A stretch of 64,000 nucleotides of DNA, from assembly GCF_040409955.1 (NCBI RefSeq), contig NZ_CP123384.1, forward strand, positions 2,737,501 to 2,801,500. The letters run 5' to 3'. This stretch comes from Salipiger sp. H15 (lineage in GTDB: Bacteria > Pseudomonadota > Alphaproteobacteria > Rhodobacterales > Rhodobacteraceae). Under the pieces are notes generated by a model. That model had not been told where the DNA came from. It saw only the letters and a program-made list of their open reading frames with translations, and did not search any database. Both the position numbers and the translations under genes were made by a program. Shown here piece by piece: positions 1 to 64,000 of this stretch (the stretch's first letter is position 1; every line of letters starts with the position of its first letter).

Positions 1-1
1 C

Positions 2-343
2 GAGAAGTTCAAGGCCGTGGCCGAAGCCGGCGGCGTGAACTCGGAAAGCTCCTACACCCGTGAAAGCTACGACGCCGCCGCGCTGATCGCGCTGGCCATG
101 GCCAAGGGTGGCGAGCCCTCCTCGGCCGCGGTTGCCGCGAACATCCTCGACGTCGCCAACGCACCGGGCGAGCCAATCCTGCCGGGCGAACTCGGCAAGG
201 CGCTCGAGATCCTCAAGGCCGGCGGCGACATCGACTACGTCGGTGCCACCAACGTCGAGCTGATCGGACCGGGCGAAGCCGCAGGCACCTACCGCTACTA
301 CGAGATCAAGGACGGCAAGTTCGAGACCGTCTCGTTCAAGTAA
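2..343 (+). CDS. Branched-chain amino acid ABC transporter substrate-binding protein, C-terminal part
   Basis: Only the last 113 residues are in the window; the 5' end lies upstream of base 1 and the frame is open to the edge. The visible part reads as the C-terminal lobe of a periplasmic LivK-type binding protein: an YDAAALIALA helix, then a GATNVELIGPGE loop and a YRYYEIKDGKFETV strand end, all typical of this family. The genes that follow code for the two ATPases and two permeases of the same transporter, so it very probably supplies the extracytoplasmic ligand-binding subunit. The actual ligand (branched-chain amino acids, urea or short amides) cannot be told from this piece. Confidence 0.85.
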   Translation, partial: EKFKAVAEAGGVNSESSYTRESYDAAALIALAMAKGGEPSSAAVAANILDVANAPGEPILPGELGKALEILKAGGDIDYVGATNVELIGPGEAAGTYRYYEIKDGKFETVSFK

Positions 344-359
344 GCACGACCCGAACCGG

Positions 360-385
360 GCGCCCGGGACACCTGTCCCGGGCGC
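360..385 (+). terminator. Strong hairpin between binding-protein gene and livG
   Basis: A perfect 12-bp inverted repeat (360-371 with 374-385) separated by two bases lies 17 bases after the stop codon. No T-run follows. Such hairpins after the first gene of ABC operons commonly stabilise the upstream mRNA or partly stop transcription, so that binding protein is made in excess over the membrane subunits. That role is inferred. Confidence 0.6.
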
Positions 386-465
386 ACCACAGATCAAGAG
401 CGCGGGAGAACACGCGCCACACAAAAATAACACGGGCAAAAACGGGCCCGCTGGGGAAACAAGAT

Positions 466-1248
466 TTGATCCGCGTCGAAAACCTTCACCGCCATTTCGG
501 CGGTTTTCGTGCCGTTGACGGGGCCAGCCTGGAGATCGCCAAGGGCTCGATCACCGGGCTCGTCGGACCGAACGGCGCCGGCAAGACCACGCTGTTCAAC
601 GTCGTCGCCGGGGCGCTCGCGCCCACCTCGGGCCGCGTGCTCATGGATGGCGAGGACATCAGCGGGCTGCCGCCGCACGAGCTCTTCCACAAGGGGCTGC
701 TGCGCACCTTCCAGATCGCGCATGAATTCAGTTCGATGAGCTGCCGCGAGAACCTGATGATGGTTCCGGGCAACCAGTCGGGCGAAACGCTCTGGAACGC
801 CATCTTCGGCCGCGGCCGCATCGCGCAGGAAGAGGCCGCTCTGCTCAGGAAGGCGGACGAGGTGCTCGACTTCCTGACCATCTCGCACCTCAAGGACGAG
901 AAGGCCGGCAACCTGTCGGGCGGCCAGAAGAAGCTGCTCGAACTCGGCCGCACGATGATGGTCGACGCCAAGATCGTCTTCCTCGACGAGGTCGGCGCGG
1001 GCGTGAACCGCACGCTGCTCAACACCATCGGCGACGCCATCCTGCGGCTCAACCAGGAGCGCGGCTACACCTTCTGCATGATCGAGCACGACATGGATTT
1101 CATCGGCCGCCTCTGCGATCCGGTGATCGTCATGGCCGAGGGCAAGGTGCTCGCGGAAGGCACGGTCGAGCAGATCAAGTCGAACGAGGCGGTGATCGAG
1201 GCCTATCTCGGCACCGGACTGAAGAACAAGGAGATGATCGGCGGATGA
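466..1248 (+). CDS. livG: Branched-chain amino acid ABC transporter ATP-binding protein LivG-like
   Basis: A 260-residue ATPase of the LivG type, which hydrolyses ATP on the cytoplasmic face to drive solute import. Walker A GPNGAGKT is at residues 34-41, the signature LSGGQ at 150-154 and Walker B VFLDE at 171-175. The D-loop reads EVGAGVN, with valine where LivG proteins usually have proline. The start used is TTG at 466, giving MIRVENLHRHFGG directly before the first strand; a weak GGGGA ribosome-binding site lies upstream and no better in-frame ATG exists. The stop overlaps the start of the next gene by four bases (ATGA), indicating translational coupling within the liv operon. Confidence 0.92.
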   Translation: MIRVENLHRHFGGFRAVDGASLEIAKGSITGLVGPNGAGKTTLFNVVAGALAPTSGRVLMDGEDISGLPPHELFHKGLLRTFQIAHEFSSMSCRENLMMVPGNQSGETLWNAIFGRGRIAQEEAALLRKADEVLDFLTISHLKDEKAGNLSGGQKKLLELGRTMMVDAKIVFLDEVGAGVNRTLLNTIGDAILRLNQERGYTFCMIEHDMDFIGRLCDPVIVMAEGKVLAEGTVEQIKSNEAVIEAYLGTGLKNKEMIGG

Positions 1249-2069
1249 GCGGCGAGATCTACGGCGATCGCGGCAACAAGGACCGCTCGATCACCAATCC
1301 CAAGGGCATGGGCGACGCCTGGCCCGTCAAACCCGGCGGCGAGGCCCACGCGGCCCCCGGCGGCCCCTTCCTCATCGGCGAGGCGATGACCGGCGGCTAC
1401 GGCCGCGGCGCCGACATCCTGCACGGCTGCACCATCGCGGTCGAGCGCGGCGAGATCGCCGTCATCGTCGGCCCCAACGGCGCGGGAAAGTCCACCGCCA
1501 TGAAGGCGGTCTTCGGCATGCTCGACCTGCGCGAGGGCTCGGTGCGGCTCGACGGCGAGGACATCACCGCGCTCTCGCCGCAGGACCGGGTCCGGCGCGG
1601 CATGGGCTTCGTGCCGCAGGTGCGCAACATCTTCCCCTCGATGACGGTGGAAGAGAACCTCGAGATGGGCGCCTTCATCCGCAAGGACGACTTCCGCGAG
1701 ACCATGGAGCAGGTCTACACCCTGTTCCCGATCCTCAGGGACAAGCGCAAACAGGCGGCGGGCGAGCTGTCCGGCGGCCAGCGTCAGCAGGTGGCCGTGG
1801 GCCGCGCGCTGATGACCCGGCCGAAGGTGCTGATGCTCGACGAGCCGACCGCGGGCGTCTCGCCCATCGTGATGGACGAGCTCTTCGACCGCATCCTCGA
1901 GGTGGCGCGGACCGGCATCCCGATCCTGATGGTCGAGCAGAACGCGCGCCAGGCGCTCGAGATCGCCGACAAGGGCTACGTGCTCGTGCAGGGCGGCAAT
2001 GCCTTCACCGGCACCGGCAAGGAGCTTCTTGCCGATCCCGACGTGCGGCGGAGCTTCCTCGGTGGCTGA
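1245..2069 (+). CDS. livF: Branched-chain amino acid ABC transporter ATP-binding protein LivF-like
   Basis: The second ATPase of the transporter, 274 residues. Walker A GPNGAGKS is at residues 76-83, followed by signature LSGGQRQQ and Walker B VLMLDEPTAG. The first 40 or so residues are an extension not found in the short LivF of E. coli and look unstructured and Gly/Pro-rich; a later start was considered but the ATGA overlap with livG at 1245 favours this one. LivG and LivF normally form the nucleotide-binding heterodimer below the LivH-LivM channel, and all four genes are present here in the order binding protein, G, F, (secreted protein), H, M. Confidence 0.92.
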   Translation: MSGEIYGDRGNKDRSITNPKGMGDAWPVKPGGEAHAAPGGPFLIGEAMTGGYGRGADILHGCTIAVERGEIAVIVGPNGAGKSTAMKAVFGMLDLREGSVRLDGEDITALSPQDRVRRGMGFVPQVRNIFPSMTVEENLEMGAFIRKDDFRETMEQVYTLFPILRDKRKQAAGELSGGQRQQVAVGRALMTRPKVLMLDEPTAGVSPIVMDELFDRILEVARTGIPILMVEQNARQALEIADKGYVLVQGGNAFTGTGKELLADPDVRRSFLGG

Positions 2070-2484
2070 CCTTCGGAGCCGACTGCCAGGCGCGGCGCTT
2101 GGCGGGGCCCTCTGCCTCGCGGCGCTGCCCGCGCTGGCCGAAGGCGCGCGCCTGACCCTCGAGTGCACGCTTGCCACCGCCTGTTCCGAGGCGGGGGACT
2201 GCGGCGCGGGGCAAGGCCCCGTCGCCTTCGTCCTCGCCCCGGTCGAGACGGACGCGGAGGGTGCCGGCAGCTACGAGGTGAGCGTGGACGGCGGCGAGCC
2301 CCTGCCCGCGCAGGCGCTCGGCTTTGCCGGCCCGTTCCTCTGGCAGCCGTCCGAGGGCACGCGCATGGCGCTCAGCCTGACCAGCGAAACCACGGCGCTC
2401 TGGACGCGCCAGATCGTCGAGAGCGGCACCGATGCGCCGCCTTCGGCGGAGATCGATTTTCTGACCTGCGGGATCCTGCCCTGA
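2062..2484 (+). CDS. Hypothetical secreted protein within the liv operon
   Basis: A 140-residue protein of unknown function. The GTG start at 2062 overlaps the livF stop by eight bases and is followed at once by a signal peptide (two Arg, then a hydrophobic GAALGGALCLAALPA core and a cleavage site after ALA). An ATG at 1999 in the same frame would lie deep inside livF and put a proline-rich stretch ahead of the signal, so it is less likely. Mature residues include four Cys in the first part (ECTLATACSEAGDC), suggesting disulphides in the periplasm. Its stop overlaps livH by one base, so it is co-translated with the transporter; no family recognised. Confidence 0.72.
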   Translation: MADLRSRLPGAALGGALCLAALPALAEGARLTLECTLATACSEAGDCGAGQGPVAFVLAPVETDAEGAGSYEVSVDGGEPLPAQALGFAGPFLWQPSEGTRMALSLTSETTALWTRQIVESGTDAPPSAEIDFLTCGILP

Positions 2485-3494
2485 TGGACATCCTCAACGC
2501 ATTCGTGGCCCTGGCCAACTTCGTCATAGTCCCGGCGCTCGCCTATGGCAGCCAGCTGGCGCTCGGCGCGCTCGGCGTGACGCTGATCTACGCAATCCTG
2601 CGTTTCTCCAACTTCGCCCACGGCGACACCATGGCCTGGGGCACGATGTGCGCCGTGCTGGCCACCTGGGGCCTGCAGGCCGCGGGCATCTCGCTCGGGC
2701 CGCTCCCGACCGCGCTCTTGGCAATCCCCGTCGGCATCGCCGGCGCGGCCGTGCTGGTGCTGGCGACCGACCGCGTCGTCTACCGCTTCTACCGCGAGCA
2801 GAAGGCCAAGCCGGTGATCCTGGTGATCGTGTCGATGGGCATCATGTTCGTCTACAACGGCCTCACCCGCTTCATCATCGGCCCCGATGACCAGAACTTC
2901 GCCGACGGCGAGCGCTTCCTGGTCTCGGCCCGCGGCTTCAAGGAACTGACCGGGCTCGACGAGGGTCTCGCGATCAAGACCACCCAGGCGCTGACCGTGG
3001 TGGTGGCGCTGGTCACCGTCGCCCTGCTCTTCTGGTTCCTCAACCGCACGCGCACCGGCAAGTCGATGCGCGCCTATTCCGACAACGAGGATCTCGCGCT
3101 GCTCTCGGGCATCAACCCCGAGCGCGTGGTGACCGTGACCTGGCTGATCGTGGCGGCGCTGGCGACCATCGCGGGCGTGCTCTACGGGCTCGACAAGAGC
3201 TTCAAGCCCTTCACCTACTTCCAGCTGCTGCTGCCGATCTTCGCGGCGGCCATCGTGGGCGGCATCGGCAACCCGCTCGGCGCCATCGCCGGCGGATTCG
3301 TGATCGCCTTCTCCGAGGTCGGCGTGACCTATGCCTGGAAGAAGTTCCTCACCTATTTCCTGCCGGAGAGCATGGCGCCCGACGGGCTCGTGCAGCTGCT
3401 TTCCACCGACTACAAATTCGCGGTCAGCTTCGTGATCCTGGTGATCGTCCTGCTGTTCCGCCCGACCGGACTGTTCAAGGGGCAGACCATATGA
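2484..3494 (+). CDS. livH: Branched-chain amino acid ABC transporter permease LivH-like
   Basis: A 336-residue integral membrane permease starting MDILNAFVALANF; the ATG overlaps the previous stop (TGATG). It carries eight or so hydrophobic segments, the LivH-type N-terminal GALGVTLIYAILRFSNFAHGD motif and the cytoplasmic EAA-like loop region with MRAYSDNEDLALLSGIN. It forms half of the transmembrane channel with LivM. A much longer reading from 2163 is just the shadow frame of the preceding secreted-protein gene. Confidence 0.93.
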   Translation: MDILNAFVALANFVIVPALAYGSQLALGALGVTLIYAILRFSNFAHGDTMAWGTMCAVLATWGLQAAGISLGPLPTALLAIPVGIAGAAVLVLATDRVVYRFYREQKAKPVILVIVSMGIMFVYNGLTRFIIGPDDQNFADGERFLVSARGFKELTGLDEGLAIKTTQALTVVVALVTVALLFWFLNRTRTGKSMRAYSDNEDLALLSGINPERVVTVTWLIVAALATIAGVLYGLDKSFKPFTYFQLLLPIFAAAIVGGIGNPLGAIAGGFVIAFSEVGVTYAWKKFLTYFLPESMAPDGLVQLLSTDYKFAVSFVILVIVLLFRPTGLFKGQTI

Positions 3495-4783
3495 CCCGCA
3501 CCCTCGGCCTCTTCGCGCTGGTCGCAGCGCTGATCCTCGGCACCGGCTTCCTGCAGAGCTGGAACTCGGCGCTGATCATCCTCAACATGGGCCTCGTGAG
3601 CGCGATCATGGCGCTCGGGGTGAACCTGCAATGGGGCCTTGCCGGGCTCTTCAACGTGGGTGTCGTGGGCTTCGTCGCGGTCGGCGGGCTGGCCGTGGTG
3701 CTGGTCTCGATGGCGCCGGTTCCCGATGCCTGGGGCGCCGGCGGGCCGCGCGTCATCGGCGCGATCCTCTTCGGCATCGGCGTCGTCTTCGCCGCCGTGC
3801 TCGCCTGGAAGAAGCTCGGCAAGGGCGTCCGCGGCTGGGCCGTGGCGGCGATCACCGTGGCGGGCTTCTTCGCCTACCGCGCCCTGCTCGACCCGGCGGT
3901 CGATGCCATCGAGGCGGTGAACCCGGCGGCCACTGGCTATCTCGGCGGGCTCGGCCTGCCGGTGCTGCTGTCCTGGCCGGTCGGCGCGGCGCTGGCGGCG
4001 GGCGTCGCCTGGGCGATCGGCAAGACCGCCCTCGGCCTGCGCTCGGACTACCTCGCCATCGCGACGCTCGGCATCGCCGAGATCATCATCGCGGTGCTGA
4101 AGAACGAGGACTGGCTGGCGCGCGGCGTGAAGAACGTCATCGGCCTGCCCCGTCCGGTGCCCTACGAGATCGACCTGCAGGCGGATGCCGCCTTCGTCGA
4201 GACCGCCAGGGGCCTCGGGCTCGATCCCACCACCGCCTCGACCCTGGCGGTGAAGCTCGGCTACTCGCTGCTCTTCACCGCGGTGCTGGTGGTGCTGCTG
4301 ATCCTCGCCCAGCTGGCGCTGAAGTCGCCCTGGGGCCGGATGATGCGCGCGATCCGCGACAACGAGACCGCCGCGGAAGCGATGGGCAAGGACGTCACCC
4401 GCCGCCACCTGCAGATCTTCGTGCTCGGCTGCGCGCTCTGCGGCATGGCCGGCGCGATGATGACCACGCTCGACGGCCAGCTCACCCCCGGCACCTACCA
4501 GCCGCTGCGCTACACCTTCCTGATCTGGGTGATGGTGATCGTCGGCGGCTCTGGCAACAACCTCGGTGCGGTGCTCGGCGGATTCCTGATCTGGTTCCTC
4601 TGGGTGCAGGTCGAGCCGATGGGCCAGTTCGCGATGAACCTCGTGACCTCCGGCATGGCCGACGGCTCCTGGCTGAAGGGCCACCTGCAGGACAGCGTGC
4701 AGCACATGCGCCTGCTGACCATGGGGGTGATCCTGCTGCTGGTGCTGCGCTTCGCGCCAAGGGGCCTGCTTCCCGAGAAGTGA
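3491..4783 (+). CDS. livM: Branched-chain amino acid ABC transporter permease LivM-like
   Basis: A 430-residue permease, longer than the usual 320-350 because of extra hydrophobic segments around residues 60-150. It holds the LivM hallmarks LRSDYLAIATLGIAEI and the coupling loop MMRAIRDNETAAEAMGKDV. The start overlaps livH by four bases (ATGA). It is the last gene of the liv operon, with a strong terminator ten bases after its stop. Confidence 0.93.
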   Translation: MTRTLGLFALVAALILGTGFLQSWNSALIILNMGLVSAIMALGVNLQWGLAGLFNVGVVGFVAVGGLAVVLVSMAPVPDAWGAGGPRVIGAILFGIGVVFAAVLAWKKLGKGVRGWAVAAITVAGFFAYRALLDPAVDAIEAVNPAATGYLGGLGLPVLLSWPVGAALAAGVAWAIGKTALGLRSDYLAIATLGIAEIIIAVLKNEDWLARGVKNVIGLPRPVPYEIDLQADAAFVETARGLGLDPTTASTLAVKLGYSLLFTAVLVVLLILAQLALKSPWGRMMRAIRDNETAAEAMGKDVTRRHLQIFVLGCALCGMAGAMMTTLDGQLTPGTYQPLRYTFLIWVMVIVGGSGNNLGAVLGGFLIWFLWVQVEPMGQFAMNLVTSGMADGSWLKGHLQDSVQHMRLLTMGVILLLVLRFAPRGLLPEK

Positions 4784-4792
4784 CCCGACGAC

Positions 4793-4820
4793 GCTGACCC
4801 CGCCCCGCGGCGGGGTCAGC
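4793..4820 (+). terminator. Rho-independent-type terminator of the liv operon
   Basis: A perfect 12-bp stem (4793-4804 with 4809-4820) around a four-base loop lies ten bases after the livM stop. A GGCCTTT tract follows rather than a clean T-run, common in GC-rich genomes. Confidence 0.75.
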
Positions 4821-4992
4821 GGCCTTTGGCCGAGAGGCCGTCACCCCTGCGCGGGCATTGGCCGAGCGGACGAGGTGTCGCAGCCTAACACTATGGTAAT
4901 TCCCCTGTCTCATCTTAGGTGGGTGTCACCGCCGAAGTTCCTGTCCCGGCCGGTCAGAAAGACCAAAGGGACTGCCCTCCATCCGGGGGCCG

Positions 4993-5017
4993 GGAACATC
5001 GGTCCGGCACAATCGTT
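4993..5017 (+). promoter_or_regulatory. Candidate EcfG-type stress promoter for the CsbD-like gene
   Basis: GGAAC at 4993-4997 and CGTT at 5014-5017 are separated by 16 bases, which matches the general-stress sigma factor EcfG consensus of alphaproteobacteria. A start site about 8 bases downstream would leave a leader of roughly 40 bases before the CsbD-like gene. Caution: many Rhodobacteraceae lack EcfG, and a short motif like this occurs by chance; the stress-type gene downstream is the main support. Confidence 0.4.
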
Positions 5018-5065
5018 CCACCTGGTACGCGTCCACCTGGCACGCCACTGAATCCATCAGGAGTC

Positions 5066-5305
5066 ATGAGAGACATGAATTGGCAAAGCATCACCCGTAA
5101 CTGGGGCCTCACCGTCGAACACCTGGCCCAGCGTTTTCCGCATGTCGACGCCGACGCATTGCGCGCCGAGCGCGCCGACCATGCCGAGGTCGCCCGCCAC
5201 ATCGCCGAGCGTCACGACCTGACCCAGCTCGAGGCCGAGCGCGAACTCGATGACTGGGTGTTTGCCCAGGGTGCCACGCAGCAGCTCGACCGTCTTGCAG
5301 GCTGA
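5066..5305 (+). CDS. CsbD-like small stress protein
   Basis: A 79-residue acidic helical protein. After MNWQSITRNWG the layout (MNW, NW, then a DADALRAERADHAEVARHIAERHDL helix and a final EAERELDDW) follows the CsbD family of general stress proteins, although the usual KGKVKEKWG segment is replaced. Starts at 5066 (MRDMNW) or 5075 (MNW) are both possible; the AGGAG at 5059-5063 sits only two bases before the first and eleven before the second. It stands alone between the liv terminator and a convergent regulator. CsbD proteins are induced under stress; their molecular role is not known. Confidence 0.65.
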   Translation: MRDMNWQSITRNWGLTVEHLAQRFPHVDADALRAERADHAEVARHIAERHDLTQLEAERELDDWVFAQGATQQLDRLAG

Positions 5306-5348
5306 CGTACCCGCCGCGCCCGTCCGGGAGCGATCCCGGACCCGCCGC

Positions 5349-5981
5349 TCAGGTCAGCGAGGTGACCCAGAGGATCGTCGCATCCTCGGCACTGACCGAG
5401 ATCACGTTGTGCCCCATCGACGCGTCGTAATAGGCTGAATCGCCGCGGCGCATCTCGATGGGCTCGTAGAACTCGGTGTAGAGCGTCACGACCCCGGTGA
5501 GCACGTAGAGGAATTCCTCGCCGTCGTGCCGGACCCAGCCGTCGAACTCGTCGATCGACCTCGCGCGCACCCGCGCTCGGTAGGGCAGCATCTTCTTGCG
5601 GGTCAGGCTCTCGGCCAGCAGTTCGTGCTCGTAGGTCGTGGTGACCTGATGCAGCCCCTCGCCGTCCTTCACATGCACCATCCGGCCCGAGACCTGCTCG
5701 CGCTTCGGCGGGGTGAAAAGCTGCGGCACCGAGATGCCAAGGCCGACGGCCAGCTTCTTCAGCGCCTCGTAGGTCGGCGACATCTGCCCGTTCTCGATCT
5801 TCGAGAGCGTCGAGCGCGCGAGCCCCGCCTGCTTGGCGGCCTGCTCCAGCGTCCAGTCGCGTTCCTTGCGCAACTCGCGCACGCGCACACCCAGATCGAG
5901 CGGCTCGGCGGTCTGTTCCTGGCCGGACTCGCGGGCAATGCGGATGAGGGTACGGGGATCGCGCGACATGAGGTCTGCCAT
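5349..5981 (-). CDS. XRE-family transcriptional regulator with C-terminal cupin domain
   Basis: A 210-residue regulator. Residues about 30-85 form a helix-turn-helix (VRELRKERDWTLEQAAKQAG and LARSTLSKIENGQMSPTYE), and residues about 125-205 form a cupin-2 sensor domain (EFLYVLTGVVTLYTEF, RRGDSAYYDASMGHNVIS). Such proteins repress or activate neighbouring metabolic genes in response to a small ligand. The start at 5981 has GGAAGG two bases upstream; a second Met five codons on is the alternative. It is transcribed divergently from an acyl-CoA ligase with 87 bases between the two starts, so that gene is its likely target. Confidence 0.88.
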   Translation of the reverse strand: MADLMSRDPRTLIRIARESGQEQTAEPLDLGVRVRELRKERDWTLEQAAKQAGLARSTLSKIENGQMSPTYEALKKLAVGLGISVPQLFTPPKREQVSGRMVHVKDGEGLHQVTTTYEHELLAESLTRKKMLPYRARVRARSIDEFDGWVRHDGEEFLYVLTGVVTLYTEFYEPIEMRRGDSAYYDASMGHNVISVSAEDATILWVTSLT

Positions 5982-6068
5982 AGCCTTCCGCCGCGGCGCT
6001 TGCAATGGCGCTCGCGCAGGCAGCCTGCGGGCTTGTGCGACTCCGGCGCCGCGCCTAAGCCTCTTTCC

Positions 6069-7580
6069 ATGCTGTCCGTTTTCGATGAGGGCCCCTTCGC
6101 GCCCTGTCCCGCCCCGTTCAACCTCGCCGCCCATGTGCTGGCCGCCGGCGCCGCCACGCCGGACAAGATCGCGCTGTCGATCCTGCGCCCCACCGGGGCC
6201 GAGCGCTGGTCCTACGGCCGGCTCATCACCGCCGTGCGCGGCACCGCCACCGGGCTGCTGAATGCGGGGATCGAACCGGGACAGATCCTGCTCCTGCGGC
6301 TCGGCAACACGGTCGATTTTCCCATCGCCTATCTCGGGGCCATCGCCGCCGGGATCGTGCCGGTGCCGACCTCCTCGCAGCTGACCGAGCCCGAGGTGGC
6401 GCGGATGATCGCGCAGCTTGCCCCCGCCGCGATCCTGCGCGCCGAGGGTGTCACCTGCCCCGAGACCGGAACCCCGGCCCTCACCGCCGAAACCTTCACC
6501 CGCTGGCGCGAGTTGCCGCCCACGGATTACGTGCTCGGCGACCCGGACCGGCTGGCCTATGTCATCTTCACCTCCGGCACCTCGGGTTTCCCGCGCGCGG
6601 TCGGCCATGCCCATCGCGCGATCTGGGCGCGGCAGATGATGCTGGATGGCTGGTGCGACCTGCGGGCCGAGGACCGGCTGCTGCACGCCGGGGCCTTCAA
6701 CTGGACCTACACGCTGGGCACCGGGTTGATGGATCCCTGGACCCGCGGCGCGACCGCGCTCATCCCCAAGGCAGGGACCGACCCGGCGCAGCTTGCGCTC
6801 CTGATGAAGCGCAACGACGCCAGCCTCTTTGCCGCCGCGCCGGGGGTGTTTCGCCAAATCCTGAAATACCCCGTGCCGCCCCTGCCGAAGTTGCGCCACG
6901 CGCTCTCGGCGGGTGAGAAGCTGCCCGAGGCGCTGCGCGAGCGCTGGCGCGAGGCGACGGGCGGCGAAATCTACGAGGCCTTCGGCATGTCAGAAGTCTC
7001 GACCTTCGTTTCGGGATCTCCCGAAAGGCCCGCAGCTCCCGGCACGCTGGGCCGTCCGCAGGCCGGACGCCGCATCGCCGTGCTCGGGCCCGATCACGCG
7101 CCGATGCCTTTGGGCGAGCCTGGAACGCTGGCGGTGCACCGGGACGATCCCGGCATGATGATCGGCTATCTCGGTGCCCCCGAGGAGACCGCCGCCCGCT
7201 TCGCCGGAGACTGGTTCCTCACCGGCGACCAGGTGAGCATGGCGTCCGACCACTCGGTCACCTATCTCGGTCGCGGCGACGACATGATGAACGCCGGCGG
7301 CTACCGTGTCTCGCCGCTCGAGGTCGAGGCGGCGCTGGCGGACCTGCCGGGGATCGCCGAACTTGCGGTCACCGATGTCGCGGTCAAGGACGGCGTGCGG
7401 GTCATCGCCGCCTTCTACGTCGCACCCGAGGAGCTTGACGCCGACGCGCTCGGACATGCGGCCGCCGAGCGGCTCGCCCGCTACAAGCAGCCGCGCGCCT
7501 GGGTCCGGGTCGAGGACCTGCCGCGCAACGCCAATGGCAAGCTGAACCGCAAGGCGCTGCACGGGTACGCGATCGACTGA
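6069..7580 (+). CDS. AMP-dependent acyl-CoA synthetase/ligase (benzoate-CoA ligase-like)
   Basis: A 503-residue ANL-superfamily enzyme that activates a carboxylic acid with ATP and links it to CoA. Seen motifs: P-loop FTSGTSGFPR near residues 168-177, YEAFGMSEVS (A5), LTGDQ (A7), GRGDDMMNAGGYRVSPLEVE (A8) and the C-terminal catalytic lysine in NANGKLNRKAL (A10). The overall spacing resembles the benzoate or short-chain acyl-CoA ligases; the substrate cannot be told. The start chosen is MLSVFDEGPF at 6069, since longer frames run into the divergent regulator gene. Probably controlled by the XRE-cupin protein next door. Confidence 0.9.
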   Translation: MLSVFDEGPFAPCPAPFNLAAHVLAAGAATPDKIALSILRPTGAERWSYGRLITAVRGTATGLLNAGIEPGQILLLRLGNTVDFPIAYLGAIAAGIVPVPTSSQLTEPEVARMIAQLAPAAILRAEGVTCPETGTPALTAETFTRWRELPPTDYVLGDPDRLAYVIFTSGTSGFPRAVGHAHRAIWARQMMLDGWCDLRAEDRLLHAGAFNWTYTLGTGLMDPWTRGATALIPKAGTDPAQLALLMKRNDASLFAAAPGVFRQILKYPVPPLPKLRHALSAGEKLPEALRERWREATGGEIYEAFGMSEVSTFVSGSPERPAAPGTLGRPQAGRRIAVLGPDHAPMPLGEPGTLAVHRDDPGMMIGYLGAPEETAARFAGDWFLTGDQVSMASDHSVTYLGRGDDMMNAGGYRVSPLEVEAALADLPGIAELAVTDVAVKDGVRVIAAFYVAPEELDADALGHAAAERLARYKQPRAWVRVEDLPRNANGKLNRKALHGYAID

Positions 7581-7668
7581 GCGCCATTTCGGGAAAACCC
7601 GAAACGGCCGTGCTCCCTCCGGTGCCGCGCCGGGCGCGATGTCGCCATCGTCCCGGCGCGATATCCGC

Positions 7669-11271
<3,603 letters not shown>

Positions 11272-11402
11272 GGTCTCTGCCCTTGCCTGCTGGCCCCGAT
11301 AAAATCCGGACTGCAAGGCACAGCGGGACCGCCGACAGGCGCGCGATCTGCGTGCCCGCCCTCTATCTCTGGCGCACCCCTATGAACTGTCCCTGCGGAA
11401 GG

Positions 11403-11418
11403 CCACTACATATTGTGG
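11403..11418 (-). promoter_or_regulatory. NrdR-box-like operator upstream of nrdJ
   Basis: The 16 bases CCACTACATATTGTGG fit the NrdR consensus acaCwAtATaTwGtgt at all core positions except one, and form a near-perfect palindrome. It lies 132 bases before the nrdJ start. A weaker match centred 28 bases further upstream (11431-11446) could be the partner box, although NrdR pairs are usually 31-32 bases apart. The remaining sequence from 11272 to 11813 shows no gene I can support. Confidence 0.6.
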
Positions 11419-11813
11419 CTCTCGGTCCGTCACCAACAAACTGTCTCACAACATCGTCATTGGTCAACGAAAAATTCCGGGGCATCCCATATATTTGGTG
11501 ATGCGCGGCCGGGCGAACACCATGGGTATGTGATTTGTCGGGGTCAGGAATTTTGATCAAACCACGCCGCGCCCCATGGCCAAAGGCCGGCACGCGGCTC
11601 CGGGCGGCAAATTCCACCGGGCTGACACAAGATGTGGCCAATTGTCTTTGATACCGCCACAGTCATATTTCGCTGATGTCGGCGGTGTGGTGCTCAAAAA
11701 TCACGCGGTTTGGAAGCTGACGCGCAAGGAACGCCACGTCAACGTCGCGCGGATGCGCGATGCGCCCGTCACGGGCCGGAGCGGCGGAGAATCCTGTGGG
11801 GGAGCGTTCCTGA

Positions 11814-11890
<77 letters not shown>

Positions 11891-11938
11891 ACGGGACAGC
11901 CAATACTAGGCTCTCCCGGGATTGAAAAGCCGAAAATC

Positions 11939-12409
11939 CTACTCGCAGCTCCAGGCCGCATCGGTGATCGCGGGGTGCTGCATCTGGCTTCCCGCGTCGA
12001 TGCCGAGACGCGCCGCCATGCCGCCGTTGATCTCGAGCACGTATTGCGCGGGCCCGCCGCTGGGGATGCTGGTCTCGTCCCCCGGGATCGCGTTCGCGTG
12101 CACCGAAATCACCACGCCCTGCGCATCCGCGAAGACCATGTCGAGCGGAATCAACGTGTTCTTCATCCAGAAGCTGACGTCATGGGGCTCGTCGTAGACG
12201 AAGAGCATCCCGGCGCTCGAGGGCATGCTCTCGACGAACATCAGCCCCTTGGCCCGCAGCGGTACGGAATCGGCGACAACGACGCCGAAGCGCGCGCTGC
12301 CCCAGTCCCCGCGAAGCTGCAACTCGCCGGGATCGCAAGCGGCCTGAGCCGCCTGCGCTCCCAGCAAGGTCAGCGCCAGAAGGCTCAGTGCACGACCGCG
12401 GTTTCCCAT
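11939..12409 (-). CDS. DUF192 family exported protein
   Basis: A 156-residue protein starting MGNRGRALSL, with a signal peptide (ALSLLALTLLGAQAAQA) and then a DUF192 domain: RAKGLMFVESMPSSAGMLFVYDEPHDVSFWMKNT is split across the family's hallmark RGLM..R and FWMKNTLIPLDMVF motifs. These proteins are small periplasmic beta-barrels of unknown function. The start lies inside the end of the cold shock gene (25-base overlap, same strand), so both are probably read from one transcript. Confidence 0.9.
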   Translation of the reverse strand: MGNRGRALSLLALTLLGAQAAQAACDPGELQLRGDWGSARFGVVVADSVPLRAKGLMFVESMPSSAGMLFVYDEPHDVSFWMKNTLIPLDMVFADAQGVVISVHANAIPGDETSIPSGGPAQYVLEINGGMAARLGIDAGSQMQHPAITDAAWSCE

Positions 12410-12948
12410 GCGCAGACCTCCGTGGCCATCTGGCCCCTCTTGCCCTGGATCACCCGGATGGCGAGCGCCTCCCCGGGCTGCAGATCCGCAAGCCCCGAGC
12501 GCCGCAGCACCTCGATATGGATGAACACGTCCTGGTCGCGGCCGAACACGTTGGCAAAGCCGAAGCCTTTTGCCTTGTCGAACCACTTCACCCGGGCAGG
12601 TTCAAGCGGAGCCGCCTTGATGATCTCGGGATCGATCTCCTCGAAATCTGCAAGGGGCACCCCTGCGGGTGCCTCCGGCGGTTCAATCCGGAACACTTCC
12701 GTCGCCTGAATCCCGCGCTCGGTGCTCTGGATGCTCACTTCGATGCGCGCGGCGTCGGCCACGGAGCTCTGCCCGAAATTGCGCAGCACGTTCGCATGCA
12801 GCAATATGTCGGGTCCTCCCTCGTCCGAGATGACGAAGCCGAACCCCTTCACGGGATCGAACCACTTCACCCGGCCAAGCACGCGCCGCGTTTCACTCTC
12901 TTCTTGTGTCAAATGCGTTTCCACTGGTCGTCTTGCGTATCCCGCCAC
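12385..12948 (-). CDS. Two-domain cold shock protein
   Basis: A 187-residue protein with two cold shock domains joined by an acidic Pro-rich linker. Domain 1 covers about residues 23-88 (VKWFDPVKGFGFV, RNP1 at 34-39) and domain 2 about 118-184 (VKWFDKAKGFGFANVF, DVFIHIEVLR). Such tandem CspA-like proteins of Rhodobacteraceae bind single-stranded nucleic acid. The start is GTG at 12948 with AAGAGG directly upstream. The leader region up to 13030 is AT-rich; TATAAA at 12997-13002 (minus strand) is a plausible -10 box. Confidence 0.9.
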   Translation of the reverse strand: MAGYARRPVETHLTQEESETRRVLGRVKWFDPVKGFGFVISDEGGPDILLHANVLRNFGQSSVADAARIEVSIQSTERGIQATEVFRIEPPEAPAGVPLADFEEIDPEIIKAAPLEPARVKWFDKAKGFGFANVFGRDQDVFIHIEVLRRSGLADLQPGEALAIRVIQGKRGQMATEVCAWETAVVH

Positions 12949-13030
12949 CCTCTTGCGTTAGGGTGACGCGAAATTGCAAGTCATTGAAACCTGTATTTTA
13001 TACCAATCTGCATTTCGTGTAACATGAAAT

Positions 13031-13636
13031 TCAAGGGTTTAGCCGTGTCACTGTCCACTCTTCCGAAACACTTGTGCGCCGCCAGACGAACCGGTCATGC
13101 AACCTGAACGCGCCATCGGCCCAAAATTCAATTTCTACGGGAGTGATGCGAAATCCCCCCCAAAATTCAGGCCGCGGCGGGTTCGGCCCCTTTGTCGCCG
13201 TAATCTTGGCGACTTCCGCCATCAGTGATGCCCGCGACGCGAGAGGCCTGGACTGTTTGGAAGCCCACGCCCCGAGACGTGATTTCAGCGAGCGAGACGC
13301 GTAATATGCGTCGGCCTGCGGGCCATCCTCCTTCAAAACAAGTCCACGAACTCGGACCTGACGCCGCAGTGTTTTCCAGTGTAACACAAAGGCTGCCTTA
13401 CCGCTGCCCAAAATTTCACGCGCCTTAACACTTTCGTAATTGGTGTAGAAAACGAAGGCATCTGCCTCGATTTCCTTCAGCAGCACCATGCGCGCGTTGG
13501 GCATCCCGGTCTCGTCCACGGTCGAGAGCGCGATCGCGTTGGGATCGTTGGGCTCGACCGCCTCGGCCTCGGCCAGCCAGCTGCGCGCGATCGCGAAGGG
13601 ATCGTCACCTGCAAAAATTCCACCGCGATCGCTCAT
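13031..13636 (-). CDS. pdxH: Pyridoxamine 5'-phosphate oxidase
   Basis: A 201-residue FMN-dependent oxidase that makes pyridoxal 5'-phosphate from the pyridoxine or pyridoxamine phosphates. Seen are the family motifs [24 protein letters not shown]-region equivalent [39 protein letters not shown] and the C-terminal [11 protein letters not shown]. The start at 13636 (MSDRGGIF) has AAGGAG seven bases upstream; a longer frame upstream adds only an Arg-rich stretch. The 3' half uses more A/T-ending codons than the 5' half. Confidence 0.95.
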
Positions 13637-13751
13637 CCGCCGTCTCCTTTTCCCGCCTGCCACTGCCCGCGACACGCGTCCAAACTCTTGATGCCCTCAA
13701 GCCAATCGCCTAAAGGACACGGACAAAATCAATGCCGGGTAGAGGTGAGAG

Positions 13752-14558
13752 ATGTCAAATACTCTGATGGCCGGGAAGCGCGGCCTGATCATGGGTCTCG
13801 CCAACGACAAGTCGATTGCCTGGGGCATCGCGAAGAAACTGCACGAGGCAGGGGCGGAACTCGCCTTCTCCTACCAGGGCGATGCGCTGAAGAAACGCGT
13901 CGATCCGCTGGCCGAGCAACTGGGCTCGGACATCGTGCTGCCCTGCGACGTCTCGGACGAGGGCTCGATCGACGCGCTGTTCGACGGGCTGAAAGAGCGC
14001 TGGGACAACCTCGATTTCGTGGTCCACGCCATCGGCTTCTCGGACAAGAACGAGCTGCGGGGCCGCTATGTCGACACCAGCCGCGCCAACTTCAACCTCA
14101 CCATGGACATCTCGGTCTACAGCTTCACCGCGGTGATGCAGCGCGCCGAGAAGATGATGAACAACGGTGGCTCGGCGCTCACCCTCACCTATTACGGTGC
14201 CGAGCGGATCATGCCCCATTACAACGTGATGGGCGTGGCCAAGGCGGCGCTCGAGGCGTCGGTGCGCTATCTCGCCGAGGATCTCGGCAAGGACGGCATC
14301 CGGGTCAACGCCATCTCGGCCGGCCCGATCAAGACGCTGGCCGCCTCGGGCATCGGCGACTTCCGCTACATCATGAAGTGGAACGAGTACAACTCGCCGC
14401 TGCGCCGCAACGTGACCATTGACGACGTCGGCGGATCGGCGCTCTACCTGCTCTCCGATCTGGGCGCAGGCGTGACCGGCGAGACGCACCACGTCGACGC
14501 GGGCTACCATGTCGTCGGCATGAAGGCCGTCGACGCGCCCGACATCTCGAAGGGCTGA
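13752..14558 (+). CDS. fabI: Enoyl-[acyl-carrier-protein] reductase (NADH)
   Basis: A 268-residue short-chain dehydrogenase-fold enzyme performing the last reduction in each fatty acid elongation round. It has the FabI nucleotide motif [13 protein letters not shown] near the N-terminus, [11 protein letters not shown], and the catalytic Tyr157 and Lys164 spaced Y-x6-K in YNVMGVAK, then [12 protein letters not shown]. The start follows an AGAGG ribosome-binding site. This is the target class of triclosan-type inhibitors. Monocistronic or followed by gpt after 64 bases. Confidence 0.96.
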
Positions 14559-14622
14559 GCCCTTCACGCATCGAGGGCCTCGCCCTTCCGACCGACGACA
14601 GACATCCGACAGGGAGAGCCCC

Positions 14623-15144
14623 ATGCCCGAGATGACCGACCGCCTGCCCCATGAAAAGGGCTTCCACGTCAGCTGGGACCAGCTACACCGCGACAGCCGT
14701 GCGCTGGCCTGGCGCCTGCAGGGCCACGGCCCCGAGTCCGATGACGGCAACTGGCGCGCCGTCGTCGCGATCACCCGCGGCGGCATGGCCCCGGCGATGA
14801 TCGTCGCACGCGAGCTCAACATCCGCATGGTCGATACGATCTCGGTCAAGAGCTACAACCACCAGGAGCAGTCCGAGCCCAAGGTCATCAAGTTCCCCGA
14901 CATGGACGTGATGGGCGACGGCACCGGCGTGCTGATCATCGACGACCTCGTCGACACCGGCCGCACGCTCGAAGTGGTGCGCCGTCACCTGCCCAAGGCG
15001 CATGTGGCCACCGTCTACGCCAAGCCGATGGGCCGCGCGCAGGTCGACAGCTTCATCACCGAGGTTAGCCAGGACACGTGGATCTTCTTCCCCTGGGACA
15101 TGGCGCTGCAATACGTCAAGCCGTTCCACGGCACCGCGGACTGA
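14623..15144 (+). CDS. gpt: Xanthine-guanine phosphoribosyltransferase
   Basis: A 173-residue purine salvage enzyme converting guanine or xanthine with PRPP to the nucleotide. The PRPP loop [11 protein letters not shown] is at about residues 105-115, and the N-terminal [14 protein letters not shown] and C-terminal [12 protein letters not shown] segments (including the Trp that stacks on the purine) match XGPRT. Likely peripheral cytoplasmic. A strong terminator follows 20 bases after the stop. Confidence 0.93.
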
Positions 15145-15163
15145 TCCCGCTCGGGTTTCGAAC

Positions 15164-15198
15164 AAGGGGGGCGCGGCCATGACGGCCGCGCCCCTTTT
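15164..15198 (+). terminator. Terminator after gpt
   Basis: An 11-bp GC-rich stem (15168-15178 with 15184-15194), loop ATGAC, followed by TTTT. A convergent gene ends 28 bases beyond it, so it may act for gpt in one direction and the partner in the other (AA tract at 15164-15165 on the far side). Confidence 0.85.
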
Positions 15199-15225
15199 CG
15201 ATTCCGCGCTGGCGGTCGGTCCGGC

Positions 15226-16107
<882 letters not shown>

Positions 16108-16161
16108 GGTCTTTCCTTTCCGTGGCCCCCTGCTCTGGCGCAGAGTTCCGATTCGAGATAT

Positions 16162-16178
16162 GGTCTCATAAATAGACC
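16162..16178. promoter_or_regulatory. Candidate operator between the SDR gene and the HxlR regulator
   Basis: GGTCT and AGACC form an inverted repeat spaced by seven AT-rich bases, within the 104-base divergent intergenic region. HxlR-family dimers bind short spaced palindromes of this sort at divergent promoters. Assignment rests on position and symmetry only. Confidence 0.45.
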
Positions 16179-16211
16179 GACTATTCCGACCTCGTAAGGA
16201 GGCACTTTCAC

Positions 16212-16649
16212 ATGACAAGGTTACACGCAGGGAACCTCGACCTGAGCGATCCGGTCCGCGCCATGCTCGACAGCATGGCCGCCTGGACCGGCGCGCCCGA
16301 GGACGAGGCGCAATGCCCGGTGCGCGACGTGCTCGACCGGGTGGGCCAGAAGTGGACGCTGCTGATCCTCGTCGCCCTCGAACGCTCGCCAAAGCGATTT
16401 TCCCAGCTGCAACGGCATGTTGGAGACATTTCCAAACGCATGCTCACGCAGACGCTGCGGCAGCTGGAACGCGACGGGCTGGTGTCGCGGCAGGTGTTCC
16501 CGACCAAGCCGCCCTCGGTGGAATACGCCCTGACCGACCTTGGCCGCTCCTCGCTCGCGCCGATCGGCGCGCTGCTGGTCTGGGCCGATGCCAACCACGA
16601 CGCGATCCGTGCCGCGCGCGAGAGTTTTGACGCGGAGGAAGCTGCCTGA
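16212..16649 (+). CDS. HxlR-family winged-helix transcriptional regulator
   Basis: A 145-residue regulator with the HxlR layout: [22 protein letters not shown], then [32 protein letters not shown] and VEYALTDLG. Cys35 (in QCPV) is at the position of the redox- or electrophile-sensing Cys of YodB/QorR/HypR-type members, which suits control of the divergent quinone-oxidoreductase-like gene. AAGGAGG lies upstream of the ATG. Confidence 0.92.
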
Positions 16650-16712
16650 GGGCTCTTCCCCCTGATCGTGCCCGCTGCTAGCGTCCGCCCAACATTCAGG
16701 GAGAGACGTGAA

Positions 16713-17927
16713 ATGACCAGCAAGAGCCGCACCCAGACCACCTTCGCCCCGCCGGTGATGGAGGCGCGGCGCTGGCTCGACGGCGTCGAGTTCTCTGCCG
16801 ATCGCCCTCTGATCAACGTCAGCCAGGCCGCCCCCATCGACCCGCCGCCCGCGCCGCTGATCGCCGCCATGGGTGAGGCGCTGTCCGATCCCGCGACGCA
16901 TCTCTACGGCCCGGTGCTGGGCATGCCCGAGCTGCGCGAGGAGCTGGCGCGCCATTGGTCGGCCCATTACGGCGCAAATGTGGCGGCGGAAAACATCGCG
17001 ATTACATCTGGTTGCAACCAGGCCTTCGCAGCCTGCATCAGCGCGCTCTGCGGTGAGGGCGACGAGGTCCTGCTGCCGACGCCCTGGTATTTCAACCACA
17101 AAATGTGGCTCGACATGTCCGGCGTCACCACCGTACCGCTGCCGACCGACGCCGAACTGCTGCCTCAGATCGCCACGGCCGCTTCGCTCATCACCTCAAG
17201 AACCCGCGCCATCGTGCTGGTCTCGCCGAACAATCCCGGCGGCAAGGAATACCCGGCCGAAACGCTGCGCGGCTTCTTCGAGCTTGCGCGCCGGCACAAT
17301 CTCAAGCTGATCGTCGACGAGACCTACAAGGATTTCGACAGCCGCTCCGGCGCGCCGCACGACCTGCTGAACGCCGCCGAGGGCCGCGACACGCTGATCC
17401 AGCTCTACAGCTTCTCCAAGGCCTACCGCCTGACCGGCCACCGCGTCGGCGCGATCATCGCGGATGAGAGCCTGCTGCCCGAGGTCGAGAAATTCCTCGA
17501 TACCGTAACCATTTGCGCGACACAGCTCGGGCAACGCGCGGCGCTCTGGGGGCTGCAGAACCTCGGGCAGTGGGTGGCGAGCGAGCGCGACGAGATCCTC
17601 GACCGCCGCGCCGCCATCGAGGACAACATGCCGCGGCTCGAGCGCAAGGGCTGGAAGCTGCTCGGGCTCGGCGCCTATTTCGCCTATCTCGAGCATCCGT
17701 TCGAGGGCAGCTCGGCGCAGCTGGCGCAGAAACTGGTGCAGGAAGCCGGGGTGCTGACCCTGCCCGGCACCATGTTCATGCCCGAGTCCGACCCGCGCGG
17801 CGCGCGGCAGTTCCGCCTCGCCTTCGCCAACGTGAACCGGGCCGAGATCGGCGTGCTCTTCGACCGGCTCGAGGCGCTCGACTGGCCGCTCGAGTCTGCC
17901 CTTGCGACCGCGAGCCTCGCCCAGTAA
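16713..17927 (+). CDS. Class I/II PLP-dependent aminotransferase
   Basis: A 404-residue fold-type I aminotransferase. The cofactor lysine is Lys236 in YSFSKAYRLTGHRVG; other hallmarks are GCNQAFAACISAL, LVSPNNPGG, IVDETYKDF and the C-terminal FRLAFANVNRAEI, whose Arg binds the substrate carboxylate. The start MTSKSRTQTTF at 16713 has GGGAGA upstream. The amino acid substrate is not determined. It lies between an HxlR regulator and ppiD, with no sign of being in either transcript. Confidence 0.92.
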   Translation: MTSKSRTQTTFAPPVMEARRWLDGVEFSADRPLINVSQAAPIDPPPAPLIAAMGEALSDPATHLYGPVLGMPELREELARHWSAHYGANVAAENIAITSGCNQAFAACISALCGEGDEVLLPTPWYFNHKMWLDMSGVTTVPLPTDAELLPQIATAASLITSRTRAIVLVSPNNPGGKEYPAETLRGFFELARRHNLKLIVDETYKDFDSRSGAPHDLLNAAEGRDTLIQLYSFSKAYRLTGHRVGAIIADESLLPEVEKFLDTVTICATQLGQRAALWGLQNLGQWVASERDEILDRRAAIEDNMPRLERKGWKLLGLGAYFAYLEHPFEGSSAQLAQKLVQEAGVLTLPGTMFMPESDPRGARQFRLAFANVNRAEIGVLFDRLEALDWPLESALATASLAQ

Positions 17928-17977
17928 ACCCGGGCGCATAAAACAGACGCCAATAACGGACGATCGGGAGGCAGCGC

Positions 17978-19825
17978 ATGGCACGCGGCAAGAGCAGCTT
18001 CGGCAAGACCCTGGTATGGGGCCTGCTGATCCTCGTGGTGATGGGCTTCGGCGCCTTCGGCACGGTGAATTTCAGCGGCGGCATGCGCGGCATCGGCAAG
18101 GTCGGCGACACCGAGATCTCGGTGAACGACTACACCCGCGCCCTGCAGACCGAGATGCGCGCCTTCGAGGCGCAGACCGGCCAGCCGATGACGCTGGACC
18201 AGGCGCAGCAGTTCGGTCTCGACCGGCAGGTGCTGGCGCAGGTGGTGACCAATGCCGCGCTCGACGACGAGGCGGCGCGGATCGGCCTTTCGGCCGGTGA
18301 CGACCAGGTCGCCGAGGCGCTGAGCGAGGTGAAGGCCTTCCAGGGTCCCGACGGCAAGTTCAGCCGCGAGAGCTATGCCTACGCGCTGCGCAACGCCGGG
18401 CTCACCGAGGCCGAGTTCGAGGCCGGGCTGCGCAGCGAAAGCGCCCGCAACCTGCTGAACTCCGCCGTCTATTCCGGCACCACCCTGCCCGACACCTATG
18501 TCGACACGCTGCTCGGCTGGGCTGGCGAGACCCGTGATTTCACCTGGGCGCGCCTCGACGGCGCCGCGCTGCAGACCGGCCTTCCGGAAGCGACCGATGC
18601 AGAGCTGCAGGCCTGGTACGAGGCGCATGTGGACCAGTTCACCCTGCCCGAGACCAAGGTCATCACCTACGCCTGGATCACCCCCGGCATGATCGTCGAC
18701 AGCGTCGAGCTGGACGAGGCCACCCTGCGCGCCGCCTATGAAGAGCGCAGCGCCGAGTTCAACCTGCCCGAGCGCCGCCTCGTCGAGCGCCTGGTCTTCG
18801 GCAACGAGGCCGAGGCGCAGGACGCCAAGGAACGGCTCGACGCGGGCAAGATCGACTTCGAGGGGCTGGTCGAGGAACGCGGGCTGCAGCTTGCCGACAC
18901 CGACATGGGCGACATGACCAAGCAGGCGCTCGGCGAGGCCGGCGACGGCGTCTTCTCGATCGACACCGGCGAGGTTGCGGGCCCGCTGCCCTCGAACTTC
19001 GGCCCGGCGCTCTACCGCGTCAACGCCATCCTGCACGCCCAGCAGACCCCCTTCGAGGAGGCCGTGCCGATGATGCGCGACGAGCTGGCGCTGGACCGCG
19101 CCCGCCGCGTGATCGAGGGCATGGCGCAGAGCCTCGATGACGAGCTCGCCGGCGGCGCGACGCTGGAAGAGCTGGCCAAGGACACCGAGATGGAACTCGG
19201 CAAGATCGACTGGACCGAGCAGAGCGACGAGGCCATCGCCGGCTACGACGCCTTCCGCGAGGCGGCCGAGAAGGTCGCCGAGGACGATTACCCGGCGATC
19301 ACCGAGCTTGGCGACGGCGGCCTCTTCGCGCTGCGCCTCGACGAGATCCGCGCCCCGGCCCCGCGTCCCTTCGACGAGGTGAAGGCCGAGGTTGCCGCCG
19401 GCTGGGACAAGGACAAGACCACCGAGCTGCTGGTCGCGCAGGCCGACGGCCTTGCGCAGCAGCTGGCGGGCGGCACGGGCTTTGCCGACCTCGGCCTCGA
19501 GCCCATGCAGGAACAGGGCCTGACCCGCGACGCACAGATCCCGGACCTGCCCGCCGGGCTGCTCGAGGCGGCCTTCGAGATGAAGTCCGGCGAGGCGCGC
19601 GCGCTTCCGGGCGACGGTTCGGCGCTGGTGATCCATCTCGACGCGGTGACCCCGGTCGACCGCGAGAGCGATGCCTCGAAGCAGCTCGAGGGCCTGCTCA
19701 AGGACCGCGCCGCAAGCAGCGTCGCGCAGGATCTCTTCCGCGCCTTCGTCACCGACATTCAGGAGCGCGCCGGGGTCAGCATCGACCAGCAGGCGGTGAA
19801 CGCCGTCCACACCAACTTCCGGTAA
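17978..19825 (+). CDS. ppiD: PpiD-like membrane-anchored peptidyl-prolyl isomerase/chaperone
   Basis: A 615-residue protein with one N-terminal membrane anchor (residues about 11-30, VWGLLILVVMGFGAFG), then a SurA_N-3 chaperone domain and a central parvulin-like domain (about 250-370), followed by a long acidic helical C-terminus. PpiD proteins sit on the periplasmic side of the inner membrane and help newly exported outer membrane proteins at the Sec translocon. The start has GGGAGGCAGC upstream. It runs directly into trpE (four bases between), a pairing common in Rhodobacteraceae. Confidence 0.9.
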   Translation: MARGKSSFGKTLVWGLLILVVMGFGAFGTVNFSGGMRGIGKVGDTEISVNDYTRALQTEMRAFEAQTGQPMTLDQAQQFGLDRQVLAQVVTNAALDDEAARIGLSAGDDQVAEALSEVKAFQGPDGKFSRESYAYALRNAGLTEAEFEAGLRSESARNLLNSAVYSGTTLPDTYVDTLLGWAGETRDFTWARLDGAALQTGLPEATDAELQAWYEAHVDQFTLPETKVITYAWITPGMIVDSVELDEATLRAAYEERSAEFNLPERRLVERLVFGNEAEAQDAKERLDAGKIDFEGLVEERGLQLADTDMGDMTKQALGEAGDGVFSIDTGEVAGPLPSNFGPALYRVNAILHAQQTPFEEAVPMMRDELALDRARRVIEGMAQSLDDELAGGATLEELAKDTEMELGKIDWTEQSDEAIAGYDAFREAAEKVAEDDYPAITELGDGGLFALRLDEIRAPAPRPFDEVKAEVAAGWDKDKTTELLVAQADGLAQQLAGGTGFADLGLEPMQEQGLTRDAQIPDLPAGLLEAAFEMKSGEARALPGDGSALVIHLDAVTPVDRESDASKQLEGLLKDRAASSVAQDLFRAFVTDIQERAGVSIDQQAVNAVHTNFR

Positions 19826-19829
19826 GACC

Positions 19830-21344
19830 ATGGCCTCTCTGACCCCCACCTACGAGGATTTCGCCCGCGCCTACGAGGCGGGCGAGAACCAGGTCGTCTA
19901 CACAAGGCTTGCCGCCGACCTCGACACGCCGGTGTCGCTGATGCTGAAGCTGACCGGCGCGGCCAAGGACGCCTTCATGCTGGAATCGGTCACCGGCGGC
20001 GAGGTGCGCGGGCGCTACTCGATCATCGGCATGAAGCCCGACCTCGTCTGGAAGTGCCACGGCACCGAGGCACGGCTGAACCGCCAGGCGCGCTTCGATC
20101 CCGAGGCCTTCGAGGAGGAAACGCTCGATCCGCTCGCCTCGCTGCGCGCGCTGATCGCCGAGAGCAGGATCGACCTGCCCGAGGACCTGCCGCAGGCCGC
20201 GGCGGGTCTTTTCGGCTATCTCGGCTATGACATGATCCGTCTGGTCGAGCGCCTGCCCAACGTGAACCCCGATCCGCTCGGCCTGCCCGACGCTGTGATG
20301 CTGCGCCCCTCGGTGGTCGCGGTGCTGGACGGGGTGAAGGGCGAGGTGACGGTCGTCGCCCCCGCCTGGGTGCAGTCGGGCCTTTCCGCCCGCGCCGCCT
20401 ATGCGCAGGCCGCCGAGCGGGTGATGGATGCCGTCCGCGACCTCGAGCGCGCCCTGCCGCAGGCGGGCCGCGAGCTGGGCGAGGCCCGCGAGATCGGCGA
20501 GCCGGTCTCGAACTTCACGCGCGAGAGCTACAAGGCCGCGGTCGAGAAGGCCAAGGACTACATCCGCGCGGGCGACATCTTCCAGGTGGTGCCGGCGCAG
20601 CGCTGGACGCAGGACTTCCCGCTGCCGCCCTTCTCGCTCTACCGCAGCTTGCGCCGGACCAACCCGTCGCCCTTCATGTTCTACTTCAACTTCGGCGGCT
20701 TCCAGGTGATCGGCGCATCGCCCGAGATCCTCGTGCGGGTCTTCGGCCGCGAGGTCACCATCCGCCCGATCGCCGGCACCCGCCCGCGCGGCGCGACCCC
20801 CGAGGAGGATCGGGCGCTCGAGGCCGACCTGCTGGCGGACAAGAAGGAACTGGCCGAGCACCTTATGCTGCTCGACCTCGGCCGCAACGACACCGGCAAG
20901 GTCTCGAAGATCGGCACCGTGCGCCCGACCGAGCAGTTCACCATCGAGCGCTACAGCCACGTGATGCACATCGTGTCGAACGTGGTGGGCGAGCTGGCCG
21001 AGGACCAGGACGCGCTCTCGGCCTTCTTCGCCGGCATGCCCGCGGGCACCGTCTCGGGTGCCCCCAAGGTGCGCGCGATGGAAATCATCGACGAGCTGGA
21101 ACCCGAGAAGCGCGGCGTCTACGCCGGCGGCGTCGGCTATTTCAGCGCCGGCGGCGACATGGACATGTGCATCGCCCTGCGCACCGCCATCGTGAAGGAC
21201 GAGAAGCTCTACATCCAGGCGGGCGGCGGGGTGGTCTACGACAGCGACCCCGAGGCCGAGTACATGGAGACCGTCCACAAGTCGAACGCCATCCGGCGCG
21301 CGGCGGCGGACGCGGCGCGCTTCACCGGCTCGGGCAATGCCTGA
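19830..21344 (+). CDS. trpE: Anthranilate synthase component I
   Basis: A 504-residue chorismate-utilising enzyme that makes anthranilate, using ammonia delivered by TrpG. Seen are the tryptophan-feedback LLES-type motif MLESVTGGEVRGRYSIIG and the chorismate core (SPEILVRVFGREVTIRPIAGT, DLGRNDTGKV, VSGAPKVRAMEIIDELE, YAGGVGYF). The glutaminase partner trpG lies 9.3 kb downstream rather than next to it, so the trp pathway is split in two operons. It starts four bases after ppiD. Confidence 0.96.
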   Translation: MASLTPTYEDFARAYEAGENQVVYTRLAADLDTPVSLMLKLTGAAKDAFMLESVTGGEVRGRYSIIGMKPDLVWKCHGTEARLNRQARFDPEAFEEETLDPLASLRALIAESRIDLPEDLPQAAAGLFGYLGYDMIRLVERLPNVNPDPLGLPDAVMLRPSVVAVLDGVKGEVTVVAPAWVQSGLSARAAYAQAAERVMDAVRDLERALPQAGRELGEAREIGEPVSNFTRESYKAAVEKAKDYIRAGDIFQVVPAQRWTQDFPLPPFSLYRSLRRTNPSPFMFYFNFGGFQVIGASPEILVRVFGREVTIRPIAGTRPRGATPEEDRALEADLLADKKELAEHLMLLDLGRNDTGKVSKIGTVRPTEQFTIERYSHVMHIVSNVVGELAEDQDALSAFFAGMPAGTVSGAPKVRAMEIIDELEPEKRGVYAGGVGYFSAGGDMDMCIALRTAIVKDEKLYIQAGGGVVYDSDPEAEYMETVHKSNAIRRAAADAARFTGSGNA

Positions 21345-21819
21345 CCGCTCGGCGGTGACGATCCGCGCGGCCACCCGCGCGGACGTGCCGGGCCTTTCGG
21401 TCATGCTGCAGGAGCTTGTCGCCGCCGGAAAGCGCACGCGCCCGGCGGACGAGGATTTCGTGCTGGCGACCTACGTGGCGCATCCGGACGGGATCAGCTG
21501 TTTTGTCGCCGAGGCCGGGGACGGGCAGCTTCTCGGCTTGCAGGCGCTGTCGCTGGCCGGGGCGGTCAATCCCTACGGCACGCCCGAGGGCTGGGGCATC
21601 ATCGGCACCCATGTCTCGCCCGACGCCGCCCGCCGCGGCGTCGGCAAGGGGCTTTTCGCCGCCACCCGCGCGGCGGCGCAGGCGGCGGGTCTTCCCGCCA
21701 TAGAGGCCTATATCGGCGCGGCCAATGCCGAGGGCCTCGGCTATTACGACGCCATGGGCTTCCGCACCTGGCGCACGCCCGAGGGCGTCGTCTGCAAGCG
21801 CCACGACCTGCCCGCCTGA
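21337..21819 (+). CDS. GNAT-family N-acetyltransferase
   Basis: A 160-residue acetyltransferase; the start overlaps the trpE stop by eight bases, so it is translationally coupled to it. The acetyl-CoA motif is GTHVSPDAARRGVGKGLFAAT (R-x-x-G-x-G/A pattern RRGVGK) and the C-terminal strand-helix YIGAANAEGLGYYDAMGFRTWRT is typical. The substrate is unknown; its position after trpE is probably not functional. Confidence 0.87.
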   Translation: MPDRSAVTIRAATRADVPGLSVMLQELVAAGKRTRPADEDFVLATYVAHPDGISCFVAEAGDGQLLGLQALSLAGAVNPYGTPEGWGIIGTHVSPDAARRGVGKGLFAATRAAAQAAGLPAIEAYIGAANAEGLGYYDAMGFRTWRTPEGVVCKRHDLPA

Positions 21820-21878
21820 AGCTGCACCAAGATTTCCCCGCCCCGGTCTGCTAAGCTTGCCGCGAGGGGGGAACGGGC

Positions 21879-22472
21879 ATGGCCGCCATAGATTTCTGGT
21901 ATTCCATCGGCAGCACCTACAGCTACCTCACCGTGATGCGCCTGCCCGCCGTGGCCGAGGCCGAGGGCCTCGAGTTCCGCTGGCGGCCCTTCAACGTGCG
22001 GCACGTCATGCTCAGCCAGAACAACGTGCCCTTCCGCGACAAGCCGGTGAAGACCGCCTACATGTGGCGCGACATCGCCCGCCGGGCCGAGCGCTACGGA
22101 CGCTCGCCGATCCTGCCCGCGCCCTATCCGCTGGCGGGGCTGGTCTTTGCCAACGAGATCGCTCACCTCGGGATGACCGAGGGCTGGGGCATCGACTACA
22201 CCCGCGCCACCTACCGGCGCTGGTTCGAGAAGGGCGAGCCCGCGGGCGAGGAGCCGAACCTCTCGGAATCCCTGCGCGAGATCGGCCAGGACCCGGAGCG
22301 GGTGATCGAGCGCGCCGGGTCGGAGGAGATCGTCCACGCCCTCGCCAGCGCCACCGCCGATGCGATGACGCTGGGGATCTTCGGCTCGCCCACCTTTGCC
22401 GTCGGGCGCGAGATCTTCTGGGGCGATGACCGGCTCGACGACGCCATCGCCTGGGCGCGGCGCAAGCGCTGA
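21879..22472 (+). CDS. DSBA-like thioredoxin-fold protein, 2-hydroxychromene-2-carboxylate isomerase family
   Basis: A 197-residue glutathione-transferase kappa-like protein. It starts DFWYSIGSTYSYLTVMRLP, where the Ser of the first SxxS element replaces the CxxC of true DsbA, and continues with WRPFNVR and a C-terminal IFGSPTFAVGREIFWGDDRLDDAI block typical of the chromene-carboxylate isomerases. These are usually glutathione-dependent isomerases of aromatic degradation, but no such pathway lies nearby, so the substrate is open. Confidence 0.85.
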   Translation: MAAIDFWYSIGSTYSYLTVMRLPAVAEAEGLEFRWRPFNVRHVMLSQNNVPFRDKPVKTAYMWRDIARRAERYGRSPILPAPYPLAGLVFANEIAHLGMTEGWGIDYTRATYRRWFEKGEPAGEEPNLSESLREIGQDPERVIERAGSEEIVHALASATADAMTLGIFGSPTFAVGREIFWGDDRLDDAIAWARRKR

Positions 22473-22479
22473 GCGCGCC

Positions 22480-22980
22480 TTACTGCGGCTGGAACACCCC
22501 GCAGGCCAAGCGGCTGCCGGACTCGCCCGAGGGCTGGCTCTGGTAGTCGTCGGGGCCGGAATGCACGATGAAGGCCGAGCCGTCGTTGTCGAGCAGCGCC
22601 TCGCCCACCTTGAGCCCGGGCAGGAAGGCTTCGACCGTCACCGCGCCGTCGGGTCCGATATGGGCGTTGGGCAGGTCGCCCGGATGCGGTCCGTGCGCGG
22701 CCATGACGCCATGCTCGGCCTCGCCCGCGAGGTGGCCTCCCGCCGAGCTGAAATCGCTCGCAGAGCAATCGCCGGTCTCGTGGATGTGGATGCCGTGCAC
22801 GCCCTCCGGCAGACCCTGCAGCTCGGCGGTGACATGGGCCATGCCCGAGGGCGTGTCGGTGACGGTGACGGTTCCGATGTCGCTGCCATCGGTGCCCGCG
22901 AGCCGGGCCGTGGCGGTGGCGGCGATCGCCGGCGCGGCGGCAAGCCCGAGAAGAGCGGTGGCCAGGGCTAGTGTCTTCAT
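22480..22980 (-). CDS. sodC: Cu-Zn superoxide dismutase, periplasmic
   Basis: A 166-residue SodC with an N-terminal signal peptide (MKTLALATALLGLAAAPAIA). Metal ligands are seen in HGIHIHETGDC (His pair and first disulphide Cys), HGPHPGDLPNAHIG (bridging region), FIVHSGPDD, and the second disulphide Cys in SRLACGVF. It removes superoxide in the periplasm. Convergent with the preceding isomerase gene, with seven bases between the stops. Confidence 0.95.
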   Translation of the reverse strand: MKTLALATALLGLAAAPAIAATATARLAGTDGSDIGTVTVTDTPSGMAHVTAELQGLPEGVHGIHIHETGDCSASDFSSAGGHLAGEAEHGVMAAHGPHPGDLPNAHIGPDGAVTVEAFLPGLKVGEALLDNDGSAFIVHSGPDDYQSQPSGESGSRLACGVFQPQ

Positions 22981-23207
22981 GACGTCCTCCTGTGGCGAAT
23001 GGCAGGCGGCGGGGGCGCCCATGCCCCTGCGCCTTGCCGTGCAGTCCCAACGCCGGGTGAGCGCGTCGGTTGCGCCGTCACGCAGAAAAGACCCGTTGCG
23101 AGCCACCGTGTCGCGGAGATGCACCGCTGACAGGGCGCCGGGAAAAGTCTATTTCTTTCCTTGAGGGCTGCACAGTTTCGAAAATCCCGCCGGCAAGGAG
23201 TCGCCTC

Positions 23208-24281
23208 ATGCACTGGTCCTTTCCCATCGGCCGCCTCTTCGGATCGGAGTTGCGCGTGCACGCGACCTTCTTCCTGCTGCTGCTCTGGATCGGCGTCGCC
23301 GCCTGGTCCACCGGCGGCGCGGCGGCGGCGGTGCAGAACGTGCTCTTCGTCATCGCGCTCTTCGCCTGCGTCGTTGCCCACGAGTTCGGCCACGCGCTGA
23401 CCGCTCGGCGCTTCGGCATCAAGACCCCCGACATCACCCTGCTGCCGATCGGCGGGCTGGCGCGGCTCGAGCGCATGCCCGAGAAGCCCGCGCAGGAGAT
23501 CGCCGTGGCCATCGCGGGACCGCTGGTCAACATCGCGATCTGGCTGGTGCTGCTGCTGCTCGGCGCGACCTCCGACATGGGCGCGTTGGCGCGGCTCGGC
23601 GAGGGCACCGGCGCCTTCCTCAGCCAGCTCGCCTCGATCAACCTCGCGCTGGCGCTCTTCAACATGATCCCGGCCTTCCCGATGGACGGCGGCCGGGTGC
23701 TGCGCGCGGTTCTGGCGCTGCGCACCGACCGGGTGAGCGCGACGCGCGCGGCGGCGGTGACCGGGCAGATCCTCGCCTTCGGCCTTGCCTTCTGGGGGCT
23801 GAGCTCGGGCAATTTCATCCTCATCCTCATCGCCATCTTCGTCTTCTTCGCCGGGCAGGCCGAAAGCCAGGAGGTCTCGGCCCGGGCGGTGGCGCATGAC
23901 CTGCTGGCGCGCGACGCGATGATCACCAGCTTCGAGTCGCTGCGCCCCGAGGATGCGCTCTCGACCGCCGGGCAGACGCTGATCCGCACGACGCAGCACG
24001 AGTTCCCGGTGCTCTCGCCCGACGGGAGGCTGGCGGGCTTTCTCACCCGCGACGCGCTCTTCCGCGGCATCGCCGGCGACCACGCCATGCGCCGGGTCGA
24101 GGAAGTCATGACCGACGTGCCGCAGCTGCCGCTCTCGGCGCCGCTGCAATCGGTGCTCGACGCGCTGGCGCAGGCGCCCGCCGTGGCGGTGATCGACGCG
24201 CAGAGCCGGGTGCTCGGCTACGTCACGCGCGAGAACGTCGGCGAGCTGATGGTGCTGCGCGGACCGGCCATGACCGGCTGA
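23208..24281 (+). CDS. Site-2 protease-family metalloprotease with CBS domains
   Basis: A 357-residue integral membrane M50 protease. Zinc ligands are His58 and His62 of HEFGH, and Asp160 in the second motif NMIPAFPMDGGRVLRA; about six hydrophobic segments fill residues 18-225. Two CBS domains follow (about 235-295 and 300-357), which in this family (SpoIVFB-like group with CBS) bind adenyl nucleotides and regulate cleavage. The start at 23208 has AAGGAG seven bases upstream, in preference to an unsupported longer frame at 23070. The substrate is unknown. Confidence 0.92.
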   Translation: MHWSFPIGRLFGSELRVHATFFLLLLWIGVAAWSTGGAAAAVQNVLFVIALFACVVAHEFGHALTARRFGIKTPDITLLPIGGLARLERMPEKPAQEIAVAIAGPLVNIAIWLVLLLLGATSDMGALARLGEGTGAFLSQLASINLALALFNMIPAFPMDGGRVLRAVLALRTDRVSATRAAAVTGQILAFGLAFWGLSSGNFILILIAIFVFFAGQAESQEVSARAVAHDLLARDAMITSFESLRPEDALSTAGQTLIRTTQHEFPVLSPDGRLAGFLTRDALFRGIAGDHAMRRVEEVMTDVPQLPLSAPLQSVLDALAQAPAVAVIDAQSRVLGYVTRENVGELMVLRGPAMTG

Positions 24282-24389
24282 GACCCGCCCGCGACGAGCG
24301 ATCCGCCGCTGCCGCGGCAGGAGGGATTGCAGCCTGCGCCGGGATGTGGAATTCCCCTCCCCGGGGGAGAATTTTCCAAGAGGCATTTC

Positions 24390-25403
24390 ATGACCGACGC
24401 GCTTTCCAAGCTGCTCTCGGAGCGGGACTGGCTGCTCGCCGACGGGGCCACGGGCACCACGCTTTTCGACATGGGTCTGGCCGCGGGCGAGGCCCCGGAG
24501 ACCTGGAACGAGACCCATCCGGACCGCATCCGCGCGCTCTACCAAGGCGCGGTGGAGGCCGGGTCCGACATGTTTCTGACCAATTCCTTCGGCGCCAATG
24601 CCGCGCGGCTGAAGCTGCACGGCGCCGAGCGGCGCGCGCGCGAGCTTGCCCGGCGCGCCGCCGAGCTCGGGCGCGAGGTGGCCGATGCCGCGGGCCGTCC
24701 CGTGGTGGTCGCGGGCTCGGTCGGACCGACCGGCGAGATCCTCGAGCCGGTGGGCTCCCTGGCCCATGCGCTGGCGGTCGAGATGTTCGAGGAGGCCGCC
24801 ACCGGGCTCAGGGAGGGCGGGGCCGACGTGCTCTGGCTCGAGACCATCTCGGCCCCCGAGGAGTTCCGCGCCGCCGCCGAGGCCTTCGAGCGGGTCGGCA
24901 TGCCCTGGTGCGGCACGATGAGCTTCGACACCGCCGGGCGGACGATGATGGGCCTCACCTCGGCCGGGCTCGGCCGACTGGTTGAGACCCTGCCCAACCC
25001 GCCGATCGCCTTCGGAGCGAACTGCGGCACCGGCGCCTCGGACCTGCTGCGCACCCTTCTCGGCTTTGCCGCCAGCGGCACCGAGCGGCCGATCGTCGCC
25101 AAGGCCAACGCCGGGATCCCGCGCTTCGTGGACGGGCACATCCACTACGACGGCACGCCCGAACTGATGGCGGATTACGCGGTGATGGCGCGCGACGCCG
25201 GGGCGCGGATCATCGGCGGCTGCTGCGGCACCACCCCGGCGCACCTGCGCGCCATGCGCGCGGCGCTGGAGACCCGCCCGGCCGCCCAGCGCCCGACGCT
25301 CGAGCAGATTGCCGACCGGCTCGGCGGGTTCAGCTCCGAAAGCGACGGGCTCGGCGAGGACGGTGCCGCGCGCCTGCGCCGCGGCGGGCGGCGGCGGAGC
25401 TGA
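24390..25403 (+). CDS. bmtB: Corrinoid-dependent homocysteine S-methyltransferase (BmtB-like)
   Basis: A 337-residue homocysteine methyltransferase domain protein. The zinc ligands are Cys212 (GANCGTG) and Cys278-Cys279 (GGCCGTTP). It begins LLADGATGTTLFDMG, as in MetH N-terminal domains and betaine-homocysteine methyltransferases. A separate corrinoid protein is encoded 1.5 kb downstream, which fits the split MetH arrangement known in Phaeobacter and Dinoroseobacter: this protein would take the methyl group from methyl-cob(III)alamin on the BmtC-like protein to form methionine. The last 20 residues are an Arg-rich tail. The start follows a poor Shine-Dalgarno. Confidence 0.85.
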   Translation: MTDALSKLLSERDWLLADGATGTTLFDMGLAAGEAPETWNETHPDRIRALYQGAVEAGSDMFLTNSFGANAARLKLHGAERRARELARRAAELGREVADAAGRPVVVAGSVGPTGEILEPVGSLAHALAVEMFEEAATGLREGGADVLWLETISAPEEFRAAAEAFERVGMPWCGTMSFDTAGRTMMGLTSAGLGRLVETLPNPPIAFGANCGTGASDLLRTLLGFAASGTERPIVAKANAGIPRFVDGHIHYDGTPELMADYAVMARDAGARIIGGCCGTTPAHLRAMRAALETRPAAQRPTLEQIADRLGGFSSESDGLGEDGAARLRRGGRRRS

Positions 25404-25447
25404 GGCGCTTCACCGCGCATTAACCACGGCGGCGGCAGGCTTCGGGC

Positions 25448-25677
25448 ATGACCGAGCTGCCGCTTCCGATTCGACCCGAGGACTGGCTGGCCCATGTCTT
25501 CCTCAGCCGCGCCGCGGCAGAGCGCGGCGTGGTCCGCCGCAAGACCCGCGACATCGAGCGGATCGCCGGGCGCGCACGCTTTCTGGCAGAGCTTGAGCGG
25601 CGCGGCTTCCGGGCGGTCGAGAACGCCGGCAGACGATCATCTTCTGCAACCGCGATCCCGTGCGGATCATCAGGTAG
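25448..25677 (+). pseudogene. Small N-(5'-phosphoribosyl)anthranilate isomerase-annotated protein, frameshifted
   Basis: The first 62 codons (MTELPLPIRPEDWLAHVF... through RAVENAG) read as a small conserved Rhodobacteraceae protein of about 76 residues. After codon 62 (GGC near 25631) the frame is off by one: the other frame reads (Q)TIIFCNRDPVRIIR and stops at 25675-25677, the expected C-terminus. In the original frame the reading continues through an apparently random sequence. One missing base near 25631 explains this. It is either a true mutation or a sequencing error. The name is inherited from databases and the protein is far too short to be TrpF. Confidence 0.65.
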
Positions 25678-25723
25678 GCAACTTCCTTCGAAGGAAGTTG
25701 CAAATCTCTTCGAAGAGATTTGC
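25678..25723. repeat. Two tandem perfect 24-base palindromes (bidirectional terminator candidate)
   Basis: 25678-25701 and 25700-25723 are each perfect 24-base palindromes and share two bases (GC). Both have a TTCGAA centre, so each RNA would form a hairpin with a UUCG loop. They lie between the ends of two convergent genes. As RNA hairpins they would work on both strands, most simply as terminators, though no T-run follows. Confidence 0.75.
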
Positions 25724-25726
25724 CCC

Positions 25727-26812
25727 TCAGAACAGCGACAGCTGGTCCCCGGCCCGCGGCGGCGCCCGGAAAAGATCGCACCGCAGCGGCGGCTGCTCGG
25801 CGTCCAGCCCCAGCCGCCGCACCGCCTTGTCGAAGCGCTGCGCGATGAGCTGGGCATAGGTGCCCTCGCCCCGCATCCGCCTGTGCCATTCGGCCGAGTA
25901 GTCCTGCCCGCCGTGCATCTCACGCAGCCGCGCCATGACCCGCCCAGCGCGGCCCGGGTAATGTTCCTCGAGCCAGGCGCGCCAGAGCGGCGCGACCTCG
26001 AGCGGCAGGCGCAGCATGATCCAGCTGGCCGAGCAGGCGCCCGCCTCCGCCCCCGCCTCGAGGATCTTCTCGAGCTCGGGGTCTGTGAGCGCGGGCACCA
26101 TGGGCGAGGCCATGACACGCACCGGGATGCCCGCGGCGCTCAGCCGTCGGATCGTCTCGAGCCGCCGCGCCGGGGACGGCACGCGCGGCTCCATCCGCCG
26201 CGCGAGATCGGCGTCGAGCGTGGTGACCGAGATGCCCACGCGCGCCAGCCCCTCGGCCGCCATATCCGACAGGATGTCGATGTCGCGCTCGATGAGCGTG
26301 CCCTTGGTGACGATGGCGACCGGGTGGCGGAAGTCGCGCAGCACCTCGAGGCAGGCGCGCATGATGCCCCTGTCCCGCTCGATCGGCTGGTAGGGATCGG
26401 TGTTGGTGCCGATGGCCAGCGGCGCGGGCGCGTAGCGCTTCGCGCGCAACTCGCGCTCCAGCACGGCGGGCGCCTCGGGCCGGGCAATGAGCTTCGTCTC
26501 GAAATCGAGCCCGGGCGACAGGCCGAGATAGGCGTGGCTCGACCGGGCGAAACAGTAGATGCAGCCGTGCTCGCAGCCGCGATAGGGGTTGATCGTCCGG
26601 TCGAAGGGCAGATCGGGCGAGCGCACGTAGTTGATCAGGCTGCGCGGACGCTCCTCGCTGACCTCGGTGCGCAGGACTGGCAGCTCCTCGGGGATCTCCC
26701 AGCCGTCATGGGCATCCTCGTAGGCATAGCGCTCGAACCGCCCGCTGTCGCGGGAGGCGGCGCCGCGCCCCTTGCGGCGCTCTTTCTCGACGGATCGGGA
26801 CGCTGCGCACAT
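25727..26812 (-). CDS. PA0069-family radical SAM protein
   Basis: A 361-residue radical SAM enzyme. The 4Fe-4S cluster cysteines are Cys80, Cys84 and Cys87 in GCEHGCIYC, inside the PYRGCEHGCIYCFAR segment typical of the PA0069/Rv2578c family, which resembles spore photoproduct lyase. Later motifs are GTNTDPYQPIER, IVTKGTLIERDIDIL and VSPMVPALTDPELE-like. The function is unknown; the reaction is usually guessed as nucleic-acid or cofactor modification. The start at 26812 is the first Met of the open frame. It is divergent from the BmtC-like gene. Confidence 0.9.
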   Translation of the reverse strand: MCAASRSVEKERRKGRGAASRDSGRFERYAYEDAHDGWEIPEELPVLRTEVSEERPRSLINYVRSPDLPFDRTINPYRGCEHGCIYCFARSSHAYLGLSPGLDFETKLIARPEAPAVLERELRAKRYAPAPLAIGTNTDPYQPIERDRGIMRACLEVLRDFRHPVAIVTKGTLIERDIDILSDMAAEGLARVGISVTTLDADLARRMEPRVPSPARRLETIRRLSAAGIPVRVMASPMVPALTDPELEKILEAGAEAGACSASWIMLRLPLEVAPLWRAWLEEHYPGRAGRVMARLREMHGGQDYSAEWHRRMRGEGTYAQLIAQRFDKAVRRLGLDAEQPPLRCDLFRAPPRAGDQLSLF

Positions 26813-26950
26813 GCCTCAGGTATGGAACATATCAAGAACATCCGCAAGCCCCCTCCCGCCCGCGTCGCCTCCGGCCCCGGCCATGTCGCAATCGGCCATG
26901 TGGCGGGGCGGCACGAGGCGCAGGCTGAGGGCAGCGCAAGGGAGATCGCC

Positions 26951-27661
<711 letters not shown>

Positions 27662-27805
27662 GACGCTCTCCGCTCCGGGCCCCGCCCGACCGGGTCCGGC
27701 GGAAATTTGCGGGCCTTTCCCGGGGCGTTTCCGGAGACATGCGGATTTCTCTTTGCTTTCCCGACCTCTGGTCCCTATCTTCAAGGCAAGGGAAAGGAGA
27801 AGCCG

Positions 27806-27979
27806 ATGCCAGTGACCACTCTTGTTGCTCTTCTGATCGCGGTTCTTGCCTCTGCTGGTTTCACCGTCTGGGCGTTCTTGGCCTGGGGGGCAAGCAAGGT
27901 CATCCCGCTGTTGCTCGGCCTTGCCTTGCTGATCCGCTGGGGCATGGCCTCGGTGCCGGCGGATGACACCCACGCCTGA
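27806..27979 (+). CDS. Small two-helix membrane protein
   Basis: A 57-residue protein made of two hydrophobic helices (residues about 4-25 and 28-45). The start at 27806 follows GGAGA by five bases; a longer frame from 27707 is rejected because the upstream part is not conserved-looking and lacks a ribosome-binding site. It overlaps the DUF1638 gene by 17 bases in another frame, so the two are probably cotranscribed. No family recognised. Confidence 0.65.
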   Translation: MPVTTLVALLIAVLASAGFTVWAFLAWGASKVIPLLLGLALLIRWGMASVPADDTHA

Positions 27980-28655
27980 CACGGGCCCACCCCCTTCGAT
28001 CCATCCCCCGACGGACGACGCGCTGACCGAGGCTTGCCAGCCCCCGGATGCCGCGCAAACCCCCTCCACCCGCATCCTGCTCATCGCCTGCGGCGCGCTT
28101 GCGCGCGAGGTGCTTGCCCTGCGCGCGCAGGAGGGGCTCACCCATCTCGACCTCGTCTGCCTGCCCGCCGGGCTGCACAACCACCCGGACCGCATTCCCG
28201 GCGCCGTGCGCGGGGCCGTCGCGCGGCATGGCGCGGGCTATAGCGCGATCAAGCTGCTCTACGCCGATTGCGGCACCGGCGGGCGGCTCGCCACGCTCTG
28301 CGACGCGCTCGGCATCGAGATGCTGCCCGGCCCGCATTGCTACGCCTTCTACGACGGGGTCGCGCGCTTCGCGGCGCGCGGCGAGATGACGAGCTTCTAC
28401 CTCACCGATTTCCTCGTGCGCCAGTTCGACGCCTTCGTCTGGCGCCCGCTGGGGCTCGACCGGCACCCCGGGCTGCGGGATGCCTATTTCGGGAATTACC
28501 GAAAGCTCGTCCACCTCGCCCAGACCGACGATCCCGAGATCACCGCACTGGCCGCGCACTGTGCCGCCCGGCTTGGCCTCGGGTTCGAGCGGCGGGTCAC
28601 CGGCTATGGCGAGCTTGGCACGGCCATGGCCGGCTGGGCGCGGGCCGGGGCCTGA
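27963..28655 (+). CDS. DUF1638 domain protein
   Basis: A 230-residue cytoplasmic protein. After a Pro-rich 35-residue start it carries the DUF1638 pattern: LIACGALAREVLAL, HNHPDRIPGAV, YADCGTGG, GPHCYAFYDG, DFLVRQFDAFVW and a conserved late YFGNYRKLVHLAQT. The Cys and His residues of YADCGTGG and GPHCY look like a metal or corrinoid site. DUF1638 genes are often found next to corrinoid methyltransferase genes, as here (bmtC 300 bases upstream), so a role in methyl or corrinoid handling is a fair guess, not more. Confidence 0.88.
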   Translation: MTPTPDTGPPPSIHPPTDDALTEACQPPDAAQTPSTRILLIACGALAREVLALRAQEGLTHLDLVCLPAGLHNHPDRIPGAVRGAVARHGAGYSAIKLLYADCGTGGRLATLCDALGIEMLPGPHCYAFYDGVARFAARGEMTSFYLTDFLVRQFDAFVWRPLGLDRHPGLRDAYFGNYRKLVHLAQTDDPEITALAAHCAARLGLGFERRVTGYGELGTAMAGWARAGA

Positions 28656-28705
28656 GCCGGGGCCACGCTCCCCTAGGATATCTTACTTGGAAGACCGCGA
28701 GTGGA

Positions 28706-30442
28706 TCAGTTCCCGCCCGCCTGGCGCAGCAGCAGGGCCGAGACCGGCACGAGCTCGACGCTGCTGGCGCGGTCCTGCAGCCCCCAGAGCAGCAGCGCCG
28801 AGACCGTGTCGGCGCGCAGGCGGCCCAGCATCACCACGTTCTCGTCCTGGCGCGCCCGGAAGGCCGCCTGGTCGAGGAAGCGGCGCATCACCCGTGGGTC
28901 CTGCCCGTTGCCGTCGAAATCGCGGAACACCGTCAGGCTCGGAACCCCGGCGCGGCGCGCCAGCGCCTCGGCGGTGTTGAGACCGTTCGGCATCATCACC
29001 AGCCCGTGGCCCGAGGCGGCGAGGAAGCCCGCGGCCTGCTCGGAGATGGCGCGGTTGTGCTGCAGCGCGAGATCCGCGCCCTCGAGCACGGCGATAGCCT
29101 CGGGCACGCTGGCGAGCGCCCCCTCGAGCGCCACCTCGGCATCGGCGGGCGTCGCGTTCTCGGGCAGCGCCGCCTCGGCGAGCACTTCGAAGCCGCGCGC
29201 ACGATAGGCGGCGGCGGCACCGGCAGGATCGGGATGGCCCGGGGCGATGGCGAAGCTCACCGGGAAGGGGAAGGCCTCGACCGTCTCAGGGCCGAGCGGG
29301 CCGGCGCCGTCGTCGATCAGCAGGATCGACATGGCCGGCGCGCCGGGCGCGAGGTCGTAGCTGGCGGCGAAGCGCTGCAGCGGCGTCTCGCCGCGCGCGG
29401 CGGCGGGCGGCGGCGGCGCGGGTGCGGGAGAGATCGACGGCAGGCCGCTCTCGGGCGCGGTGCCGATGCGCGGCGCGGCGGCGGGGCTGTCGCCCTCGGG
29501 GGCCTCGTCCTGCTCCGGCGCGCGGTCGATCAGCGAGGTGGCGGGCGTGCCGATGGCGGGGCGCTCTGCCTCGGGCGCCGCCGCCGGGCGGTCGGGGACC
29601 AGCGCGGTGACACGGGGCGCCGGCGGCTCCTGCGGGGCGGGAACGGGTTGAGGCGTCTCCTCCGACATTTCGGGGTCTTCCGAAACGGGCGCTTCGGTAC
29701 CGGCTTCCGCGGCTTCGGGTCCCGGTTGGGGGTCCGGCTCGCTGGCGAGGCCGCTGTCCTCGGCCGGTTGCGGCGGCTGCGCGGGATCGGTGGAAAGCGC
29801 GGGTCGCGCCTCGACCAGCGGCGCCTCGGGCGGCAGGGCCGGCAGCCCGGGCTGCACCGGCGCATCGCCGCCCACCGCGAAACGGGCCGCCTCGGAGGTG
29901 CCGGGCGCATCGGGCGCGAGCGGCGCGGGGATCGCCTCGGGCCGGCGCGAGGGCTGGGTGTCGGGCGCGCTGCCCTCGGCGAGCGGCGGTGCCGAAAGCG
30001 CCGGGCCCGCGGCGGCAGTGTCGACGCCCTGCTCTTCGCTCGGACGGCGGGCGGGCGGCGGCGGCGGCGTTTCGGGAGTTCCCGAAACGGCGGCGGTCTC
30101 GGAGGCCTCGGGGGTCTCCTCCGGCGCGGCTTCGGTGGCGGTCGTTTCGGGCGGGGTCGTTTCGGAAGGCGTTGCTTCGGAGGGAGTTGCCTCTGGTGTC
30201 TCGCCCGGGGGCACCGCCGGCACCGCCGCCTCGCCGGATCCCTCAGGCGGGACGGCGCCGGGCACGGGGGTCGCGCGTTCGCTCAGGCTGTTCACCGCCT
30301 CGGCCACCGGGTCGGTGGCGATCCGCGGCTCGGGCGCTGCGGGAAGGTTCGCGGGCGGCCCCATGGCCACCGAAAGCGCCCCCGCACCGATCCCCGAGAC
30401 CACGAGCCCCCAGATCGCCCCTGCCAAGAAACCGCGTGCCAT
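28706..30442 (-). CDS. Divergent polysaccharide deacetylase protein with long low-complexity linker
   Basis: A 578-residue protein: one N-terminal membrane anchor or signal (residues about 3-27), then some 330 residues very rich in Pro, Ala, Glu and Thr, and a C-terminal divergent polysaccharide deacetylase domain (about 350-575) with [34 protein letters not shown] split motifs and VMMPNGLNT. This family sits in the cell envelope and in other bacteria lies near murein hydrolase activators; it lacks a full deacetylase metal triad. The linker is a real reading frame on a strand otherwise without genes; its length is variable between strains in such proteins. Convergent with the preceding DUF1638 gene. 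Confidence 0.88.
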
Positions 30443-30618
30443 GTCCCTGCCCGTCCTTCCGTTGTCCCCCGGGTCCCGTTGCCGGACCCTTTGTCGCCGT
30501 GGTACGGCGCATGTGCCGGTCCCGTTCAGATGTTCGGGACATGGCCTTGACGCTGCACCACCTGCGGGCGCATGTATACCCCCACCGCGGCTCCGCCCGC
30601 CAGCCTGAAGAGTCTACC

Positions 30619-31200
30619 ATGCTGCTTCTCATCGACAATTACGACAGTTTCACCTGGAACCTCGTGCATTACGTGGGCGAGCTCGGCGTGGAGACCAAGG
30701 TCGTCCGAAACGACCAGATCGACGTGCAGGAGGCGATGGCGCTGAAACCCGCCGGCATCCTGCTCTCGCCCGGGCCCTGCACGCCGACCGAGGCGGGCAT
30801 CTGCCTTGCGCTGACCGCCGCCGCCGCCGAGACCCGCACGCCGCTCTTCGGCGTCTGCCTCGGCCACCAGACCATCGGCCAGGCCTTTGGCGGCACGGTG
30901 AAACGCCATGACGAGATCGTGCATGGCAAGATCGGGCTCATGCACCACGACGACACCGGCGTCTTTGCCGGGCTGCCCTCGCCCTTCGAGGCGACGCGCT
31001 ACCACAGCCTTGTCGTGGCGCGCGACGACCTGCCCGAGGAGTTGATCGCCAACGCCTGGCTCGAGGACGGCACGATCATGGGTCTGCGCCACCGCGAGCT
31101 GCCCATCCACGGCGTGCAGTTCCACCCCGAGAGCATCGCTTCGCAGCACGGCCATGCGCTCATCGAGAATTTCCTGAAGACCATGAAAGTCCCTGCATGA
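30619..31200 (+). CDS. trpG: Anthranilate synthase component II (glutamine amidotransferase)
   Basis: A 193-residue class I glutaminase giving ammonia to TrpE. The catalytic triad is visible: Cys80 in FGVCLGHQ, His169 and Glu171 in VQFHPES. It starts [14 protein letters not shown]. First gene of the trpGDC operon; its stop overlaps trpD by four bases (ATGA). Confidence 0.96.
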
Positions 31201-32219
31201 GCGATCGACTGAAGCCGCTGATCGGCGCCGCCTGTACCCGTCCGCTGAGCCGGGAGGAGGCCGAGACGGCCTTCGAGATCCTCTTTGCCGGCGAGGCCAC
31301 GCCCGCCCAGATCGGCGGGTTCCTGATGAGCCTGCGCACCCGCGGCGAGACGGTCGAGGAATACGCCGCCGCCGCCGCGGTGATGCGCGCCCGGTGCAAC
31401 AAGGTGATCGCCCCGGCGGGCGCAATCGACATCGTCGGCACCGGCGGCGACGGCAAGGGCACGCTGAACATCTCGACCGCCACCGCCTTCGTCGTCGCGG
31501 GCGCGGGGGTCACCGTGGCCAAGCACGGCAACCGGAACCTCTCGTCCAAGTCGGGCTCGGCGGACGCGCTCGGACAGCTCGGCATCAACGTGATGCTGCC
31601 CGCCTCGGCGATCGCCCCCATCCTCAATTCGGTCGGCATCTGCTTCATGATGGCGACCATGCACCACCCCGCGATGAAACACGTCGGCCCGCCGCGCATG
31701 GAGCTCGGCACGCGCACGATCTTCAACATCCTCGGGCCGATGACCAACCCCGCGGGCGTCAAGCGCCAGCTGACCGGCGCCTTCTCGCGCGATCTCATCC
31801 GGCCGATGGCCGAGACTCTGGGCCAGCTCGGCTCGGAACGCGCCTGGCTGGTGCACGGCTCGGACGGCACCGACGAGCTGGCGATCTCCGGCGTGAGCTG
31901 GGTCGCGGCGCTGGAAGAGGACGGCTCCATCCGCGAGGTCGAGCTGCACCCCGAGGATGCGGGTCTTCCCGAACACCCGTTCGAAGAGATCATCGGCGGT
32001 GATCCGGCCGAGAACGCCGCCGCCATGCGCGCGCTTCTGGACGGCGCCAAGACCGCCTACCGCGACGCGGTGCTGCTGAACTCGGCCGCCGCGCTGGTTG
32101 TGGCGGGCAAGGCGGGCGATCTCCGCGAAGGCGTCGCCATGGCGCGCGAGAGCATCGACAGCGGCGCGGCCAAGGCCAAGGTCGAGGCGCTCGCCAAGGC
32201 CACGCAAGCCGCCGCATGA
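31197..32219 (+). CDS. trpD: Anthranilate phosphoribosyltransferase
   Basis: A 340-residue enzyme transferring a phosphoribosyl group from PRPP to anthranilate. It has the PRPP/Mg motif [14 protein letters not shown], the [18 protein letters not shown] anthranilate-tunnel region, [13 protein letters not shown] and [11 protein letters not shown]. Coupled at both ends by four-base ATGA overlaps with trpG and the uracil-DNA glycosylase gene. Confidence 0.96.
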
Positions 32220-32869
32220 GCCTGCCTGCCAGCTGGGGCCACCTGCCCTTCTTCGCCGAGGATTTCCCGCGCATCGCCGCCACGCTGGCCGCCGAGACGC
32301 GGGACATCCTGCCGCCCGAACCGCAGCGCTTCGCCGCACTCGACGCCTGCGCGCCGGAGAAGGTGCGGGTGGTGATCCTCGGGCAGGATCCCTACCCGAC
32401 GCCCGGCCACGCCCACGGGCTTGCCTTTTCGGTAGAACCCGAAGTGCGCCCGCTGCCGCGCTCGCTGACCAACATCTACAAGGAACTGCAGGAGGAATTC
32501 GGCGCCGTGCCGCCGGATGGCGACCTGCGCTTCTGGGCAAGGCAAGGCGTGCTGCTGCTCAACACCGCGCTCTCGGTGCCCGCCGGCAACGCCGGGGCGC
32601 ATGCCAAGCTCGGCTGGTCGAAGCTGACCGCGCAGGTGCTCGAGGCGCTTTCGGACCAGCCCCGCGCCTTCATCCTCTGGGGCGGCCATGCGCAGAAATT
32701 CGCGCCGCATATCCACGGCGACGGGCACCTGATCCTCGCCTCGGCGCATCCGTCGCCGCTCTCGGCCCGGCGCGGCTTTTTCGGCTCGCGCCCCTTTTCC
32801 CGCGTCAACGACTGGCTTAAAGCCAGAGGGGAGACGCCGATCAACTGGACCACGCCCGGCGCGGCCTGA
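32216..32869 (+). CDS. ung: Uracil-DNA glycosylase, family 1, embedded in the trp operon
   Basis: A 217-residue uracil-DNA glycosylase that removes uracil from DNA. The water-activating Asp58 lies in [13 protein letters not shown], where the family's usual His after PY is Pro; the second catalytic segment [14 protein letters not shown] has His178. It shares ATGA overlap with trpD and precedes trpC by 32 bases, so it is read as part of the trpGDC transcript. No mechanistic link to tryptophan is known. Confidence 0.9.
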
Positions 32870-32901
32870 CGGACCGGCGCGAGAACGATACGGAGCCCGC
32901 C

Positions 32902-33705
32902 ATGACCCAGACGATCCTCGACAAGATCAAGGCCTACAAGCTCGAAGAGGTCGCCGCCGACAAGGCCGCCAAGCCGATGAGCGAGGTCGAGGCCGAGGCC
33001 CGCGCCGCAGGCCCCGTGCGCCCCTTCGCGCAGGCGCTCTTCGATGCGGCAAAGACCGGGTACGGCCTCATCTCCGAGGTGAAGAAGGCCTCGCCCTCGA
33101 AGGGGCTGATCCGCGCCGACTTCGACCCCGCGACGCTGGCGCAGGCCTACGAGCGCGGCGGCGCGACCTGCCTCTCGGTGCTGACCGACACGCCCTCCTT
33201 CCAGGGCGCGAAATCCTTCCTCACCGAGGCACGCGCGGCCACCAACATGCCCGCGCTGCGCAAGGATTTCATGTACGACCCCTACCAGGTCGCCGAGGCC
33301 CGCGCGCTTGGAGCCGACTGCATCCTGATCATCATCGCCTCGGTCTCCGATGCTCTGGCCGCCGAGCTCGAGGACGCCGCCTTCCACTGGGGCATGGACG
33401 CGCTGATCGAGGTGCATGACGCAGAGGAACTGGAGCGCGCGCTCGAACTGAAATCGCCGCTGATCGGGGTCAACAACCGCAACCTCAAGACCTTCGAGAC
33501 CTCGCTCGACACCACCCGCGTGCTGTCGCAGGGCGTGCCCGAGGGCCGCTTCCTGATCTCCGAGTCCGGGCTCAACACCCCCGCCGACCTTGCGGGTATG
33601 GCGCAGTTCGGCGCCCGCGCCTTCCTCATCGGCGAGAGCCTGATGCGGCAGGAGAATGTTGAACAAGCGACCCGCACCCTTCTCGCCGACCCGGTGCCCG
33701 CATGA
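32902..33705 (+). CDS. trpC: Indole-3-glycerol phosphate synthase
   Basis: A 267-residue TIM-barrel enzyme forming the indole ring from the anthranilate-derived phosphate. Key residues are visible: KKASPSKG (catalytic Lys), [30 protein letters not shown] and [11 protein letters not shown] (phosphate site). Its start follows GGAGCCCGCC. It overlaps moaC by four bases. Confidence 0.96.
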
Positions 33706-34178
33706 GCGGCCTCACCCATTTCGACGCCAAGGGTGACGCCCATATGGTCGACGTTTCGGATAAACCCGTAACGTCGCGCATCGCCACCGCCGGGGCGTGG
33801 ATCCGCATGGAGCGGGCGACCTTTGACCTCGTCACCGAGGGCAAGGCCAAGAAGGGCGACGTCATCGGTGTCGCGCGCCTCGCGGGGATCATGGGGGCCA
33901 AGAAGACCTCCGAGCTGATCCCGCTCTGCCACCCGCTGCCGATCACCAAGGTCACCGTCGAGATCACCCCCGACGCCGAGCTGCCGGGTCTTCAGATCGA
34001 GGCCACGGTCAAGACCACCGGCCAGACCGGCGTCGAGATGGAGGCGCTGACCGCCGCCTCGACCGCCGCGCTCACCGTCTATGACATGGTCAAGGCCGTG
34101 GACCGCGCGATGGAGATCGGCGGTCTGCGCGTGCTGCTGAAGGATGGCGGCAAGTCCGGGCGCTACGAGGCGAAATGA
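33702..34178 (+). CDS. moaC: Cyclic pyranopterin monophosphate synthase
   Basis: A 158-residue molybdenum cofactor enzyme acting after MoaA. It has the MoaC motifs [38 protein letters not shown] split as expected, [19 protein letters not shown] and KAVDRAM, including the catalytic Lys-Asp region. ATGA overlaps join it to trpC and moeA. Confidence 0.96.
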
Positions 34179-35341
34179 TCCCCGTCTCCGAAGCGCTCGA
34201 CCATCTCTTCGCCCTCGCCGGACCGCTCGAGGTCGAGGAAGTGCCGCTGCGCGAAGCCGGGGGCCGCGTGCTCGCCCGCCCGGTCGCGGCGCGGCGCGAC
34301 CAGCCGCCCTTCGCCGCCTCGGCCATGGACGGCTACGGCGTGGCGACCGCCGCGCCCGGCCTCTCCTTCACGGTGATCGGCGAGGCAGCCGCGGGGCGCG
34401 CCTTCTCCGGCAGCGTCGGCCTCGGCCAAGCGGTCCGCATCTTCACCGGCGCCCCGGTGCCGGATGGCGTGAAAACCGTTGTCATTCAGGAAGATGTCAC
34501 GCGCGACGGCGACGTGATCACCATCACCGACCGGCTGGGCACCGGGGACAACATCCGCCCCCACGGCAATGACTTCCGCGCCGGGATGACCATCGAGGCG
34601 CCGCGTCTGCTCGGCCCGCAGGAGATCGCGCTGCTGGCGGCGATGAACATCGCCCGCGTGCCGGTCACTCGCCGCCCGAAGGTCGCGCTGATCTCGACCG
34701 GGGACGAGCTGGTGATGCCCGGCGAGGAGCCCGGGCCCGACCAGATCATCGCCTCGAACACCTTCGGCCTTCACGTGCTGCTGCAGCAACTCGGCGCCGA
34801 GCCGCGCCTGCTGCCCATCGCCCGCGACAACGAAGCCTCGCTGCGCACGATCTTCTCGATGGTCGGCGACGCCGATCTCGTGGTGACCATCGGCGGCGCC
34901 TCGGTCGGCGATCATGACCTCGTGGCGCGCGTCGCCGAGGGCATGGGCCTCGAGCGCGCCTTCCACAAGGTCGCCATGCGCCCGGGCAAGCCCTTGATGT
35001 CAGGCCGTTTCGGCGAGGCGATGATGGTCGGCCTGCCGGGCAACCCGGTCTCGGCCATGGTCTGCGGCCATGTCTTCCTCGCCCCGGTGATCCGCGCCAT
35101 GCTGGGGCTCGGCGCCGCCCCCGCGCCGCGCGAGACGCTGCACCTCGCGGCCCCCGTGGGCGAGAATGGCCCGCGCGAGCATTACATGCGCGCGGAGCTC
35201 ACGCCCGAGGGCGTGCGAGTGTTCGAGCGCCAGGACAGCGCCCTGCTGAGCGTGCTCGGCGCGGCCGACCTGCTGGCCGTGCGCCCGCCGCGCGATCCCG
35301 CCCGCGCCGCCGGGGACGCGATCGAGGTCATCCGCCTCTGA
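34175..35341 (+). CDS. moeA: Molybdopterin molybdenumtransferase
   Basis: A 388-residue MoeA (also called Glp) that inserts molybdate into adenylated molybdopterin. Seen are the [12 protein letters not shown] region, [27 protein letters not shown], and the active-site [15 protein letters not shown] and [13 protein letters not shown]. Last gene of the run trpG-trpD-ung-trpC-moaC-moeA, each joined by overlap or short spacing. Confidence 0.96.
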
Positions 35342-35442
35342 GCCATTTCGGGTTCATCCGAAATGCAAGGTTTGCCGCCGAAAACCCTTGTGTCGCCGCA
35401 AGAATTACCAGCGCGTTAACCTTGCATTAAGGTTTTCGGGGA

Positions 35443-35471
35443 TTGACACAAAACGGGAACATGGCTAGAAC
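35443..35471 (+). promoter_or_regulatory. lexA promoter with overlapping SOS box
   Basis: GAAC-N7-GAAC at 35457-35471 matches the alphaproteobacterial LexA operator. It sits across the promoter: TTGACA (-35) at 35443-35448 and TAGAAC (-10) at 35466-35471, 17 bases apart. LexA bound here would block RNA polymerase, so lexA represses itself. A second GAAC follows at 35477-35480. The lexA ATG is 43 bases further on. Confidence 0.9.
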
Positions 35472-35513
35472 AAAGTCGAACATCTCATCAGTCAAAGACC
35501 CGGGAAAAGGCGC

Positions 35514-36212
35514 ATGCTGACCAAGAAACAGCTCGATCTGCTGGACTTCATCAACAAGCGCATGGCGCGCGATGGCGTCCCGCCCAGCTTTGACGAGATG
35601 AAGGATGCGCTCGACCTGCGCTCCAAGTCCGGCATCCACCGGCTGATCACCGCGCTGGAAGAGCGCGGCTTCATCCGCCGCCTTGCCCACCGCGCCCGCG
35701 CCATCGAGATCGTGAAGCTTCCCGACAGCCTCGCGGGCCGGCCCACCGGCTTCGTGCCGCAGGTGATCCAGGGCGCGCGCGGCGCCGCACCGAAGGCCCC
35801 GGCGAACGACGCGCTCGAGGCGGTCGGCGCGATGGAACTGCCGCTGATGGGCCGGATCGCCGCCGGTGTGCCGATCGAATCCATCTCGGACATCCCGCCC
35901 AACGTCGCGGTGCCCTCCTCCATGCTCTCGAATAGCGGCCGCCACTACGCGCTCGAGGTGAAAGGCGACTCGATGATCGAGGCAGGGATCAACGACGGTG
36001 ACGTGGTGATCATTCGCGAGACGAGCTCGGCCGAGAACGGCCAGATCGTCGTCGCCCAGGTCGAAGGCTACGAGTCGACCCTCAAGCGTTTCCGGCGCAA
36101 GGGCAGCAGCATCGTGCTCGAGGCGGCGAACCCGGCCTATGAGCCGCGCGTCCTGCCCGCCGGGTCGGTGTCGGTGCAGGGCCGCCTCGTCGGGCTCATC
36201 CGCTCCTACTGA
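35514..36212 (+). CDS. lexA: SOS regulator LexA
   Basis: A 232-residue repressor-protease. An N-terminal winged helix ([13 protein letters not shown]...) binds the SOS box; self-cleavage occurs at Ala117-Gly118 (RIAAGVP), carried out by the Ser153 (GDSM) and Lys191 (STLKRF) dyad when RecA filaments form on damaged DNA. It has a longer linker (residues 72-105) than E. coli LexA, as usual for alphaproteobacteria. Its stop overlaps the convergent comEC stop by seven bases. Confidence 0.97.
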
Positions 36213-38287
36213 TCGGCGGCCTGATCGGCGGCGGCGCCGTCCCACAGGCGCGGCGTCGCGCTCCGGACGGTCTTCATGCGCAGACCCTCGGGCGTCGGCC
36301 AGAAAGCTACGGCACCGGTGCGGGCAAGCCGCTCCGGGTCGAATATCTCGCAGCCCTTGTCGGGCGGCATGGGGGCGTTCGACACAAGGATCGCGGCGCC
36401 ATCGCAGCCGCTGACGCCCGCCGCGGCGCGGCTGCCCGAGACGTGCAGCACCTCATCCGTCCCGACGACTGCGCGCCGGACACGGCCTTCGGGACCCGGC
36501 CAGAGCGCGGCGGCGCGCGCCTGGTCCCCGGCCTGACCATCATTCTCCAGCCAGAGCCCGGCCACGAAACCCTCTCCCGCGGGTTGCGACAGCGCGCGCC
36601 CCTTTGCGGTCATCACCCCGACGAGGGCGCCGCTCTCGGAAATCAGCAGCGCCGGCCGCTCGGCCTGCACCCAGAGCCCAATGCCAAGGAAGAGCGGCGC
36701 CGCCCCGGCCCAGCGGCCGCTGCCCTGCCAAAGCAGCAGGACAAGCCCGCCGAGCGTGACGAGGGGCAGAACCGCCGGTCCCGGCGCCACGACCTGGCCG
36801 ACCGCGCCCTCCCAGCCCGCGATCTCCTGCGCCACGCCCAGGATCCAGCGCAGCCCGAGCGCCATGCCCTGCAGCGCCGGCCCGTCCAGGCCCAGCGGCA
36901 GGAGCAGCGCCGCGAGCACCGCCATCGGCACCGCGACGAGCCCCATCGCCGGGACTGCGAGCAGGTTCGCCAACAGCCCGTAATGCGACACGAGGTTGAA
37001 ATGGGCCATCGAGAAGGGCGCCGTGGCGAGCGAGGCGACGGAGGACGAGACGAGCAGCGCCAGTCCCGGCCGCGCCCAGCCCGGCAGCGCCCGCGCGCCC
37101 CAAGCGGTGCCGAACACGCTGACCAGCGCCGTGGTCGCGGCGAAGGACATCTGGAAGCCGGGGCCGAGCAGCGCCTCGGGCCTGAGGCCGAGCACCAGCA
37201 GCGCCGCGAGCGCCACGGCCCTGAGCGACAGCGCCCGCAGGTCCGCGAGGACCGCGCCCAGCATGACCGCGACCATGATGAAGGCGCGCTGTGTCGCGAC
37301 ATTGCCCCCAGAAAGCGCGAGGTAGCCCGCCGCCGCCGCGAGAGCGGCAAGCGCGGCGATCTTCTTGCCCGGCCAGCGGTGGCGGCTCCGCGGAGGCAGC
37401 AGGAGCAGCAGCCGCACCGCCCCGAAGACGAAGCCGGTGAGCAGCCCCATGTGCAGCCCGGAGATGGCCAGCAGATGCGCGAGGTTGGTGCGGCGCAGCG
37501 CCTCGACCGTCATCTGACCCATGCCGCTGCGGTCGCCGGTCATCAGCGCCGCGGCGAAGGCACCCACCTCTCCCGGCAGGCGCTGCTGGACGTGGAGCGA
37601 GAGCGCGAGCCGCGCGCGCGGCAGCCATTGCCCGCCGCCGGCCTCCGCGCTCAGCAGCACGGGGGTGCGGCTGTAGCCCACCGCGCCGATCCGCTCGAAC
37701 CAGGCGTGGCGACGGAAGTCGAAACCGCCGGGCTCGACCGGCCCGCCGGGCGGCGCGAGATGGCCGGTGAGCATCACCCTCTGGCCAAGCTCCGGCACCA
37801 GCGCCCGCGCCTGCAGCGCGCCATCGCCATGCAGCGCAACGCGGATCCGCTCGGGCGTTCGCTCCGGCGCAACGCGCTGCAGCGCAACCCGGTCGAGCGT
37901 CAGGCGCGGCGCGTCCGAGCCCGAGCGGTCGATCGCGACGACCCGCCCCTCGATCGCGCCGTAGTAGCGGAACGCCAGCTGCGGCGCGGCGACGAGATGC
38001 GCGCGGCCACCGGCCAGAGCCAGCCCGGCCAGCAGCAGCGCCGCGCCGATGCAGGGGGGCGCCCAGTCCTCCGGCAGCCATGGGCCTAGCGCCAGCAGCG
38101 CCGCGCCGAGGAGCCCGCAGCCCAGCAAGACGAGCGGCCCCGGCTCCAGCGGCAGGGCGAAATAGCCGCCGATCCCGGCGCCGAGGCAGACCGGCACCCA
38201 GGCGAAGAGATGCCCGCGCTGGCCGCGCAGCGCCGCGCCCGCCCGCAGCGGCCCGCGTGTCAGCAGCAAGGTCAGCAGCCGGCCCAT
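36206..38287 (-). CDS. comEC: ComEC/Rec2 family competence membrane protein
   Basis: A 693-residue polytopic protein. After several N-terminal hydrophobic segments (residues about 20-95) it has the OB-like DUF4131 region ([19 protein letters not shown]), then the competence domain with [22 protein letters not shown] and eight or more membrane helices, and a short C-terminal remnant that lacks a complete metallo-beta-lactamase motif. In competent bacteria ComEC moves single-stranded DNA across the inner membrane. Other com genes are not here, so function as DNA importer is inferred. Confidence 0.9.
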
Positions 38288-38365
38288 GCTTGCCCCCGCC
38301 CCCAGTGCTGTTTAAGGAACCTGCAAAACCCTAGGCCCACCACGGTTACCGCGAGGTTAATTCCC

Positions 38366-39784
38366 ATGACGAGCGCTCAGGCAGTCGTTACCCGTTTCGC
38401 CCCTTCCCCCACCGGCTACCTCCACATCGGCGGCGCCCGCACCGCGCTCTTCAACTGGCTCTACGCCCGCGGCCGCGGCGGCAAGTTCCTGCTGCGCATC
38501 GAGGACACGGACCGTGCCCGCTCGACCCCCGAGGCGACCGCGGCGATCCTCAAGGGCCTCGACTGGCTCGGGCTCGACCATGACGGCGAGGTGATCAGCC
38601 AGTTCGACCGCGCGCCCCGTCACGCCGAGGTGGCGCACGAGCTCCTCGCGAAGGGCGCGGCCTACAAGTGCTTTGCCAGCCAAGAGGAAATCGAGGCATT
38701 TCGGGAAAAGGCGAAGGAAGAGGGCCGCTCGACCCTGTTCCGCAGCCCCTGGCGTGACGCCGATCCGGCGACCCACCCCGACGCGCCCTTCGTGATCCGC
38801 CTGCGCACCCCCGAAGAGGGCGAGACGGTGATCGAGGATCAGGTGCAGGGCACGGTGCGCATCCGCAACGACCAGCTCGACGACATGGTGCTGCTGCGCT
38901 CGGACGGCACGCCGGTCTACATGCTGGCCGTGGTCGTGGACGACTACGACATGGGCGTGACCCACGTGATCCGCGGCGACGACCACCTCAACAACGCGGC
39001 GCGGCAGATGGGCATCTACACCGCCATGGGCTGGCCGCTGCCGGTCTACGCGCATATCCCGCTGATCCACGGACCGGACGGCAAGAAGCTCAGCAAGCGC
39101 CACGGCGCGCTCGGCGTGGACGAGTACCAGAAGCTCGGCTACCCTGCCGCGGGCATGCGCAACTATCTTGCGCGACTGGGCTGGAGTCATGGCGATGACG
39201 AATTCTTTACCGATGCTCAGGCAAAGGAATGGTTCGATCTGACGGGAATCGGGAAATCGCCGGCGCGTCTCGATTTCAAGAAACTGGAAAATATCTGCGG
39301 CCAGCACATCGCTGTCGGGGACGATGCCGCGCTGCTGCATGAAATCGAGGCATATCTCGAGGCCAGCGGCTTGCCTGCCCTGACGGAAGCGCAACGGTCC
39401 GGGATGGAAAGGGGCATGTACTGCCTGAAAGATCGCTCGAAAACCTTCCCGGAACTGCTTGAAAAGGCACATTTCATCCTGACGGATACGCCCATTGTCC
39501 CGGATGAGAAGGCGGCCGGAAACCTCGATGCTGTATCCCGTGGTATACTGGCCTCGTTGACGCCGCAGTTGCAAAGTGCTAGCTGGGCGCGTGAAGAGCT
39601 CGAGGGGGTAACGGCGCGTTTCGCCGAGGAGCATGACACGAAATTCGGCAAGCTTGCCGGGCCGCTGCGCGCGGCTCTCGCGGGCCGGTCCGTGACCCCG
39701 AGCGTGTTCGACATGATGCTGGTTCTCGGCCGCGAGGAGACGCTTCTCCGGCTCGAACAGGCAGCGGCTTCCGAGGCGGCGTGA
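38366..39784 (+). CDS. gltX: Glutamate--tRNA ligase
   Basis: A 472-residue class I aminoacyl-tRNA synthetase. The HIGH-like motif is [14 protein letters not shown] (residues 13-26) and the KMSKS-like motif is [11 protein letters not shown]. The start [11 protein letters not shown] at 38366 replaces a longer frame from 38210 that overlaps comEC. From about 39190 to 39600 the codon choice shifts visibly (many GAT, GAA, GGA, AAA) compared with the first half, although the protein stays in frame and conserved, suggesting an internal recombination event. Confidence 0.96.
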
Positions 39785-39880
39785 CGGGCCTTTCCGACCC
39801 CGCCCCGGGCCATGTGTGACAGATACCGACCGGGCGCGCCCGACGCGCCTGGCCTTTTCCAGATGAAGGGACAAGCAAGC

Positions 39881-41176
<1,296 letters not shown>

Positions 41177-41196
41177 TCCGGTTTTCTGCCAGACGA

Positions 41197-41222
41197 AAGG
41201 CCCCGCTCGCGCGGGGCCTTTT
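41197..41222 (+). terminator. Terminator after gltA
   Basis: A 10-bp stem AAGGCCCCGC with GCGGGGCCTT (41197-41206, 41211-41220), loop TCGC, then TT(CT). Since its 5' arm begins AA it may also stop transcription of the convergent gene ending at 41244. Confidence 0.9.
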
Positions 41223-41243
41223 CTCGTTTCGGCGGGATGGGTG

Positions 41244-42383
41244 TCAGCCCGGGACCCGGTAGCGCGCGCGGGGGCGGATCAGCTCGGCGCTCCGCGCCTG
41301 TTCGGCCGCATGGGCGATCCAGCCCGCGAGCCGCCCGGCGGCGAAGATGGTGAAGGGCGCCTCCTCCGGCAGTCCGCGCGCCAGCGCGAGGGCCGCGAGC
41401 CCGGTGTCGACGTTCGGCGCCAGCCCCAGCCGCTCCGAGAGGCACAGCGCCGCGCGGCGGGCCGGCGCTTCGGGGTCGATGCGCCCGAGCAGCAGCCGGG
41501 CGCGCGGGTCCCCCTCCGGGTAGAGCGGATGGCCATAGCCGAAGCCGTAGGGCGCTGTGCCCGCCTGTGCCGACAGGAACGCCTCTGCGCGCCCCGCCAT
41601 CGCGGCGACGAGCGCCTGCCGCGCAAGCACCGAGGCGCCGCCATGGCGCGGTCCGCTGAGCGTCGAGAGACCGCAGAGCAGCGCCGCGGGCAGGCTCGCG
41701 CCGGTCGAGGCGGCGATGCGCACGGCGAAGGTCGAGGGGTTGAGCTCGTGGTCGCCCAGCAGCACCAGCGCCCGGCGCAGGTCTTCCGCCCCCTGCGCGT
41801 CCTGTCCCCAGGCCCGCGCGAGGCGCAGGTGGATCAGCCCGCCGCCGGCCTGCCCGAGCAGCGCGTTGGTCACGCCCGAGATCAGCCTGCCGGCCTCCTC
41901 CGCGATCTTTCCCGCGTTCATCCCGGTCAGCGGAGGGGCCGCCTCGACCGCGCCGGCCAAGTGGCTCAGTGCGCGCCCCAGCGGCGTGGCAGGGCCCTGC
42001 GGCGCGCCCGCCTCCGGGCAGGTCACGCTGCTGACCGCGCAGAGATGCGCCGCCATCTCCTCGAGCGTCATCGCCCCGGCGCAGTGCTCGACCGAACGGC
42101 CGCGCAGCCAGAGCATGCCGTCCCGCACCTCCGAGATTTCCGTCTCCAGCACCGGATCGCCCCAGCGGATCGCCTGCTCGGCCACCTCGGCCCGCGCGCG
42201 CGGGCGGCGGTTCTGCCGCAGCAGCGCCTCGACATCGGCGCGGGCGTAGAGGCTGCGCCGCGCGTCCCCGGCATCCGCCTCGGCGCGCACCTGCCCGCGG
42301 CTGACATAGGCACAGAGCGTCTGGGGCTTCACCCCGAGCACCGCGCAGGCCGTTCCGGCGTCGATCCAGTCCGATGAATTCAT
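41244..42383 (-). CDS. Citrate synthase-family protein with N-terminal MerR-like helix-turn-helix
   Basis: A 379-residue fusion. Residues about 6-57 form a helix-turn-helix (WIDAGTACAVLGVKPQTLCAYV, then the wing RRSLYARADVEALL) of the excisionase/MerR kind; residues about 75-375 are a citrate synthase fold with catalytic-type segments GDHELNPSTFAVRIAAS, GPRHGGASVL, GYGHPLYPEGDPRA and NVDTGLAAL. The catalytic His residues and Asp are present in shortened form, so condensing activity is possible. The start at 42383 (MNSSDWID) is preferred over a TTG six codons up. It is divergent from a CoA transferase gene with 76 bases between. It may bind DNA and act as a metabolite-sensing regulator. Confidence 0.87.
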   Translation of the reverse strand: MNSSDWIDAGTACAVLGVKPQTLCAYVSRGQVRAEADAGDARRSLYARADVEALLRQNRRPRARAEVAEQAIRWGDPVLETEISEVRDGMLWLRGRSVEHCAGAMTLEEMAAHLCAVSSVTCPEAGAPQGPATPLGRALSHLAGAVEAAPPLTGMNAGKIAEEAGRLISGVTNALLGQAGGGLIHLRLARAWGQDAQGAEDLRRALVLLGDHELNPSTFAVRIAASTGASLPAALLCGLSTLSGPRHGGASVLARQALVAAMAGRAEAFLSAQAGTAPYGFGYGHPLYPEGDPRARLLLGRIDPEAPARRAALCLSERLGLAPNVDTGLAALALARGLPEEAPFTIFAAGRLAGWIAHAAEQARSAELIRPRARYRVPG

Positions 42384-42459
42384 ATTGATTATATTGATCA
42401 AGATTTACAGGTGGTCAATCCGGGCGCCAGATACCGGCCAGACACGCATGGAGGCCGCG

Positions 42460-43809
42460 ATGACACCCAGTTTCGACCAGCAGATCGCCGAGGCGATTGG
42501 ACGTGACCCGGCCCCCGGCCCCGAGGTGCGCGAACGCGCGCAGGCGGAGCTGCCGTCCTGCTTCCACGTCTCCGCCTTGGCCACGGCGTCGATCAAGGCG
42601 GCGGCGGGCGAGCTTGCGGCGCTGCTCGGCGCGCCGGAGGCGGCGGTCGACCGGCGCCTCGCCTCGCTCTGGTTCGACAGGACACTGCGCCCCGAAGGCT
42701 GGGATCTGCCCTCGGCATGGGACCCGATCGCCGGGGACTATGCGGCCTCGGACGGCTGGATCCGCCTGCACACCAACGCGCCGCATCACCGCGCCGCGGC
42801 GCTCTCGGTGCTCGGCTGCGCGGCCGAAAAGGCGCAGGTCGCCGAGGCCGTGGCAGCATGGGCGAAATCCGAGCTCGAGGCGGCGGTGGTCGCGGCCGGG
42901 GGCGCCGCCGCGGCGATGCATTCGCTCGCGAATTGGGCCGGGCATCCGCAGGGCATGGCGGTGGCTGCCGAGCCGCTGATCGACTGGCGCGAGAGCGGCG
43001 AGGGCACCGGCACCGCCCGGCTACAGGGCCTGCGCGTGCTCGACCTGACGCGGGTGCTCGCGGGGCCGGTGGCGACGCGCTTCCTTGCCGGGTTCGGCGC
43101 CGAGGTGCTGCGCATCGACCCGCCGTGGTGGAGCGAGCCGGGTGTCGAGCCCGAGGTCACGCTGGGCAAGCGCCGGGCGGGGCTGGACCTGACGCACGCC
43201 GCCGACCGGCAGACCTTCGAGGACCTGCTCAGAGAGGCCGACGCGCTGGTGCACGGCTACCGTCCCGGCGCGCTCGACGCGCTCGGTTACGGCGCGGAGG
43301 CGCGGCGCCTGCTCGCACCCGGGCTCATCGACGTGAGCCTCTGCGCCTATGGCTGGAGCGGGCCATGGGCTGGGCGGCGCGGCTTCGACAGCCTCGTGCA
43401 GATGAGCTGCGGCATCGCGGACGAGGGGATGCGGCGCAGCGGGGCCGTCCGCCCCGTGCCGCTGCCGGTGCAGGCGCTCGATCACGCCACGGGCTACCTG
43501 ATGGCCGCCGCCGTGCTGCGCGCGCTGCGGCTGCGGCTGGCGGAGGGGCGTGTACTGTCGGCGCGGCTGTCGCTGGCGCGCACCGGCGCGCTGCTGGTCT
43601 CGGCCGGGGCAAGGGCCTTCACCGGCGCGCGCATCGAGGCGACGCCCGGCGACCTTGCCCCCGGGCACGAGCAGACCGGATGGGGCCCGGCGCGGCGGCT
43701 CGACTTCCCGGTGACGCTGGACGGCACGCCGCCGCGCTGGGATATCCCGGCCGGGCCGCTGCGGGTCGACGCGCCGCGCTGGCAGGTCGCGACCCCGGCC
43801 GCCGGCTGA
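42460..43809 (+). CDS. CaiB/BaiF (class III) CoA transferase-like protein
   Basis: A 449-residue protein. Residues about 190-449 carry the CaiB core: GLRVLDLTRVLAGPVATRFLAGFGAEVLRIDPP and the CoA-transfer FDSLVQMSCGIADEG with a possible catalytic Asp. The first 185 residues are an additional segment with only weak CaiB-like sequence. The start at 42460 is chosen because GGAGG lies five bases before it; other ATGs at 42448 lack one. The substrate acid is unknown. It faces the HTH-citrate-synthase gene and converges with an enoyl-CoA hydratase gene, implying a small acyl-CoA pathway. Confidence 0.85.
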   Translation: MTPSFDQQIAEAIGRDPAPGPEVRERAQAELPSCFHVSALATASIKAAAGELAALLGAPEAAVDRRLASLWFDRTLRPEGWDLPSAWDPIAGDYAASDGWIRLHTNAPHHRAAALSVLGCAAEKAQVAEAVAAWAKSELEAAVVAAGGAAAAMHSLANWAGHPQGMAVAAEPLIDWRESGEGTGTARLQGLRVLDLTRVLAGPVATRFLAGFGAEVLRIDPPWWSEPGVEPEVTLGKRRAGLDLTHAADRQTFEDLLREADALVHGYRPGALDALGYGAEARRLLAPGLIDVSLCAYGWSGPWAGRRGFDSLVQMSCGIADEGMRRSGAVRPVPLPVQALDHATGYLMAAAVLRALRLRLAEGRVLSARLSLARTGALLVSAGARAFTGARIEATPGDLAPGHEQTGWGPARRLDFPVTLDGTPPRWDIPAGPLRVDAPRWQVATPAAG

Positions 43810-43812
43810 GGC

Positions 43813-44589
43813 TCAGCGCCCCTCGAACTTCGCGGGGCGCTTTTCGTGGAAGGCGACGACGCCCTCCTTGAAGTCCCGCGTCATGCCGCATTCGCCCTGC
43901 AGCTGCGCCTCGAGCACGAGCTGGCTGTCGAAATCCTTCTCGAAGGCGCCGCGGATGGCGCGTTTGATGCGGGCATAGGCCTCGGACGGGCCCTGCGCCA
44001 GATGCGCGGCGCGGGACTTCCAGACCGCCTCGAACTCGGCATCGGGAACGGCCTCCCAGATCATCCCCCAGCGCTCAGCCTGCGCCGCGCTGATGCGGTC
44101 GGCGAAGAGCGCCGCGCCCATGGCCTTGGCGATGCCCATCTGCCGCGGCAGCAGCCATGTCCCGCCCGCGTCGGGCATGAGGCCGATGCGGGTGAAGGCC
44201 TGCATGAAGAAGGCGCTCTCGGCGGCGATCACCACGTCGGCGGCCAGCGCGAGGTTCGCGCCCGCGCCTGCGGCGGCACCGTTCACCGCGGCGATGGTCG
44301 GCCGTGGGCAATCGACGATGGCGTTGAGCATCGGCATGTACTCGTCGCGCAGCACCCGCTCGAGGTCGATGCTGGCGGCGGTCTCGCGGTCGCCGAGATC
44401 CTGCCCCGAGCAGAAGGCGCGCCCTTCGCCCGTCAGCACGACCACGCGCGCCTCCTTGCCCCCTGCCTGGATCGCATGGGTCAGCTCGGCGCGCATCGGG
44501 GCCGAGAGGGCGTTCATCACGTCGGGCCGCGCGAGGGTGATCAGCGCGATGTCGCCTTCGATCTCGTAGCGGATGGTCTCGTAGTGCAT
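43813..44589 (-). CDS. Enoyl-CoA hydratase/isomerase (PaaG-like)
   Basis: A 258-residue crotonase-family enzyme. Oxyanion-hole segments are GRAFCSGQDLGDRE and NGAAAGAGANLALAADVVIA; the helix MQAFTRIGLMPDAGGTWLLPRQMG includes Asp, the usual PaaG catalytic residue, in LMPDAGG. PaaG acts as oxepin-CoA or 2-enoyl-CoA isomerase in phenylacetate breakdown, but no paa genes are nearby, so general enoyl-CoA hydratase is equally possible. Confidence 0.9.
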   Translation of the reverse strand: MHYETIRYEIEGDIALITLARPDVMNALSAPMRAELTHAIQAGGKEARVVVLTGEGRAFCSGQDLGDRETAASIDLERVLRDEYMPMLNAIVDCPRPTIAAVNGAAAGAGANLALAADVVIAAESAFFMQAFTRIGLMPDAGGTWLLPRQMGIAKAMGAALFADRISAAQAERWGMIWEAVPDAEFEAVWKSRAAHLAQGPSEAYARIKRAIRGAFEKDFDSQLVLEAQLQGECGMTRDFKEGVVAFHEKRPAKFEGR

Positions 44590-44665
44590 GGGCTCCTCCG
44601 GGCTGCGGTCTGCGCGCGGGAACTCTCTCCCGCGCGCGCCCGGGGTGCAAGCCCCGGCCCCGGTT

Positions 44666-45175
44666 TCAGCGCCGCGCCAGCGCCGCGATCAGCGCCAGCG
44701 CCTCGGCGGGCGGGCGGGTCTCGACGCGGGTGTAGACCGCGCCGTCGGCGGTGCGGTCCAGCATCCGGTTCTCGACCATGCTGCGGCGGATCTGCGCGGC
44801 GTCGCGAAAGGCGCTGAGCGCGTCGATGCGGGCGCTGATCCCGCGCTCGGTGAAGCTCTGGCGCGGCGGGATGCGGGCCCAGAGCGGCCAGAGGCAGAGC
44901 GCCTGCATCGCCGTGCGGCCGGGAAAGCGCAGCAAGAGCCCCTGCCCGTCGAAATGGCGCAGCGCCCGGGCAACGTGCTTCGGGTCCGCCTTGGGCGCAG
45001 GCGCCACCACGGCGCGCAGGTGCTGGTAGTTGCGATAGCCCGCGGCCTTGGCGATCAGCCCCAGCATCTCTTGGTGCGAGGGCGGCGCGTCGAGCTCGGC
45101 GCGCAGCGCACGGGCAAAACCCGACAGGTCGTCGATGGCAAGCGGGATATATTCCCGTTTCAGGGAATCACTCAT
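44666..45175 (-). CDS. DUF2087 domain protein
   Basis: A 169-residue cytoplasmic protein, start MSDSLKREYIPLA at 45175. Residues about 80-145 carry the DUF2087 pattern (LRHFDGQGLLLRFPGRTAMQALCLWPLWARIP, FTERGISARIDA, RRSMVENRMLDRT) often attached to or next to transcription regulators and helicase-like proteins. No catalytic residue stands out; function is unknown. It is 180 bases from ccmH on the same strand. Confidence 0.82.
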   Translation of the reverse strand: MSDSLKREYIPLAIDDLSGFARALRAELDAPPSHQEMLGLIAKAAGYRNYQHLRAVVAPAPKADPKHVARALRHFDGQGLLLRFPGRTAMQALCLWPLWARIPPRQSFTERGISARIDALSAFRDAAQIRRSMVENRMLDRTADGAVYTRVETRPPAEALALIAALARR

Positions 45176-45355
45176 CGGATCCTCCAGATCCTCCGGCGCT
45201 GCTGCCCGACCCCTGCGGGGCTGGAGATCCGCCCTTGTCCGTCGGGCATCGCCGGAACGTCCGGTGAGATCCACGATCCGAGAGGCAGGTTCAGCGTGCC
45301 CGGAAGACCCGGACGGCGGAGACTGGGTGGACTGCCGACCCTCCGCCCGAGGCTA

Positions 45356-45853
45356 TCAGGAGGAGCTGCCCTCGTCCAGAATCCGCTTGAGCCGCGCCGC
45401 TTCCTCTGCCGAGAGCCCGGCCTCGGTGCTGGCCTCGGCGCGCGAGCGGCCGCGCAGGTAGACCGCCGCGAGGATCAGCGCCAGCACGAAGAGGATCGGC
45501 CCCGCGGCCCAGAGCAGCCAGTTCCAGCCGCGCGTGGTGGGCTGGAGCAGCACGAACTCGCCGTAGCGGTCGACGAGGTAGGCCACCGCCTCGTCGTCCG
45601 TATCGCCGGCCACCAGCCGCTCGCGCACGAGAAGGCGCAGGTCGCGGGCGAGCGCGGCGTTGGAATCGTCGATGTTCTCGTTCTGGCAGACGAGGCAGCG
45701 CAGGTGCTTCGAGAGGTCCCGCGCCCGCGCCTCGAGCGCGGGATCCGAGAGCATCTCGTCGGGTTGCACGGCGAAGACCGGCAGGGCCTGCGCCAGCGGC
45801 AGCGCGAGCAGCGCCAGCAGCAGCAGCGCGCGGAAGGGCTTCAGCAGGGTCAT
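45356..45853 (-). CDS. ccmH: Cytochrome c maturation protein CcmH
   Basis: A 165-residue thioredoxin-fold maturation factor with signal peptide and a C-terminal membrane helix (residues about 120-142). The Cys53-x-x-Cys56 site lies in RCLVCQNE, which reduces the CXXCH haem motif of apocytochrome c on the periplasmic side. It overlaps ccmF by four bases, so the two are coupled; ccmF precedes it. Confidence 0.95.
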   Translation of the reverse strand: MTLLKPFRALLLLALLALPLAQALPVFAVQPDEMLSDPALEARARDLSKHLRCLVCQNENIDDSNAALARDLRLLVRERLVAGDTDDEAVAYLVDRYGEFVLLQPTTRGWNWLLWAAGPILFVLALILAAVYLRGRSRAEASTEAGLSAEEAARLKRILDEGSSS

Positions 45854-47817
45854 TCCGCCGGCACTCCGCGCGCCGGGGCCTGTTTCCGCGCGCCGGCGGC
45901 AACACGGAAGCGACGGTCCGACAGGCTCAGCGCGCCGCCGATCGCCATGAGGATCGCCCCACCCCAGATCCAGTTGGCCAACGGCTTGACGTAGACCCGC
46001 ATGGTCCAGCCGCCGCCCGCCTGTGCGTCGCCGAGTACGACGTAGACATCGCGCAGGAAGCCGCCGTCGATGGCCGCCTCGGTCGTCGGCATCCCGGCAA
46101 CCGGATAGGTGCGCTTCTCGGGGTAGAGATGCGCGATCTCGGCGCCGTTCTTCCGCAGCGAGACCTCGCCCATGTCCGAGAAGTAGTTCGGCCCCTGCAC
46201 GCGCCTGACGCCGAGCAGCTCGAGCTCGTAGGCGCCGACGGTGTAGGGCTCGTTCAGCTGGGTGACGCGGATGTCCTCCTCCTGCCAGGCCATGAGCCCG
46301 GCAACGCCCAGCATGGTGATGCCAAGCCCGCCATGCGCCACCGCCTTGCCCCAGTCGGCGCGTGGCAGCCGCGCGAGACGGCGCCAGTCGCGGCTCTGGC
46401 CGATGCGGGTGAGCAGGTCGGTAATCGCGCCCGCCACCAGCCAGGTGCCGAGGAAGACGCCGATCGGCCCCATCAGGCTGCGGCCGGTCTGCATCGCCCA
46501 GACCAGCCCCGCGAGCGCCAGCGCCAGACCCAGAGCGGGCAGCAGCTGCTGCACGGCGCGGCCGATCTTGCCGCGCTTCCAGCTGATCATCCCGCCGATC
46601 GGCAGGATCAGCCCCAGGAGCACCATAAAGGGGGTGAAGGCCATGTTGAAGAAGGGTGCCCCGACCGAGAGCTTGCGGCCGAACAGCATCTCGGCGACGA
46701 GCGGCCAGAGCGTGCCGGTGAAGACGACGAAGCAGGCGACGGCGAGCAGGATGTTGTTCACCACCAGCGCCGACTCGCGACTGACGAGACCGAAGACCCC
46801 CTTGGCCTGCATCACCCCGGCGCGCGCGGCGTAGAGCGTCAGCGCGCCGCCGGTGAAGAAGACGAGGATGCCGAGGATGAAGACGCCGCGCTGCGGGTCG
46901 GAGGCGAAGGCGTGGACCGAAGTGAGCACGCCCGAGCGCACGATGAAGGTGCCGATCAGCGAGAAGCCGAAGGCGAGGATCGCCAGCAGGATCGTCCAGC
47001 TCTTCAGCGCCTCGCGCTTTTCGACCACGATGGCGGAATGCAGCAGCGCCGCGGCCAGCAGCCAGGGCATGAACGAGGCGTTCTCGACCGGGTCCCAGAA
47101 CCAGAAGCCGCCCCAGCCCAGCTCGTAATAGGCCCACCAGGAGCCGAGCGCGATGCCGATGGTCAGGAACACCCAGCTGAGCAGCGTCCAGGGCCGCACC
47201 CAGCGGCCCCAGGCGGCGTCGACCCGGCCCTCGATCAGCGCGGCGACCGCGAAGCTGAAGCAGATCGAGAGGCCGACGTAACCGAGGTAGAGGAAGGGCG
47301 GATGGAAGGCGAGCCCCGGGTCCTGCAGCAGCGGGTTCAGGTCCTGCCCGTCGAAGGGCGGCACGGCGAGGCGCAGGAAGGGGTTCGACGTGAAGAGGAT
47401 GAAGGCGAAGAAGGCCACGCCCACCGCCGCCTGTACCGCGAGGACGCGCGCGCGCAGGGTCGGCGGCAGGTTGCCCCCGAACCAGGCGGCCATCGCGCCG
47501 AAGAGCGACAGGATCAGCACCCAGAGCAGCATCGAGCCCTCGTGGTTCCCCCAGACGCCGCTGATCTTGTAGAGCATCGGCTTGGCGGAATGCGAGTTCA
47601 TCACCACCAGGCGCAGCGAGAAGTCCGAGGTGATGAAGGCGTGCATCAGCGCGCCGAAGGACAGCGCGACAAGCAGGAACTGCGCCGTGGCGGCGGGCTC
47701 GGCGACGGCCATCCAGCCGGGCCAGCGTTTCTGCGCCCCGATCATCGGCACCACCGCCTGCACGCAGGCGACGAGGAAGGCGAGGATGAGCGCGAAATGT
47801 CCGAATTCGGTGATCAT
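45850..47817 (-). CDS. ccmF: Cytochrome c haem lyase subunit CcmF
   Basis: A 655-residue membrane protein with about 14 hydrophobic segments. The haem-handling WWD domain (GWGGFWFWDPVENASFMPWL) and conserved His residues are visible, typical of CcmF that attaches haem to apocytochromes in system I. The start MITEFGHFALIL at 47817 is used, not the seven-residue upstream extension. Other ccm genes (A-E, G, I) are not in the window. Confidence 0.95.
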   Translation of the reverse strand: MITEFGHFALILAFLVACVQAVVPMIGAQKRWPGWMAVAEPAATAQFLLVALSFGALMHAFITSDFSLRLVVMNSHSAKPMLYKISGVWGNHEGSMLLWVLILSLFGAMAAWFGGNLPPTLRARVLAVQAAVGVAFFAFILFTSNPFLRLAVPPFDGQDLNPLLQDPGLAFHPPFLYLGYVGLSICFSFAVAALIEGRVDAAWGRWVRPWTLLSWVFLTIGIALGSWWAYYELGWGGFWFWDPVENASFMPWLLAAALLHSAIVVEKREALKSWTILLAILAFGFSLIGTFIVRSGVLTSVHAFASDPQRGVFILGILVFFTGGALTLYAARAGVMQAKGVFGLVSRESALVVNNILLAVACFVVFTGTLWPLVAEMLFGRKLSVGAPFFNMAFTPFMVLLGLILPIGGMISWKRGKIGRAVQQLLPALGLALALAGLVWAMQTGRSLMGPIGVFLGTWLVAGAITDLLTRIGQSRDWRRLARLPRADWGKAVAHGGLGITMLGVAGLMAWQEEDIRVTQLNEPYTVGAYELELLGVRRVQGPNYFSDMGEVSLRKNGAEIAHLYPEKRTYPVAGMPTTEAAIDGGFLRDVYVVLGDAQAGGGWTMRVYVKPLANWIWGGAILMAIGGALSLSDRRFRVAAGARKQAPARGVPAE

Positions 47818-47903
47818 GTGTCCGCTTATACGAGGCAAGCGAACGCCCGGCCAACGGAATTCGTCGGCCGGGCGGGATCACTTTGTCGCGGGCGGAGCCG
47901 GGC

Positions 47904-48455
47904 TCAGTCCATGCGGCGCAGGTAGGTCCATGTGGGCACTGCGGAATTGCGCGCCACCGAGAAGGCCTCGGCGTCGCCGATGTACTCGAAACCGCAGTTG
48001 GTCAGCACCCGCGCCGAGGCGGCGTTGTCCTGGAAGACCGAGGCGAACATCGTGTCGCTGCCGAAGGGGTTGGCCTGCACCAGCGCGCGCACCGCTTCCG
48101 AGGCATGGCCGGTGTTCCAGAACGGCGGCGCGACCCAGTAGCCGATCTCGGCCTGGTTGCCGTCGGTGAGACGCTCGAGCGAGATCAGCCCCATCACCTC
48201 GGCGCCGCCCTGCTCGGAGGCGTCCATCGCCCAGACGTCCTCGACCCGCTTGGGATCGGTGGCGCGGCTGATGAAGGCCTCGGTCGCGCCCGGCGGAAGC
48301 GGGTGCGGAATCGAGGTGGTCATGCGCGCGAGGCGCACCTCCGAGGTGTAGTGTGCGATCATGCCCGCATCCGAGCGGCGCAGCGGCCGCAGCAGGAAGC
48401 GGGGTGTCTCGATGACCGGTTGCGCGGTCAGCTGGTCGTCTTCGGCCAGACTCAT
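47904..48455 (-). CDS. GNAT-family N-acetyltransferase (RimJ/RimL-like)
   Basis: A 183-residue protein. It begins IETPRFLLRPLRRSDAGMI and has the GNAT core EIGYWVAPPFWNTGHASEAVRALV, then FASVFQDNAASARVLTNCGFEYIG, as in RimJ/RimL acetyltransferases that modify ribosomal proteins or amino acid-like substrates. It lies between ccmF and the L27/L21 genes on the same strand, with 114 bases to rpmA. Confidence 0.88.
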   Translation of the reverse strand: MSLAEDDQLTAQPVIETPRFLLRPLRRSDAGMIAHYTSEVRLARMTTSIPHPLPPGATEAFISRATDPKRVEDVWAMDASEQGGAEVMGLISLERLTDGNQAEIGYWVAPPFWNTGHASEAVRALVQANPFGSDTMFASVFQDNAASARVLTNCGFEYIGDAEAFSVARNSAVPTWTYLRRMD

Positions 48456-48569
48456 CGTCTTTCTCCTCTTGTCGCGAGAATTCCCGCGGGCCGCTTCGTC
48501 TCCTCCCCGAAACGGAGAAGGGGACCGGCCCGTGCCGATCCCCCCCAATTTTTTCGATCCGGGATCGGC

Positions 48570-48839
48570 TTACTCAGCAGCCTCCGCCACCGGCAGGACG
48601 GATACGAAGGTGCGGCCCTTCAGGCCCTTGTGGAACTTGACCGAACCTTCGGCCACGGCAAAGATCGTGTGATCCCGGCCCATGTCCACGCCTTCGCCCG
48701 GCCAGAACTTGGTGCCGCGCTGACGGATGATGATGTTGCCCGGAATGGCCGCCTGGCCACCGTAGAGTTTCACGCCGAGACGGCGGCCGATCGAGTCGCG
48801 GCCGTTACGGGAGCTACCGCCTGCTTTTTTATGTGCCAT
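48570..48839 (-). CDS. rpmA: Ribosomal protein L27
   Basis: An 89-residue L27, a basic protein at the ribosomal peptidyl transferase centre: [53 protein letters not shown]. Right after rplU (22 bases); the pair is the usual rplU-rpmA operon. Confidence 0.97.
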
Positions 48840-48861
48840 GGGTTTGTCTCCTTAATGTCTA

Positions 48862-49425
48862 TCAGGCCAGGGTCTTGGCCTGCTCGACCCACTCGGGCTT
48901 CACCTTCACGGCGTCGAAGCTCTCGGGGTCAACGGCTGCGAGCTGTGCGAAGGTGGTGATGCCAGCTTCGTTCAGCTTCTTGGCGGCGGCGGGGCCGACA
49001 CCGGTGATCTGGGTCAGATCGTCGCCTGCGGCGGCTGCAGCTGCCTTCGGAGCAGCGGCTTTCGGTGCGGAGGCGGCGCCAGCGGCGGCCTTCACGCCGG
49101 TGCCTTCGGCGCCGGATGCGAGGATCTCGGTCACGCGCAGCAGGGTGAGCTGCTGGCGGTGGCCGCGGGTACGCTGCGAGCCGTGCTTACGGCGGCGCTT
49201 GATGAAGCTGATGACCTTGTCGCCCTTGATCTGGTCGATCACGGTCGCCTGGACGGCTGCACCGGACACCAGCGGAGCACCGACGGTGACCTTGTCGCCG
49301 CCGAGGATCAGGATTTCGTTGAACTGAACGGTTTCACCCGCATCTGCAGCCAGCTTTTCCACGCGGAGCACGTCGCCCGCCTGGACCTTGTATTGCTTGC
49401 CGCCGGTTTTCATCACCGCGAACAT
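48862..49425 (-). CDS. rplU: Ribosomal protein L21 with C-terminal helix-hairpin-helix extension
   Basis: A 187-residue protein. Residues 1-103 are a full L21 (FAVMKTGGKQYKVQAGDVL, KRRRKHGSQRTRGHRQQLTLLRV); 104-134 are an Ala/Lys-rich linker and 135-187 form a helix-hairpin-helix domain (DLTQITGVGPAAAKKLNEAGI, AQLAAVDPE) of the kind bound to nucleic acids or partners. Such extended L21 is typical of Rhodobacteraceae. The start has AAAGGAAG nearby. rpmA follows. Confidence 0.96.
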   Translation of the reverse strand: MFAVMKTGGKQYKVQAGDVLRVEKLAADAGETVQFNEILILGGDKVTVGAPLVSGAAVQATVIDQIKGDKVISFIKRRRKHGSQRTRGHRQQLTLLRVTEILASGAEGTGVKAAAGAASAPKAAAPKAAAAAAGDDLTQITGVGPAAAKKLNEAGITTFAQLAAVDPESFDAVKVKPEWVEQAKTLA

Positions 49426-49693
49426 CTGCGTCTTCCTTTGTCTACCGCGTCCTGAGGCGCCCCGGTATGTCGGGGACTTCGTGGTGCGGGTCGGCCCGCT
49501 CCGCCGTCGAACAGCGCGCCCTTTCGGGCTGTATGGATGTAAGAATCGAAAGCGGGGCGCGCAATGGCCCCGTCACGAGGCCCGGCTTATCGGGGCAAAT
49601 TGCCCATGTGTCAACCCGCGCAGGGCGGTTTTTCCACCGGTTTGCACCGGTTTTCGCGCCCCGTGCGCCTGCGCCCTGCCCGGCGCGCCGCGC

Positions 49694-50503
49694 TCAGAGA
49701 TCCTGCGCCATCATCTCGCGCGCCGCGGCGAGCCCCAGCCCGTAGGAGATTTCCTCGTACATGTGGTTGAACCCGGCAAAGAGCGCGCGGTTCAGCGCCA
49801 TGCCTTCGGGAGTCGCCGAGATGTCGGTATAGGCGTCGAGCTCCGCGTCCGAAAGCGGCTCGTAGGCCTTCAGCAGGTAGGCATAGAGCCATTCACGCGT
49901 GTCGCTGCGCGTGGCCTCCTCCTGCATCCAGACCTCCTCGACGATTTCCGGCTCGGTCATCTCGAGCCCGCCGCCATCCACCAGCCCGAGGTAGAACTGG
50001 AAGCTGGAGTTGAGCGCGCCGACCACGTTGGTCTCGAGCAGGTCGTTGGCCGCGACGAAGCGGTCGAGCCGGTCGAGTCGCGAATCCTGCCCGACCTCGC
50101 GCCTGCGCAGCGCGTCGCGCGCCTCGGCCTCGACCGCCTCGTCGATCATCTCGCGCCGCGCGCCGAGCTCGAGATCGACCACCTTCTGCCCCTCGTCGCT
50201 GGTGAAATAGGCCAGCAGGGGCGTCACGTCGGTGTCGCCGAGGCTCTGCGCGAATCCGGTCCGCACCACCTCCTCCATCGCCTCGGGCGCATAGAGCCGG
50301 TCGATCGACTGGCGCCAGTTCGCGCTCTCGCCGGCCGGAAGCATGTCCTTGGCGAGGTCGGCGGCATAGCCGCGCCCCTCCTCGCGCATGATCTCGACCA
50401 GATCGTGGATCTTCATCGCGTCCAGCAACGCATCGACGGGATCGGCGTGAACGGGCATGGCGCAAAGGAAGACGGCGGCGCAGGCGGCAAGGCGCGAGAA
50501 CAT
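49694..50503 (-). CDS. DUF2059-like secreted protein
   Basis: A 269-residue protein with an N-terminal signal peptide (MFSRLAACAAVFLCAMPVHA) and a mostly helical, acidic body with DUF2059-type features (MHYEEISYGLGLAAAREMM-like C-terminal helix, YFTSDEGQKVVDLELGARREMIDEAVE). A periplasmic role is inferred; function is unknown. It stands alone. Confidence 0.78.
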   Translation of the reverse strand: MFSRLAACAAVFLCAMPVHADPVDALLDAMKIHDLVEIMREEGRGYAADLAKDMLPAGESANWRQSIDRLYAPEAMEEVVRTGFAQSLGDTDVTPLLAYFTSDEGQKVVDLELGARREMIDEAVEAEARDALRRREVGQDSRLDRLDRFVAANDLLETNVVGALNSSFQFYLGLVDGGGLEMTEPEIVEEVWMQEEATRSDTREWLYAYLLKAYEPLSDAELDAYTDISATPEGMALNRALFAGFNHMYEEISYGLGLAAAREMMAQDL

Positions 50504-50688
50504 GGGCAGGGGGTACTCCGGGTCTGACAGGCCTGAAGCCTAGGGCGCGTCCCGGCCAATTGAAAGGTGACCAAAACCGCCGGTGGCGGAGCTTCGCCGG
50601 AAAAGATTTTCGTCCGGATGAAGAAAGTTGAATTTTCCCTGTTGCACCCCCCCGAGCTTGTCGTTAAACGGCCCCCCACGACCCCCGC

Positions 50689-50778
50689 GGAGAGGTGCCG
50701 GAGCGGTCGAACGGGGCGGTCTCGAAAACCGTTGACCCTGCAAGGGGTCCCAGGGTTCGAATCCCTGTCTCTCCGCCA
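50689..50778 (+). tRNA. tRNA-Ser(CGA)
   Basis: A 90-base type II tRNA with an extra variable arm, as in serine tRNAs. Acceptor GGAGAGG pairs with TCTCTCC (one G-U), discriminator G and encoded CCA. The anticodon loop CTCGAAA gives anticodon CGA, reading TCG, and the T-arm is CCAGGGTTCGAATCCCTG. Two hairpins follow. Confidence 0.95.
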
Positions 50779-50866
50779 CTTTCCCTTCAACGCCCTGAAA
50801 GCGTTGGGAAAGTGACGACCCCGGCGAAAGCCGGAACAGTCTTCCGAACATCGGTGACAAAGCAAG

Positions 50867-50895
50867 GCTCCCCTTCCGGGGAGCTCTTTGCTTTT
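50867..50895 (+). terminator. Terminator of tRNA-Ser
   Basis: A 7-bp stem GCTCCCC/GGGGAGC with loop TTCC, followed by TCTTTGCTTTT. A first hairpin directly after the tRNA (50777-50814, arms CACTTTCC and CAACGC with complements) may add to it. Confidence 0.75.
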
Positions 50896-51016
50896 GTGCA
50901 TCCGGCATCTGCCTCGCCCCGCGAAACCCCTGCCCCGAAATGACAAGGCGGCGCGCGGTTTCTTCCGCGCGCCGCCTGGGCCGGGCATGGTCCGCCTAGC
51001 CGGGGATGTCCGCGGA

Positions 51017-51547
51017 TCAGGCCACCACGTCGGCTTTCGACCCTTCGCTTCCAGATTCCGTCGCGGCACGCGTGGCCGCGTAGGATTCGGCGCCGCGACG
51101 CAGGCGCAGGGCGAGGTCATCCTCCTCGGGCGCCGCCCCCATCTGCGCGATGACCAGCGATTTGACGAAGCTTTCCTGGGTCGAGATCGCCTTGGCGCGG
51201 GCCTCGGCCAGCGTGTCCGCCGCGGCGGGCTCCGCCTCGGCCTCGGGCGCGGTGATGGTGATCGAGCCGCCCGCCGCGGACGTGCCACCCCCGGCAGCCT
51301 CCGCATCCTGCACCTTCGCGGGCGCGAGGGCCGCGGGCTCGCCGGCCTCGGGCTCGGACCCGGAGTCGGGCGCCGCAGCGAGCGGCGCGATGTCCCCGGC
51401 GCCGGAGACCCCGGTCTCCTCGAGTGCCGTTTCCTCTTCAACGGCGGTCGTGCCACCCTGCCCCGAACCCGTGGCGCCCGCGCTCGCGAGCCCGCCGAAC
51501 AGACCCGAATAGCTGCCCGAACCGAGCCCCGAAATCAAACCGAACAT
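51017..51547 (-). CDS. Hypothetical low-complexity protein
   Basis: A 176-residue protein of Ala, Gly, Glu and Ser runs; start MFGLISGLGSGSYSG at 51547. The N-terminal glycine-rich segment could be a membrane hook, and the C-terminal 70 residues (AEARAKAISTQESFVKSLVIAQMG) are helical. I do not recognise it. It is the last gene before the tRNA-Leu fragment. The 319 bases between 51548 and 51866 hold no gene that I can support. Confidence 0.55.
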   Translation of the reverse strand: MFGLISGLGSGSYSGLFGGLASAGATGSGQGGTTAVEEETALEETGVSGAGDIAPLAAAPDSGSEPEAGEPAALAPAKVQDAEAAGGGTSAAGGSITITAPEAEAEPAAADTLAEARAKAISTQESFVKSLVIAQMGAAPEEDDLALRLRRGAESYAATRAATESGSEGSKADVVA

Positions 51548-51866
51548 TACATGGACCTTTCTAGTCGATACCCGGCCCTTCTGGGTGCGAAAGAAGGAAG
51601 AAATGCGGCGCGGGCGCGGACTCAACACGGCGAGGCCGGGGAGTTTTGACGACAGGTCAACACCTTGGCGCATCCGTACGATGCCTCTGGGCAGCGCGCG
51701 TGACGTTTCGGGTCGTCATGTTGAGTGTAGCCCCAGGCCGATCCCGACGCGGCATGACCTCACCACCCCGAGCCGCGCGCGGCAGAGATCGTTTCGGGCG
51801 GTTTCGCCTCGTATCAACGCTGCTGGAACGTGCCGAAAATGACCTGAGGAAATCCCCGCAAGTCAT

Positions 51867-51919
51867 TGGTACCCAAGGCCGGACTCGAACCGGCACGCCT
51901 CGCGGCGGGGGATTTTGAA
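51867..51919 (-). repeat. Truncated tRNA-Leu(CAA) 3' fragment, candidate attachment site
   Basis: On the minus strand this reads as the 3' half of a leucine tRNA: anticodon loop TTCAAAA (CAA), anticodon-stem 3' arm, variable arm, the T-arm GCCGGTTCGAGTCCGGC, acceptor CTTGGGT, A and CCA. The 5' half is missing: sequence past 51919 no longer pairs. Integrated elements at tRNA 3' ends leave such a fragment, so I read this as attL/attR with the element lying to the right. Confidence 0.8.
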
Positions 51920-52386
51920 TTGGGCCAAAAGTGATTTCTTACAATGACATATCTGTGACCCGCTCACTGCAACAAAGCATGAACGAAACTGAAAACCGTG
52001 AGCCACATCGGGAAGGTTTGGCGGTAGGAGTTCGACATCCACGCGGACTGACCGAAACCCGAAATCTCAGAATAAAATCAACGCTCATGGGTCCCATTGA
52101 GGATGTTACGCGCGCCTAGGAAAATCAATGAGTTACGGAGAAGGTGTCCCACGCCCCTGTGAACCGTAGAGAACTTCGGCGTAAATGAGAGGACATACAA
52201 CCTAACACTCTGAAGGTATGTGATAACCTCTTCCCACAGGCACCGCGGAACGTCCCAGACAAAACCATAACAAAACACGAACTTTGGAAAAGCTAGAAGA
52301 CAACCTATAAGCACCTTGAACCACCCACACGCTTTCGTCATTTACTCGTTTCACAAAAGGTGTTTGGTGGAGGGTTCAGAGCGCAA
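51920..52386. other. AT-richer stretch without a clear gene
   Basis: 467 bases between the tRNA fragment and the TIR gene. Base composition drops relative to the chromosome. I see no integrase, although one would be expected near an attachment site; it is probably at the other end of the element. A divergent 87-codon frame at 52078-52341 is listed separately. No other gene is supportable. Confidence 0.5.
52078..52341 (-). CDS. Possible small membrane protein next to the TIR gene
   Basis: An 87-residue frame from an ATG at 52341, divergent from the TIR-ATPase gene. Residues about 8-26 are hydrophobic and aromatic-rich (FKVLIGCLLAFPKFVFCYGF), followed by a WEEVITYLQSVRLYVLSF helix. The ribosome-binding site is weak. 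It may be a phage accessory protein or a chance frame; nothing recognised. Confidence 0.3.
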   Translation of the reverse strand: MTKACGWFKVLIGCLLAFPKFVFCYGFVWDVPRCLWEEVITYLQSVRLYVLSFTPKFSTVHRGVGHLLRNSLIFLGARNILNGTHER

Positions 52387-53859
52387 ATGGAGTATTTGGA
52401 AGATGTTTTCGTAACCGAAGGCGTTCCTCAGTTCACGTTCGTGAAGCCGCCGAACTACACCGCGCTGCTTGTTGACCTGCGCCGCAAGGGCAAGCCTGTC
52501 GTCGTCGAAGGGCAATCGGGCACAGGCAAGACCACGACCGTCAAGAAGGCGCTCGCCGAGATTTTCCCCGACAACACTCCCACGCTTCTTACTCCCCGCG
52601 AGCCCGCCCACCTTCCGATCATCCAGAGCATCGACGAAAGCTCCGGGGACAAGACTTTCGTCGTCGATGATTTCCATCGGCTCGACAAAGCAACGAAAGG
52701 GCGCCTAGCCGACCTCGCAAAGGTGATCGCCGAGCGGGACAACCGCGACGGCCTGCCTAAATTGGTCATTATCGGAATCAACAATGTCGGCTCTGACTTA
52801 ATCCAAATGGTCCCGGACATCGCGAAGCGTATGGCCATTCACCGCATCGCCCCTGGCACGCCCGATGTGATCACCGAGATGATCACGCTGGGCAGCGGAC
52901 TGCTGAACATCGAATTCTCTGCGCCCGAAGCGATCATCGAAGATAGCCGGGGCGACTACTGGCTCACCCAGCAGATCTGCCGCACTATCTGCATTGCTTC
53001 CGGCGTAGACAAAACTCAACCTGAGAAGCTCGGTATCGAATGGGATCCGGACGAGATCAAGAAGCAGGTCGTAGATACGCTGCATCACAACTACGATCCG
53101 GCAGTCCGAGAGTTTTGCCGCGGCCGACGCTTCCGCCCGACGAACGATCCGTACTACAAGCTCCTTAGAGCCGTCTCCGAGCAAGAGCGGTCGAACGTCG
53201 ATCTGAACGAACTCGCGAATGCTCGACAGGACATCAAGGGCAGCATTAACAACGTCAAAGACCACAGGCTTCGCGTTCTACTTGAACAGAAGGAGGCCTG
53301 CGCCCGACTGTTCTACTATGACGCCGACACCAAGAACTTCGCGATCGAAGACCCCGCGCTTTTCTACTACATCCAGAACCTGAACTGGGAAGGGCTGCGC
53401 CAGCGTTGCGGCTTCCGCGATGACCCGCGGGATTTTGAGTGGGACGTTGCCATCTCCTTTGCCGGCGAGAACCGCCCACTTGCTGACTTCATCGGCCAGC
53501 AACTCCGAGAACTCGACATCTCGGTGTTTTACGACCGCAACTACGAGGACAACTATCTGGGTGGCGTATGGTCACAGCAGTTCAATGAAATTTTTGTAGA
53601 GAAATCGCGTATGATCGTCGCCATTCTAGACAATCATCACAAGGAAAAGGTCTGGCCCACCTTCGAGCGCGACTGTTTCACAGTGCGAGTTCCTGCGAAA
53701 GAGGTGATCCCCGTGTTCCTTGATAAAACGATCTTCCCAGGCATCCCGACGGACCTCGTGTCTATCCATTTTCAGTATGACGGGGACGTTGACGCACAGA
53801 AGGATGCGATCATTGACGACGTCGTCTTGCGCATCGCGGGCAAACTCGACGGCCTTTGA
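52387..53859 (+). CDS. AAA-type ATPase with C-terminal TIR domain
   Basis: A 490-residue protein. Residues about 25-250 are an AAA+/STAND-like P-loop NTPase: Walker A GQSGTGKTT at 42-50, Walker B FVVDDFH at 91-97, a sensor-like LVIIGINNVGSDLI. Residues 250-345 are helical. From Trp352 to about 485 lies a TIR domain (WDVAISFAGENRPLADFIG, DISVFYDRNYE, SRMIVAILDNHH) with the glutamate expected of NAD-cleaving TIRs at Glu427 (WPTFERD). Proteins pairing an ATPase sensor with a TIR effector act in abortive anti-phage defence by depleting NAD. The start at 52387 has GGAGGG 12 bases upstream; an in-frame GTG at 52360 lacks one. Single gene: no partner joined to it. Confidence 0.85.
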   Translation: MEYLEDVFVTEGVPQFTFVKPPNYTALLVDLRRKGKPVVVEGQSGTGKTTTVKKALAEIFPDNTPTLLTPREPAHLPIIQSIDESSGDKTFVVDDFHRLDKATKGRLADLAKVIAERDNRDGLPKLVIIGINNVGSDLIQMVPDIAKRMAIHRIAPGTPDVITEMITLGSGLLNIEFSAPEAIIEDSRGDYWLTQQICRTICIASGVDKTQPEKLGIEWDPDEIKKQVVDTLHHNYDPAVREFCRGRRFRPTNDPYYKLLRAVSEQERSNVDLNELANARQDIKGSINNVKDHRLRVLLEQKEACARLFYYDADTKNFAIEDPALFYYIQNLNWEGLRQRCGFRDDPRDFEWDVAISFAGENRPLADFIGQQLRELDISVFYDRNYEDNYLGGVWSQQFNEIFVEKSRMIVAILDNHHKEKVWPTFERDCFTVRVPAKEVIPVFLDKTIFPGIPTDLVSIHFQYDGDVDAQKDAIIDDVVLRIAGKLDGL

Positions 53860-53866
53860 AGCCTAG

Positions 53867-54114
53867 CAGGCTGCTAAAGAAGTCACGGATACCACCGCCG
53901 GAGCCGCATCGAGACAAAGATGCACTGTGTGAAGTTTCTGGGGCAGCGCCTTATGGCGCGGGCCTTCGCCCGTCAGGTCGTTGAACTCCAGGTCCGCATC
54001 GCCGTCCTGAACGGATACACCGCGCTCGGCATACCCGTCACGGAAGCTGCGGGATAAGTCCCTCCGGGGAAAGGGGAACCTCGGCCAACACCCGATTTGT
54101 CAAACAGAGTCGCC
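53867..54114 (+). mobile_element. IS5-family remnant(s)
   Basis: From 53867 a sequence close to the terminal repeat of the IS at 57124 (AGGCTGCTAAAGAAGTC against AGGCCACTGAAAAAGTC), directly after CTAG, a YTAR site as used by IS5 elements. Then codons 53920-54057 read as a transposase C-terminus of about 45 residues (MHCVKFLGQRLMARAF, GYTALGIPVTEAAG), as in IS903-type IS5 transposases, with CCGATTTGTCAAACAGAG near 54092-54110 resembling the opposite end of that subgroup. It is probably two broken elements joined. No complete transposase. Confidence 0.65.
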
Positions 54115-54519
54115 TTTACATACGGACGACCGCGACCTCGACACTACTTGAAAAAGTAGCTTGCCAGAATCGAGCGTGAGACGCAGGCTCGAATGGATAC
54201 AAAACATTCAGCTGTGTCCAACCTCCCGTGGATTGCAAGGCGATTACCAATCACGGTCAGCACTTGTTAGAACGCCGGGCAAGGAGCGAACACCCTCTCG
54301 GACTAAAGGCAATGAGCCCTTCATCGTGGCGCGTAACCTTTGTCAACCGAGAATGGCGTGAAAGTTCCTATATTGAGGAAAGCGCTGGGTGCGGCGAGAG
54401 AAATTCCAGTTCATGACGCCAAGATACTATCAAGTCAGTTAATTCCGAAAAAATTACGTAAAAATCTCCAAATCTCTCCAATCTTGAGTTTCACAATAGA
54501 GAATTCATCAGGGAAAACC
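54115..54519. other. Upstream region of the three-gene operon
   Basis: 405 bases without a gene I can support; AT-rich. Overlapping short frames (54161-54361, 54228-54416) do not resemble known proteins. The 120 bases before 54520 are very AT-rich and probably contain the operon promoter, but I cannot pick one pair of boxes with confidence. Confidence 0.4.
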
Positions 54520-54777
54520 ATGGGTGATCACGTTACGCCGATCGATATGAAAATGCCAAACGGCCGTCCGGTTTTGGAGATTCCGTTTGGCACCACTGTA
54601 ACTGAGATCGAATCAGTTCGCTTTGAAATTGACTCATTGCGGGCCAACGACAGTAGTGAAACCTTTGAGCGCGATCTGCTTGCGCTCGAGACCAAGCTCC
54701 GGGACGCATATGCGAAACTCGCCGCCAAAGCAGCAACGAAGGTGGCAATGTGGAAGCCCGGACCTAAGCTTAAATAA
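54520..54777 (+). CDS. Hypothetical small protein, first gene of the phosphotransferase-like operon
   Basis: An 85-residue protein, start ATG at 54520 with AGGGA six bases before it. A same-frame start at 54340 (TTG) or 54358 (GTG) would add 60 or 54 residues, but neither has a ribosome-binding site and that stretch looks like promoter DNA. Residues 1-30 may form a beta structure (MPNGRPVLEIPFGTTVTEIE); 35-75 form an amphipathic helix. No domain recognised. Its TAA overlaps the next ATG (TAATG), so the two are made together. Confidence 0.6.
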   Translation: MGDHVTPIDMKMPNGRPVLEIPFGTTVTEIESVRFEIDSLRANDSSETFERDLLALETKLRDAYAKLAAKAATKVAMWKPGPKLK

Positions 54778-55688
54778 TGCCACCGACCGCCGAACTAAGG
54801 GACGTAGAATTCGTCCGCGCCTTGCGAAAAGAGCTTTGGTTGCCAGCTCTCTCGTTGCGCTTGCCAGAAATTAATGTGCTGCACGTACCACTCATTTATG
54901 CGTCGCGCAGCGATCATATATTAAGAGCCTATGTGCTTGCCGTACGCAGTTTTCTCAAACAGGAGTGGGATCAATCTGATCCCACGCTAGTGGTAGATGA
55001 TCTGGTGCTGCACTTTACACATGCAGCCCTTGAAATCGCGATAACTGCGCGACGAGGAAAAATATATCGCAACGCCGCTCTCATTTCCAAGTTATTGAAG
55101 GCTATAGCTGATGCAACACCGCTTCCAGAACACGTTCTGACATTTGAGGCAATGCTTTCAGAAGGAAAAGTCATTAGCGAGACAGACATAAATCAAGCCA
55201 TCTTCGTTCTCTCGCGCGCGATCGAAGTCAATCTCGCTAATCCTTTCATAGCTGAAGATGCGGCGGACGCCGCAGATCAAGGCTGCCCGCTAAACTTGCC
55301 GAAATTTAATCACCTCAGTCTCTACTTGAAGGCCAGAGGACTTCTCCTCGACTCGCCCGATAGCAGCCGAGAGACAAGAGATTTATTCACTGAGCACTTC
55401 GGATTTCTAGACCGCGAAACTAGGCATCGAACTAGCTTAGCCGAGGTCGCAACCTATCGAGGAATCCCATCAATCGATACAAGCTCTACGCGGCATGGGG
55501 TACTTGATGACGTTTTGATGTTGATGCAGCCTGTAATTTCAGAACTTGACCCATTGGTTTGGATCGACAAACCCGGAGCATTGCTGGAACTCCTCCAATA
55601 TCAAGAGGAATGGCGCCACTACTGGCAGACCCGCCTCGAGAGAGTTCTCCTAATTACTTTTCGGCAACACGACGAGCGCGTTTCTTGA
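54777..55688 (+). CDS. Hypothetical helical protein, second gene of the operon
   Basis: A 303-residue protein, mainly alpha-helical; start overlaps the previous stop by one base. No known domain was recognised and no signal peptide or membrane helix is seen. Base composition is much lower in GC than the host chromosome and codon use is different (CTT, AAT, ATA present), so it is acquired. It is fully coupled to the PEP-utilising-like protein, so the two probably form a complex; it could supply the missing acceptor-binding part of that enzyme, which is only inference. Confidence 0.75.
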   Translation: MPPTAELRDVEFVRALRKELWLPALSLRLPEINVLHVPLIYASRSDHILRAYVLAVRSFLKQEWDQSDPTLVVDDLVLHFTHAALEIAITARRGKIYRNAALISKLLKAIADATPLPEHVLTFEAMLSEGKVISETDINQAIFVLSRAIEVNLANPFIAEDAADAADQGCPLNLPKFNHLSLYLKARGLLLDSPDSSRETRDLFTEHFGFLDRETRHRTSLAEVATYRGIPSIDTSSTRHGVLDDVLMLMQPVISELDPLVWIDKPGALLELLQYQEEWRHYWQTRLERVLLITFRQHDERVS

Positions 55689-56920
55689 ATACACTCGAGG
55701 AATCACCTAAGGCGACCGGCCTGGCGCGGATGGCGGAACTAGGGCTGGACGTACCAACCTTCACCGTTATTAAGTGGCAAGATTTGTGCGATATTGCCGG
55801 CGGGAGCAATCCAATTAATACCTTGTCAGCGAGAATAGATTCCGCCTTACCTCCGCTGAGGCCTTCTGAGAATTACCCAGTGAGCATTCGATCCGCATCG
55901 CTCCGCGAAGGCGGTGAAAAGTCATCTGCTACCGGCCACTTTAAATCGTTTAATGGCATCACAAATTCAGTGATTGCCGCTCGAGCGGCACTAGAAATTT
56001 GGCTCGATCACCAAGAGATTACGGGTGGCGACCCGCGTTGCAGCGTAATTATACAGGAGACAGTGTGCGCCGCTATTTCTGGATTATTACGGATTGATGG
56101 AGGCAATGACTTCTATGCTGAGGCTTTCCCTGGCAGCTGTCGCAACATCACAGCCGGAAATGTTAATCCATTCGTATTGAATTTCGTCGGAAAGCGCTGG
56201 TCTGTAAACTTACCACAAATCGGAAGCAGGGAAATTTTCTTCGCTGACTGGCGTTTATTTAAAGAAGATGGTCGCTACCTTCCGCCAGGAAGCTCTCTAA
56301 TTCCCACGACGTGGTTCCCTGTTAGTCGAGTGCGCCTCTACCATAACACAAGAGATGGTGAACTGGTTGTCTACGGCGAGCCGAGAGCAACACATAGGGA
56401 AATTCTGGAATTTATTGGGGAAAGACTGACAGTTCTGGGCGCCCAAATCTCATCAGCCCACACCGCTGTCGGATTGGAGTTGGAATGGGCATTTGATCCA
56501 AATGGCCGACTGCGCATTCTTCAATTAAAGAAAATCTCTAGAACCACCAAGGGTCACAATAAGGATGGCCCAGTGCAAATCTTGCAGCCGACAGCGTCGG
56601 CGGTGAGTAGCAAAGAGAAATGCCTGCTCCAAGGCTTGGCCGGCTCACCCGGGAAATTAAGGGGCGTAATATTCCACGATGACGCGCCAATCGGTGCCGG
56701 TGACGTTCTATTCCTGTATGAAGCCAGCACTGCCAATCTCGAGAGAATTCTCTCTAGCAGCGCTATTGTTTCTGCGAAAGGCGGGAGATTGTCACATGTA
56801 GCTAGCCTCTGCCGCGAACTCGGAAAGCCCTGCGTGACGGGCATCATTCACGAGTTCATTACCGGAGACGAAGTGGAGGTAGATGGAACGGCGGGCACCG
56901 TCCGAATTCTGCGGCGTTGA
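55685..56920 (+). CDS. PEP-synthase-like ATP-binding plus phosphohistidine swivel protein, no acceptor domain
   Basis: A 411-residue protein. Residues about 45-290 read as the ATP-binding N-terminal domain of PEP synthase, pyruvate phosphate dikinase and rifampin phosphotransferase (Arg69 in SIRSAS, VIIQETVCAAISG, EAFPGSC..GNVNPF, ELEWAFDPNGRLRILQLK). The usual LQxRPI Arg is replaced: Gln280-Leu-Lys282-Lys283-Ile. Residues about 310-411 are the swivel domain with His371 in GGRLSHVASLCRELGKPCVTG, the phosphorylated residue of the family. Missing is any PEP/pyruvate barrel or antibiotic-binding domain. The start is TTG at 55685 overlapping the previous stop (TTGA). It should phosphorylate something through its His. 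Confidence 0.8.
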   Translation: MNTLEESPKATGLARMAELGLDVPTFTVIKWQDLCDIAGGSNPINTLSARIDSALPPLRPSENYPVSIRSASLREGGEKSSATGHFKSFNGITNSVIAARAALEIWLDHQEITGGDPRCSVIIQETVCAAISGLLRIDGGNDFYAEAFPGSCRNITAGNVNPFVLNFVGKRWSVNLPQIGSREIFFADWRLFKEDGRYLPPGSSLIPTTWFPVSRVRLYHNTRDGELVVYGEPRATHREILEFIGERLTVLGAQISSAHTAVGLELEWAFDPNGRLRILQLKKISRTTKGHNKDGPVQILQPTASAVSSKEKCLLQGLAGSPGKLRGVIFHDDAPIGAGDVLFLYEASTANLERILSSSAIVSAKGGRLSHVASLCRELGKPCVTGIIHEFITGDEVEVDGTAGTVRILRR

Positions 56921-57123
56921 TTAGCGTCGCGCTCTTGGCCTGTGTGTCATAGAATTTTCCAGATGCTCGAACTCAGGTATCAAACTGAGTATCATGAGAA
57001 AAAAATCATAACGACGGCTTTTGACTGATTTCTGCCGGCGCAATGTTGCAGTATTGCAGGTAGCTCTTTGCGCCGCGTGTCCCGTCCAAGTGTTATGCTG
57101 GGCATATGCTTCTAGCCAATTAG

Positions 57124-58243
57124 TAGGCCACTGAAAAAGTCAGCTGGGAGCAACGATGTCCCTTGAGCTGGAGCTCGATGCACCCAGGTGTGCGAGGAGG
57201 CAGTCCGAGTAGCCGCTTTCCGGCTCAGGTGGCGAGCAGTTTCGGCAGCCTCGCGAGGTTGCGGGCCGCCATGGCCAAGGTGAAGCGGGCCCGCACACGT
57301 TCGATGCCGCGATACAGGGTCTGCGCCATGCCGCCCACGGTTTCGACCCAGCCGAAAGGTTCCTCGATCTTCTTCCGGCGCCGCTGCGATTGGGCGTAGC
57401 CGGGGTGCTGGGCGGTTCTGCCGTCGATGGCGGAGTGTCGGGACTTCTGGGCGACATGCGGCGTGACCACCATTTGGCGCAGCTCGGCGACGAAGTCCGC
57501 GCTGTCGTAACCGCGGTCCGCTGCCAGGGTTAGGCGCCGGGTCGATCCCGGCGAGTGGCGGTGAAGCATGTCGATGGCAGCACGCCGCGCGGCGTGGCCG
57601 TCCGCCCGCGTCAGGTCGGACTGCACGATCAGGCCGGAGCGGTTCTCCATCAGGCGGCCTTCGCCCGTTCAGTGCTGCGAAAGCGGTGCTTTCGCGGACG
57701 CATCTCACCCATGAAGCACAGCATGGCGCTGGCGCCGGGGGACTTCTTGAACAGGCGGGCCTCCGGATTGGTTATCGAAGCATGGGTCGCGTTCGACCGT
57801 CGTTCGCCACGGAGGTCGACTTCGGCGTTGCGGTTACGGCGTGTGGGGCGGGTCATCGGGTCGGGCTCGGCGTTGGACTGGTCAGAGGAGGATGCGGGCG
57901 GCGCCGCTGCCATCTGGTGGATCGCCGGGACCCTCGCCCTGCCCGACGTCGCTTCTTCCTTCGGCTGGAAACTCTTCATAGACGCCCAGGCCTTCACCAG
58001 GGTTCCGTCGACCGCGAAAAGATCGTCCAAGAGCAGCGGCGCCACCTCGCGATGCGCCAGGATGGCGGCCATGATCTTGCGCAGCGGGTGTCGCGCCAGA
58101 ACGCGCTCCTCGAGATCGACGCAGCTGAATAGCGAGCCCGTCGCCTGATCTGATCCACGCATCCCACACTCCGACTCATCGTAGTGGCGACGGTGAATCA
58201 TGTACCACGTCAGACGTCGAGGAAGGAGTTTTTCAGCGGCCTG
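57124..58243 (-). mobile_element. Defective IS5-group insertion sequence with TTAG target duplication
   Basis: 1120 bases bounded by 17-base imperfect inverted repeats (57125-57141 AGGCCACTGAAAAAGTC; 58226-58242 reverse complement of AGGCCGCTGAAAAACTC, 15 of 17 identical) and flanked by TTAG on both sides (57120-57123, 58244-58247), the YTAR 4-base duplication of IS5-group elements. The transposase inside is broken; the element may have been moved in trans. Confidence 0.9.
57225..58162 (-). pseudogene. IS5-family transposase, internally deleted and frameshifted
   Basis: Read from MRGSDQATGSLFSCVD at 58162. It goes from ERVLARHPLRKI directly to MAAILAHREVAPLL, dropping roughly 110 family residues that include the first catalytic Asp region, then continues VDGTLVKAWASMKSFQPKE, NATHASITNPEARLF and LCFMG. 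After that a 55-base insertion near 57655-57715 shifts the frame; the C-terminus MENRSGLIVQSDLTRADGH... to LARLPKLLAT (57225-57650) is in another frame. The DDE triad is therefore incomplete, so it is inactive. Confidence 0.88.
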
Positions 58244-58375
58244 TTAGGCCTGGCTGAAGGATTCACTGCGCTAGCCACGAAAAGTAGCCCAGAACTGCAA
58301 GCGTTTGAACGGTCCTAGTCCAGAAGTTCCGGATCACTCATCCCGCCGCCGTACTTCGTACAGCGCCGCCTCCAT

Positions 58376-58531
58376 TCACTCAGCGAGGCCCTGCTCCGGC
58401 GCTCCAGACTGCGCGAGCCACATCCAACTGCGCTCGAAACCCTGAAGCATGGCCGCGTAGATGCGACCGACCGGACGCTCATCCCTGAGTATTTCCCAGT
58501 CGTTATAGACGTCGTCCCGGCTCGCCACCAT
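58376..58531 (-). pseudogene. Remnant of a small hypothetical protein
   Basis: A 51-residue frame (MVASRDDVYNDWEILRDERPVGRIYAAML, WMWLAQ). The WEI..GRPVGRIY..W.W layout is typical of small conserved alphaproteobacterial proteins, but it stops after about 50 residues while those are nearer 90, so it looks truncated. A longer upstream frame is not credible. Confidence 0.4.
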
Positions 58532-58662
58532 CGTTCGTCTGCGCGTCCATATGGGAGATGAGATAAAGGCAGCGCAGAAAGGAAAAGCCCGGCGGAAGGC
58601 CGGGCAGTCTGGGAAGTAAAAGGACATGGTCCTGTCTTTGCCGGAGATCAGCGTGGCCCCAG

Positions 58663-58893
58663 TCAAGTCTTCCCGCCAAGCGCCTTGACCCAGCGCGACC
58701 AGGCGAAGGTGCTGCCGGAGACCAGCCCCCAGATCACCACCGCCGCGGCGATCGAGGCGGCGTTGACGTCAATGCTGAGGATTCCGCTCGCCTTGTCGAA
58801 GTCGGCGAAGGGCAGCGTGGCCGCGAGGCCGGCCAGCGGCAGGAGGATGAAGACGCGCAGCAGCAGCGCGATCTGTCCGGTGAGGTTCAGCAT
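58663..58893 (-). CDS. Holin-like small membrane protein
   Basis: A 76-residue protein with two hydrophobic helices (about 5-28 and 45-65) and a short basic C-terminus (WSRWVKALGGKT), the layout of phage holins. It lies two genes after the endolysin on the same strand, where holins often lie. The start has AAAGGACA six bases upstream. No sequence family was identified, so holin function is inferred from size, topology and position. Confidence 0.6.
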   Translation of the reverse strand: MLNLTGQIALLLRVFILLPLAGLAATLPFADFDKASGILSIDVNAASIAAAVVIWGLVSGSTFAWSRWVKALGGKT

Positions 58894-58992
58894 GGGAATG
58901 TCCTTTCGGGTAGCGCTCTCGGCGCGGAGGGAAGCGGCGCGCGGCCGCGGAACGCACCAGCGCCAGTCGCCGGTCAGTGATCGGGATAAGGA

Positions 58993-59283
58993 TCAGCACG
59001 GGCGCCAGACTCCCGCCTGGAGCCAGCCGTGCCAGTGGCTTTGCCAGTTGACCGAGGGCGCGAGCTCGGGCGCCTCGCTCGAGCCGTTCCAGCACCAGCT
59101 CGGACCGTGCCTCGGCTTGAAGCCGTTGCCGATCTTCAGCACCGAGGTCTCGCCGCAGCCGCAGGGGCAGAAGAAGAGGAATCTCTGCTCGCCATCCTCT
59201 TCCGGCCCGCTGATCCAGAACGAGCCAGGGAGCCGATCCTCGAGGAAACGGTTGCGGTCGCGGTAGTGGGCGGCCCGGGTCAT
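58993..59283 (-). CDS. DUF6527-like phage protein
   Basis: A 96-residue protein with a CPCGCGE motif followed by a late PSVNWQSHWHGWLQAGVW segment, the layout of the DUF6527 family found in phages. The paired Cys (CPCGCG) may bind zinc. Its start overlaps the endolysin stop (ATGA), so it belongs to the lysis-region transcript. Function unknown. Confidence 0.7.
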   Translation of the reverse strand: MTRAAHYRDRNRFLEDRLPGSFWISGPEEDGEQRFLFFCPCGCGETSVLKIGNGFKPRHGPSWCWNGSSEAPELAPSVNWQSHWHGWLQAGVWRPC

Positions 59284-59957
59284 GCCGGAACCGCCTTGCC
59301 GAAGACGGAAGAGAGAAAGCGCAGGAGCGCGGCTAATAGGTCGGTCTCACCGAAGGCCTTCGCGTGGGCACCGTCCTCAAAAGCCTTGGGCGCGGGGATG
59401 CTGGCCGAGCTGCGCGCGAGCATCACGCCCCGGTCGACCACGCCGTAGTCACTCTCCTGCACGCCCTCGTGCGCGCCCATGACCCGGCGGGTCCAGCCGG
59501 TGCCAAAGGTGGCGAAGGCCCTCAGGGTGCGCATCCAGCGCAGGCGCCTGGAGCAGAGCGCCACGACGAGCTGCGCGGGGTCGCGCTCGAGGATCGCCGC
59601 GAGGGTGCGCATCCCCATGACCCCATCCGCCTCAGTGCCGACGAGCTCCTGAACGAAGCGCACCGCGCGCGCCGGGCCGGAGTTCACCGCGAAATCGTAG
59701 AGCGCGTAGTCGACGCCGGCCGGGAGCCGGTCGCCCCAGACCTTGTCCCAGTATTGCTCGCGATAGATCGCGTCGCGTTCGCGGGCCTCGAGGAGGCGCA
59801 CGTCGCGCGCGGGCAGACCCATGACCTTGCGCCAGGCGTCATAGGTCCGCTGGGTGATGCCCTGGTTGGTGGCGCCGCCCGGGTCTTTCGGGTGGTTCAC
59901 GAGTCCTCCCTCGTGGATCAGGAGCCACGGCTGGCAGGTGTCGAAAGTCGCGCGCAT
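59280..59957 (-). CDS. Glycoside hydrolase family 108 endolysin
   Basis: A 225-residue N-acetylmuramidase-type phage lysin. The catalytic Glu16 lies in the HEGGLVNHPKDPGGATNQGIT motif of the GH108 family, with the peptidoglycan-binding-3 domain beyond residue 90 (YALYDFAVNSGPARAVRFVQELVG). It degrades peptidoglycan at the end of the lytic cycle. No signal peptide is seen, so it probably needs the holin. The last 60 residues are a divergent tail. Confidence 0.9.
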   Translation of the reverse strand: MRATFDTCQPWLLIHEGGLVNHPKDPGGATNQGITQRTYDAWRKVMGLPARDVRLLEARERDAIYREQYWDKVWGDRLPAGVDYALYDFAVNSGPARAVRFVQELVGTEADGVMGMRTLAAILERDPAQLVVALCSRRLRWMRTLRAFATFGTGWTRRVMGAHEGVQESDYGVVDRGVMLARSSASIPAPKAFEDGAHAKAFGETDLLAALLRFLSSVFGKAVPA

Positions 59958-60390
59958 GTGGTTCTCCCATGCGAATGGGCCCGCGCCATGGCGGGCGTGA
60001 AGAAAGCGAAAAAAGTCGTGGGATGTGGCGGTGATCGCGGCGGGTGAGCGTGACTTCTGGGAGGGTGTGCAGCTTCAGCTGCCCCGGATCTTCACCGCCC
60101 AATGCTCCGCCGCGCTCGCCCTGCCCTGAGGTAATCGCTTGATAACCGGCATCCGAGCCGCACCTTTGGCTTGGGCGTGGCAACCAATCCGCCTCGGCTT
60201 CGCGTCAAGTTGACGAGGCACATGCCACGCCCACCCTCGACAAGCGGCTCTCTGCTCACCGCGCCTGTTCGCAGGAACCCGACGCGGTCCCGCGGGTTTG
60301 CCCGTGGAGCGCGGCCTGAACTCTGCCAGCAGGTTCCTTCACCCCCAACCAGGGCATTCCCTGTTCCTGGAAAGCGAAGGCGGGCCGCGT
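59958..60390. other. Gap between endolysin and the coiled-coil protein, with a nested inverted repeat
   Basis: 433 bases without a gene I can support. They include a two-tier hairpin at 60173-60232: outer arms GGGCGTGGCA and TGCCACGCCC (10 bp), inner arms GCCTCG and CGAGGC (6 bp). A 100-codon frame on the minus strand (60092-60394) does not look like a protein. Confidence 0.55.
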
Positions 60391-60675
60391 TCACCTCCCC
60401 TGCTGAGACAGCCGGTCGAGCTTGCCGTCGATCTTCTGGAGCGTTGCCTGGATGCTGCGAAGGTCAGAGGCCTGTCCGGCCTGGGTGAGCTCGGCCGCCC
60501 GGAGGCGCCCGTCCATCCCCCGCCAGCCCTCCTCGAGCCGGGCGATCGACAGCGCCTGGGTCTCCTGCGTGTTCGTGAGCGTCACGTAGCCCGCCGTCAC
60601 GGTGACCATCATCGCGAGGATGGAGAGGATATTGCCGGTGCTCACCGTGCTGTCGAACTTGATCTGCGGCATCAT
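60391..60675 (-). CDS. Small phage protein with membrane helix and coiled coil
   Basis: A 94-residue protein: a hydrophobic segment at about residues 14-32 (GNILSILAMMVTVTAGYVTL), then a long helix of heptad-like repeats (LSIARLEEGW, LRAAELTQAGQASDLRSIQATLQKIDGKLDRLSQQ). This is the layout of phage spanin-like or lysis-accessory proteins that sit between tail and endolysin genes. Function inferred from layout. Confidence 0.65.
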   Translation of the reverse strand: MMPQIKFDSTVSTGNILSILAMMVTVTAGYVTLTNTQETQALSIARLEEGWRGMDGRLRAAELTQAGQASDLRSIQATLQKIDGKLDRLSQQGR

Positions 60676-60735
60676 GAAGTCCCCAAAGAAAGGCCCGCCT
60701 GAAGCGGGGTCACGTCGTCTCGATTTCCGCCAGGG

Positions 60736-61059
60736 TCAGGCCAGCGGCCGGGCCCAGTCGATGTCCGGCAGCGCCGCGAGGATCTCGGCCGCGCTCACCT
60801 CCGCGTCCGCGTCCTGCATCTGTACCGCGCGCAGCCAGACGTCGTCGCGCCAGAGCGCGAAACGCGCGGCCTCTTCCTGGAAGCTGACCTGGTTGCTGAG
60901 CGCCCAGGAGATCAGGCTGTCGGCCGAGCTGTAGCCGCGCGCCTGCGCGGTCTGGTCGAGCCGCGCCTGGATGGCGGCGTCGATCTCGCGCCGGCGCCGG
61001 GCGGCCGCCTCCGCCTGCCGCACCTCGGCGGTGATGGCCCGTGTCCAGTCGATGGTCAT
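60736..61059 (-). CDS. Phage tail-associated protein
   Basis: A 107-residue protein: charged helical, with IDAAIQARLDQTAQARGYSSADSLISWALSNQVSFQEEAARFALWRDDVW, the pattern of small phage proteins encoded beside tail fibres (DUF4376/DUF6950-like helical chaperones). Four-base overlap (ATGA) with the next tail gene upstream. Function not fixed. Confidence 0.65.
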   Translation of the reverse strand: MTIDWTRAITAEVRQAEAAARRRREIDAAIQARLDQTAQARGYSSADSLISWALSNQVSFQEEAARFALWRDDVWLRAVQMQDADAEVSAAEILAALPDIDWARPLA

Positions 61060-61391
61060 TGCGCGCCCTCCGCCTGGTCTTGCGGCAGCGCGAAGGGCGG
61101 CACGTCGATCGCACCCTCCGGGGCGTCGAGCACCGGCTCGGGGAAAAAGTCCGGCCGCGCCGCGTGCGGCAGGTTGAGCGTGAGGCTCAGCACGCCGGCC
61201 TCGTCGCGCTCGATCATGCCGAAGAAGAGCCCGCCCTCGATCGCCTCGGCCGGCAGCGCCGCGCCGGCGCCGAGCTGCGCGAAGTCGAGCGCCTCGCCAT
61301 TCACCGTCAGCACGTCGCCTTGCCTGTGCAGCGAGGTGATCCGGCGGAAGTCGTTCATCGCGGGCACGATGGGGTTCCAGTAGATGTTCAT
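61056..61391 (-). CDS. Hypothetical phage tail protein
   Basis: A 111-residue protein starting MNIYWNPIVPAMNDF at 61391, mostly beta by its pattern (VLTVNGEALDFAQLG, LFFGMIERDEAGVLSLTLNLPH). It ends in a Pro-rich acidic tail. It overlaps the next gene by four bases and lies between tail-fibre genes. No known family is recognised. Confidence 0.7.
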   Translation of the reverse strand: MNIYWNPIVPAMNDFRRITSLHRQGDVLTVNGEALDFAQLGAGAALPAEAIEGGLFFGMIERDEAGVLSLTLNLPHAARPDFFPEPVLDAPEGAIDVPPFALPQDQAEGAQ

Positions 61392-61402
61392 GGTGATGCC
61401 TT

Positions 61403-62344
61403 TCAGAACCAGCGGCCGACGGCCATCCAGTAGAGAACCTGGGTGCCGGTGGTGGAGGTGGCGGCGAAGAAGACCGGGGTGAAGCTCGAGGCGGTGACAG
61501 CCGAGACCGAGGCCCAGGTGCTGTTGCCGCGCAGGTTCACCTGTACCGAGGGCGCGACCGTGAAGGAGGCGGGGAAGGAGATCGCCGGCTGCGCCGTGTC
61601 GTTGAAGACGGTGCCCGTGGCGGTCGAGATTGCGATCGCCTGGCTGTCGATCCGGTTCCAGCAGAGTTGCGTGCCGTCGGCGAAGCGGACGTAGGACCCG
61701 TTCGCGTTGCTGCCGTAGGTCGGGATCAGTGGCACCCATGTCGACCAGGTCACGCCGTTGTCCTGCGAGCGCCGGATGAAGGCGACCGTGCTGTTCGCCC
61801 CGAAGACGATCTGGGTCAGCCAGCTCGCCCCGTACCGGATCACCAGTACCGCGCCGCCCGTGCTGATGGGGTTCTCGGGATCGGTCGACGCGAACTGATG
61901 CACGCCCGAACTCAGGGCCTCGCTCAGAAGCTTGGCGGTCTGCTGATTGCCGGGCTGTCCCCAGCCATATGCCCCAGCGAGAAGTCCGCGCCCGGCGGTA
62001 GTGTCGTGAATTCCGGACTGGAAGGTGACGGTGCTCGGCCCCTGCAGCAGCAGCGCCCAGTACTCGGCGTTGGAGCCGGGTGCGATGCCCTGCGACGGCT
62101 GCAGCGCCTGCCAGAGCGAGCCGTTGTGCGCGCGCGTCTCGGACATGGCGATGAAATCCCCGGCCAGCCACGCCGGGCTCTCCGGATTGTCCCTCGGGAA
62201 GTATTTCCCGGTGTTCCACATCGCGAGCCAATCGGCCTTGGAGAGCGGCGACTCCCCGGCGCCGGTGACGATCTCGACATAGGCCTGGTAGCCCCGGTCG
62301 GGCGGCGCCACCGCGCCGCCGCCGATCAGATCAACGAGCGCCAT
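61403..62344 (-). CDS. Phage tail fibre-like protein
   Basis: A 313-residue protein: an N-terminal attachment segment (DRGYQAYVEIVTGAGE, SKADWLAMWNT), a beta-rich shaft with SWLTQIVFGANSTVAFIRRSQDNGVTWSTWVPL and a C-terminal beta domain (TAQPAISFPASFTVAPSVQVNLRGN). The SWLTQ...TWSTW repeat-like element is typical of tail fibre tip domains. It is probably part of host recognition. Confidence 0.78.
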   Translation of the reverse strand: MALVDLIGGGAVAPPDRGYQAYVEIVTGAGESPLSKADWLAMWNTGKYFPRDNPESPAWLAGDFIAMSETRAHNGSLWQALQPSQGIAPGSNAEYWALLLQGPSTVTFQSGIHDTTAGRGLLAGAYGWGQPGNQQTAKLLSEALSSGVHQFASTDPENPISTGGAVLVIRYGASWLTQIVFGANSTVAFIRRSQDNGVTWSTWVPLIPTYGSNANGSYVRFADGTQLCWNRIDSQAIAISTATGTVFNDTAQPAISFPASFTVAPSVQVNLRGNSTWASVSAVTASSFTPVFFAATSTTGTQVLYWMAVGRWF

Positions 62345-62379
62345 GCTCCACCTCCTTCTGCGTGGTCATGTCGGGCCCC

Positions 62380-63192
62380 TCAGACGAACTTGTTCATGCA
62401 GGCGCGCCAGTCCTGCGCGACGATCTCGGCGACCGGGCGGTCATAGGCACCACCGAGCTTGCAGGCGGCAGTCTTGTAGATCGTCGCCACGTGGTTGCCG
62501 GCGAGCTTGGTGCTGACCGGCCCCGAGGCCTGCAGCGAGGCTGGGCCATTGGGGTTCACATCCATCAGCACGCCGTTGACGAAGAGGCTGAGCTTCGTGC
62601 CCTCGCGCGCGAAGGCGATCTGCCGCGGCGAGCCCTGCCCCACGCCTTCGGTCCCGAGGACCGACTGGCCGGCGCTGCCGGTTCCCACGGCCCCGCGCGG
62701 GACGGTGCCGCCGAGCCCGAGGTCCATCCAGAGCGAGGCCGCGTTGGCATTGCTGATGCTGTCCCAGAGGATCGGCGCGTAGTTGGCGGTGTTGAACCCG
62801 GTGAGCGTCTGCTTGTCCCAGACCACAGCGAGGAAGTCGTCGTTATCGAGGTAGAAGTCCTGCGAGCCGTAGGTGAACTCGACGAAGTCCGTCACGTTGT
62901 GGGTGCCCGCGGGGAACACGAGGCCGCCGCGGCCGGCCACCTGCGTGATCGTCGCGCCGGCGTTGCGCAGCGTGCCGCCCCGGCCCTGCAGGGTCGGATC
63001 GCCCGGATCGCGCGCGAGGCTGACGAACTTCGTGCCGGTTGCCGGGATCGGCGCCTCGGTCGGGTTGCAGAACGGGTTGGTGAAGTCGAGGCACCAGACC
63101 CAGTCCTCGAGGCCAAGGATCGGGTCGCGCTCGATGCGCTGGCGGGAGGGGTCGGTGATCCGGTTGTCCGAGCGGAGGATGGTGGAGTTCAT
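62380..63192 (-). CDS. Phage tail protein with lectin-like fold
   Basis: A 270-residue protein starting MNSTILRSDNRITDPSR at 63192. The middle part (AVVWDKQTLTGFNTANYAPIL, FAREGTKLSLFVNGVLMD) looks like a concanavalin-type beta sandwich that could bind host glycans. The C-terminal Cys-bearing helix (CKLGGAYDRPVAEIVAQDW) shares the AYDRPVAEIVAQ-like end with neighbours. Assigned as tail or fibre by position. Confidence 0.65.
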   Translation of the reverse strand: MNSTILRSDNRITDPSRQRIERDPILGLEDWVWCLDFTNPFCNPTEAPIPATGTKFVSLARDPGDPTLQGRGGTLRNAGATITQVAGRGGLVFPAGTHNVTDFVEFTYGSQDFYLDNDDFLAVVWDKQTLTGFNTANYAPILWDSISNANAASLWMDLGLGGTVPRGAVGTGSAGQSVLGTEGVGQGSPRQIAFAREGTKLSLFVNGVLMDVNPNGPASLQASGPVSTKLAGNHVATIYKTAACKLGGAYDRPVAEIVAQDWRACMNKFV

Positions 63193-63203
63193 GGCATGCC
63201 CTT

Positions 63204-64000
63204 TCAGAGAACCCAGCCGCGCGCGCGCAGCTGCTCGGCGACGATTTCCGCGACGACCTGGTAGCCCGCGGCGTTGAGGTGGAGGTTGTCCGTCCGGAGG
63301 CTGGACGGCGGGACGTCGTTGGCGATGTCGGTCAGGTCCTGCGCGGTGGGCGCGATCCAGGCCCGGGTCAGCCCCTCGCTGATCAGCAGGCGGCGGATGT
63401 CGACGAACTCGCCCGGATAGGTGGCCTCGAGGTCGGCGTTCAGCCCGGTGATCGTGGCGTAGCGCGCGCCGCCAACATGCTCCTCGGCATCGTAGTCGCC
63501 GTTCAGCACCGACAGCACGAGGAAGCGGCGGTTCCCCCGGTCGAGCTGGGACACGCAAAGGGCGATATGCGCCTTGATCGTGTCCGGGTCGGCGTTGTTG
63601 TTCCGGCCGAGCCAGAGGATGTCGATGCCGCCCTGCTTCAGCGCCTCGGTAAAGCGCATCGGCGATTGCGCCGGGCAGGTCACCGGAAGGTTGGTGCTGC
63701 CCGTCGGGGTGAAGGTGTAGACTTCGGCCGTCGAGGGCGGCCCGCCCGTCGCCGTGCGCCTGAGCACGCCCTCGACGCCCTGGATCGTCACGATGGCCTT
63801 GCGCTCGAGATTGCCGGACTGGGACGAGAGCGGGAATGGCTGATCCTTGTCCGGCGCCATGCCGCCCGAGGTCGCGAGCGTCACGCCCTCGATGGCGGTG
63901 ATCGTGTTGGCCCCGTTCACGATCTGGTTGCCGGCGAGCGTCACGCGCGGCACCTTCCCGCCCTGGCGCATCGAGATCTGCGTCGAGGTCTGCGCGCCGA
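63204..64000 (-). CDS. SGNH/GDSL-type phage tail protein, 5' end outside window
   Basis: At least 265 residues; the reading frame is open past base 64000, so the start is not seen. It has an SGNH-hydrolase-like C-terminal half: ILWLGRNNNADPDTIK (Asn-bearing block) and the final DNLHLNAAGYQVVAEIVAEQL with the DxxH pair of the family. The first Gly-Asp-Ser block is not clear (PVTCPAQSPM region), so activity is uncertain. Such domains remove acetyl groups from host surface polysaccharides. Confidence 0.75.
   Translation of the reverse strand, partial: GAQTSTQISMRQGGKVPRVTLAGNQIVNGANTITAIEGVTLATSGGMAPDKDQPFPLSSQSGNLERKAIVTIQGVEGVLRRTATGGPPSTAEVYTFTPTGSTNLPVTCPAQSPMRFTEALKQGGIDILWLGRNNNADPDTIKAHIALCVSQLDRGNRRFLVLSVLNGDYDAEEHVGGARYATITGLNADLEATYPGEFVDIRRLLISEGLTRAWIAPTAQDLTDIANDVPPSSLRTDNLHLNAAGYQVVAEIVAEQLRARGWVL

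Follow-up and report, generated by a model that had tools for sequence, protein, structure and literature searches.

We find that a prophage in the genome of Salipiger sp. H15 carries, as cargo, an operon of three overlapping genes, the last of which encodes what our comparisons support as a phosphotransferase of the PEP-synthase type whose own chain lacks an acceptor domain. The three genes (hereafter g85, g303 and g411, after the lengths in amino acids of their products) occupy positions 54520-56920 of the window, by which we mean the whole stretch of 64,000 nucleotides that was analysed. The explanation that we prefer is that g411 is a minimal dikinase which hands phosphate to the 303-aa protein, and that the operon acts against phages; to this scheme, taken as a whole, we give a probability of roughly 0.35.

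A three-gene cargo operon in a prophage

An earlier note on this DNA, made from the sequence alone, had described three overlapping genes of low GC content, and this description holds. The overlaps, read directly, are TAATG for g85/g303 and TTGA for g303/g411, and the GC content of the region is 0.50-0.51, as against 0.63-0.73 flanking the low-GC stretch on both sides. Using a codon model trained on the adjacent low-GC genes, with the gene under test excluded, in-frame scores were +0.170 for g85, +0.065 for g303 and +0.015 for g411, and the other five frames were negative in each case, a result that is supportive and not proof, given that the DNA just upstream of g85 scores +0.014 in the same frame and one opposite-strand frame of the neighbouring TIR gene +0.065. 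Only the TTG start of g411 retains Lys9, since the first ATG downstream in this frame comes at residue 16. Between positions 53800 and 57300, scans for promoters and terminators gave chance-level results only, and an Rfam scan of positions 50000-60000 returned a tRNA at 50689 alone. Our searches turned up the trio in this one genome only.

The location of the trio, which goes beyond the reading of the earlier note, is between the att sites of a prophage of 44.6 kb (Table 1). The second att copy lies 44.6 kb away at genome position C1:2833968, outside the window and beyond the integrase. Of ten ORFs scanned between the att repeats, 3 are without a match and the other 7 hit either a family of phage type or a cytosine methylase, the prophage families being an integrase, an S24 repressor, a gpA terminase, a lambda-type portal, a capsid protein with ClpP and a GH108 endolysin. 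Three genomes (G394, G393 and G389) are free of the prophage, since in them only ~90, ~70 and 949 bp, respectively, separate the left flank from the side with the tRNA-Leu. A related prophage is present at the same tRNA in G397, which belongs to another species; the stretch from integrase to tRNA is 78% identical there, and an identical 35-bp repeat lies ~49 kb off. Further prophage candidates were seen in G400 and G390 (integrase) and in G924 (lysis DNA).

Table 1 Features of the prophage and its cargo slot, in positions of the window
Feature	Position	Strand	Description
attL	51866-51920		Repeats the tRNA-Leu(CAA) 3' end over 55 bp (35 bp, one mismatch, 19 bp)
Prophage portion inside the window	51866-64000		Delimited from att repeats, phage genes and prophage-free sites
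P-loop NTPase with C-terminal TIR domain (P0004)	52387-53859	+	490 aa; TIR_2, E=8.7e-9
Multi-copy repeat	53886-54111		Between TIR gene and trio; probable insertion-sequence relic
g85 (gene 1, P0003)	54520-54777	+	ATG start; 85-aa orphan protein
g303 (gene 2, P0002)	54777-55688	+	ATG start; 303-aa orphan protein
g411 (gene 3, P0001)	55685-56920	+	TTG start; ATP-grasp and phosphohistidine-swivel domains, carrier His371
IS5-family element	57198-58083		Related to ISRsp13 (91.7% identity); between trio and lysis genes
GH108 endolysin	59280-59957	-	Prophage gene marking the lysis side of the cargo slot

The third gene: a two-domain phosphotransferase core

Residues 338-404 of g411 match the Pfam family PEP-utilizers (PF00391, E=9.4e-13), while the match to PPDK_N (20.2 bits) stays below the Pfam cut-off of 27, and no further family was found in the Pfam scan. 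The ATP-grasp domain is nevertheless clear by hhalign to the family of the closest relative, P0006 (residues 8-410, probability 99.2%, E=7.6e-20). An AlphaFold2 model of g411 has a mean pLDDT of 67.2 and is weak in several places, the longest being 176-234 and 288-310; its best PDB matches in Foldseek are PPDK, RPH and HpeI, at TM-scores by query length of at most 0.51. The earlier note had called for profile and structure comparisons of this kind; run for g411, they agree with its description of an ATP-binding domain and a swivel His371, with neither a PEP/pyruvate barrel nor an antibiotic-binding domain. The barrel is absent by Pfam, the chain ending 40 residues past His371, and neither family searches nor the structure model revealed a RIF-binding domain between ATP-grasp and swivel.

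The carrier His371 sits in the motif SAKGGRLSH, which has the GGxxxH loop and agrees with the HpeH consensus T/SxxGGxxxH given in PMC12167813; the Ser before the His is shared with CreH and PpsA, as described in the same source. Alignment and counting place RPH Lys22, Arg117, Thr136, Glu297 and His825 at K9, R69, S88, E267 and H371 of g411, and in the alignment of g411 with its relatives K9, R69 and E267 are invariant and S88 nearly so. According to PMC4844700, RPH needs Lys22, Arg117, Thr136 and its carrier His825, and the substitutions Lys22Ala, Arg117Ala and Thr136Val abolish resistance or nearly so; as Glu297Ala was still active in the same work, E267 is weak evidence for an intact site. 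The LQxR element reads LQxK, residue 282 being Lys, and here too the earlier note was right; this is a conservative change that may lower activity. We predict with good confidence that g411 is enzymatically active.

For g411, the protein database yielded 4 proteins at E<=0.001, itself included, from the 7992 best word-sharing candidates that were scored, and the closest of these scored candidates is P0006 (E=7.4e-11). Matches occur in 45 of 61 relative genomes and, at E<=1e-7, in 70 of 398 genomes of the phylum (its own counted in both), and every non-self match in these two sets belongs to an open frame of 509 residues or more, usually of PEPS/PPDK size. The closest swivel sequences are those of PPDK.

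We also considered whether g411 could be what is left of a PEP synthase that was cut short. The 17 long PEPS/PPDK ORFs of the fetched loci extend 273-441 residues past the carrier His, as against 40 in g411, and the corresponding distance in the P0006 family is 42-83 residues (in the 119 of 120 proteins that bear the searched motif), with the last residues of g411 aligning with the end of P0006. Furthermore, the best match of the DNA downstream of g411 to the 17 PEPS/PPDK ORFs has E=0.046, and 26 of 300 random surrogates reach E<=0.05. We rejected a truncated or interrupted PEP synthase on account of an end of the C-terminal-swivel type and of downstream matches at chance level.

Comparison with known systems

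Up to the charged His, g411 would work like a dikinase of the RPH/HpeHI type, yet it belongs to none of PEPS/PPDK, RPH and HpeHI when judged by what defines them. It shares with PEP synthase and PPDK the order of ATP-grasp then swivel, but lacks their barrel and ends soon after the carrier His. As in RPH (PMC4844700), an ATP-grasp domain with the corresponding ATP-site residues is combined with a C-terminal swivel and carrier His; unlike RPH, g411 has no RIF-binding domain, and g303 gave no match to the RPH-type acceptor domain. The two-component dikinases HpeHI, CreHI and PpsAB have their acceptor site outside the ATP-grasp chain (PMC12167813), and the trio resembles them in that ATP-grasp and swivel chemistry would be spread over separate proteins, with the acceptor site off the ATP-grasp chain. 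However, the HpeHI type keeps its ATP-grasp domain as a separate protein and joins the swivel to the acceptor domain, whereas g411 joins the swivel to the ATP-grasp and has no acceptor; the division of labour of the proposed relay thus differs from that of the two-component dikinases described in PMC12167813.

Acceptor-less two-domain proteins are found elsewhere too, and that trait by itself is not new, since it is shared by proteins of Nonomuraea, phage G, Deinococcus and the P0006 family. In Nonomuraea, a 429-aa two-domain ATP-grasp/swivel protein is encoded beside a histidine-phosphatase-superfamily gene. Gp139 of Bacillus phage G, the best viral structure match (E=4e-15), is a stand-alone protein of this kind with 365 aa, and no g303-like neighbour was detected in its surroundings. 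The P0006 family, whose members of ~570 aa come from gut Bacilli and Clostridia (1262 at E<=1e-5 among 7994 scored, of which the best 120 form our alignment), joins an uncharacterised helical N-terminal domain to the same two-domain core in one chain, versus three chains here.

The partner proteins

The statement of the earlier note that the two upstream genes match nothing known is confirmed for g303 and g85 in Pfam, PADLOC, NCBIfam and PHROGs up to E=10. For g303, the protein database returned only itself (4924 candidates scored), 385 genomes of the class returned one, its own, and sets of plasmid, genome-contig, viral-contig and phage sequences gave no relative; against the PDB the best E was 0.21. 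Folded alone by AlphaFold2 it reaches a mean pLDDT of 43.8, and is predicted, at low confidence, to be all-helical. Likewise, g85 has nothing significant in the four family libraries, plasmids, phages or viral contigs. We dropped the idea that g85 is an HPr-like carrier, on the grounds that it matches no family and contains just one His. Also rejected, at an hhalign probability of 0.3%, was the idea that g303 corresponds to the N-terminal domain of the P0006 family, split off as a gene of its own. A faint echo of g303 at the WQD motif of that family (in P0120) has E=11 and falls far short of significance.

A Deinococcus plasmid offers one further lead. Here the gene of a 545-aa ATP-grasp/swivel protein, in which ~100 residues past the swivel match no Pfam family, overlaps the gene of a 348-aa protein with no assigned function, and EEEYRHIWQDRFQRAL of the latter resembles QEEWRHYWQTRLERVL of g303 over a 21-residue stretch. 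Compared pairwise, the two proteins give E=6e-4 in BLASTP and E=8.7e-4 in hhalign (probability 23%), and none of 2000 shuffles reaches their score. Among 1779 ORFs and proteins the 348-aa protein is the best non-self match of g303, but at E=0.63, and in the reverse query g303 takes the fourth of the non-self places (E=0.39), two of the better ones having been fetched for their similarity to the 348-aa protein. Outside the stretch, the remainder of the two proteins scores 26, below the shuffle mean of 34.7. The stretch has 71 pattern matches in genome contigs, none of them a relative, and no relatives in viral contigs or phages; in the 398 phylum genomes there are 9 matches at E<=0.1, one being its own locus and eight (E 0.004-0.085) being taken as noise. 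As the likeness was first spotted by eye while reading neighbour genes, the Deinococcus pair is a lead only: the stretch is not significant by itself and would be a faint pointer to a partner. Nor does g85 appear to correspond to what follows the swivel in the 545-aa protein, since 274 of 1000 shuffles give an equally high score, and the 348-aa protein, set against the N-terminal domain of the P0006 family, has an hhalign probability of 0.2%.

The cargo slot and a possible role in defence

The slot that the trio occupies is low in GC and runs from attL to the lysis genes; the trio shares it with a TIR protein, a multi-copy repeat and an IS5 element. The neighbouring TIR protein reported in the earlier note is real: in addition to its TIR_2 domain, it matches PADLOC PDC-S59 (2.8e-11) and phrog_6841 (9.5e-22), with nSTAND models under cut-off. 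Its gene is a transcription unit separate from the trio. The repeat between them is probably an insertion-sequence relic, though it has no such annotation in the records consulted, and its position between the trio and the TIR gene counts against our preferred explanation.

Two other slots were compared. That of G397 encodes a 991-aa protein (SIR2_2 3.8e-17, nSTAND_NTPase4 6.1e-8; PADLOC LmuA 2e-20, ThsA 1.6e-16), a 256-aa protein with no family above cut-off and a HicB-like antitoxin. The other is a second locus of the Salipiger sp. H15 genome, on contig C2, recognised via 4.7 kb of common lysis/tail DNA (90%), not via att sites; towards tRNA-Cys it encodes a 581-aa NTPase (PADLOC candidate PDC-S49, 4.4e-20) and a 708-aa protein with no PADLOC match. 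A PADLOC-matching gene is therefore present in all three slots, a small number, and in the present one it is the TIR gene that matches, not the trio. It also weighs against the preferred explanation that the comparison covers only two other slots and that g303 and g85 have no relatives to compare evolutionarily.

The defence idea of the earlier note has consequently gained defence-like surroundings (the cargo slot, and PADLOC matches in two other loci), but the trio proteins themselves match no defence model in PADLOC-DB 2.0.0 up to E=10. The open-licence phage-defence literature, surveyed at listing level, yielded no PEP-synthase-type ATP-grasp/swivel enzyme in any defence system. Going by the slot, we regard a defence-type role of the trio as an even call.

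Proposed mechanism and alternative explanations

In the scheme that we prefer, the ATP-grasp domain would bind ATP and phosphate would be loaded onto the swivel His371, a chemistry suggested by homology. In RPH and HpeH the acceptor site lies in a further domain, and in HpeHI in a chain other than the ATP-grasp (PMC4844700 and PMC12167813). Because g411 has no acceptor domain of its own, it would have to pass its phosphate beyond its own chain, the charged swivel turning to an acceptor outside it. The likeliest taker would be found on the 303-aa protein, to which g411 is translationally coupled, either as one of its own sites or as a ligand bound to it; that g303 is the acceptor or its holder is a tentative proposal, drawn from gene order, to which we give somewhat less than even odds. 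The 85-aa protein may be a small accessory subunit, and overlapping genes would suit the production of a complex at constant stoichiometry. The most likely purpose would be to guard the lysogen from other phages. As the earlier note suggested, the trio may be a new phosphotransfer system, although the fullest version of this, a prophage-encoded antiviral phosphohistidine relay in which a stripped enzyme charges itself and then an acceptor on an orphan helical partner, is in our view doubtful.

Two alternatives, each rather unlikely, are of similar standing. Firstly, the trio could serve the metabolism of the lysogen, phosphorylating a small molecule (a phenol, drug or nutrient) for the host with no antiviral role. 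The characterised relatives with a similar core, HpeHI and RPH, act on small molecules (PMC12167813 and PMC4844700), and the similar core on the Deinococcus plasmid adjoins genes for a phosphopantetheine-binding protein, an ABC transporter and hydrolases; here, however, the trio has no adjoining metabolic genes, and all three slots examined carry PADLOC-matching genes. Secondly, g411 could phosphorylate a macromolecule (a host or phage protein, a nucleic acid or the 85-aa protein), with g303 activating it, as sensor or regulator, rather than holding the acceptor. Pairs of sensor and effector are common in defence operons, and the gene for the 85-aa protein heads this one, but g303 has no recognised sensor domain in Pfam, PADLOC, NCBIfam or PHROGs, and the solitary His of g85 comes with no carrier-protein match. 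Far less probable is a decaying remnant, in which a functionless fragment of a PEP-synthase- or RPH-like gene is stranded between insertion sequences beside unrelated ORFs: repeats or insertion sequences do flank the trio on both sides, the Arg has become Lys, the partners lack relatives and PEPS/PPDK continue well past the carrier His, but the three overlapping frames are intact with coding signal, the ATP-site and carrier residues are conserved, and g411 ends as C-terminal-swivel proteins do, with chance-level PEPS/PPDK matches downstream.

Implications

If the antiviral phosphotransfer scheme is true, the phosphotransfer chemistry of PEP synthase and RPH would join the reactions used against phages, and the trio would represent another way of splitting a dikinase over several proteins. 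The cargo slot itself, from the tRNA-side att to the lysis genes, is a place in which to seek other candidate defence genes.

The prophage and its cargo

The trio of overlapping genes, whose third member encodes an ATP-grasp/phosphohistidine-swivel protein, lies in a prophage that carries genes for an integrase, repressor, cytosine methylase, gpA terminase, portal, capsid and endolysin. The 500-aa protein at its integrase side had no Pfam or PADLOC match, and its gene is perhaps a second cargo gene of the prophage. Near the trio, the transposase reading frame of an IS5-family element is split over two ORFs (57225-57650 and 57650-58201).

Cargo also occurs at related loci. A HicB-like gene lies near the SIR2/STAND protein in genome G397. 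On another contig (C2) of the same genome as the trio, a 581-aa match to the candidate defence model PDC-S49 and a 708-aa protein, which by eye we take to resemble a trypsin-like protease joined to a formylglycine-generating-enzyme-like part, adjoin the lysis/tail genes.

Coordinates of features in the prophage, related loci and other bacteria
Feature	Location	Remarks
Prophage, 44.6 kb	window 51866-64000, continuing to genome C1:2833968 (L085, L086)	at tRNA-Leu(CAA)
490-aa protein	window 52387-53859	P-loop NTPase part, C-terminal TIR domain; PADLOC candidate PDC-S59, phrog_6841
IS5-family element	window 57198-58083	related to ISRsp13
500-aa protein	L086:5007-6509	GC lower
991-aa SIR2/STAND protein	L100:7856-10831 (G397)	corresponding cargo slot of related prophage
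Second locus with same lysis/tail genes	L106:8280-12813	contig C2
545-aa ATP-grasp/swivel gene and 348-aa unknown gene	L068:3674-6341	Deinococcus sp. QL22 plasmid; the two genes overlap
Two-domain ATP-grasp/swivel gene and histidine-phosphatase-superfamily gene	L071:3216-5110	Nonomuraea gerenzanensis; the phosphatase-superfamily gene directly follows the other

Related genes in phages and other bacteria

PPDK-like genes occur in lytic phages (L108:4468-5565; L066, L067, L109), their products ranging from a two-domain protein of 365 aa in Bacillus phage G to proteins of 645-686 aa in Stenotrophomonas and Vibrio phages. In phage Summit, tyrosine phosphatase genes lie a few genes beyond the PPDK-like gene.

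Among bacteria, the best 120 of 1262 matches (P0006, P0009-P0127) represent a large, uncharacterised family from gut Bacilli and Clostridia. Its members begin with a helical domain, in which a KxWQDxQH stretch is conserved, and continue with ATP-grasp and swivel domains. The row of genes that includes the Deinococcus pair also encodes an ABC transporter, a phosphopantetheine-binding protein and an alpha/beta hydrolase. The two adjacent Nonomuraea genes could possibly constitute a charge/discharge pair.
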